36,495 nt of DNA from Candidatus Thermoflexus sinensis (lineage in GTDB: Bacteria > Chloroflexota > Anaerolineae > Thermoflexales > Thermoflexaceae), in contig JAEVEY010000180.1 of NCBI GenBank assembly GCA_016842045.1, positions 1 to 36,495 on the forward strand. Direction: 5' to 3'. Shown in pieces: positions 1 to 36,495 of the stretch (its first letter is position 1; each line of letters starts with the position of its first letter). Position numbers and translations under genes: made by a program. A model generated the notes under the pieces. That model was not told the DNA's origin and searched no databases. It saw only the letters and a program-made list of their open reading frames with translations.

Positions 1-4
1 TTGA

Positions 5-47
5 TTTACCCCTTCCCACGCCGTAAAGCGACGTGGGAAGGGGTAAA
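5..47. repeat. Perfect 16-bp inverted repeat at the window edge
   Basis: Bases 5-20 and 32-47 are exact reverse complements around an 11-base loop. The arm contains CCCCTTCCCACG, which resembles the C-rich arms of the other intergenic hairpins in this window. It may be a terminator for a gene upstream of the window or a member of the repeat family. The missing upstream context prevents a choice. Confidence 0.6.
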
Positions 48-133
48 CGCGGAACCCGAGCGGGCACCTCCAGGAGCGCAACCAAGCATGTTCCACTCAA
101 GTTTTTCTGAGAATAAGCAACATGACAGGCTAT

Positions 134-198
134 GGTTAAAATATTTTAACCTATTTAAACTATTTTCGAACCTCTGGGGCTTGAGATTTGCATATAAT
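134..198 (+). promoter_or_regulatory. AT-rich control region with an 18-bp perfect palindrome
   Basis: Bases 134-151 read GGTTAAAATATTTTAACC, a perfect palindrome in an AT-rich island (about 110-200) inside otherwise GC-rich DNA. A TATAAT hexamer lies at 193-198, about 60 bases before the GYD gene start. No convincing -35 box sits at the usual spacing. The layout fits an operator just upstream of a promoter, but the regulator is unknown. Confidence 0.4.
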
Positions 199-260
199 AA
201 GATACAGAAGGGCGCGTGGAAGGGATAGATCTCCGGTACTGCCTTCCCGGGAGGTTTGCC

Positions 261-551
261 ATGGCCCTTTACGCGATCCTCACGCGGCTTTCCCCAGAGG
301 CCCTTGCCCGCCCGGGGGCGATCCGGGAGCTGGGGGCGAAGGTGAGCGAGGCCCTGCAGGCCCAGGTCCCCGAGGCTCAATGGGTCGCCAGCTACGCGGT
401 CCTCGGGCCCTATGATTACCTGGACATCATCGAGGCCCCGAACGAGGAGGTGGCCGCCCGGGCCAGCGCGGTGATCCGCACTCTGGGCCACGCCACGACC
501 GAGACCTGGGTGCTGATCCCCTGGGAGCGTTTCAAGGCCATTGCGCCATGA
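261..551 (+). CDS. GYD domain protein, 96 residues
   Basis: This is a small soluble protein matching the GYD family of roughly 90-100 residue alpha/beta proteins. The family is named for a Gly-Tyr-Asp motif, seen here as GPYDYLDIIEAP near residues 48-59. Function in this family is not established; a ferredoxin-like dimeric fold is typical. The ATG at 261 is preferred because GGGAGG lies about 6 bases upstream. A longer reading from 216 would add 15 residues without a ribosome binding site. The gene stands alone, with an AT-rich palindrome upstream and a long imperfect hairpin downstream. No catalytic residues can be named. Confidence 0.8.
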   Translation: MALYAILTRLSPEALARPGAIRELGAKVSEALQAQVPEAQWVASYAVLGPYDYLDIIEAPNEEVAARASAVIRTLGHATTETWVLIPWERFKAIAP

Positions 552-577
552 TCGCCGGAGAGGTGGGATGGGCTCCG

Positions 578-654
578 AAGGCCTCCTTTCCTATCCCCAT
601 CTACGGCTCTCTCAGCCGTGGTAGAGGGAGGAAGAAAAAGGGGAAAGAGGCCTT
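578..654 (+). terminator. Long imperfect hairpin after the GYD gene
   Basis: The outer arms 578-591 and 642-654 pair with one bulged base. An inner stem pairs ACGGCT (603-608) with AGCCGT (614-619). The structure spans most of the 183-base gap between the GYD gene and the S8 protease. It may end GYD transcription or be a diverged copy of the intergenic palindromic repeat. A real poly-T run is absent, so the terminator label is tentative. Confidence 0.4.
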
Positions 655-734
655 CCCACGGGATCTATGCGAAGCTCTGGCCGAAGCAGAGGCGCTGTCT
701 TTCCGATTCCTATTCCTAAATTCGGGAGGGAGCG

Positions 735-3017
735 ATGTTGCGCCGAGGTGCAGGTGGGCTGATCGCGTTGGTGCTTGTCCTCTCCCTGTTCCTGCCGGCT
801 TCAGCGGCTACAACCTCCCAGGGAACGAACCCGAACACCGATGCGCCGATCCCCGGGCCTGCGCTGGCGGATTATGTCATTGTGGAGCTCCAGGATCTCC
901 CCCTCGCCCGCTATGACGGGCGGATCCCCGGCTACCTGGCGACCCGGCCGGACCCTGGGAAACGGATCGATCTCCGATCCCCCGCTGCCCGGGCCTATGG
1001 ACGTTATCTGGCCGAGCGACGCGAGGCCTTTAAGGACTGGCTGCGCCGGAACGCCCCGAACGCCCAGGTGGTCCGGGAGTTCGAGATCGTGGCCCACGCA
1101 GTGGCAGTGAAGCTCAACGGCCACGCGGCCGAGGCCCTGGCCCGCGCCCCCGGGGTGGCCCGTGTCCTCCCCAGCGCCCTTTACCGGCCGACGATGAACG
1201 TCTCCACGGGCCTGATCAACGCCCCCGCGCTGTGGGAGAAGCTGGGCGGAGCGTCCAGGGCTGGGGAGGGGATCAAAGTCGCCATCATCGACACCGGCAT
1301 CGATCTCACGAATCCTTTCCTGAGCGATGAAGGTTATCCCCCTGTCGAGCAGATTGATGCTTGCCGGCCCTTCATCAAACCCGGCGGCCGCAACACCAGC
1401 AACAAGGTGGTTGTCTGCCGGGTTTATGCCTCCGGGGTGGCTCCGGGCGCGGCCGCGCCGTTGCGGCTGATGGTCTTCGACCATGGGACCCACGTGGCGG
1501 GCACGGTGGCCGGCAATTTCGGGACCACGGCGGTGCTGACCTTCACAGCCGGGGGTATCACGACGACGGTAACGATCACGGGCCTGAGCGGGGTAGCGCC
1601 GCGGGCATTGCTGGGGGACTATAATGTCTTCCCCGGCTTCGGGGCAGGGTTCGTGGCCTTCGGCGGGGCTGCCTTCAGCCACGACATCGCCGCCGCCCTG
1701 GAGGACGCCCTCCGGGACGGGATGGATGTGGCCAACATGAGCCTGGGCGGGGCGGTGCAGGGGCCGCATGATTTCCTGGCCGAGGCGGTCAACGCGGCCG
1801 TGGAGGCCGGGATGGTGGTAGCGGTGGCCGCCGGCAACTCCGGCCCCGGCGATATGACGATTGAATCCCCCGGCAGCGCCGAGAAGGCCCTCACCGTCGG
1901 GGCCAGCACCAACCCGCACTTCGTGGGGGTCCCGGTGACAGTGATCTCGGATACCGGGACCCTCACCTTCGGGGCGGCGGTGGGCGAGTTCAACCCCTAC
2001 ATCCCGCCGATCTTCAACGCCCCGTTTACCACCACGGTCCCCACCCATGGGTGCACCGCGATCATGAACGATGTGTCCGGGAAGATCGCCCTCATCGACC
2101 GGGGCCTCTGCACCTTCACCACCAAGATCCGCAACGCCCAGAACGCCGGGGCGATCGGGGTGATCGTGGTCAACCACGTGGCGGGCGATCCGGTGGCCAT
2201 GGGCCACGATGGCACCGAGCCCAGGCCCACCATCCCGGCGGTGATGGTCTCGCGGGAGGACGGCGCGGTGCTGAAGTCCCTGGCCGGGAAGGCCACGCTC
2301 AGCGTGGATGGGACCCGGCCGCAGGAGTTCGTGACGGCCAACGCCGACATCATCGCCGGCTTCTCCAGCCGTGGCCCGGCGCCCTTCACCTTCCTGATCA
2401 AGCCGGATGTCACAGCCCCTGGCGTCAATGTCCTCTCCAGCGTCTTCAACGGCGAGTTCGCCTTCTTCCAGGGCACCAGCATGTCCACCCCGCATGTCGC
2501 GGGGGCGGCGGCTCTGTTGCGGCAGCTGCATCCCGACTGGTCGCCGGATCAGATCAAGTCGGCCCTGGTGAACACGGCGAAGCGGCCAGTGTGGCACCAT
2601 GTTCGGGGCATGGGCACGGCTACCGGCGTGCTCACCCGCGGCGGCGGGCGGATCGATCTGGCGGCGGCCGGGGAGACCCCACTCACTGTTGAGCCGGCCA
2701 GCGTCTCCTTTGGCTTCTGGAACGGCAACAAACCGGTGGCCGATCAACGGATCCTGAAACTGACCAGCGTGAGCGAGTCATCGTTCAGTTGCACACTGGC
2801 GATCACCATTGCCCGCGGCCATCCGGCGCTCCAGGTGACGATCTCCCCTAACTCCATTGACCTGGAACCTGGCGCGGCCGCACAGGTGACGCTCTCGATG
2901 TCCGGCGGCCGGGCCCTGCCCACCGGAGATTACGAAGGGGATCTGGAGATCACGTGTGAAGGGAAGGTCCTCCGCGTCCCCTGGTGGCTGCGGGTGGACC
3001 GGGAGGGGAAGCCGTAA
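735..3017 (+). CDS. Secreted subtilisin-like (S8) serine protease with PA domain
   Basis: This is an extracellular endopeptidase of the subtilase family. Residues 1-24 form a signal peptide ending in ASA. An inhibitor I9-like prosequence occupies about 45-150. The catalytic triad is visible: D186 in IIDTGID, H250 in HGTHVAG and S582 in GTSMSTPHVAG, with oxyanion N368 in AAGNSGPG. A PA (protease-associated) insert of about 430-530 lies between the oxyanion Asn and Ser blocks, with the typical ALIDRGLCTFTTKI stretch. A beta-rich C-terminal domain follows from about 645 to 760 and resembles Fn3-like domains of secreted subtilases. The start has GGGAGG a few bases upstream. At 760 residues it fits PA-containing subtilases. 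The substrate cannot be read from the sequence; peptide scavenging is inferred. All key residues are intact, so it should be active. Confidence 0.95.
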   Translation: MLRRGAGGLIALVLVLSLFLPASAATTSQGTNPNTDAPIPGPALADYVIVELQDLPLARYDGRIPGYLATRPDPGKRIDLRSPAARAYGRYLAERREAFKDWLRRNAPNAQVVREFEIVAHAVAVKLNGHAAEALARAPGVARVLPSALYRPTMNVSTGLINAPALWEKLGGASRAGEGIKVAIIDTGIDLTNPFLSDEGYPPVEQIDACRPFIKPGGRNTSNKVVVCRVYASGVAPGAAAPLRLMVFDHGTHVAGTVAGNFGTTAVLTFTAGGITTTVTITGLSGVAPRALLGDYNVFPGFGAGFVAFGGAAFSHDIAAALEDALRDGMDVANMSLGGAVQGPHDFLAEAVNAAVEAGMVVAVAAGNSGPGDMTIESPGSAEKALTVGASTNPHFVGVPVTVISDTGTLTFGAAVGEFNPYIPPIFNAPFTTTVPTHGCTAIMNDVSGKIALIDRGLCTFTTKIRNAQNAGAIGVIVVNHVAGDPVAMGHDGTEPRPTIPAVMVSREDGAVLKSLAGKATLSVDGTRPQEFVTANADIIAGFSSRGPAPFTFLIKPDVTAPGVNVLSSVFNGEFAFFQGTSMSTPHVAGAAALLRQLHPDWSPDQIKSALVNTAKRPVWHHVRGMGTATGVLTRGGGRIDLAAAGETPLTVEPASVSFGFWNGNKPVADQRILKLTSVSESSFSCTLAITIARGHPALQVTISPNSIDLEPGAAAQVTLSMSGGRALPTGDYEGDLEITCEGKVLRVPWWLRVDREGKP

Positions 3018-3032
3018 GGGAGAAGGCCTGGT

Positions 3033-3061
3033 GAGGGGCGGCACAACGACCGCCGCCCCTC
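3033..3061 (+). terminator. GC-rich hairpin between the two protease genes
   Basis: GAGGGGCGGC (3033-3042) pairs perfectly with GCCGCCCCTC (3052-3061) around a 9-base loop. It begins 16 bases after the S8 protease stop. No T-run follows, so this may be a stabilising 3' hairpin rather than a classical intrinsic terminator. It suggests that the S8 and S1 genes are not simply co-transcribed. Confidence 0.5.
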
Positions 3062-3089
3062 GCTTCAACTTCACAAACAGGAGGTCCCC

Positions 3090-3977
3090 ATGCGGTTCCG
3101 CATCGCGTTGATTCTGGTTCTGCTTTTGAGCCTCGTGGGGCTGATCCGGGTTGCCCCCGCTGCGGCCGTGCAATACGGCCAGCCCGATGGATACGGCCAT
3201 CCCTATGTGGGTCTGGTGGTCTTCTATGATGAGCACAAAATCCCTCTCTGGCGCTGCACCGGGTCTCTGGTCTCGCCCACCGTGCTCCTGACCGCCGGCC
3301 ACTGCACAGGCGTTGACCCCGAGCTGGGTTTCGCGCCTTCCTTCGCTCAGGTGTGGTTCGATCCGGGGCCGATCCTGGTGGATCCGAATTGGAAGCCAGG
3401 CATGTCCTGTGAGGGCTCCTTCACCGGCTACCCCTGCGCTGGCGGCTTCTGGGGCACGCCACATGCCCATCCGGGGTGGACCGGATATCTCACGATCCCC
3501 AACACTCATGACATCGGAGTGGTCACGTTCGAATCCCCTCTGCCTCCTGAGGCCACGAATGAGCAATATGGCAAGGTGGCTCCGAAGGGGTATCTCGATC
3601 GACTGGCGACCCGACGGGGACTGCAGAACGTGGAGTTCACGGTTGTCGGCTATGGCCTGCAACTGGTTAAGCCGGTGTTCATGGGCGTGCGCGAACGGTA
3701 TGTGGGGACGGTCAGTCTGATCAATCTGCGTAGCGCCCTGACGGATGGCTACAACCTGCATTACTCCAACAGCCCGGGCAAGGGTGTGGGGCCCGGCGGG
3801 ACCTGCTTCGGGGACTCCGGCGGCCCGGTGCTGCACCGGACGGAGAGCGGCGAGGAGCTGATCGTCGGCGTGAACTCCTTCGTCCTCAACGCCAATTGCA
3901 AGGGCGCTGCCTTCGCCTATCGGACGGATATCGAAGATTCCTTGAGCTTCCTGGCAGGCTTTGGGATCACGCCTTGA
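3090..3977 (+). CDS. Secreted trypsin-like (S1) serine protease
   Basis: This is a chymotrypsin-fold endopeptidase predicted to be exported. A signal peptide covers about residues 1-26 (hydrophobic core, cleavage near APAAA). The catalytic triad is H71 in TAGHC, D141 in THDIGVV and S243 in GDSGGPV. By simple offset from Ser195, the S1-pocket position equivalent to residue 189 is G237 (GTCFGDSGG). This is not the Asp of true trypsins, so specificity for Arg or Lys is not expected. Cysteines at 56/72 and 239 match conserved positions of the fold. AGGAGG lies just before the ATG. At 295 residues it is a single-domain protease with no extra anchor. It follows the S8 protease at 72 bases, with a hairpin between. 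Confidence 0.92.
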   Translation: MRFRIALILVLLLSLVGLIRVAPAAAVQYGQPDGYGHPYVGLVVFYDEHKIPLWRCTGSLVSPTVLLTAGHCTGVDPELGFAPSFAQVWFDPGPILVDPNWKPGMSCEGSFTGYPCAGGFWGTPHAHPGWTGYLTIPNTHDIGVVTFESPLPPEATNEQYGKVAPKGYLDRLATRRGLQNVEFTVVGYGLQLVKPVFMGVRERYVGTVSLINLRSALTDGYNLHYSNSPGKGVGPGGTCFGDSGGPVLHRTESGEELIVGVNSFVLNANCKGAAFAYRTDIEDSLSFLAGFGITP

Positions 3978-4035
3978 AACCCAACTCTAAAAGCTCGGGG
4001 ATCCCGCTGGTGAGGTTCCGCTCAAGGCTCGGAGG

Positions 4036-4071
4036 AGGGGATAGGGGCCTTCAGGGGTCTCCCTATCCCCT
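4036..4071 (+). terminator. 11-bp hairpin downstream of the S1 protease
   Basis: AGGGGATAGGG (4036-4046) pairs exactly with CCCTATCCCCT (4061-4071) around a 14-base loop, about 60 bases after the S1 protease stop. It lies in the 202-base gap before the phosphodiesterase-nucleotidase gene and probably ends the protease transcript. It lacks a trailing T-run. Confidence 0.5.
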
Positions 4072-4179
4072 GGAGCCGATGTGTTCGGGGTGCGCCCATA
4101 GTGGTTGCGATCCGTGAGCGGAGGGGTCAGGTGTAGGGCCTTAACCGGGATGTGTCCCCTGATCCGAAAGGAGGCTGTC

Positions 4180-7100
4180 ATGTCCAGCCGTTCCGTAAAA
4201 GGCATGCGCTGGGCGATCGCGCTGGCGGTGGTGGCCCTGGTCCTGATGGGGGCGGCCCCGGCCGGACCCGCTGTGCCGACCCCACCGACCAAGCCGACAG
4301 CGGCCAAAGTCATTGTCTTCGCTGCCGATGGCATGCGGCCGGACTTGATGGAACGCTATGCGCGGGAAAGGGCCATGCCCACTTTCGCCGAGCTCCTCCA
4401 CAGGGGCGCGGTGGGGGAGAACGGCCTGGTCCAGGCCTTCCCACCCAACACCGGCGTGGGCTGGTATACCCTGGCCACCGGCACCGGGCCGGGCGAGCAC
4501 GGCTCCACGAATAACACGTTCCATCGCACCGGCGAGGCGTTCACCCAGCGAACTTCTTTCGCAACCACCGGCATCCTCCAGGCAGATACCCTGCTTCAGG
4601 CCGCGGAGCGGGCGGGGAAGAAGGTGGCCTCGGTAGAGTGGGTCGGGGCTCGGAATCTGGTCCCGCCCCTGCGGGGACCTGTGGTGGACTATCGGACCTT
4701 CTTCTCGCTGCGAGGAGTGCTGGTGAATTATGATCTCCCTGGCCAGCCCGCAGGAGCCCAGGCCTTCGGCCTGGCCTACGAGCGGGTGGATTTGCAATCG
4801 GCCTCGGGCTGGACGAACCTCCCGCCCTCCTTCAGCCCGCCGATGGAGACCGTGCTGGTGATCACCTCTACGGCCACCGCTGTGAACCCCCACCGTGTCT
4901 ACAACGTGCTGATCTACGACAGCACGAATGATGGGGTGACCAATTACGACCGGGTGATCCTGGACACGGACAAGGATGCGAGCGCGGTGGCGGCGAACCT
5001 GGCCCGCGGCCAGTGGGCTGACATCAAAGTCACCCTTATTGGGGCACGCGCGGGCCAGACGGCGGGCTTCTACGTGAAGGTCATCGACCTCGCCCCCGAC
5101 CTCTCCCGCTTCCGCCTCTACTTCACCTCGGTGACCCGGATCAACGCGTCCTTCAACGCCCTGGGTCCGGAGGGATCGGCAGCCTTCGAGGAGACCCTGG
5201 CCCGGGACTTCCCGACCGCCACCGCAGCGGACTATGCACCCCTGGAGGCGGGGCTGGTGGATGAAGAGACCTATGTGGAGCAGGGGCTGTTCTGGGAGAA
5301 CGCCCACCATCGCATCCTGGAGTATATCCTCACGCAGGCCCAGCCTGACACGGAGGTCCTCTTCCTGGGCTACCCGGTCACTGACGAGTTCTCCCACCAG
5401 TTCCTGGCCCTGATCACCCCCACGGCCCCCGATGGCTCGCCCAACCCGGTTTACGACGATGTCGATCGGGATGGCGTGCCGGACGGTCGGGTAGCAATCC
5501 GGGAGGGCTTCATCCGTCGCGCCTACCAGGGGGCCGACGCCACCCTGAGCCTGGCCCGGCGCCTCATGCCCGGGGCAGCGGTCTTCGCCTCCTCGGATCA
5601 TGGCTTCGCCCCCCAGTGGAAGGCCGTCAACGCCCGCCGTGTGCTGTATGAGGCCACGGTGAAGGGTGTCTCCCTCCACGCCAGCGGGGCGACAGCCACG
5701 AGCAACTGCCTGGGGGCGACGACGGATCTCACCAAGGCCTGCTGGGCAGGCGGCACGGTGCAGATCTATGTGAATCCCACGCTGCCGTCTGGGATCACCT
5801 ATGAGGAGGTGCGCAGCGCGGTCATCGAGGCCTTCGCGAACCTGAAGGATCCCGATAACCCATCCGCGAAGGTGGTGGACCGCATCTTCAAGAAAGAAGA
5901 ACTACGGAATCTTCCCGGCGGTGACTCCCTGCACCCGAACCGCAGCGGGGATGTGGTGGTCGTCCTCTTCCCACCCTACCAGTTCGACGCAGCGGCGCCG
6001 GGGGTGAAGATCGCGGATGCGCCCTTCTTCGGCCAGCATGGCTATATGCCCGACCTGGTGGACCTGGAGCACAACATCAACATGCGCGCACCTTTCGTCG
6101 CCGCCGGGCCGGGCATCCGGCCGATCCGGATCGCCGGCGCGCGGGCGATCGACTTCGCCCCGACCATCGCCTTCTATCTGGGGATTCCGGGCCCCCGGAA
6201 CGCCAGCGGTCGCATCCTTTATGAGCTCTTCGAAGGCCGGGGGCGGACCCACCACGATGTGAAATGGAAGGAGATCACCATCCTGACTGTGAATGACTTC
6301 CATGGGAATCTGCTGCCGCGGACGGAGCAGGCGGATACGGTGGGGCCGTTCTTCCGCATCGGCGGAGCGGCTTTCCTGAAGGCCTGGTTCGACCGCTACC
6401 GGGCGGAGGCCCGTGGGGAGACGCTCATCCTGGCTGGCGGCGATTCCGTAGGAGCCACCCCGCCGATCTCGAATTTCTTCGGCGACCAGCCGACCATTGA
6501 GATCTGGAACATGGTCGGTCTGCACGCCGATGTGCTGGGGAACCATGAGTTCGACCGGGGGGCCACTTACCTGCGCACCGTCCTGATCCCGCTGGCCCAG
6601 TATCCGTATCTTTCCGCAAACGTCGTGGATCAGACCACGTTGCGCACCCCGCCGGAGTGGAAGCCTTCTCAGGTCTTTGTGGTCGATGGAGTGCCGATTG
6701 GGGTGATCGGGTTCACCACGCCGGATGCTCCGCAGCTGGTCTTCCCCGGGCGTATGGAGAACTTCATTGTGACCGACCCGCTGACTGCGATCCAGCGCGA
6801 GGCGGACCAGCTACGCGCTCGCGGGATCCGGGTCATCGTGGGGGTCGGGCACCTGGGGGCTACCGGACCGCTGGATGAACCCGCGGGCCCGCTCATCGAT
6901 CTGGCGGATCAGGTGCGCGGGTTCGACCTGCTGATCGGCGGCCACACCCACGCTCTGGTTAATACGATGCGGCCGAACGGCGTGCTGGTCGTCGAGAGCC
7001 TGGAATACGGCCGTCGCTTCACCCGGGTCCGGCTGGTGGTGGATGCCGACACGAAGCGGGTCGTTTATAAGACCGCCGACTACCACCTCCCGTGGAACAT

Positions 7101-7839
7101 CGGCATGACCCCGGACCCGGCCATCCAGGCCCGGCTGGATGCGCTGCAGGCCGAGCTCGCCCCGATCCTGAACCAGATCGTCGGCCTCTCGAGGGTCTCG
7201 ATCCCACGGGCCGACGCCTGCGGCAACCCGCTCGGCCGCACCTGCGAATCAAAGATCGGGGACCTGGTGACGGACGCGATGCGGTTCACCTACGGAGTGG
7301 ATTTCGCGGTCACCAACTCGGGGGGCCTGCGGGCGGATCTCACCCGGACGGGGGATACGGATCCGGCCACCGGTTACTTTAACATCCGCCGGGGCTATAT
7401 CCTGGAGGTGCTGCCCTTTGGCAATGTAGTGGTGACCCTCCAGGTCAACGGCGCGGAGCTCAAAGCCATCCTGGAGAACGGGGTCTCCCGTATGCCTTCC
7501 CCGGATGGTCGCTTCCCGCAGGTCTCCGGCCTTTGCTTCACCTATAACATTAACGCCCCGGCCGGCAGCCGGGTGGTGAGCGCTGTCCGCCAGGCGGCCG
7601 ATGGCTCCTGCACCGGACCCGCTGTCGATTTCTCACCGGCGGCGACCTACATGATCGCGATGAACGACTTCATGGCCTCAGGCGGGGATGGCTACCCGGT
7701 GCTGATCAGCCGGGCATACACCCGGGAGCTGATGGATCAGGTCCTGGAGGCTTACATTCAGGCCAACAGTCCGGTGGCCCCGGCCATCCAGGGCCGCATC
7801 ATCTGCACGGGCACCGGCTGCCCGACGGTGATGCCATAA
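4180..7839 (+). CDS. Secreted phosphodiesterase/alkaline-phosphatase-like and 5'-nucleotidase fusion
   Basis: This 1219-residue exported protein has two hydrolase modules. A signal peptide or anchor covers about 8-30. Residues about 40-700 are an alkaline phosphatase superfamily (nucleotide pyrophosphatase/phosphodiesterase) domain. Candidate metal ligands are D50 (AADGMRPD), D402 and H406 (TDEFSHQ), D473 and H474 (SSDHGF) and H620 (GQHGYMPD). T91 is the likely nucleophile. A beta-rich insert lies at about 200-325. Residues about 700-1219 match UshA/CpdB-type 5'-nucleotidases: D706 and H708 (NDFHGN), N788-D792 (GNHEFD), H922 and H924 (GGHTH), then the C-terminal substrate domain with TNSGGLRADL. 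One protein could therefore cut nucleotide phosphodiesters or pyrophosphates and then dephosphorylate the product; that coupling is inferred. AAAGGAGG precedes the ATG at 4180, so the upstream in-frame ATG at 4105 was rejected. Confidence 0.9.
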   Translation: MSSRSVKGMRWAIALAVVALVLMGAAPAGPAVPTPPTKPTAAKVIVFAADGMRPDLMERYARERAMPTFAELLHRGAVGENGLVQAFPPNTGVGWYTLATGTGPGEHGSTNNTFHRTGEAFTQRTSFATTGILQADTLLQAAERAGKKVASVEWVGARNLVPPLRGPVVDYRTFFSLRGVLVNYDLPGQPAGAQAFGLAYERVDLQSASGWTNLPPSFSPPMETVLVITSTATAVNPHRVYNVLIYDSTNDGVTNYDRVILDTDKDASAVAANLARGQWADIKVTLIGARAGQTAGFYVKVIDLAPDLSRFRLYFTSVTRINASFNALGPEGSAAFEETLARDFPTATAADYAPLEAGLVDEETYVEQGLFWENAHHRILEYILTQAQPDTEVLFLGYPVTDEFSHQFLALITPTAPDGSPNPVYDDVDRDGVPDGRVAIREGFIRRAYQGADATLSLARRLMPGAAVFASSDHGFAPQWKAVNARRVLYEATVKGVSLHASGATATSNCLGATTDLTKACWAGGTVQIYVNPTLPSGITYEEVRSAVIEAFANLKDPDNPSAKVVDRIFKKEELRNLPGGDSLHPNRSGDVVVVLFPPYQFDAAAPGVKIADAPFFGQHGYMPDLVDLEHNINMRAPFVAAGPGIRPIRIAGARAIDFAPTIAFYLGIPGPRNASGRILYELFEGRGRTHHDVKWKEITILTVNDFHGNLLPRTEQADTVGPFFRIGGAAFLKAWFDRYRAEARGETLILAGGDSVGATPPISNFFGDQPTIEIWNMVGLHADVLGNHEFDRGATYLRTVLIPLAQYPYLSANVVDQTTLRTPPEWKPSQVFVVDGVPIGVIGFTTPDAPQLVFPGRMENFIVTDPLTAIQREADQLRARGIRVIVGVGHLGATGPLDEPAGPLIDLADQVRGFDLLIGGHTHALVNTMRPNGVLVVESLEYGRRFTRVRLVVDADTKRVVYKTADYHLPWNIGMTPDPAIQARLDALQAELAPILNQIVGLSRVSIPRADACGNPLGRTCESKIGDLVTDAMRFTYGVDFAVTNSGGLRADLTRTGDTDPATGYFNIRRGYILEVLPFGNVVVTLQVNGAELKAILENGVSRMPSPDGRFPQVSGLCFTYNINAPAGSRVVSAVRQAADGSCTGPAVDFSPAATYMIAMNDFMASGGDGYPVLISRAYTRELMDQVLEAYIQANSPVAPAIQGRIICTGTGCPTVMP

Positions 7840-7841
7840 CG

Positions 7842-7957
7842 AAGGACTTACGCAAGGAGGGGTGGGCGCAAAGCCCGCCCCTCCTTGCACAAATTGCCCC
7901 CTCCCCATGGCCCGAAGGGCTGTGGGGAGGGGGAGGATTCAGGGGGGTGGGGCCATT
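7842..7957. repeat. Two-hairpin intergenic repeat copy
   Basis: The unit starts with AAGGACTTACGCA (7842-7854), close to the left end of the MITE at 10960. Hairpin 1 pairs 7852-7867 with 7873-7888 (16 bp, one G-T wobble). Hairpin 2 pairs 7897-7913 with 7917-7933 (17 bp, two wobbles, GAA loop). GGGGGGTGGGGCCATT follows (7942-7957), which also follows hairpin 2 of the MITE. No matching right end is seen. It sits between convergent genes and could also work as a bidirectional terminator. Confidence 0.75.
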
Positions 7958-8003
7958 CCCCGGACCCAAACGGTATGATGACGGAAAAGCCCCGCTTACC
8001 GGT

Positions 8004-9044
8004 TCAAGCGCGAACCCTGATCCAGGCGGTCCGCAGCATCCACCCGAGAACCCCGATCCCGATCAGCAGGGCTCCAACGAACATCGCGAAACTTCCCCAT
8101 TCCCCCCGCACCGGGATTTTCCCCAGATCCACCCATGGTCCGAGCTCGGTGGCCTGAACGACCTGGCGGGCGATGGCGTTGCTCACGAGCACTCCGCCCT
8201 GGAGAATCGTCAGGATGATCGCCGTCGCCGGGCGGGGTCGGGCCCGATACAGCCATGCAGCGGCCCAGGCGATCGGCACGCTGGCTCCAGTTAGAAGCTG
8301 CAGGATCCGGGGCAAGCGATCGGCCACTGTCGGGGCATACAGGCTCCCCGCGATCCCGAAGATCCCCAGGCCGATGGTGAACAGGATGGGGACGAGCGGA
8401 CGGGCTTCTTCCTGAAGCCGCGAATCCCCCTGGCGGATCTCCGTGAGCAATGCCAGGAAGGCGCCCACCGTTCCGAAGGCCATCCCGGCCATCAGCCCGA
8501 GGCGGAGGAGCGCTTCCCGTTCCAGATAGAGGGTCCACCCGTGAACCCCCCCGGCGGGAGCTGCGCTTCGAAAGAGCGTCGGCCAGTGGTCCGGCCGAGC
8601 GGTAAGGGTCATGGCCGCCGAGAACTGGAACCCAATCCACGTCAGAAGGATGGCAGCGGCCAGGCTGGCAAGGATCCGCCAGCGCCCGAAGGCGGCCAGG
8701 TAAACCGCGGTGTAGGCGATGAGGAGGAGGGGGATGACCAGGAACCAGAACCAGGCCTGCAGGATGGTAGCTGGATAGAAAAACTGGGGATAAAGGGTTT
8801 GCAGGAAAAGGAGGGGGACGATCCCGGCGTTGATCCCAAAGGCCATGGCGAAGGGCATCGCTGCGATCAGGCGTTCCGATACGTGGGGTCGGGTCCGCGC
8901 GAGGATCACCGCCACCGGCAGGCCGGCGAGCCACAGGTTCATGAACACCATGTGCAGGAAAAAGCCGAAGACTTTCAGAGCGAACAGATAGCCAATGGGG
9001 ATCGGCATCCCCAGCGGATCCGGTTTCGGGATCGGCGGCATCAT
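8004..9044 (-). CDS. Multi-helix membrane protein, partner of bd-like oxidase subunit
   Basis: This 346-residue integral membrane protein has about eight to nine hydrophobic helices. Its ATG overlaps the TGA of the upstream cytochrome gene (9041-9044), and AAAGGAGGG lies within that gene's 3' end, so the two are translationally coupled. The N-terminal helix has H31 in FFLHMVFMNLW. A segment around residues 80-115 (YPQFFYPATILQAWFWFLVIP) resembles helices of bd-oxidase-like subunits. I do not recognise a clear CydB signature. From position and topology it is inferred to be the second subunit of a bd-type terminal oxidase or a related quinol/cytochrome c oxidoreductase. It could also be an unrelated membrane anchor. 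No soluble domain is visible. Confidence 0.65.
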   Translation of the reverse strand: MMPPIPKPDPLGMPIPIGYLFALKVFGFFLHMVFMNLWLAGLPVAVILARTRPHVSERLIAAMPFAMAFGINAGIVPLLFLQTLYPQFFYPATILQAWFWFLVIPLLLIAYTAVYLAAFGRWRILASLAAAILLTWIGFQFSAAMTLTARPDHWPTLFRSAAPAGGVHGWTLYLEREALLRLGLMAGMAFGTVGAFLALLTEIRQGDSRLQEEARPLVPILFTIGLGIFGIAGSLYAPTVADRLPRILQLLTGASVPIAWAAAWLYRARPRPATAIILTILQGGVLVSNAIARQVVQATELGPWVDLGKIPVRGEWGSFAMFVGALLIGIGVLGWMLRTAWIRVRA

Positions 9045-10372
9045 CGCCCTCCTTTCTGCAGAGCGATCAGATAGGCAATCAGAGCCTCCCGCTCCGATTC
9101 ATTCCCCAGCCACGGCGGCATCGCCGGATTCGTCCGGTGCAGATGCCGGATCGCATCGGCGATCATCTCGGGGGTCCAGGGCTGGATCAGCGGCCGTATC
9201 CCATTGTAGCCGTCCAGCGCATGACAGGACGAACAGTGATAGACATAGAGCGCCTCGCCGACCTGAACCTTCTGGGTCTCCGGCAGGCGCGCGGGGTCCC
9301 GCAGCGCTTCCTCGGGCAACCCCAGATCCTCTCGCAGGTAGAGCTGGAGCCATGGGGAGCGGGCGATCAGGCCCTCCTGCTGGAGGAGGGCAGCCTCCGC
9401 CACCCGCACGCCCGGGGAGAAGATATAGCGCTCGATGCGGTAGGGCTTGCGGGCCCCCTCGCGGAGGAACTCCCCACTGGTAATGGCCACGATGCCGATG
9501 AGGAGCATCAGCAATGCTTCCGGCGGGTTGATCCAGCGTCCCCCGCGAAGATAACCCAGGCCGAAGGCGGTTAGGGCGACGAGCGTCGCCCCGAAGTTCA
9601 AGGTCGTCATGATCAGCAACAGCGGGGCGCGAAGGATGTTGAGACGGGCGTGGTCCGGCAGCACGGCGAAATATCCGATCCCTCCGATCAGGATGAGGAG
9701 CATCCCGACGATGGCCCAGCGCGAGACGCGGGGAACCAGTTCGTCCCGCAGGGCTTCAGGGGACCGGAAGGAAAGATGCACACCGATCCAGAGGGCGGCG
9801 ATGGCCAGCGAGCCGCCGGTCCGGATCAGCACCTGGGGCAGGAAAGAGGGGTTGAAGAAAGCCACAAAGAAATTCGCCTCGGGCGTCCAGCGCCCGGTGG
9901 TCAGCATGAAGGCCGTGATGCCGGTGATCAGCACCAGGCTGAGCCAGGCGGAGGCGGCATAGATCCAGCCCATCGCCATATGCTCCCGGGGCCGGAGGCG
10001 ATCCCAGAGGTAATAAAAGGCGAAGGCCGAGACGATCTCGATCACGAAGACCACCCACTCCGTGGCCCAGCCGAACACGAACACATGGATGAGGGCGCTG
10101 GTGCTCTCCGGCGAGGTCAGGCCGATCGTCCACCAGATCCCCACGCCGGTGAGAGCCCCGAAGACGATCGTCAGCAGCACGAAGAAGCGGGCCAGATCCC
10201 GGAGATAAGCCAGGACGTCTGACCGGCCGTTCCGGTAAGCCCAGGTCACACTGTCCGCCAGAAGGAACCCGCCTCCGACCGCGAACTGGGCCACAATGAC
10301 GTGGGGGATGGCGACCAGGGGGATCAACATGGGAGCCGTCAGGAAAGGGACCACCCACACGGGATATTCCAT
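9041..10372 (-). CDS. Cytochrome bd-like oxidase subunit I with C-terminal cytochrome c domain
   Basis: This 443-residue membrane protein has about eight to nine helices and then a soluble haem c domain. CydA-like traits are H24 in the first helix (AIPHVIVAQ), an acidic helix (VVFVIEIVSAF) and EFLREGARKPYR near residue 305, which resembles the ExGRQPW signature of cytochrome bd subunit I. The Q-loop is not evident. The C-terminal domain has CSSCH (C380, C383, H384) and a likely distal Met ligand, M418 (NPAMPPW). Cytochrome bd superfamily members with CydA-attached haem c are described in the literature as OR-C-type. Assignment to that group is an inference from these motifs. The ATG at 10372 is chosen because AGGAGG lies 5 bases upstream; a TTG at 10387 would lack one. 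It forms an operon with the downstream membrane protein. Confidence 0.8.
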   Translation of the reverse strand: MEYPVWVVPFLTAPMLIPLVAIPHVIVAQFAVGGGFLLADSVTWAYRNGRSDVLAYLRDLARFFVLLTIVFGALTGVGIWWTIGLTSPESTSALIHVFVFGWATEWVVFVIEIVSAFAFYYLWDRLRPREHMAMGWIYAASAWLSLVLITGITAFMLTTGRWTPEANFFVAFFNPSFLPQVLIRTGGSLAIAALWIGVHLSFRSPEALRDELVPRVSRWAIVGMLLILIGGIGYFAVLPDHARLNILRAPLLLIMTTLNFGATLVALTAFGLGYLRGGRWINPPEALLMLLIGIVAITSGEFLREGARKPYRIERYIFSPGVRVAEAALLQQEGLIARSPWLQLYLREDLGLPEEALRDPARLPETQKVQVGEALYVYHCSSCHALDGYNGIRPLIQPWTPEMIADAIRHLHRTNPAMPPWLGNESEREALIAYLIALQKGGR

Positions 10373-10387
10373 CGCGGCCTCCTGCAA

Positions 10388-10954
10388 TCGCGTGTAGAAT
10401 CCCGCTCACTCCGGGGAGGCGATTTCGGTCAAAGACGACTGAATGCCCCTTGCCCCATCGCGGTTTAAAGTGGCCCGGGGCAAGATTACATGGGCCCGCT
10501 GTCAACTTTCGCTGGGCCGCTTGAGGGTAAGCGGCCCAGCTTTCCTCATCATAGTCTGGACTTCCCGGGGGAGGTGGGGCCGTTGGCCTTCATGACCCAT
10601 ATCCTCAAAACAGAATGAGACGAAACGCCCATTTTGGACCTAACTGGTCCAGTTTAAGATTAAAGGCACAATGCCACCGTGAGTAGTCCCATTCCTCACC
10701 CAATATCTATGATGATGCTCATAACCAAGGGCTCCATAGGATCGCCCGGAACCCCTTGCAGGGCTTAAGGATATGCTGGGGGCGGCCCTCGCCCATCTCC
10801 CGAAACGACCCGTGGCCTGAAAGCCTGGATGGCTCCTCTTTTCCGATTTTCCGAAGTGCCAGGAGCGGCCCTGCTCGCCTCTCAAATACCCGGGTGGGGT
10901 TTCGGTGTGGCAAGCTATCAAGGGCAGCTCTATCACACCCTCCGTTAAAATAAT
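10388..10954. other. Gene-free stretch upstream of the oxidase operon
   Basis: No supported gene lies here. It should hold the promoter of the - strand oxidase operon, but no box pair at normal spacing convinced me. One perfect hairpin is present (10511-10540). The open frame on the - strand over 10640-11032 reads through the MITE hairpins and is not believed. The rest, including moderately AT-rich parts at 10600-10720, shows nothing recognisable. Confidence 0.5.
10511..10540 (+). terminator. Perfect 12-bp hairpin followed by TTTCC
   Basis: GCTGGGCCGCTT (10511-10522) pairs exactly with AAGCGGCCCAGC (10529-10540) around GAGGGT. On the + strand a short T-run follows, as in an intrinsic terminator, yet no + strand gene ends nearby. 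It may protect the region from antisense transcripts or be an isolated repeat. Confidence 0.4.
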
Positions 10955-10959
10955 CCGAT

Positions 10960-11136
10960 TAGGAGTTACGCAGTTGGTTTTCTCCTGGGGGTTTTGGGGG
11001 AATCGCGCGCCGAAGGCGCGCGATTCCCCCAAATTTATCCCCCCTCCCCACGGCCCAAAGGGCCGTGGGGAGGGGGGATAAAGGGGGGTGGGGCCATTCT
11101 ACCTCTTCTCGCGAGCCCCGAACTGCGTAACCCCTA
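10960..11136. mobile_element. 177-bp MITE-like element with TIRs and 5-bp target duplication
   Basis: The left end TAGGAGTTACGCAGTT (10960-10975) and right end AACTGCGTAACCCCTA (11121-11136) are inverted repeats with 15 of 16 matches. The element is flanked by CCGAT on both sides (10955-10959 and 11137-11141), consistent with a 5-bp target site duplication. Inside are a 16-bp perfect hairpin with GAA loop (10996-11030) and a 21-bp perfect hairpin with AAA loop (11036-11080). It carries no coding sequence, so it would need a transposase supplied elsewhere. It ends 56 bases before the methyltransferase start. The IS family of the parent is not determined. Confidence 0.8.
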
Positions 11137-11192
11137 CCGATATGGAAGGAATGGAGCGACCGATTCCTGTCAAATCATCGGAGGTTTTTCAC

Positions 11193-11927
11193 ATGGTGTC
11201 ACCGGAGAAGGCCGCACAGCGCGGGGTGCCCAGCCTGATCTGGGGCCCGGGGCAGGCCCGGCGCCTGGAGCTTATGCGACGGTTCGTTCGCCTGGAAGCC
11301 GCCCGCGTCCTGGTGGATGGATGCGGGATCGGGATGTATGTGGAAGCCATCCGGGCTTTCACTTCGGAGGTCCACGGCCTGGATATTGAGGAAGCATATC
11401 TCCGCGAGGCGCAGGCTCGGGGTCTCCGTCTCCTGGTGGCTGCCGCCGCCGAGGCCCTCCCTTATCCGGACAACACCTTCGATGTGGTGCTTTCCCATGA
11501 GGTAATCGAGCATGTGGCCGACGATCGCCGGGCGGTGGCCGAGATGGTCCGTGTGTTGCGGCCCGGCGGCCGCATCCTCCTGTTCTGTCCCAATCGCTGG
11601 TTCCCCTTCGAGACCCATGGGCATTACTGGCGGGGACGTTATCATTTCGGGAACACGCCGCTCATCAATTACCTGCCGGATCCTTTGCGCAACCGTCTGG
11701 CGCCTCATGTGCGGGCCTACAGCGGGCGCGCCCTCCGCCGTCTCTTCGCCGGCCTCCCTGTGCGCATCGTTTACCACACCCGGATTTTCCCCGCCTTCGA
11801 CCGGATCGCGCGCCGACACCCCCGGCTGGGGGGCCTTCTCCGTCGCGTGGCTGATCTTCTGGAACACACACCCCTGAACCGGCTGGGTCTTTCCCACTTT
11901 ATGGTAGTGGAAAAGACATCGTTATAG
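11193..11927 (+). CDS. SAM-dependent class I methyltransferase
   Basis: This is a 244-residue Rossmann-fold methyltransferase of the Methyltransf_11 type. Motif I is VLVDGCGIGMY (about 39-49), an acidic ribose-binding Asp lies in GLDIEEAYL, and the LPYPDNTFDVVLSHEVIEHV block (about 91-110) is followed by VRVLRPGGRILLFCPN. The C-terminal part is basic and aromatic. The acceptor is not evident; the family includes glycolipid, quinone and small-molecule methylators. The ATG at 11193 was chosen for the GGAGG about 8 bases upstream; in-frame ATGs at 11142 and 11151 have no such site. It sits between the MITE and a convergent membrane glycosyltransferase, so a role in surface glycan or lipid modification is possible but unproven. 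Confidence 0.85.
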   Translation: MVSPEKAAQRGVPSLIWGPGQARRLELMRRFVRLEAARVLVDGCGIGMYVEAIRAFTSEVHGLDIEEAYLREAQARGLRLLVAAAAEALPYPDNTFDVVLSHEVIEHVADDRRAVAEMVRVLRPGGRILLFCPNRWFPFETHGHYWRGRYHFGNTPLINYLPDPLRNRLAPHVRAYSGRALRRLFAGLPVRIVYHTRIFPAFDRIARRHPRLGGLLRRVADLLEHTPLNRLGLSHFMVVEKTSL

Positions 11928-11946
11928 GGACACCCCTTTAAAACCA

Positions 11947-14730
11947 TCAACGCTCTGTTCCCTTCACCCGCACCGGGAGCTCCAGATGATCGCGCCCATC
12001 CGCCGCCCGAACCCGTTGCATCGTGTCCGGATCGTAGATCACGACGATCACCCGGCCCTCGCCGGAGAGAGGCTCCCGGAAGGTCACCGGGTGCGGATCC
12101 TCAATGTATTCCCCATGGACCCATGAAGTGGTCGGGCTGGTGCCATCGGCGGGCGGGCGATCGTCCTGACCGACCAGCCGGCCCTCCTCGTTGAGCACCT
12201 GCACCGACACGATATACGGGCGTTCGATGGGATCCTCGTTTAGCGCCCGCCAGATCAGGCGGACGTTCAGGGAATCCCCGGGTCGGAGGATCATGCGATC
12301 CAGGGAGACCCCGACCAGCTCGGCCAGGCCAGGGAAGCGCTGTCCGACGGGGATGTCGTAAGATGGGGGCTCGAACCGGCGCGGCCGCCCGGCGATCTCC
12401 ACCGTCCCCAGGGAGATCCTCGGCCCCTCTCCCCATCGTAACCACACCTCCGCCGACCCTGCTGTCGCCTGAGGCGATAGCCAGACCACCCGACGGTCCA
12501 GGACCGGAATTCCCGGGATCCATTGGGAGATCGGATAGCGATCGTAACCCGGGTTCCCGCTCTGGCGGCCCAGGCTTTCCTCCCCGCGAGCGATCTCCAG
12601 GGTGAGCGGGTGATCGGGAAGGCCGGGGCGGTCGGCCTGGAGGAGCAGCAGCACCCGCAACGGCTCTCCCGGTGCCAGGGAGGAAGCTGCCACCTGGAAC
12701 CCCAGGAGCCGGAATCCTTCGCCGAGGGAGATGGGAGGCTCCAGCCGCGGGATCCCGGCCATCGTCCCGTAGGGGTCGGCGGTCATCCGGGGTGGATGGA
12801 CCTCCACGGGGCCCAGGGTCAGGGATCGGCCGCCCGGGTTGCGGGCCTCATCCAGGATGTCCAGCCCCTTCAGGTCCGCCTCCCGATAGAGCGTCACCGT
12901 CAGCGTGTAAGGTCCGGGCGGCGCGCCCAGAGGGACCGGAACCACAAAATACGTGGTGGTCTCCTCGCCAGGGGACCAGCGGGCAGTGTAGCGGTGGAGG
13001 TCGTTCATGAGCATCCAGTCCATGCCGCTGATCCGCTGGCGCCCTGCGTCGAGGAGGGCGACGGCCGCCTTCAGGTTCTCCGAGAGCGGAGCGGGCATCC
13101 GCCATCGGAGGGCCACTGCTATCCCCTCTCCGGCCCGGGCCTCCGTTTCAGCGAACACCCCTGAGAGCCACAGGCGGTCTCCGAAGTTGATCGAAACGGG
13201 CCGCAGCGGTGGCATCGCCACCGGGCGCTCCAGCTCGTAGACCCACAGTGTGTAGCCGGTGAACTCCCGGTGATCGATCAGCCGCCCGGCGAGCTCCAGC
13301 AGGAAGGGGATGAATCGTTTATCGTCCGTTACCGAGCGAAACCAGTGCAGGAGGAAGACCCGCCGTTTCCCCGCCGTGATCGCCTGGAGCTCCGCCAGGC
13401 CCTCCGCCTCCCGGCCCCGCATCTTGATCCCCTGGATCGGGGAGGGGCCGGTGTAGTATTGCTGCAGGGTGTATTCCTCGGAATCCACGACAATGGCGTC
13501 CTCGGGTGTGGTGACGGCGCTCAGGTAGCTGGCCACCCCGCGCACATCCTCCCGGAAGAAGGCGGGATCGTAATAGACGATCCATAGCCCCTGTAGCGAA
13601 GTCGCCCCGATCGCCAGGGCCAGCCCCAGGGCCAGTGCCCGGGTTGCCGGGCGACGTCCCGACCACAGAACCGCGATTAAGACGGCATCGGTGAGCAGCA
13701 GGGCGGGCGTCAACATCAGGATGTAGCGGGGATGAACGATAGGTTTCCACCGGGTGATGCCGAACACCAGCAGGAGCGGAAGGACGAAAGCCGCCAGCCA
13801 CATGGCCGGCCGGAGGGGAATGCGGTGCAGACGGCGCCTCATGAGGAGCACGGCGGAAACCAGCGCGCCGGCGAAGGCGATCCCGTAGGCGGCCGAGGCG
13901 GCCACGAACCCGGGCCGCGGCGGCAGCTCTCCCGTCTTCCCCAGGACCTCCCGGATGCCGATGTTGAAGAAATGCCAGGTCAGGGAGAGGAATTCGAACA
14001 ACGTGGGGAAGGTGGCCCGCTCATCGCTATGCTGCCCGGTCTGGCGGTAGGCGGGGGGCAGCCATGGCGCGTAGGCAAGGACCACCAGGGCCTGGGTCAG
14101 GGCCCAGCGGCGGAAATTCCATCGACGATCTTCGATGGGTTGACGCAGGAGCAGAAGTAAAGCAGCCAGGTTCAGGAAAACGACGGCGACCACAGAGAAA
14201 TAATGGGTATACATCATCGCCGCTTCCGTGATCCCCAGGGCAGCCAGGATCCCCGTGGGCCAGCGGCGGGCGTCGATCAGGCGGCCCAGGAGGAAGAGAG
14301 CGAGGAGGTATTCCAGGGCGAAGAGGGTATACATCCGGGTTTCCTGGGAATAATACACGTAAGCCGGGGCGAACGTGGCCAGCGCGGCGGCTAAAAGCCC
14401 GACCGCGCGCCCCGCTCCCTCCCGGCCGACCCGGTAGAGGAGGGGGAGGATCAGGATCCCGAAGATCGTTGAGAGGAAGCGCGTGGTGAACTCATGGTAT
14501 CCGGTGAACATCCCCCAGATCGAGAGCAGGATGTAGTAGAGCGGGGGATGAATGTCCACCGCCGTCATCCGGATGGCCGTGAGGATGCCGTGGCGGGCCA
14601 GATAGGTGCTGTAACCCTCATCCCACCACCAGCTCTGGACGGCGATCCGATGGAGCCGGAGGGCGAAGGCCATCAGGATCAGCAGGGCCAGCAGGATCAG
14701 CGTTCGCTCGCTTCGAAGGATGCGCCTCAT
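11947..14730 (-). CDS. GT39-like membrane glycosyltransferase with large beta-rich C-terminal region
   Basis: This 927-residue protein belongs to the polyprenyl-phosphate-sugar-dependent GT-C group (ArnT/PMT-like). The N-terminal half (about 1-410) has around ten to twelve helices. Its first periplasmic loop carries the catalytic-type D37-E38 in WWWDEGYS, followed by DIHPPLYY and YYSQETRMY, typical for this group. Residues about 410-520 form a soluble segment. About 520-927 looks like tandem beta-sandwich modules, with repeated phrases such as VALRWRMP and VRLIWRALNEDP. The enzyme likely moves a sugar from a lipid carrier to an extracytoplasmic acceptor; donor and acceptor are unknown. It ends 19 bases from the convergent methyltransferase. 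Upstream on its own strand lie hairpins (14763-14856) within the leader or promoter. A weak AGGAG lies about 13 bases before the ATG. Confidence 0.85.
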   Translation of the reverse strand: MRRILRSERTLILLALLILMAFALRLHRIAVQSWWWDEGYSTYLARHGILTAIRMTAVDIHPPLYYILLSIWGMFTGYHEFTTRFLSTIFGILILPLLYRVGREGAGRAVGLLAAALATFAPAYVYYSQETRMYTLFALEYLLALFLLGRLIDARRWPTGILAALGITEAAMMYTHYFSVVAVVFLNLAALLLLLRQPIEDRRWNFRRWALTQALVVLAYAPWLPPAYRQTGQHSDERATFPTLFEFLSLTWHFFNIGIREVLGKTGELPPRPGFVAASAAYGIAFAGALVSAVLLMRRRLHRIPLRPAMWLAAFVLPLLLVFGITRWKPIVHPRYILMLTPALLLTDAVLIAVLWSGRRPATRALALGLALAIGATSLQGLWIVYYDPAFFREDVRGVASYLSAVTTPEDAIVVDSEEYTLQQYYTGPSPIQGIKMRGREAEGLAELQAITAGKRRVFLLHWFRSVTDDKRFIPFLLELAGRLIDHREFTGYTLWVYELERPVAMPPLRPVSINFGDRLWLSGVFAETEARAGEGIAVALRWRMPAPLSENLKAAVALLDAGRQRISGMDWMLMNDLHRYTARWSPGEETTTYFVVPVPLGAPPGPYTLTVTLYREADLKGLDILDEARNPGGRSLTLGPVEVHPPRMTADPYGTMAGIPRLEPPISLGEGFRLLGFQVAASSLAPGEPLRVLLLLQADRPGLPDHPLTLEIARGEESLGRQSGNPGYDRYPISQWIPGIPVLDRRVVWLSPQATAGSAEVWLRWGEGPRISLGTVEIAGRPRRFEPPSYDIPVGQRFPGLAELVGVSLDRMILRPGDSLNVRLIWRALNEDPIERPYIVSVQVLNEEGRLVGQDDRPPADGTSPTTSWVHGEYIEDPHPVTFREPLSGEGRVIVVIYDPDTMQRVRAADGRDHLELPVRVKGTER

Positions 14731-14762
14731 CGGTGCGGTGGTTCTCCTTAGGGATTTCGAGA

Positions 14763-14856
14763 GCAGGTGGGGGTGCCCTGGGCGCCTCCACCTGCCCGCC
14801 TATACCCCCAAGCATACATTCCCCTTCCCTCCAGCCCGAAGGGCCGCGGGGAGGGG
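14763..14856. repeat. Two-hairpin intergenic repeat copy, degenerate
   Basis: Hairpin 1 pairs 14763-14777 with 14781-14795 (15 bp with two G-T wobbles, CTG loop). Hairpin 2 spans 14821-14856, with C-rich and G-rich arms around GAA (14838-14840), mispaired in its middle. Order and spacing match the copies at 7842 and 10960. No terminal repeat was recognised. It lies just upstream of the - strand glycosyltransferase. Confidence 0.6.
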
Positions 14857-14984
14857 CCTGCTTCCTATCCAGAGAGGGTCCGGACGGCCAGTTGCCCGGT
14901 CCGCCCGGTCCCAAGTCTAAAAAATCAATAATGAGGAAGGGAGGAATTCCTGAGTAAGAGGGGCGCGATGCTCTCCCTCTCCTT

Positions 14985-15129
14985 CATAGGACGAAAGTCC
15001 TATGTGTGGCAAGCCCGTGTTTCTTTATCATAAATTCAAAATAATTGGAATCCCAGTCCTGCCCGGGTTTTGCAAACCGGGCGCAGGGATGACGAGGCGG
15101 GCCATGAGGCCGCTGTCCGGTCATCCCTG
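14985..15129 (+). other. Structured leader region before the first response regulator
   Basis: Three stem-loops lie in the gap upstream of the gene at 15208. CATAGGAC-GAAA-GTCCTATG (14985-15004) is 8 bp with a GNRA loop. GCCCGGGTTT (15061-15070) pairs with AAACCGGGC (15074-15082) with one bulge. CAGGGATGAC (15084-15093) pairs exactly with GTCATCCCTG (15120-15129). An AT-rich patch (15020-15050) lies between the first two. No known riboswitch class was recognised. It could be a leader, a repeat, or both. Confidence 0.4.
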
Positions 15130-15207
15130 GTTTCTCTACCCTTCTTCCCTCGTGGGATGGCGGCGAGGAGGGTGGGCCCAGAGGGATTCCAGGGAGGTGG
15201 TCAATCG

Positions 15208-15894
15208 ATGGCTTCCACTTTGCTGGTGATCGACGATGATCGGGAGTTCATCGACCTGCTCCGGAAGCGCCTGGAGGGCGCAGGTTATCAGATCCTGGCC
15301 GCCCTGGATGGGGAAACCGGCCTCCGGATGCTGGAGAGCGAGCGACCGGATCTGGTGATCCTGGACATCATGATGCCGGGGATGGATGGCTGGGAGGTTT
15401 GCAGACGGATCCGGCAGATCTCTACCGTTCCGATTCTGATGTTGACCGCCAAGGGGATGGCAACGGATGTGGTCTATGGCCTGGAGCTGGGGGCCGACGA
15501 TTATGTGACCAAGCCATTCCAGACCGATGTCCTCCTGGCCCGGATCCGGGCGCTGCTGCGCCGGGCGGGCAGCCAGGCGCTGCCGGAGCAGGGCGTTTAC
15601 CGGTGCGGGGAGATCGTGCTGGATCTGGATCAGCATACCGTAACCGTGGCGGGGCAACCGGTGCAGCTCACCCCGCTGGAGTTCCGGCTCCTGAGCGTCA
15701 TGATGCGAAATCCCGGACGGCTGCTCCCTCACCGTTACCTGCTCACCCAGGTCTGGGGGCCGGAATACGCGGAGGATATCGACAACCTCAAGCTTTACAT
15801 CCATTATCTCCGCCAGAAGATTGAACCAGATCCCCGGCATCCTCGATACATCCTGACGGAGTGGGGGATCGGGTATCGATTTCAGTGCGATTAG
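15208..15894 (+). CDS. OmpR/PhoB-family response regulator
   Basis: This 228-residue transcription factor has a receiver domain (about 3-118) and a winged-helix DNA-binding domain (about 130-228). The receiver is complete: acidic pocket D9-D10-D11, phospho-acceptor D53 (LDIMMPGMDG), T80 and K102 (TKPF). The effector has the usual PLEFRLL, the DNLKLYIHYLRQKIE recognition helix and a GIGYRF wing. It should be phosphorylated by a sensor kinase, but none is encoded in this window. GGGAGG lies upstream of the ATG at 15208; the longer in-frame start at 15070 runs through leader hairpins and is rejected. A terminator follows about 70 bases downstream. It is close in design to the next regulator gene and may be its paralogue. 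Confidence 0.93.
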   Translation: MASTLLVIDDDREFIDLLRKRLEGAGYQILAALDGETGLRMLESERPDLVILDIMMPGMDGWEVCRRIRQISTVPILMLTAKGMATDVVYGLELGADDYVTKPFQTDVLLARIRALLRRAGSQALPEQGVYRCGEIVLDLDQHTVTVAGQPVQLTPLEFRLLSVMMRNPGRLLPHRYLLTQVWGPEYAEDIDNLKLYIHYLRQKIEPDPRHPRYILTEWGIGYRFQCD

Positions 15895-15929
15895 GCCTTC
15901 ATCGTGCTTCTCCTGGAGGCGGAGCCCGT

Positions 15930-15967
15930 CCACCTCTTCTTGCGGGCTCCGAACAGCGTGACTCCTA
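15930..15967. repeat. Solo right end of the MITE-like element
   Basis: These 38 bases match the right end of the 10960 element (11099-11136) at 31 of 38 positions, including a terminal repeat reading AACAGCGTGACTCCTA. Most differences are transitions. No convincing left end or target duplication is seen, so this looks like a decayed or truncated copy. It abuts the terminator hairpin after the response regulator. Confidence 0.65.
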
Positions 15968-16014
15968 ACAGGGCTGGAAAGGCCTGCCTCGGAGGCTTTC
16001 CCAGCCCTGTTTTG
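15967..16014 (+). terminator. Intrinsic terminator of the first response regulator
   Basis: AACAGGGCTGGAAAGGCCT (15967-15985) pairs with AGGCTTTCCCAGCCCTGTT (15993-16011), with one bulge and one mismatch, and runs straight into a TTTT stretch (16010-16013). It is the most classical Rho-independent terminator in the window, about 75 bases after the stop of the gene at 15208. The stretch 16021-16190 beyond it shows nothing I can identify apart from weak G/C-rich pairing near 16060-16097. Confidence 0.75.
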
Positions 16015-16205
16015 ATCCTCTCTTCCCAGGGCCCCAGGTGCGGCATGGATCCATAGTTTAGGCTGGTAGGGGTCGCCCAGGGTAGCCCCTCCCACCCTGC
16101 AATCCTCCGACGAGAAGATCAGAAAGTTTATCCACGGCCCAGCTGGATAAAACACCAGACGGATTCCCGGACAGGCCTCCCTTTCTTCTCCCTTCACGTT
16201 CCACG

Positions 16206-16244
16206 TTCAAAACAAATTCAAACCAAAATCTTCACCTTTTCAAA
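16206..16244 (+). promoter_or_regulatory. TTCAAA direct repeats at 11-bp phase, probable response-regulator site
   Basis: TTCAAA occurs at 16206-16211, 16217-16222 and 16239-16244, at offsets of 11 and 22 bases, in an AT-rich island. Direct repeats spaced 11 bp, one helical turn, are the usual binding layout for tandem OmpR/PhoB-family dimers. The site lies about 130 bases before the second response regulator, so autoregulation or control by the first regulator is plausible. A single TTCAAA also lies at 15035 upstream of the first regulator. Confidence 0.5.
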
Positions 16245-16374
16245 CCTCTCCCTGGTAAGGTGTAGGCATGAAATCCGAGCTCAGCATCAGCAGCTTGCCT
16301 TTCCCAGCCCAACCCCTGGCTGCTCTCGTTCGGATCGGGTGGCAGGGTCGGACAGCCGTGCAGGAGGAAGAGGG

Positions 16375-17160
16375 ATGGCTCAGTCATTTCATCCAGGACC
16401 GAGAGATCGATCAGATGGCGATGTCCGGGAGACCGGGACTCGGATTCTGGTGGTGGACCCCAGCCCGGAGATGCAGCGCTTACTGCAGCACGAATTGAGC
16501 ATGGACCGGATGGCTGTATTTGCCGTAGCCGGGCCTTCCGAAGCCCTGGCGTTGCTCCCCGTGATCACCCCCGATCTCATTCTGACGGAGATCCGCTTTC
16601 CGGATCATGATGGTCTGCGCTTCTGTCAGCAATTGCGCACCGTCACACACATTCCCATCCTGGTGATCTCAGCTCCCCGCTCGGATCAGGATATCATCCG
16701 CGCCTTTGATCTGGGGGCGGATGATTTCATTTCCAAGCCATTTTCCTTCGCGGAGCTTCGGGCGCGCATTCAGGCCCATCTGCGCCGGCAGAGCTGGCGT
16801 GGGGCTCAGGGGACAATCACCTATTATGCCGACGATCATCTCGTCATCGATTTGCGGCTTCAGGAGGTGCGGGTCCGCGGCCAGCGTGTCCGCATGTCCC
16901 GTATCGAATATCGGTTGCTGGCCTGTCTGCTGGAACACGCCGGCCGTGTGGTTCGCCACGAGACTTTGCTCCAGGCGGGCTGGGAGGACCAGGGATGGGA
17001 TGCTCATTACCTGAAGCTCTACATCCGCCACCTGCGGAACAAGATCGAGCCCGACCCCTCCCGGCCGCGCTACATCGTGACCGTATGGGGGGTGGGGTAT
17101 CGCTTCTGTCCGCAAACTCGCTCGGGGGATCCCGATAGCTCTTCCCCGGTAGCGAGATGA
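16375..17160 (+). CDS. OmpR-type response regulator with Glu at the phospho-acceptor site
   Basis: This 261-residue protein has a receiver-like domain (about 22-140) and a winged-helix effector (about 150-250). The effector is normal, with SRIEYRLL, YLKLYIRHLRNKIE and GVGYRF. The receiver is atypical. The acidic pocket is reduced to VVDPSPE (one Asp, D28), and the expected phospho-acceptor Asp is E72 (LILTEIRFPDHDG). The Thr is Ser in VISAP, while the Lys is kept (SKPF). Glu here often mimics phosphorylation, so the protein may bind DNA without a kinase; this is inference. The ATG at 16375 has AGGAGG upstream. An extra N-terminal stretch of about 20 polar residues precedes the receiver. TTCAAA repeats upstream suggest auto- or cross-regulation. 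No kinase gene is adjacent. It lies immediately before the polysaccharide cluster and may control it. Confidence 0.88.
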   Translation: MAQSFHPGPRDRSDGDVRETGTRILVVDPSPEMQRLLQHELSMDRMAVFAVAGPSEALALLPVITPDLILTEIRFPDHDGLRFCQQLRTVTHIPILVISAPRSDQDIIRAFDLGADDFISKPFSFAELRARIQAHLRRQSWRGAQGTITYYADDHLVIDLRLQEVRVRGQRVRMSRIEYRLLACLLEHAGRVVRHETLLQAGWEDQGWDAHYLKLYIRHLRNKIEPDPSRPRYIVTVWGVGYRFCPQTRSGDPDSSSPVAR

Positions 17161-17345
17161 GCGGGCGCTCCCACGCTGGTCGGAAGAGCTCGTGCTGGAC
17201 TCATTCGGGCGGAGGATTTTCGAGAGTCGCATGGAAATCAGGCGCTGAGCTCGACGGACCTGAAAGGAGCCGAGGCTCCTCCAGGGGAAGGCATCCGATT
17301 GGGCGTGAGATCCGAAGGATCAACCAAACCCATGGGGGCAATGCG

Positions 17346-18269
17346 ATGAAATGTCTGGTCACCGGTGGAGCCGGGTTCATCGGGTCGCACGTAGTGGATG
17401 CGCTCATCGAGGACGGCCATGAGGTGGTGGTGGTGGACAACCTGAGCACCGGCCGGCGGGAGAACCTGAACCCCCGGGCGCGGTTTTATGAAGTCGATAT
17501 CCGCAGCCCGGCGCTGGCGGAGGTGTTCGAACGGGAACGACCGGAGATCGTGAATCACCATGCCGCCCAGATGAGCGTTCGAATCTCGATGGCCGACCCC
17601 ATATATGACGCAGAGGTCAACGTCCTGGGCTCTCTGAACCTGATCCGCCTCTCGCTGCAGTATGGGGTCAAGAAGTTCATCTACATCTCCAGCGGGGGCG
17701 CGGTTTACGGGGAACCAGTTTATTTGCCGTGCGATGAAGATCATCCGATCCGCCCGCTCTGCCCCTATGGGGTCACGAAGTTCATTGTGGAACAATACCT
17801 GTCGCTGTTCCACCAGCACTACGGGCTCCGATACACCGTGCTGCGTTACCCCAACGTATATGGGCCACGACAGGACCCTAACGGTGAGGCGGGGGTGGTG
17901 GCGATTTTCATCGGGCGGATGCTTCGGGGGGAGCCGGTGGTGATCCATGGGACAGGGGAGCAGATGCGGGATTTCGTGTATGTGGCGGATGTGGTGGAGG
18001 CGAACCGGATGGCGCTGGCGAATGGGAACGCGGAAGTGTTCAACCTGGGGAGCGGTCGGGGGACAACGGTGAACGAGATTTTCCGGCTGCTGGCGGCCAT
18101 CATCGGTTACCGCCAGAAGCCGATTTATGGGCCGCCGAAGATCGGGGAAACCTTCCGGATCTATTTGCGGGCGGATCGAATTCATCGGACATGGGGATGG
18201 CGGCCCCGGGTGGATCTGGAGGAGGGGCTGGAACGGACGGTGGCTTTTTTCCGCGATCGACCTGGATAA
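17346..18269 (+). CDS. NAD-dependent UDP-sugar 4-epimerase (GalE-like SDR)
   Basis: This is a 307-residue extended short-chain dehydrogenase/reductase. It has the N-terminal NAD-binding motif GGAGFIGSH (7-15), D31 at the end of strand 2, catalytic Ser (S115/S116 in YISSGGAVYG) and YxxxK (Y141, K145). The substrate-domain stretch LRYPNVYGPRQDP is typical of UDP-glucose/UDP-GlcNAc 4-epimerases. It would supply galactose-type nucleotide sugars for the cluster downstream; exact sugar specificity cannot be read. The ATG at 17346 aligns with the family start, although its ribosome binding site is weak. It follows the response regulator by 185 bases. A hairpin downstream separates it from the Wzz-kinase gene. 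Confidence 0.92.
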   Translation: MKCLVTGGAGFIGSHVVDALIEDGHEVVVVDNLSTGRRENLNPRARFYEVDIRSPALAEVFERERPEIVNHHAAQMSVRISMADPIYDAEVNVLGSLNLIRLSLQYGVKKFIYISSGGAVYGEPVYLPCDEDHPIRPLCPYGVTKFIVEQYLSLFHQHYGLRYTVLRYPNVYGPRQDPNGEAGVVAIFIGRMLRGEPVVIHGTGEQMRDFVYVADVVEANRMALANGNAEVFNLGSGRGTTVNEIFRLLAAIIGYRQKPIYGPPKIGETFRIYLRADRIHRTWGWRPRVDLEEGLERTVAFFRDRPG

Positions 18270-18325
18270 GGTGAGGACTTTTGGGAACAGGGGTGGGGCC
18301 ACTTTTTCGGTCCCATCCCTTCCAG

Positions 18326-18369
18326 TATCTTCCCTCCCCATGGCCTTCTGGCCGCGGGGAGGGAAGATA
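18326..18369. repeat. 20-bp palindromic repeat copy between epimerase and Wzz-kinase
   Basis: Bases 18326-18345 pair with 18350-18369 with one A-C mismatch and one G-T wobble around a TTCT loop. The C-rich/G-rich arms and the trailing AAAGGGG match hairpin 2 of the MITE-like element. GGGGTGGGGCCA also occurs just upstream (18289-18300). It may terminate the epimerase transcript. Confidence 0.65.
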
Positions 18370-18441
18370 AAGGGGAGTCTTCCACATTGAAATACCCAGG
18401 TCGCGAGCGGTGGTGATATGAAAAGCGAAAAGGAGCCCTGA

Positions 18442-20514
18442 ATGGAGCGTCTGCAACCCTATCTGGATGCCGTCCGCCGCTGGTGGTGGTTCCCCATCTT
18501 GTGTGGGCTGCTCGCCGGGGTTGGGGGTTATTTCTACACCCGCCAGCAGCCGCCCGTTTATGCGGCGCGGGTCACACTGATGGTGGGCACCAGCATTACC
18601 AACCCCAGCCCGGATCCACAGGAGATCGGCCTCAGCCGGACCCTGGCGCAGATCTATGGGGAGATGGCCCGCCGGCGGCCGATCCTGGAGCAAACCCTGA
18701 AGCGCCTGAATCTGGCCCTGTCGCCCGATGCGCTCGCCCGCGCGGTGGAGACCCGCGTGATTTTTAACGCTTCCCTGCTGGAGATCTATGTCTACGACTT
18801 TGATCCTGAACGGGCGGCGGCGCTGGCCAACGCGCTGGCACAAACGCTGATCGAACAGGCTCCCGGCGCGCGCTCCCAGATGGATGAGAGTTTCCTGCGA
18901 AGCCAGCTAACAGATATCCAGGGGAAGATTGCCGATGTGGACCGAAGGATCCAGGAGCTGCAGCAACGCATGGGGGGTATGACCTCGGCAGCTGAGCTGC
19001 GGGAGGCGCAGGATCAGCTCCAGGCGCTGGAGCAATTGAAACGAGATTACCAGCAGACCTATGCTCAGCTGATCTCTGTGATCAGCCAGGGACGGGTGAA
19101 CACCCTGAGCGTCCTGGAGCCCGCTCTGCCACCCACGCGTCCGATCTCCCCCAACCTGATCCGCAATCTCGCCCTCTCGACGGGCGTGGGGTTGCTCCTC
19201 AGCCTCAGCGTGCTGATGGCGCTGGAGCTGTTCCTGGGCCGGGCGGTGCGCTGGGATGGAGGCCTCACGCTGTTTAACCTTCCCGTCCTGGGCGCGATCC
19301 CCCACTGGCGGAATCGGAAGGATCCGCTCATCGTCCGCAGCACGCCGGATTCCCCGGAGGCGGAGGCGGTCCGCTCTTTGCGGCTCCGAACCCTCCGGAT
19401 GCTGGAAGGGAACTCTTCACGGGTTGTGCTGGTCACCAGCCCTATGCCGGAAGACGGCAAGTCCTTCGTGGCGGCTAACCTGGCGGCGGCGATGGCTGAG
19501 GCGGGGTTGCGCACGGTGCTGGTGGAAACCGATCTGCGAGGCGGCGTGGTGGCTCACCTCGCCGCCCAGGAGATCGCTCAGGGGCTGGTGGATTATCTGG
19601 AGGCTGAAGGAGAGCTCCCGGATCTCGATTCGCTTCTCCTCCCTGTGGATGGCGGGTTCTGGATCCTGCCGATGGGCCGGATCCCGCGGGATCCCGGGTT
19701 GTTGCTGAGCTCGCCGCGATGGCATGCGCTGCTGAATGAGCTCCGGGCGCGCTTCGATGTCCTGATCCTGGACGCTCCCCCGACCCTGTTTCTGGCGGAG
19801 CTGGAGCTCCTGGCCGGGGCGACGGATGGTGTCCTTCTGGTGATTCGGGACGGCGAGACGCCCCGCCGGCTGGTCGGACAGGCTCGTTATGCGTTGCGGG
19901 GTCAGCGGGTCCTGGGGATTGTGGTCAACGATGTCCCCCGCCGCAAGCTGGGGATCGGTTATGGATACGCCTATGCCTACGGCGGTTCTCGCTATAAGCG
20001 GAAAGCCCGACGGGAGCCTGCTGCCTCGACGGTCCTTCAAGCCTGGCAGGAGAGGGTTTCCCGGGGGATCCAGCGGTGGTGGGGGAAGCAACCAGCCCCA
20101 GAGGAGGCCAGCTCTCCGCCTGCATGGCCGCTCCCACCTCGTCACGAGCGGATGCAAGCCAGGCAACGGTTGATCCTTCAAGCCCGGAAACGGATGAAAG
20201 AGCCCCTGGCCTCTCTGGCTTCCCCTCCGCCTGCCCCCCCGGAGCCAGAGGTCCCGCTTACCCTGAAGCCCGGCGAAGCGGATGGCGAAAGCGGGCCTTT
20301 CGTTGGAGCACTTCTTCCCGAGGAGGAGAGCCCACAGATCCCGGATCTACTCTCCCCGGAGCCGCCGAAGGCAGAGCGTCCATCCACCCCGCCGTTCGTG
20401 GAAATCGATCCGGAGTTGCTGGCGGAGGCCATGGGGGAGCTGGAGGCCGTTTCCGCGAACGAGCCATCCCCTTCGGCGGAGGCCACGGAATCTTCCGCGG
20501 AACAGGAGGAATGA
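18442..20514 (+). CDS. Wzz chain-length regulator fused to BY-type tyrosine autokinase
   Basis: This 690-residue inner-membrane polysaccharide co-polymerase has a cytoplasmic kinase. Residues 1-240 form the Wzz module: a helix at about 15-33, a periplasmic coiled-coil-rich part (about 140-215) and a P-rich segment before a second helix (about 240-265). Residues about 290-505 are the BY-kinase: Walker A SPMPEDGKS (K340), a Walker A'-like VETDLR (D364, with Glu where Asp is usual) and Walker B LILDAPP (D444). A tyrosine cluster follows (Y507, Y509, Y511, Y513, Y518), the expected autophosphorylation tail. The final 170 residues are a Pro/Glu-rich low-complexity extension that most relatives lack. 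It likely controls chain length through Wzy. AAAGGAG precedes the ATG. The stop overlaps the flippase start. Confidence 0.92.
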   Translation: MERLQPYLDAVRRWWWFPILCGLLAGVGGYFYTRQQPPVYAARVTLMVGTSITNPSPDPQEIGLSRTLAQIYGEMARRRPILEQTLKRLNLALSPDALARAVETRVIFNASLLEIYVYDFDPERAAALANALAQTLIEQAPGARSQMDESFLRSQLTDIQGKIADVDRRIQELQQRMGGMTSAAELREAQDQLQALEQLKRDYQQTYAQLISVISQGRVNTLSVLEPALPPTRPISPNLIRNLALSTGVGLLLSLSVLMALELFLGRAVRWDGGLTLFNLPVLGAIPHWRNRKDPLIVRSTPDSPEAEAVRSLRLRTLRMLEGNSSRVVLVTSPMPEDGKSFVAANLAAAMAEAGLRTVLVETDLRGGVVAHLAAQEIAQGLVDYLEAEGELPDLDSLLLPVDGGFWILPMGRIPRDPGLLLSSPRWHALLNELRARFDVLILDAPPTLFLAELELLAGATDGVLLVIRDGETPRRLVGQARYALRGQRVLGIVVNDVPRRKLGIGYGYAYAYGGSRYKRKARREPAASTVLQAWQERVSRGIQRWWGKQPAPEEASSPPAWPLPPRHERMQARQRLILQARKRMKEPLASLASPPPAPPEPEVPLTLKPGEADGESGPFVGALLPEEESPQIPDLLSPEPPKAERPSTPPFVEIDPELLAEAMGELEAVSANEPSPSAEATESSAEQEE

Positions 20515-21950
20515 GCCCGGTGGCCCTCACGGTGCTCCGGAACGCATTGTTCGGACTTGGAGGGCGCCTGACGGTGAAGGCGCTGGCCTTTGCCTTCTCG
20601 GTCTGGGTCGTCCGGCGTCTGGGGCAGGAGGCCTTCGGGCACTACGCGACGGCCCTGGCCTATGTGGCCGCCTTCGCCGTCCTCTCGGACTGGGGCCTGG
20701 CCCCATATCTGGTTCGCGAGATCGCACGGGACCGGCGGCGAGGGGAGGCCATGCTGGTGGATGTGATGACGCTCCGGTTCTTCCTCTCCCTGGGAACCAT
20801 CGGCCTCATCCTGGGGATCGCGTGGTGGAACCGGCAACCCCCCTTCCTGCTGGGGGGGATCGCCCTCGCCGCCCTGACCTTTATCCTCTATGCAGCCCAG
20901 GGACCCCTGGAGGCGGCATTGCAGGGGATCCGCCGGCTGGATCTCGTTTCCGCGGCAGGCGTGTTGCAGCAATTGCTGTTTGTGGGGCTGGGTACCGTCG
21001 CCCTGTTGCTGGGATGGGGATTCTACGGGCTGATCGGCGCCTCACTGGCCGGCCTGACGGCTGCGCTGGCGCTGACCGCGTGGGCCGCCCGTTCCCTGGA
21101 CCTGTTCCATCCCCGGCGGCCGGAATGGCTGACGTGGCCACAGCTGTTGCGAGCCGGCCTCCCGTTCGGCCTGATCGGCCTGGCGGTGAATCTGTCCTAC
21201 AAAGTGGACACCATCCTCCTCAGCCTGTGGTGGACAGCGGGGATCGTTGGCTGGTATAACGCAGCCTACAACCTGATCTTCTCAATCGCCATGATCTCCA
21301 ACGCGGCGAACGTGGCCCTCTATCCTTCAATGGCCGCCCTCGCCGACCCGGATGCCCTGACCTCCGTGGTCCGCCGCTCGATCGGATATCTCTGGATGCT
21401 CTCCGTTCCCTTCGCTGTGGGGGGATGGGTGCTGGGAGAGCGCCTGATCCCAGCCCTCTATGGAGCCTCTTTCCTCCCTTCGGTTCCGGCCTTCCGGATC
21501 CTGATCGGGGTGGTTCCCTTTATGTTTCTTTCCGAATATCTGGGGTATGTGATCCTGGTCCAGAACCAGGAGTGGCTGGTGGCCCGATCGTTGATCCTGA
21601 GCACTTCGTTCAACATCGCGGCGAACCTGGTGCTGATCCCGCGCTACGGTCTGATGGCCGCGGCGTGGATCACGTTGCTGACGGAGATCCTGCTCGTCGG
21701 GCAGTATGGGTTGCTTCTCCGGTTATGGCGAGGGATTCCCGTCGAGCTTTTAGGGAAGCCGGCGCTGGCAGCTGGGATGATGGGGCTGATCCTCTGGATG
21801 ATGCGCGGGCTCCCGCTTCCCTTGTTGTTGATCCTTGGCGTGGTGACCTACGGGCTGGCGCTGTGGGGCCTGGGAGCCCTGGGGCCGGCCGAATGGCGGC
21901 TTATGCAACAGATCTTCCGACGTTCTCCGATCCCGGGAGAGGCAGGTTAA
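20511..21950 (+). CDS. Wzx-type polysaccharide flippase (MOP superfamily)
   Basis: This is a 479-residue membrane protein with about twelve to fourteen helices. It matches the oligosaccharide flippase/RfbX group, with an N-terminal GGRLTVKALAFAFSVWVVRR helix, FGHYATALAY and a mid-protein NLSYKVDTILLS segment. It would turn the lipid-linked repeat unit to the outer face of the membrane for polymerisation. The ATG at 20511 overlaps the kinase stop as ATGA, with AGGAGGA directly upstream, so the two are coupled. In-frame sequence before this start only shadows the kinase tail. Confidence 0.9.
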   Translation: MSPVALTVLRNALFGLGGRLTVKALAFAFSVWVVRRLGQEAFGHYATALAYVAAFAVLSDWGLAPYLVREIARDRRRGEAMLVDVMTLRFFLSLGTIGLILGIAWWNRQPPFLLGGIALAALTFILYAAQGPLEAALQGIRRLDLVSAAGVLQQLLFVGLGTVALLLGWGFYGLIGASLAGLTAALALTAWAARSLDLFHPRRPEWLTWPQLLRAGLPFGLIGLAVNLSYKVDTILLSLWWTAGIVGWYNAAYNLIFSIAMISNAANVALYPSMAALADPDALTSVVRRSIGYLWMLSVPFAVGGWVLGERLIPALYGASFLPSVPAFRILIGVVPFMFLSEYLGYVILVQNQEWLVARSLILSTSFNIAANLVLIPRYGLMAAAWITLLTEILLVGQYGLLLRLWRGIPVELLGKPALAAGMMGLILWMMRGLPLPLLLILGVVTYGLALWGLGALGPAEWRLMQQIFRRSPIPGEAG

Positions 21951-21953
21951 GCC

Positions 21954-23360
21954 ATGTTCGTGACCCTGGCCACGCCGCATTATCCGCCGCGCAATATCGG
22001 GGGCGTGGAATTCTATGTTCAATCCCTGGCCCGATGGCTGCATCAACAGGGCCACCGGGTGGAGGTGGTGTGTGTGGAGCAGATCGAATACGGACCCTTC
22101 CCACGGGTGAACGCGCGGGTGGATCCGGCGGAGGGGTTCCCGGTGCATCGGTTGACCGTGCGCTGGCGGAAGGGCCCGCTGGGGCTGCGGGATCGCTTTG
22201 ATCACCCGGCGATGGAGCTATGGTTCAAGGCCTATTTCCACAGCCGCCGCCCCGATGTCTTCCATCTGCACAGCGGATATCTCCTGACGGTCTCCCCATT
22301 GCGGGCGGCGATGAAGATGGGGATCCCTACGGTGGTTTCCTTGCACGATTTCTGGTTCCTCTGTGCGCATCATACGCTGTTGCGGCCCAGCGGCCAGGTC
22401 TGCCCGGGGCCGGAGGACCCGGCGGGTTGCGCCTATTGTTGGCTCAGCCAGGGCCGGCGTTACCGCTGGATGGAGCAGGGGCTGGCCCGCCTGGGCGTCG
22501 CACACCCCCATTTGCAGGCCGGTCGCCTCCTGCGCCCATGGCCCTTCTTTCGGCCATGGGCGCAGATCATGGCGGAGCGTCTGCGGACGACGATGAGGGT
22601 TCTGAACCAGGCCTCGGCCATTCACGTCCCTTCCCGGTTTATCCAGCGCAGTTATCAAGAGTTTGGAATGCGTGAAGAGGGGGTCCATCTCATCCGGAAT
22701 TTCACCTCGCTGGATCGCGCTCGGCCTGCGGATCGGCGGGATCCAACTGTTTTTCATGTGGTTTACATTGGGCAAATTGCCCCTCATAAGGGGATCCACG
22801 TCCTCATCGAAGGGGTTCGACGGGCGAAGGCGGCGCTGGGGGATGAAGGGGGGCACAGGCTCCGGCTGACGATTTATGGCGATGATCGGACGTTCCCGGC
22901 CTATCGAGCACGCTTGCAACAACTCATCGGGGCGGACCCGACAATCCGGCTGGCCGGGTCGCTGCCCCGGGAGCAGTTGGAGGAGGCGCTGGCAAAGGCG
23001 GATGTGCTGGCGCTGCCCTCCGTTTGGGCAGAGAACGCCCCGTTGGTCGCCCTGGAGGCCCTGGCCTTAGGCGTGCCGGTTCTGGCCAGCGCCATCGGGG
23101 GATTGCCGGAGATCGTGCAGCATGGGGTCAGCGGATGGCTGGTGCCTCCCGGGGATGCGAAGGCGATCGCAGATCTCCTGGTTCGCTGGATCCGCGAGCC
23201 CGAGGCGCTGGAGCAATTGCGGGCGCATGCCCGTCCGGTTTTCACTTTTGAAGAGGCAATGAAATCCATATTACAGCTGTATCAGGAGGTCTGGAGGATT
23301 CCTTCCCATTCGGACGTGAGCGCTCCGATCCGGGAGCCGATGAGAGAGAGGCAGACATGA
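21954..23360 (+). CDS. GT4 family glycosyltransferase
   Basis: This is a 468-residue GT-B-fold transferase. The N-terminal domain starts with TLATPHYPPRNIGGVEFYV, the common glycine-rich acceptor-side motif. The C-terminal domain has VVYIGQIAPHKGIHVLIEG and the EX7E pair E360/E368 within ENAPLVALEALALGVPVLAS, which binds the nucleotide-sugar donor. A cysteine-rich stretch at about residues 137-165 (CPGPEDPAGCAYC) resembles those in some cell-wall GT4 enzymes. It probably adds one sugar of the repeat unit on the cytoplasmic face. The start is 3 bases after the flippase stop, and its end overlaps the next gene by 4 bases. Confidence 0.9.
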   Translation: MFVTLATPHYPPRNIGGVEFYVQSLARWLHQQGHRVEVVCVEQIEYGPFPRVNARVDPAEGFPVHRLTVRWRKGPLGLRDRFDHPAMELWFKAYFHSRRPDVFHLHSGYLLTVSPLRAAMKMGIPTVVSLHDFWFLCAHHTLLRPSGQVCPGPEDPAGCAYCWLSQGRRYRWMEQGLARLGVAHPHLQAGRLLRPWPFFRPWAQIMAERLRTTMRVLNQASAIHVPSRFIQRSYQEFGMREEGVHLIRNFTSLDRARPADRRDPTVFHVVYIGQIAPHKGIHVLIEGVRRAKAALGDEGGHRLRLTIYGDDRTFPAYRARLQQLIGADPTIRLAGSLPREQLEEALAKADVLALPSVWAENAPLVALEALALGVPVLASAIGGLPEIVQHGVSGWLVPPGDAKAIADLLVRWIREPEALEQLRAHARPVFTFEEAMKSILQLYQEVWRIPSHSDVSAPIREPMRERQT

Positions 23361-24283
23361 GCGGGATCCTCGTCGCCATCCTGACCCACAACCGGTTGCA
23401 TGATACCCTCGCTTGCCTGGAATCGGTGCGGCGGCTGGAGGGACCGGTGGAGACGATCGTGGTCCTGGACAGCGGCTCTACGGATGGAACGCCGGAGGCG
23501 GTTCGCCGGTTGTTCCCCGAGATCCAGGTCCGGGAGCTTGGGGCCAACTGGGGTTACGCGGCCGGAAACAACCTGGCCCTTCGCATGGCCCTGGAGCAGG
23601 GGATGAGGGGAGTGTTCCTGCTAAACCACGACACGCTGGTGGATTCGAGATGTCTGGTTGCAATGCTGGAGACCGCCCGGTCCGCGCCTCAGGTGGGGGC
23701 GGTGGGGCCGCTGGTGTGGGCATGGCCTCCGTCCCAGGGCATCTGGGCGCTGGGCGGAGAGATCCACTGGCGCCGGGCTTACACCATCCATCGAGATGCT
23801 GGGCAGGTGGAGCCTTCCCAGCGTTCTCCTCATCCCGTGGATTTCGTCCCCGGTTGCGGGATCCTGTTGTTGCGGGAGGCGCTGGAGACGGTAGGGGGCT
23901 TCGATGAACGTTACTTTATGTATTGGGAAGAGACCGACTGGTGCCAGCGGGCGCGCCGCGCCGGGTTCTCGATCTGGGTGGATCCCCGGGCGCAGATGTG
24001 GCATAAGGCCCCCCTGAGCTCCGATGATCTCCCGCCGGCCACACTGTATTACATGACCCGCAACCGGCTGCTTTTCTTCTGGGAGCACAGCCCGTCCCTG
24101 GGGCGATGGCTCGCCCTTGCCCACGCTGTCCACGGCGCGGTCCGGCTGGCGCGACAGCTGGAACAGATGGAACGCCCATCCCATGCCCAGGCCGTCTGGG
24201 AGGGGCTCCATGATTTCTTTCATCAGCGCTGGGGGGCATGGGGGGATGGAAAGGAGGAGAGATGGCCCGCATCCTCTGGGTGA
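23357..24283 (+). CDS. GT2 family glycosyltransferase (rhamnosyltransferase-like)
   Basis: This 308-residue GT-A-fold enzyme opens with ILVAILTHNRLHDTLACLESV, then LDSGSTDGTPEA. It has an NHD version of the metal-binding DXD (N90-H91-D92) and the acidic base motif EETDW (E191-W195), as in WbbL-like rhamnosyltransferases. The C-terminal part (about 220-290) is amphipathic with possible membrane association. Sugar and linkage are not determined. It overlaps the upstream GT4 by 4 bases and the downstream GT4 by 22 bases, indicating one operon. Confidence 0.9.
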   Translation: MSGILVAILTHNRLHDTLACLESVRRLEGPVETIVVLDSGSTDGTPEAVRRLFPEIQVRELGANWGYAAGNNLALRMALEQGMRGVFLLNHDTLVDSRCLVAMLETARSAPQVGAVGPLVWAWPPSQGIWALGGEIHWRRAYTIHRDAGQVEPSQRSPHPVDFVPGCGILLLREALETVGGFDERYFMYWEETDWCQRARRAGFSIWVDPRAQMWHKAPLSSDDLPPATLYYMTRNRLLFFWEHSPSLGRWLALAHAVHGAVRLARQLEQMERPSHAQAVWEGLHDFFHQRWGAWGDGKEERWPASSG

Positions 24284-25467
24284 TGGGCTGGTTCCCCCTG
24301 CCGCCGGATAAGGGGGTGCGGATCCGCCTTGCGCAGCTCCTGGATACGCTGGCCGCCCACCATCAGCTGACCCTGATCGTGCTGGCTGATCCGGAGGCGG
24401 AGATCGAGCGCTATCGGGGAGAGCTGGCCGCCCGATGCGAGGATCTCCACATCTTCCCGCGTCGCGAGTTCCAGCCAGCCCGGTGGCGAGCGATCCGGGG
24501 CTTTTTCTCCACGATCCCCCGCTGGCTGGTCGATGTGGAGCTTCCGGAGGTCCATGCCCGGGTGCGTCAGCTCTGGCAGGAGCGAGCGTTCGATCTGGTC
24601 ATCGCCTCTCAGCTGCCCTCTGCCCTCTATGTCCGAAACCTGAACGGCGTCCCGAAGATCCTGGACGAGGTGGAGTGCGGGCTCTTCCTGGACCAGGTTC
24701 GCACAGCCCGTAATCCGCTCCGGCGGGCGCGGCGGCTGCTGATGTGGTGGAAGCATGCCCGGTTCCTGCGAGCGCTCTCGCGGGATTTCGCAGCATACAC
24801 GGTGGTTTCCGATGTGGAGGCGCGGATCCTCCGTCGGATTGCGCCGGAGGCCCGGGTGGCGGTGATCCCGAACGGAATCGATCTGGCCCGTTACCAGGGG
24901 ATCGAGGCGACCCCGGAGCCGGATACCCTGATCTTCACCGGGGCGCCAACCTACTGGGCGAACCGGGATGCCCTGAGTTTCTTTGCAGAGGCGATCTGGC
25001 CCAGGATCCGGCAGCATCGCCCCACCGTCCGGCTGTGGATCACCGGCCGACTCCCAGAAGGGATCCCGCTGCCGCATCCCCCTGGATGGCTCTACACCGG
25101 TTATCTGGAGGATATCCGACCCTGGGTGGTGCGGGCCTGGGCGATGGTGACCCCGCTGCGGTTTGGCGGTGGGACACGACTGAAGATCCTGGAGGCGATG
25201 GCCCTGGGGACGCCCGTGATCTCCACCCCGAAGGGGGCGGAGGGGCTGGAGTTTCGGGATCCCGGGGCGGTGACGATCGCCGGGGAATCCCATACGTTCG
25301 CCCGGGCTGTGGTCGATCTTTTAGAGGACCCGGATCGCCGGGCGCGACAGGGCCGGATCGCCCGGGAAGCGGTGCGGGATTACGACTGGGCGCGGCTGGG
25401 GGAGCGCTACCTTCAACTGGTAGAACAGGTGCTCCATGAGCGGAATCGCGCGACCACGATTGCCTGA
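24262..25467 (+). CDS. GT4 family glycosyltransferase
   Basis: This 401-residue GT-B enzyme begins MARILWVMGWFPLPPDKGVR. Its C-terminal donor domain carries LRFGGGTRLKILEAMALG, typical of GT4 proteins from exopolysaccharide loci, and VIPNGIDLARY at the domain junction. The ATG at 24262 follows AAAGGAGGA and lies inside the 3' end of the GT2 gene. The partial gene at 35759 encodes a clear relative. It probably acts on the same lipid-linked repeat unit as its neighbours. Confidence 0.9.
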   Translation: MARILWVMGWFPLPPDKGVRIRLAQLLDTLAAHHQLTLIVLADPEAEIERYRGELAARCEDLHIFPRREFQPARWRAIRGFFSTIPRWLVDVELPEVHARVRQLWQERAFDLVIASQLPSALYVRNLNGVPKILDEVECGLFLDQVRTARNPLRRARRLLMWWKHARFLRALSRDFAAYTVVSDVEARILRRIAPEARVAVIPNGIDLARYQGIEATPEPDTLIFTGAPTYWANRDALSFFAEAIWPRIRQHRPTVRLWITGRLPEGIPLPHPPGWLYTGYLEDIRPWVVRAWAMVTPLRFGGGTRLKILEAMALGTPVISTPKGAEGLEFRDPGAVTIAGESHTFARAVVDLLEDPDRRARQGRIAREAVRDYDWARLGERYLQLVEQVLHERNRATTIA

Positions 25468-26887
25468 AAGAGGGCTCCAGGGGCTGGCCCGGATCCCGCC
25501 TGCCCTGTGGGGGGTTGGCCTGGGGCTCCTGCTCACACCCCTGATCGGCGTGCTGGTGCTCACCGCCCGGGGCCGGTGGATCGCGATCGGGCTGCTCGGG
25601 ATGCTGGCGTTCCCGGCTCTGTTGTTCCTCAGCCGCTATACGGTGGAGATCATTATGTTCTCATCCCTGTTCGTCCCCCTTACGCTCTCCACTGGCTCCC
25701 AGAGCCCGATTGTGGCCAGCCTGCTCCTCACGGGGCTGTTCGGCGGGCTCTGGCTGCTCCGGCTGGTATTCGAGCGGGAGCGCTGGCCGAAGGCTCCGGC
25801 CGTTATCCCGCTGTTCGGATTTATGGCCGTTTCGGTGATCTCGTTCTTCTGGAGCGAGATCTGGCGGGACCCGATGATCCCGCCCTGGTTCCTGTATCGG
25901 GCGCGTTTAGGGGGGTTAGGGGTGATGCTGCTTTCACCACTGGCCCTCTGGCTGGCTGCTGCCCACCTGCGGCATCCCCGTCAGGTGGATCGGCTGGTGG
26001 GGATGTTCCTGATCGCCGGAGCCCTGGGGGCGATCCAGATCCTGGCCGGTCGGACATTGTTTCCGTTCCTGAACACCGGAGGGCTTTTCTCGATGTGGCT
26101 GTTCAGCTTCGGGACGGCCTTCCTGGTGTTCCGACCGATGCCGGCCTGGCTCCGGCTGGGGCTCGGGCTGATGTTAGGGATCTGGGGATGGTATGTGCTG
26201 GTGCCGGGCATCTCGTGGATCAGCGGCTGGTTTCCCCCAATCGTAGCCACCCTGGTGGTGCTGTGGCTGCGATCCCGCCGGCTGTTCGCCCTCATGGCTG
26301 TGGCCCTGGCGGTGATCGGGGTGGTTTACTGGGGGCCGCTCCAGTTCTGGGTGTTCGATTACAACTATCAGACCAGTGGAACCACCCGTATGGAGGCCTG
26401 GGCCCGGAACTGGCAGGTGACCCGGGAACATCTGCTGTTCGGGACCGGTCCGGCGGGATATGCGGCGTATTACATGACGTATTTCCCGGATCAGGCGATG
26501 GCGACCCACAACAACTATCTGGACGTCCTGGCCCAGACCGGTCTGATCGGCATGGGGCTTTTCCTCTGGTTCCTGGCGGCTCTGGGGCGGGAGATCTTTC
26601 AGATCTGGCGCTGGGTTCGAAGCACCGATCATCAGGCTCGCGCCCTGGTCGCAGGGCTGGTGGGGGGATTTACCGGCCTGCTGGTGGCCATGGGCCTGGG
26701 GGATTGGTTCCTGCCGTTTCCCTATACGCAAACCATCGCTGGCTACCGCTATACCGTCTGGGGATGGATTTTCGCCGGGGCGGCGGTGGCGATGGGGCGT
26801 TATTACCGAAGTCTCCGGCTGCAACTTTTCTATGCTGCTTCGCTCCGGAAACGTGGGCAAAAGGAGCTTTCATCAGGGGGATTCTGA
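25436..26887 (+). CDS. O-antigen polymerase/ligase-like membrane protein (Wzy/WaaL)
   Basis: This 483-residue protein has about twelve hydrophobic helices. The large outer loop near 330-370 contains FGTGPAGYAAYY and THNNYLDVLAQTGLIG (H358), the signature shared by O-antigen ligases and Wzy polymerases. In this locus, with Wzx and Wzz present, it is the best candidate for the Wzy polymerase. A ligase role cannot be excluded. It overlaps the upstream GT4 by 32 bases. A palindromic repeat follows, so the first operon segment may end here. Confidence 0.87.
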   Translation: MSGIARPRLPERGLQGLARIPPALWGVGLGLLLTPLIGVLVLTARGRWIAIGLLGMLAFPALLFLSRYTVEIIMFSSLFVPLTLSTGSQSPIVASLLLTGLFGGLWLLRLVFERERWPKAPAVIPLFGFMAVSVISFFWSEIWRDPMIPPWFLYRARLGGLGVMLLSPLALWLAAAHLRHPRQVDRLVGMFLIAGALGAIQILAGRTLFPFLNTGGLFSMWLFSFGTAFLVFRPMPAWLRLGLGLMLGIWGWYVLVPGISWISGWFPPIVATLVVLWLRSRRLFALMAVALAVIGVVYWGPLQFWVFDYNYQTSGTTRMEAWARNWQVTREHLLFGTGPAGYAAYYMTYFPDQAMATHNNYLDVLAQTGLIGMGLFLWFLAALGREIFQIWRWVRSTDHQARALVAGLVGGFTGLLVAMGLGDWFLPFPYTQTIAGYRYTVWGWIFAGAAVAMGRYYRSLRLQLFYAASLRKRGQKELSSGGF

Positions 26888-26926
26888 GGCAGGCGATCCC
26901 GTCCACCCCCAAAAAATATTCGATTT

Positions 26927-26961
26927 CCCCTCCCCACGGCCCTTTGAGCCGCGGGGAGGGG
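26927..26961. repeat. Palindromic repeat copy after the polymerase gene
   Basis: CCCCTCCCCACGGC (26927-26940) pairs with GCCGCGGGGAGGGG (26948-26961) with one mismatch. Outer 7-bp arms also pair (26888-26894 with 26967-26973). GACCCAAAC occurs about 30 bases downstream and also downstream of the 7842 copy, so shared flank may extend beyond the hairpin. It lies in the 164-base gap before the GT2 fusion gene. Confidence 0.65.
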
Positions 26962-27051
26962 GAGGGGCCTGCCCGGTCAGATGTTCAGCCCAGACCCAAA
27001 CCGGGGATTTCACCCTGAAGGCCTCATGAGCCAGAACTTTAAGGCGGATCG

Positions 27052-29448
27052 ATGGCACCGCTGGTTTCTGTTATCCTGGTTACCTATAACACCCGCGAGC
27101 TCCTGGCCCGCTGTCTGGAATCCCTTCCGGCGGCGCTGGAGGGGATCCCTTATGAAGTCTGGGTGGTGGACAACGGCTCCACGGATGATACGCTCTCCTG
27201 GCTTCAGGCCCATCATCCGGAGATCCATGTTCTGGCTAACCCGACCAACCGGGGGTTCGCGGCGGCGAACAACCGGGCCATGGCCCGGGCCCAGGGGCGG
27301 TATCTCCTGCTTCTGAATACCGACACCCTCCCGTTGCCCGGCTCCCTCGCCACGCTGGTGGATTACCTGGAGCGCCATCCAGAAGTGGGGATTGCGGGCG
27401 GGGGACTTTTAAATCCCGATGGGACTCCCCAGGGATGCGCAGCGGATTTTCCCACCCTCGGAAGCGAGCTCATGCTGCTCCTGGGGCCGATCGGACATCG
27501 TCTCCTCGGACCACATTTTCCCTATCATCCTCCCACCGAAATCCCTCGCCGGGTCGATTGGGTCTCCGGAGCATGTCTCCTGATCCGTCGCGAGGTTGTG
27601 GAGGCCATCGGGGGGCTGGATGAGGGCTACTTTCTGTATGGCGAAGAGGTGGACTGGTGCTGGCGAGCCCGACATGCCGGATGGGAAGTAGCGATCGTCC
27701 CGCAGGCCCGGGTGATCCACCTGGGGAGCGCCACGGCGCGGCGGATGGACGGCCTGCGTCGGCGCTGGCTGTATGCGGGCAAGGCTCGTTTCCTCCGGAA
27801 GGCTCGGGGACCATGGGCGGCGGCGGTATATGGGGCGGCCGTGTGGATGACCACGCTTATGAAATGGATCGGGATGGAGCTGTTGGGACGCCGGGAGCAG
27901 GCCGCGGCCTACCGGACGGCCATTGGCCTGGATGGGTGGCTGCGATGGATGCAGGTGTTCTTCACGCCCACGGCGTGGGTGCTGTTCCTGATGATCTTCC
28001 TGAGCACGGTTTACACCTTCCCACGCTGGGCGGACTGGAACCAGAACTCCCGCCTGGATCTGGTGCTCGCTCTGGTGGAGCAGGGGACCTTCCAGATCGA
28101 TGCCTTCGTGGAGAACACCGGCGATTATGCCCGGGTGAACGGGCATTATTATAGTGATAAGGCCCCCGGCCTGGCCTTCGCCGCCGTCCCGGTTTATGCG
28201 CTCCTGCATCGGGTTCTGATCCCACCCCTCACAGAGCCTCTGGTGCGAATCCTGGAACGTTCTCCGGCTTTCCACGCCACCCTGAACCCTATGGGCACCG
28301 GAGTTTCTCCCTGGAAAGTCCGGTTCGCGCTGGCCCAGGTGATCCTCAGCGCGATCGTGGTGGCATTGCCCTCGGCGGCGATTGCCTTCGGGCTCCACGG
28401 TTTCTTGCGCCACCGGTTTGGCACGCATCCAGCGACCTGGATCATTCCCCTTGTCTATGGGCTGGCCACGCCGGCTTTCGCCTACGCCAATCTCTTTGTG
28501 GCGCATCAATTCGCGGCTGCCCTGCTGATGGCCGCCTTCGCCATCGCCTGGGGGATCCGTCGGGGCTTGATTGGGGAAGGATGGCTGGCCCCCCTGGGCT
28601 TTTTGCTGGCCTACGCTGCCATCTCGGAATATCCCACGGTCCTGATCGGTGGGGCGATCGCCCTTTACGGGCTGGGCGGATGGCGGGAAGGAGTTTCCCG
28701 ATTGGCGCGGCGGACGTTCAGACTGGCCGCGGGTGGGATCCCGCCGTTGCTGCTGGCCGCCTGGCATAACACGGTCGTGTTCGGATCCCCCTTCGAGCTC
28801 GGCTACGCGTATTCCGCCCTGTGGCAGGAGGTCCATCGTCAGGGCTTCTTCAGTTTGCGAGGGCCATCGCTGGAAGCCCTGTGGGGGATCACGTTCAGTC
28901 CTTATCGAGGATTGTTCTTCCGCTCGCCGTTCCTGCTCCTGGGATTCATCGGCCTGGTGCGGATGCTTCGCGATCCGGAATGGCGAGCGGAGGGGCGGCT
29001 GGCCGCATGGGCGGCGCTGAGCTTCCTGGCCTTCAATGCCTCCTCAGTGATGTGGGATGGCGGCTTCGCGGTGGGCCCGCGGTATCTGCTCCCGATGGTG
29101 CCGTTCCTGACGCTGGCGGCCGGGTTCGCCATTCCGGTCCTCGCCAGACATCGGGCCGGCTGGATTGGAATCGTGCTGCTGGGGCTCTGGAGCTTCGGGA
29201 TGGTGATGCTGGAAAGCATGGCCGGCCAGCAGTTCCCACAATATCAGCGGTTCCCACTGATGGAATATGTCTGGCCGCGATGGCAGGCAGGGGATATCGC
29301 CCGCAACTGGGGGATCTTGCTCGGATGGCAGGGGGTCCCCAGTTTGATCCCATTGGTGGCGCTGTGGAGCTGGGGTTTGTGGCGGTTGCTCTTCCGGACA
29401 CCGGAACGATCCGTGGTGTTGCAGGAAGCCCTGGGAGAAGGCCGATGA
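27052..29448 (+). CDS. GT2 glycosyltransferase fused to a GT-C-like membrane domain
   Basis: This is a 798-residue two-part protein. Residues 1-250 form a GT2 domain with VILVTYNTRELLARCL, VVDNGSTDDT, the DXD-like N89-T90-D91 (LLNTDTLPLP) and EEVDW (E198-W202). A short helix (about 255-275) links to a second part (about 300-798) with about ten helices. The first loop there carries RLDLVLALVEQG and YYSDKAPGLAF, as in GT39/GT-C-like proteins of this type. The first part probably loads a sugar on the cytoplasmic face. The second may use a lipid-linked sugar outside; this is inference. The ATG at 27052 has a modest AAGGCGG upstream. It ends in a 4-base overlap with the next membrane protein. Confidence 0.85.
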   Translation: MAPLVSVILVTYNTRELLARCLESLPAALEGIPYEVWVVDNGSTDDTLSWLQAHHPEIHVLANPTNRGFAAANNRAMARAQGRYLLLLNTDTLPLPGSLATLVDYLERHPEVGIAGGGLLNPDGTPQGCAADFPTLGSELMLLLGPIGHRLLGPHFPYHPPTEIPRRVDWVSGACLLIRREVVEAIGGLDEGYFLYGEEVDWCWRARHAGWEVAIVPQARVIHLGSATARRMDGLRRRWLYAGKARFLRKARGPWAAAVYGAAVWMTTLMKWIGMELLGRREQAAAYRTAIGLDGWLRWMQVFFTPTAWVLFLMIFLSTVYTFPRWADWNQNSRLDLVLALVEQGTFQIDAFVENTGDYARVNGHYYSDKAPGLAFAAVPVYALLHRVLIPPLTEPLVRILERSPAFHATLNPMGTGVSPWKVRFALAQVILSAIVVALPSAAIAFGLHGFLRHRFGTHPATWIIPLVYGLATPAFAYANLFVAHQFAAALLMAAFAIAWGIRRGLIGEGWLAPLGFLLAYAAISEYPTVLIGGAIALYGLGGWREGVSRLARRTFRLAAGGIPPLLLAAWHNTVVFGSPFELGYAYSALWQEVHRQGFFSLRGPSLEALWGITFSPYRGLFFRSPFLLLGFIGLVRMLRDPEWRAEGRLAAWAALSFLAFNASSVMWDGGFAVGPRYLLPMVPFLTLAAGFAIPVLARHRAGWIGIVLLGLWSFGMVMLESMAGQQFPQYQRFPLMEYVWPRWQAGDIARNWGILLGWQGVPSLIPLVALWSWGLWRLLFRTPERSVVLQEALGEGR

Positions 29449-30968
29449 CTTTATGGTCCGCGATCATGGCGAGGACAACAGGATCCCGATGGTGGATTGC
29501 GATCAGGCCCTGGATCATGCATCCGGCCGGGGTGTTCGTGGCGCTGGCCGTGTTGACCCGTTGGCCGTTGCGGGGTCGATGGCTGTATCACTGGGATTCC
29601 GTGAACTTCGCTCTGGCTCTGGATCACTTTGATATCGCCCGAGGCCAGCCTCATGTCCCGGGCTATCCGCTCTATGTCGGCCTGGGGCGGATCGCTCGCT
29701 GGCTCCTAGGGGATCCGCAAACGGCCCTGGTGGCCCTGAGCGTGGCGGGAACGGCGCTGGCGGCGTTGATGATTTACCGGTTGGGGGAAGCGTGGGGGGG
29801 ATCCGGGGTTGGGAGATGGGCCGCTCTGCTCTGGCTGAGCAGCCCGCTGGTGTGGTTCTATGGTGAGGTGGCCCTCCCCCACGTCCTGGATGCAGGGTTC
29901 ATCCTGCTGGTGGTCTGGCTGGCGTGGCGTTGTGCCCGGGGGGAGAGACTCCACCGGTCCCTGGCTCTGGCCTTGGCTTTCTCAGCTGGGCTGCGCCCCC
30001 AGAACCTGCTCTTCCTGGGGCCGCTGTTCCTGTGGGGGCTCCATGGCCAGCCCTGGCGCCAAAGGACGGAAGGCGCTCTCTGGTTGGGCGGATCGATGCT
30101 GTTATGGCTGGTTCCTCTCATGATCCTCAGCGGCGGGCTGTTGCGCTATCTGGAAATTTCACGCGCGTATAACGCGCATTTCCTGGCTTCCACCCTGGTC
30201 TTCGGGCCTGGGGGAAGCGCTGCGCTGCAGCGCAATCTGGGAAAACTGGCCGCCTACACCGCCTATGGCCTGGCCGGGGCATGCTTGGTGGCGACGCTGG
30301 TTCCGTTGACCTTCCGTCGGTTTAGCGCGCGCTCCATACGGCTTCCGTGGGTGGGATGGGCGCTCTGGATCGCCCCGGCCCTGGCGTTTTACACGTTCAT
30401 CCACATGGGGCAGCAAGGACTGGTGCTGGTGTTCCTGCCGGCGCTGATCCTGCTGGCCGCTCAGGTTGTGGAGCATAGCGGTTCATGGGGCCGATGGCTG
30501 GGGATGGCCGGGGTGGTCATTAACACCGCGATTTTCCTGCTGGCTCCGGAATATCCTCTGGGCCCAGAGGGGATCCGGTTGCTGAATCGCTCTACCCTTC
30601 GTCATCACGATGCTTCGCTGGAGGGACGTTTCGCTTTGCTTCGCATGCAATTCCCGCCGGATCGAACGCTGGTCGTGGCCTCCCAGTGGCGCTTTTTCGA
30701 CTTCTATGCGCCGGAATATCGGGTGCTGCCGTTCGGGTTGGAGGATCCAGCCGAACGTCCCCATGTGGAGCAGGTATGGGTCAGGCCGGAGGAAGGCGAG
30801 GCCTGGGCGGTCGTGCTATTTGAACCAGAGCTCACCCGGTGGGTGGTCCCGGGCTCCCATTCGTGGGAGTGGTTTGAGGGTCTCGGGGTGCGTCTGCCGG
30901 GTTGGCGCTGGCCGCCCGGCGCGCGCTGGGTGTATGGACCGGGGGGGTTTGGATTGCTGGACCCATAA
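29445..30968 (+). CDS. GT-C-like membrane glycosyltransferase (GT39-type)
   Basis: This 507-residue protein has about ten to eleven helices. The first loop has HWDSVNFALALDHFD followed by PHVPGYPLYVGLG, which fits lipid-carrier-dependent GT-C enzymes with a single Asp in place of the DE pair. A soluble C-terminal part (about 400-507) is rich in aromatic residues. The ATG at 29445 overlaps the GT2-fusion stop as ATGA, so the longer open frame upstream is a shadow. It probably handles an undecaprenyl-phosphate sugar at the outer face; donor and acceptor are unknown. Confidence 0.78.
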   Translation: MTLWSAIMARTTGSRWWIAIRPWIMHPAGVFVALAVLTRWPLRGRWLYHWDSVNFALALDHFDIARGQPHVPGYPLYVGLGRIARWLLGDPQTALVALSVAGTALAALMIYRLGEAWGGSGVGRWAALLWLSSPLVWFYGEVALPHVLDAGFILLVVWLAWRCARGERLHRSLALALAFSAGLRPQNLLFLGPLFLWGLHGQPWRQRTEGALWLGGSMLLWLVPLMILSGGLLRYLEISRAYNAHFLASTLVFGPGGSAALQRNLGKLAAYTAYGLAGACLVATLVPLTFRRFSARSIRLPWVGWALWIAPALAFYTFIHMGQQGLVLVFLPALILLAAQVVEHSGSWGRWLGMAGVVINTAIFLLAPEYPLGPEGIRLLNRSTLRHHDASLEGRFALLRMQFPPDRTLVVASQWRFFDFYAPEYRVLPFGLEDPAERPHVEQVWVRPEEGEAWAVVLFEPELTRWVVPGSHSWEWFEGLGVRLPGWRWPPGARWVYGPGGFGLLDP

Positions 30969-30992
30969 CGCTTCAACAAAGGAGAGGATAAT

Positions 30993-32702
30993 TTGTCCCT
31001 CGATGTTTTTAGGGTTCTGGGGAACAAGAGCAGGCGCCGAAGGCCCATGGCTCAGCTCGAGACGTCCAGCTCAGGTCCCCTGCTTCAGGGCGGGGAGGTT
31101 CTGGCCTGGGCCCTCGGGATCTGGCTGGTCTCCAGCATCCCCTATGCGGTCGGCTATCTGGCCGTGGGGCCGGATCGTCGGTTTATGGGTTTTGCCTTTA
31201 ATGTGAGCGATCACGTTCAGTATTTCGCGTGGTGGCGGGCGTTCCAGCAGGGCCTGCTGGCCCCGAACCTGCTGACACCGGAGCCCACGCCGGCGACGTA
31301 TTTCAACCTGCTCTGGTGGCTTCTGGCCCAGCTGGGGCGCATCGGAGGACTGGGCTACGAGGCGATTTATCAGATCCTGCGGGCCGCGGCAATCGGGATG
31401 ACCGTGGGGACGTTGTTCTTCCTTTACCGGTGGGTCGCCTCATCATCTCGGACAGCCCGGGCGATGCTGGCCATGGCGCTGCTCGGAAGCGGCTTCGGCT
31501 GGCTCCATCCGCTGGTCAAACGCCTTCAGGCACTCCTTCCTATCCCGGCACCCATGGCGCCCTATGTTCCTTCGATTGCCGAGCCCAACACCTTCTTCTC
31601 GGCCATCGCCTATCCCCATTTCCTGATCGCCCTGGCCTCCATCGCGGCGATCCTGATGTTGGCCGTGCGGGGGATGTCAGCGGACCGCTGGCGGGACACC
31701 TTGCTGGCGGGAGCGCTCGCCTTCACCCTGAGCCTGCATCATACGTATGACCTCCTCACGGTGGGGGCCGTGCTCGGCGGGCTGATCCTCTGGCGGATGG
31801 GGATCGAGCGTCGGCTCCCGTGGGGGTGGATCGCTCACGGGGCCCTCGTGCTGGGGATGGCTGCCCCCGGTGCTGCGTATATGGTCTGGCTCACTCGCCA
31901 GGATCCGACCTGGCGAGAGGTGCTGGCCCAGTTCGTCAACGCCGGGGTCTTCACGCCGCCGCCCTTCCAGCTCCTCCTGCTCATGGGCCTTCCGTTCCTG
32001 CTGGCTCTGATCGGCCTGGGGAATCCCCGGCGCTGGCGAACCTGGACCCTCTCTGAGAGCTGGATGGGGATATGGTTTCTGGTTCATCTTCCACTGGTCT
32101 ACCTGCCGCTTAGCTTTCAGATTCACCTGCTGAACGGCTGGCAGATTCCCACTGCGTACTGGGCCGTGCGCGGGGTGGAGCGCCTGGCAGGATGGTTGCG
32201 CACACGCTCTATCGGGACGTTGCTGCGATGGGCGCTGCTCCTCTCCCTGCCGGCCAATGCCTATCTATGGGGATGGCGGATCCTGGACCTGAGTCGGGGG
32301 CAGCCGCCGTATGCCCTGCATCGGGATGAAGTCGCAGCGCTGGACTGGCTGGCGGGGCACGGTTGCAACGGGGGTGTGGTGATGGCCCCGGAGGCCATCG
32401 GGGCTTTCGTCCCGATGTGGACGGGATGTCGCGCCTTCCTGGCTCACTGGACCGGCACGCTGCGGTTCTTCGAGCGCCGGGAGCAAGTCGTGGCGTTTTA
32501 TGGCGATGCAACAGATGCAGACCGCCGGTCGCTCGTCCAGCGTTATGGGATCACGTATGTCATCGTCGGATCAGGCGGGGGAGCGGATGGAGATCATCTG
32601 GAGGAAATCCCATGGCTGATCCCGGTTTTCCAGCGCCCCAACGCGGCAGTGCTGGCGGTGCAGATGGGGCCGATCGGATCCGGAGGTGGAGAGGCGCCAT
32701 GA
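30993..32702 (+). CDS. Polytopic membrane protein, probable GT-C-type enzyme
   Basis: This 569-residue protein has about eleven hydrophobic helices (30-430) and a soluble tail of about 120 residues. No WxDE signature is present; the first loop reads SDHVQYFAWWRAFQQG and PATYFNLLWW. The tail ends in a segment like YGITYVIVGS that recurs in membrane glycosyltransferase-like proteins. The start is a TTG at 30993 with AAGGAG 8 bases upstream. The next in-frame ATG (31047) has no site. It lies among GT-C genes and overlaps the next by 4 bases, so a glycan role is likely, though catalytic activity is not shown. Confidence 0.7.
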   Translation: MSLDVFRVLGNKSRRRRPMAQLETSSSGPLLQGGEVLAWALGIWLVSSIPYAVGYLAVGPDRRFMGFAFNVSDHVQYFAWWRAFQQGLLAPNLLTPEPTPATYFNLLWWLLAQLGRIGGLGYEAIYQILRAAAIGMTVGTLFFLYRWVASSSRTARAMLAMALLGSGFGWLHPLVKRLQALLPIPAPMAPYVPSIAEPNTFFSAIAYPHFLIALASIAAILMLAVRGMSADRWRDTLLAGALAFTLSLHHTYDLLTVGAVLGGLILWRMGIERRLPWGWIAHGALVLGMAAPGAAYMVWLTRQDPTWREVLAQFVNAGVFTPPPFQLLLLMGLPFLLALIGLGNPRRWRTWTLSESWMGIWFLVHLPLVYLPLSFQIHLLNGWQIPTAYWAVRGVERLAGWLRTRSIGTLLRWALLLSLPANAYLWGWRILDLSRGQPPYALHRDEVAALDWLAGHGCNGGVVMAPEAIGAFVPMWTGCRAFLAHWTGTLRFFERREQVVAFYGDATDADRRSLVQRYGITYVIVGSGGGADGDHLEEIPWLIPVFQRPNAAVLAVQMGPIGSGGGEAP

Positions 32703-34192
32703 AAAATCGGGGGTGGCTGTTCTTGGTGACTGTCGGGCTGCTCGGGCTCTACGCGCTCGCCCTCCATCGACTGACCCTCTATCCGCCGACCTGGTTCGAC
32801 GAGGGATCGCATCTCCATGTCCCCAAGGCGCTGGTCCGATGGGGCGTCTACGCGGATTACAGCAGCGAGGGCTTCCGGTTCTCCGGGCCGATCTTCGGCG
32901 TCGGGCCCACAGTGGTGCTGCCGATCGCTGGTGCTTTCCGAGTGTTCGGAATCGACCTGTGGGCAGCGCGATGGGTGATGGTGGGCTATCTCCTGCTCAG
33001 CGTGAGCCTCTTCAGCGCGGCAGCGCGCCGTTGGATTCCTGGGGGCGGGGCAGCGCTGGCCGTGCTCTGGTTTGTGTTCACCCGCAACCTGGACACGATC
33101 GCCTACGGCCGTCAGGTGCTGGGAGAGGTGCCCGGGATGGCCTTCCTGGCTCTGGGACTGATGGGCTGGGCACGGATGGCGCAGGGCCAGAAATGGGGGA
33201 TGCTTCTGACAGGCCTGGGCTTCGGCCTGGCAATGATCACCAAGAATCAGTGGGGCCTGTTTTTGATCCCGGGCCTGATCGCTATGGCGATCCTGGGAAA
33301 GGTCTTTTATCGCCATCCCTCGTGGCTGGGGAACGGGATCGCGGCGGGCATCGCGCTTGGGCTATGGGGGCTGTGGCAGGGGATCCTGTGGGGCGCATTG
33401 ATCCCTGATCCCCTGCGGACCATGGGGGAATTGCGCCAGATCGCAGGGGGGAGCGTGGCGGCTTTTCCCTCGCCTCAGATGAGCGCGACGGCCCGGAGCT
33501 TGCTCACAGTCTTCGATGGTGCATTGCTTCCGGTGGCCCTTTACGTGCTGGGGAAAGCGCTGCAGCGCAACCCGACAGGCTATCGCTGGGGGCTGATAGG
33601 GATGCTGGCTGCCCTGAACCTCGGATGGCTGGTGGTGGCCTCCAACGGCTGGTTGCGCTATGCCTATCCGGGCCTGTCACTGCTCAGCCTGGGGGTAGGA
33701 GGCATGCTGGAAGATCTGTGGAAGCAGGTCCGAATCCATGCGCTGCGGTGGAGCATCGCGGGCTGGCTGGCGCTTCTTCTGCTGGGCTCCGCTGTCATCG
33801 TCGTGGGGCGGGTGATCCGGCAGGGGGACGGATCGGCTTTCGAGATGGCCCGTTATTTGCGGGAGCAGATCCCGGAGAGCGCCCGGATTGAGACATGGGA
33901 ACCGGAGATGATGGTGCTGACGGATCATCGCTATCATCAGCCGCCGCAGGCCCTGTTAGATGCGGCTGCGCGCTTCATCTGGCTGGGCGGGCCGCCGCCC
34001 TCCGTGTTCTATCGCTGGGATACCGCCCAACCGGATTACGTACTTGTGGGAGCGTTTGGGAGATGGGTGCAGTTATATCGGGAAATTGAGGAAACGTGTA
34101 TCCGTCCAGTAGCAGCCTTCGGGCCTTATCGCCTCTATGCGCTGATGGAATGCGCACTCTTTCCATCGCACGAAAGGAGCATCCAGCCATGA
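32699..34192 (+). CDS. GT39-like membrane glycosyltransferase
   Basis: This is a 497-residue protein with about ten helices. The first outer loop carries D34-E35 in TWFDEGSHLHVPKALVRW, the GT39/ArnT-type catalytic acid signature, followed by GPIFGVGPTVVLP. A soluble end (about 390-497) contains WEPEMMVLTDHRYHQPP. It probably transfers a sugar from a polyprenyl carrier outside the membrane. The start ATG overlaps the upstream TGA, with GGAGGTGGAGAGG ahead of it. The last 4 bases overlap the Asp-box gene. Confidence 0.85.
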   Translation: MKNRGWLFLVTVGLLGLYALALHRLTLYPPTWFDEGSHLHVPKALVRWGVYADYSSEGFRFSGPIFGVGPTVVLPIAGAFRVFGIDLWAARWVMVGYLLLSVSLFSAAARRWIPGGGAALAVLWFVFTRNLDTIAYGRQVLGEVPGMAFLALGLMGWARMAQGQKWGMLLTGLGFGLAMITKNQWGLFLIPGLIAMAILGKVFYRHPSWLGNGIAAGIALGLWGLWQGILWGALIPDPLRTMGELRQIAGGSVAAFPSPQMSATARSLLTVFDGALLPVALYVLGKALQRNPTGYRWGLIGMLAALNLGWLVVASNGWLRYAYPGLSLLSLGVGGMLEDLWKQVRIHALRWSIAGWLALLLLGSAVIVVGRVIRQGDGSAFEMARYLREQIPESARIETWEPEMMVLTDHRYHQPPQALLDAAARFIWLGGPPPSVFYRWDTAQPDYVLVGAFGRWVQLYREIEETCIRPVAAFGPYRLYALMECALFPSHERSIQP

Positions 34193-35709
34193 CGAGGTGC
34201 CCCCATAAGCGGGAATGGATTAGTTGGGTGGTTGGGATGCTTATTGCGCTGGGAATTGGAATAGCAACCCCTGCGCAAGGGCAGGGGATTGTAGTGCAGT
34301 GGGAAAAGCCGGTCCGGCTATCGAACCCGGATCAGATGGCCTGGTTCCCGGATGTGGCGGCCAGCGATGATGGGACAGTAGCGGTGGTTTGGTCAGGCGG
34401 TGCACGGTGGGGAAAGACATCCTTTGATGCTCTTGTTCTTACAAAACGTCAGGGAGATTCCTGGCTCCCACCTGTGGATATCCAGGCGACTCCAATCATC
34501 CAGGGCATGAGTTCCGCCATACGTAATTCCATCACTCTGGATCGTTATGGAGACCTGATCGCCACCTTCCGCATGCCAACCACTATCTGCTTCTCTAGGG
34601 CTCCATTAGATCAAGCCACATCCACTCGGGCATGGGCGCCACCTCATCGGCTCAGCGGATTAAATGTTGCTTACTACAACGAAATTCAGGAAGATTCCAC
34701 TGGCCGCCTCCATATTGTCTGGTCGGAGATCCTGGCCGGGACATCCTGCGAAGGCTGTTCAGAGATCTATTACCGCTTTTCCGATGATAGGGGGGAAACG
34801 TGGTCGCCCCCGCGGGATCTCTCCAGATCTCCTCAGCAGGATTCCTTAAAGCCTCACCTGTGGAGTGCTTCGGATGGCTGGCTTTATGTAACCTGGCAGG
34901 AAAGTGAAGGGCTCTTTGTGGGCGGAGGACGGCCTGCTGGAATTGGTATCGCGCGTTCGCCGGATCGAGGAAAGACCTGGTTGGGGCCAGTGGTTCTTAC
35001 AGCAACGGTTGGATCTCCTCAACAGGCAGTCCTCGGAGAGGATGGGCGTGGGGCCCTGATGCTGATCTGGCGGATTGCTGAGGGGGAGACCGTTTATTTC
35101 CAGCGCTCCACTGATCACGGGGAGACCTGGTCCTCCCCGATGCCACTTCCCGGGTTCCGGGCCCGGCCATGGACTCAGATCCCCTATGATGACTACGATA
35201 TGGCGGCGGACAGCCTGGGCCGGTTGCATTTTGTGGGTGTGGGGGCAGTGGGCGCAGAGGGCCAGGTCGGGGTCTGGCACATGGTGTGGGATGGCACGAC
35301 ATGGCATGGGCCGTTTCTGGTATCGGCGAATCGAAATTTCCCGGAGTGGCCCCGCCTGGCGGTTTCGGAGGGCCGTCGGTTGCATCTGGTGTGGTTTGAA
35401 CGGGATCCAGAGAACATGTATAACTCCGACGCAGGCCGTTACACCGTCTGGTATAGCACCGCCCTCACGGATGCGCCGCTGGTGCGCCGGACCCCTGTGC
35501 CGCGTCCCGTGCCCACCCCGACGCCTACCCGGTGGATCCCCTCGGCTCCTTCTCCGACGCCCTGGGTGCCTCAGGCCACCCAGCCCCCGGCCCTGCCATC
35601 TGGCCAGCCGCGGCCGGATGCGGATGCGATGCGACTGATCCTGTGGATCAGCGGAGGGGTGGGGATGATCAGCCTGTTCGGATGGTGGATCCGGCGGCGT
35701 ATGGATTGA
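34189..35709 (+). CDS. Secreted, membrane-anchored Asp-box (sialidase-fold) protein
   Basis: This 506-residue protein has a signal peptide (about 1-32), a beta-propeller-like body, a Pro/Thr-rich linker (about 430-470) and a C-terminal helix with an RRRMD stop-transfer end. Three Asp-box motifs are visible: SDDRGETW (198-205), SPDRGKTW (257-264) and STDHGETW (307-314), typical of sialidase/BNR-repeat proteins. The Arg triad, Tyr and Glu of true sialidases could not be placed, so it may bind rather than cleave glycans. The first half is lower in GC than its neighbours (32 of 60 bases in 34441-34500 and again in 34561-34620), hinting at separate ancestry. GAAAGGAG precedes the ATG. It may bind or trim the polymer made by the cluster. 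Confidence 0.8.
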   Translation: MTRCPHKREWISWVVGMLIALGIGIATPAQGQGIVVQWEKPVRLSNPDQMAWFPDVAASDDGTVAVVWSGGARWGKTSFDALVLTKRQGDSWLPPVDIQATPIIQGMSSAIRNSITLDRYGDLIATFRMPTTICFSRAPLDQATSTRAWAPPHRLSGLNVAYYNEIQEDSTGRLHIVWSEILAGTSCEGCSEIYYRFSDDRGETWSPPRDLSRSPQQDSLKPHLWSASDGWLYVTWQESEGLFVGGGRPAGIGIARSPDRGKTWLGPVVLTATVGSPQQAVLGEDGRGALMLIWRIAEGETVYFQRSTDHGETWSSPMPLPGFRARPWTQIPYDDYDMAADSLGRLHFVGVGAVGAEGQVGVWHMVWDGTTWHGPFLVSANRNFPEWPRLAVSEGRRLHLVWFERDPENMYNSDAGRYTVWYSTALTDAPLVRRTPVPRPVPTPTPTRWIPSAPSPTPWVPQATQPPALPSGQPRPDADAMRLILWISGGVGMISLFGWWIRRRMD

Positions 35710-35758
35710 GTTCTGGGGCCGGGCGCTTCAACGCCCTGCACGATATGGAGGAGCTGTG

Positions 35759-36495
35759 ATGCGCATTCTGATGCTGACGCAGGTCCTGCCTTACCCGCTG
35801 GCCAGCGGGCCGCAGATCAAAACGCATTACACCCTGCGATATCTGGCGCAACGCCATCGGATCACCCTGGTCTCCTTTGTGCGCTCTGAGGCTGAGGTCC
35901 GCATGGCGGATGCCCTGCGTCCTTATTGCGAGGCGATCCATACCGTGCTCCTGCGCCGCTCTCGATTCCTCGATGGGATCGCCATGTTGCGGGCGTGGGC
36001 GACGGGGGATCCCTTCATCATCGTTCGGGATCATCACCGCGCGCTTTATCGCTTGCTTCACGCCTTCAATTCAACGAGCTCTTTCGATGCAGTGCATGCG
36101 GATCAGTTGAATATGGCGCCTTACGCTCTGGAGATGCGGGCCTTCCGGGTGCTGGATGCCCACAATGCGGTCTGGCGGATTGCGGAGCGCCTGGCGCAAG
36201 CCATGTCGCCGGGATGGGCGCGGGCGGTGGCCTCGTGGGAGGCCCGACGGCTGAAGGCTTACGAGGGTCGCGTGTGCGCTGCCTTCGATCAGGTGCTGAC
36301 GGTGAGCGAGGAGGATCGCCGGGCGCTGGAAGAAGCTGCGGGCAGGCCTTTGCCTGGAACAACGATCCCGATCGCGATCGACCCAGCGGATTTCCCACCG
36401 ATCCCAGGAGCCCCTGAGGCAAAAGGGGTTCTGCACATTGGAGGTCTGCACTGGCCTCCAAACGCGGAAGGTGTTCGGTGGTTTTTACGAGAGGT
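35759..36495 (+). CDS. GT4 family glycosyltransferase, cut by the window end
   Basis: The first 245 residues of a GT-B transferase are present, starting MRILMLTQVLPYPLASGPQ. They are similar in layout to the GT4 at 24262 (short hydrophobic strand, FPLP/YPLAS turn, KTHYTLRYLA). The junction to the donor domain is reached (TVSEEDRRAL, then TTIPIAIDP and LHIGGLHWPPNAEG). The EX7E region lies beyond the window. GGAGGAG lies before the ATG. The last complete codon ends 2 bases before the window edge. It continues the same operon, 49 bases after the Asp-box gene. Confidence 0.88.
   Translation, partial: MRILMLTQVLPYPLASGPQIKTHYTLRYLAQRHRITLVSFVRSEAEVRMADALRPYCEAIHTVLLRRSRFLDGIAMLRAWATGDPFIIVRDHHRALYRLLHAFNSTSSFDAVHADQLNMAPYALEMRAFRVLDAHNAVWRIAERLAQAMSPGWARAVASWEARRLKAYEGRVCAAFDQVLTVSEEDRRALEEAAGRPLPGTTIPIAIDPADFPPIPGAPEAKGVLHIGGLHWPPNAEGVRWFLRE

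Follow-up and report, generated by a model that had tools for sequence, protein, structure and literature searches.

What is the 177-bp unit that stands between two genes of Candidatus Thermoflexus sinensis, how did it come to be there, and what makes its two hairpins perfect and keeps them so? The unit lies at positions 10960-11136 of the window, the stretch of 36,495 nucleotides that was analysed, with a methyltransferase gene on one side (11193-11927) and, on the other side and the opposite strand, a gene that encodes cytochrome bd and cytochrome c domains (9041-10387). We consider it a non-autonomous transposon with terminal inverted repeats (TIRs) that is probably moved by an unseen transposase making 5-6 bp target duplications, and whose hairpins would be made and kept perfect by template switching (probability about 0.78).

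A MITE with two hairpins and its family

The element is a MITE, complete from end to end and flanked by a CCGAT duplication. Its features, in window coordinates, are the following:

10955-10959, no strand: target site duplication, left copy CCGAT, from the sequence, the duplications of other copies and the empty site
10960-10975, forward strand: left TIR, from the sequence and end matches in the genome
10993-11033, no strand: hairpin 1, perfect 19-bp arms (10993-11011 and 11015-11033), loop GAA (11012-11014)
11034-11082, no strand: hairpin 2, perfect 23-bp arms (11034-11056 and 11060-11082), loop AAA (11057-11059)
11085-11097, forward strand: 13-bp core GGGGTGGGGCCAT, found also in MITE family E, counted with at most one mismatch
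11121-11136, reverse strand: right TIR, from the sequence
11137-11141, no strand: target site duplication, right copy CCGAT, from the sequence

The TIRs are inverted copies of 16 bp with one mismatch (10960-10975 against 11121-11136), and the two hairpins adjoin at 11033/11034. The preliminary description of this locus, made from the letters alone, had given the length of the unit, its ends and its CCGAT flanks just so. It had also recognised two perfect stems with AAA and GAA loops, correctly, but their arms measure 19 and 23 bp rather than the 16 and 21 bp that it had read. As single-stranded DNA, 10955-11141 folds with a z-score of -11.7, none of 200 shuffled sequences being equally stable. 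The statement that the unit holds no gene is right insofar as no member of a known coding family was seen inside 10960-11136 and its 26 Rfam matches at E ≤ 1 are all under the gathering scores; open frames nonetheless cover much of it (ORFs of 130 and 131 aa extend into the element, and the longest stop-free run inside it has 58 codons), as is expected of GC-rich DNA.

The element belongs to a family with many dispersed copies. In its own genome (G000), TAGGRGTTACGCAGTT matches 229 times on the forward and 228 times on the reverse strand with up to two mismatches, that is 457 ends, against 1 and 0 matches (1 in total) for the reversed pattern used as control; a BLAST search with the whole element gave at least 97 matches with the best 40 of 518 candidates scored. 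A sample of 82 stretches of the genome (1,232,088 bases, or 1.23 of 3.44 Mb), picked mostly where ends were already known, contains 259 ends and 100 complete elements. Ninety-nine of the latter are 80-199 bp long (11 of 80-99 bp, 37 of 130-149 bp and 51 of 160-199 bp) and the last one falls in the 260s. Duplications of at least 4 bp flank 70 of the 100 copies, compared with 1.2% of mismatched flank pairs taken as control, and are most often 5 bp long (41 copies), followed by 6 bp (16), 7 bp (7), 4 bp (4), and 8 and 9 bp (one each); the other 30 copies, which lack a duplication of that size, count against our reading. The 66 copies with duplications of 5-9 bp display 64 distinct words, in line with the multiple copies and differing duplications that the preliminary description had proposed to look for with the 16-bp ends. 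AT amounts to 64% in the duplications against 36% in the sample, and to 67% over the 10 bases on each side of the copies, going down to 39% over 300. Several contigs of this genome end inside these elements (for example L071, L074, L083 and L101), and the hairpin repeats seem to limit its assembly.

Across the class, 42 of 396 genomes have the same ends (control, 2 of 396), and 34 of these 42 are among the 387 that do not belong to the genus. In such genomes, too, the ends enclose short elements, and duplications of 4-7 bp were seen in 11 of 20 stretches; an element of this kind in G016 contains both hairpins. At the site studied here, the element is missing from a relative (G002), together with one of the two duplication copies: its flank goes from AATAATCC straight into TGCATGAAGG. 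Several bases of this empty site differ from the window (CCGATATGG), which counts against our reading. Since the relative has the site empty, the element was mobile recently enough to agree with the fairly recent movement that had been proposed for it, and what is missing there is the entire element with one duplication copy, not just part of the unit. Another insertion is visible in G005: a TnpB element there is interrupted by a 114-bp MITE that has the same ends and is flanked by CATCAT on either side, whereas the TnpB elements compared with it have this stretch unbroken and once.

The family, ends, duplications and empty site confirm the earlier MITE-like call: the element is a MITE, short, with TIRs, a target duplication and many dispersed copies. 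It is ordinary in kind. Like Correia, ERIC, Chunjie and QMITE, as presented in excerpts of PMC10969869, it is short, without coding family, and has TIRs and direct repeats; AT-rich sites, many copies, stable stem-loops and length variants are further likenesses. Unlike those MITEs, as the same excerpts portray them, it carries a GC-rich double-hairpin cassette that is optional within the family, recurs with other ends and inverts in place, and its autonomous partner was not found in the sampled 1.23 of 3.44 Mb. The exchangeable, flipping hairpins are what is unusual about it.

Inversion and mirrored changes of the hairpins

End signatures split the 100 copies into families A (53), B (41) and C (6). 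Both loop orientations are frequent in A and B: GAA in 18 and TTC in 12 copies for hairpin 1 of A, AAA in 10 and TTT in 16 for hairpin 2 of A, AAA and TTT in 11 each for hairpin 2 of B, and GAA in 5 and TTC in 3 for hairpin 3 of B. Nearest neighbours by backbone agree in loop orientation at rates of 0.54, 0.45 and 0.50, close to the 0.50, 0.51 and 0.47 of shuffled data, so that orientation shows no link with backbone kinship. Four same-site pairs between G000 and G002, with flanks 99.0-99.7% identical, allow a direct comparison; three are matched on both sides and one (L048/L082) on the left flank only, which weakens the case. Of the 8 hairpins in these pairs, 4 are inverted (3 of 6 in the two-sided ones), compared with differences at 3 of 312 end-proximal element bases (2 of 234 for the two-sided pairs). 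On inversion, the mismatches of these four hairpins drop from 3 to 0, 4 to 1, 4 to 1 and 6 to 1, and the mismatch count of the other four increases. In the pair L058/L089, the inverted segment takes its arm mismatches with it (6 before, 1 after). A fifth pair, L120 against contig ends in L101 and L231, was excluded because the G000 copy is split across two contigs, a further point to be set against our reading; read across the contig break, the loops of L120 look inverted as well. The same-site pairs are few and all hairpin data come from draft assemblies.

These inversions might be artefacts of the short-read assembly of palindromes. Loop orientation in a perfect palindrome can be ambiguous to a k-mer assembler if k does not exceed the arm, and many contigs of G000 end within these elements. 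However, assemblers usually finish at a k longer than the 19-23 bp arms, and the L058/L089 inversion carries arm mismatches, leaving perfect outer arms of about 13 bp that are too short to mislead an assembler at k ≥ 21. Assembly error is an unlikely source of the inversions.

The arms themselves also change together. Hairpin 1 of family A was placeable in 47 of 53 copies, hairpin 2 of A in 42 of 53 and hairpin 2 of B in 29 of 41; they have, respectively, 8, 8 and 5 mirrored double changes (0.19, 0.22 and 0.08 expected) and 24, 30 and 13 one-sided arm changes. In total, 21 mirrored changes (about 0.5 expected) compare with 67 one-sided ones, in counts that include related copies repeatedly, so that the events are not independent. 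We infer that template switching is the best account of the in-place inversion and the mirrored changes, and favour it because it accounts jointly for these and for the perfect arms. A polymerase would switch to the opposite arm or strand during replication, and this switch might turn the hairpin round, move arm differences across and make matching changes in both arms; the hairpins would then be DNA palindromes made and kept perfect through replicative template switching. The larger number of one-sided changes stands against it, and cruciform processing or recombination between the arms could contribute part of the same effect. According to excerpts of PMC8794818, template switching creates and mends hairpin stems, makes reverse-complement copies and can invert loops. 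The hairpin template-switch mutations described there resemble those found here in that a single replication mechanism accounts for perfect stems, for compensatory changes of several bases and for inverted loops; they differ in that, for the rRNA genes covered by the excerpts, loop inversion is rare (69 loop-only cases), compared with 4 of 8 hairpins here at about 1% element divergence.

Alternatively, selection could keep the hairpins as terminators, mRNA stabilisers or nucleoid-protein sites, the mirrored changes being compensatory. Arms that are perfect in many copies and mirrored changes above chance would be expected under such selection. Yet no terminator-like site was found inside 10960-11136 (the two that were detected are both at 10618-10639, and shuffled sequences gave 1.4), no Rfam match attains its gathering score, the loops are inverted about half the time, 22 of 100 copies have no perfect hairpin at all, and the 67 one-sided changes exceed the 21 mirrored ones. 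We consider selection of this kind rather improbable, and a terminator function of the hairpins is unsupported. Compensatory changes are often read as proof of functional RNA. With well over 100 non-coding copies that display mirrored changes and frequent in-place inversion and no sign of an RNA role, the family could serve as a gauge of how frequently template switching by itself yields such signals and as a natural record of how hairpins form and change.

Hairpins shared between MITE families

Hairpins are an optional part of these elements. Copies with 0, 1 and 2 perfect hairpins number 11, 23 and 19 in family A, 10, 27 and 4 in B, and 1, 2 and 3 in C. Two more MITE families, with other ends, occur in the same stretches. 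Family D (end TGGACTTTGGACAAAC) has 6-9 bp duplications in 8 of 13 copies (control, 1 of 156 at 5 bp), and in family E, 14 of 18 copies are bordered by TA at either end; this agrees with a TA duplication, although the TA could instead be part of the ends. A hairpin resembling hairpin 2 is found in 71 of the 100 copies of A/B/C, in 9 of the 13 of D and in 3 of the 18 of E, and the core GGGGTGGGGCCAT in 87 of 100, 0 of 13 and 16 of 18, respectively; E thus has the core and the hairpins of A/B/C, and D the hairpin type only. Because similar hairpins, in E together with the core, are present in MITEs with other ends, a hairpin cassette may have passed between the families, by recombination or template switching. 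Families with different duplications and similar hairpins pose the question of how a module crosses between transposons. More tentatively, the hairpin cassette might have a life of its own, spreading among MITE families that are moved by different transposases and turning over through replicative template switching so rapidly that every hairpin would be a near-random two-state switch among close relatives, an idea that we hold to be possible rather than probable; if true, base-pair covariation in such repeats would arise without RNA function.

The preliminary description had regarded the hairpins as REP- or terminator-like modules being carried along. That they are carried modules is borne out by their number per copy (0-2) and their presence in other families; the likeness to terminators and to REPs is not. 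Independently mobile REP-like palindromes, inserted into several MITE families, would agree with the finding that MITEs with three kinds of ends carry similar hairpins and with the existence of hairpin-free backbones, and REP elements (PMC3733652) are, like these hairpins, short palindromes in many copies. But REPs are tagged with GTAG or CGTC, and the hairpins here are almost always tagless (GTAG near 1 of 104 hairpin feet, CGTC near 0 of 104) and lie inside TIR elements. The first 657 kb contain 164 hairpins whose arms measure at least 14 bp; 103 of them are within 200 bp of an A/B/C end, and of the 22 that were inspected among the other 61, many are inside MITEs with other ends. Such mobile palindromes are quite unlikely, and we prefer to see the hairpins as template-switch products carried by the MITEs.

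The search for a transposase and the TnpB elements

As for the movement of the family, we infer that a transposase of the DDE type, which the cell has or once had, would recognise the 16-bp ends, cut and paste anything between them and make target duplications of 5-6 bp. Its cargo would include hairpin-free copies of 84-93 bp, copies with one or two hairpins and, in sister species, a TnpB gene; hairpins would then be unnecessary for movement. The absence of a located transposase in the 1.23 of 3.44 Mb of G000 that were read speaks against our explanation. In this sample, no pair of ends 320-4000 bp apart has a duplication of at least 5 bp, and no IS or transposase was found between such ends in the stretches and genomes examined. 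IS1634, which makes 5-6 bp duplications, is without a match in the 9 genomes searched for it. When the end patterns were relaxed in G004 and G005, MITEs and no transposase element came up, and the same holds for the stretches round ends in G269, G026, G023, G324, G303, G189 and G005. The open-licence PMC literature yielded no relevant paper on the end sequence and none linking Thermoflexus with MITEs.

Three candidate partners were rejected. C78, the sole PF01609 transposase of G000, is IS5-like, has different ends of its own and is inserted in a MITE copy; MITE sequence is visible on one side only of its element (about L132:2605-3690). A split ORF in L205, which by eye looks like an IS630 transposase, lies beside one end, with no right end found and no Pfam match for its 70-aa piece. 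An end pair round sugar-synthesis genes in L284 is a chance pair.

What lies between the same ends in sister species, flanked by 5-6 bp duplications, is a TnpB gene and not a transposase:

L133-L143 and L147 (G005), L154 and L159 (G001): TnpB-only elements with 16-bp TIRs, 5-6 bp duplications in most

G005, a genome in a single contig, has 12 copies of a 399-aa TnpB-family protein between paired ends about 1.3 kb apart, 9 of them with 5-6 bp duplications, one composite with TCTCT and two without duplication. The composite (L147:187-1835) consists of an internally deleted TnpB element and a full one, jointly flanked by TCTCT. G001 has two TnpBs, 50-51% identical, between such ends, with duplications CAGGA and TAGAT, and G008 has one between ends without duplication. 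The TnpB of the sister species scores 50.8 bits with PF07282 (cut-off 26.3), 47.1 with TIGR01766 (32) and 98.9 with NF040570, just short of the cut-off of 100; its dN/dS of 0.16 (11 of the 12 copies) indicates purifying selection. At E ≤ 1e-30, with up to 4 candidates per genome scored, this TnpB group is present in 6 genomes among the 396 of the class, and all six are Thermoflexus. Near the C terminus of TnpB, at the place of the third aspartate of RuvC (DRDxNAA), L135:252-1451 and A1 appear to have instead a motif resembling RH(E/V/A)(A/L)AAxNI, kept over 50% divergence.

IS200/IS605 and IS607 elements are without TIRs and duplication, whereas the TnpB elements of G005 have both. TnpB-only bacterial elements are said, in excerpts of PMC3627910, to lack TIRs, unlike the Thermoflexus TnpB elements with their 16-bp TIRs and 5-6 bp duplications in common with MITEs. 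These resemble Fanzor-only TIR elements and TnpB-only IS1341-like elements (excerpts of PMC3627910 and PMC10711439) in having the TnpB or Fanzor gene alone between the ends, and no published bacterial TnpB with TIRs was found in open-licence PMC. That they are the autonomous parents of the family, TnpB acting as transposase on the TIRs, is highly improbable even though no protein other than TnpB was seen between these ends in G005 (12 copies) and TnpB is under purifying selection, because TnpB is dispensable for IS605-type transposition and support for TnpB-mediated transposition is missing (both according to excerpts of PMC3627910), because the genomes with most MITE ends, G000 and G002, have no intact TnpB match at E ≤ 1e-20 (one decayed and none, respectively), and because no such TnpB was found in the 34 of 387 outside-genus genomes with these ends (up to 4 candidates per genome scored). 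Most likely, one and the same unseen transposase moves the MITEs and the TnpB elements. The TIRs of the latter suggest that a system of the cut-and-paste type picked up TnpB in bacteria, as happened with Fanzor in eukaryotes.

Another end of the same family, decayed, TAGGAGTCACGCTGTT, lies further along the window at 15952-15967 on the reverse strand, followed by sequence that resembles the right part of family A.
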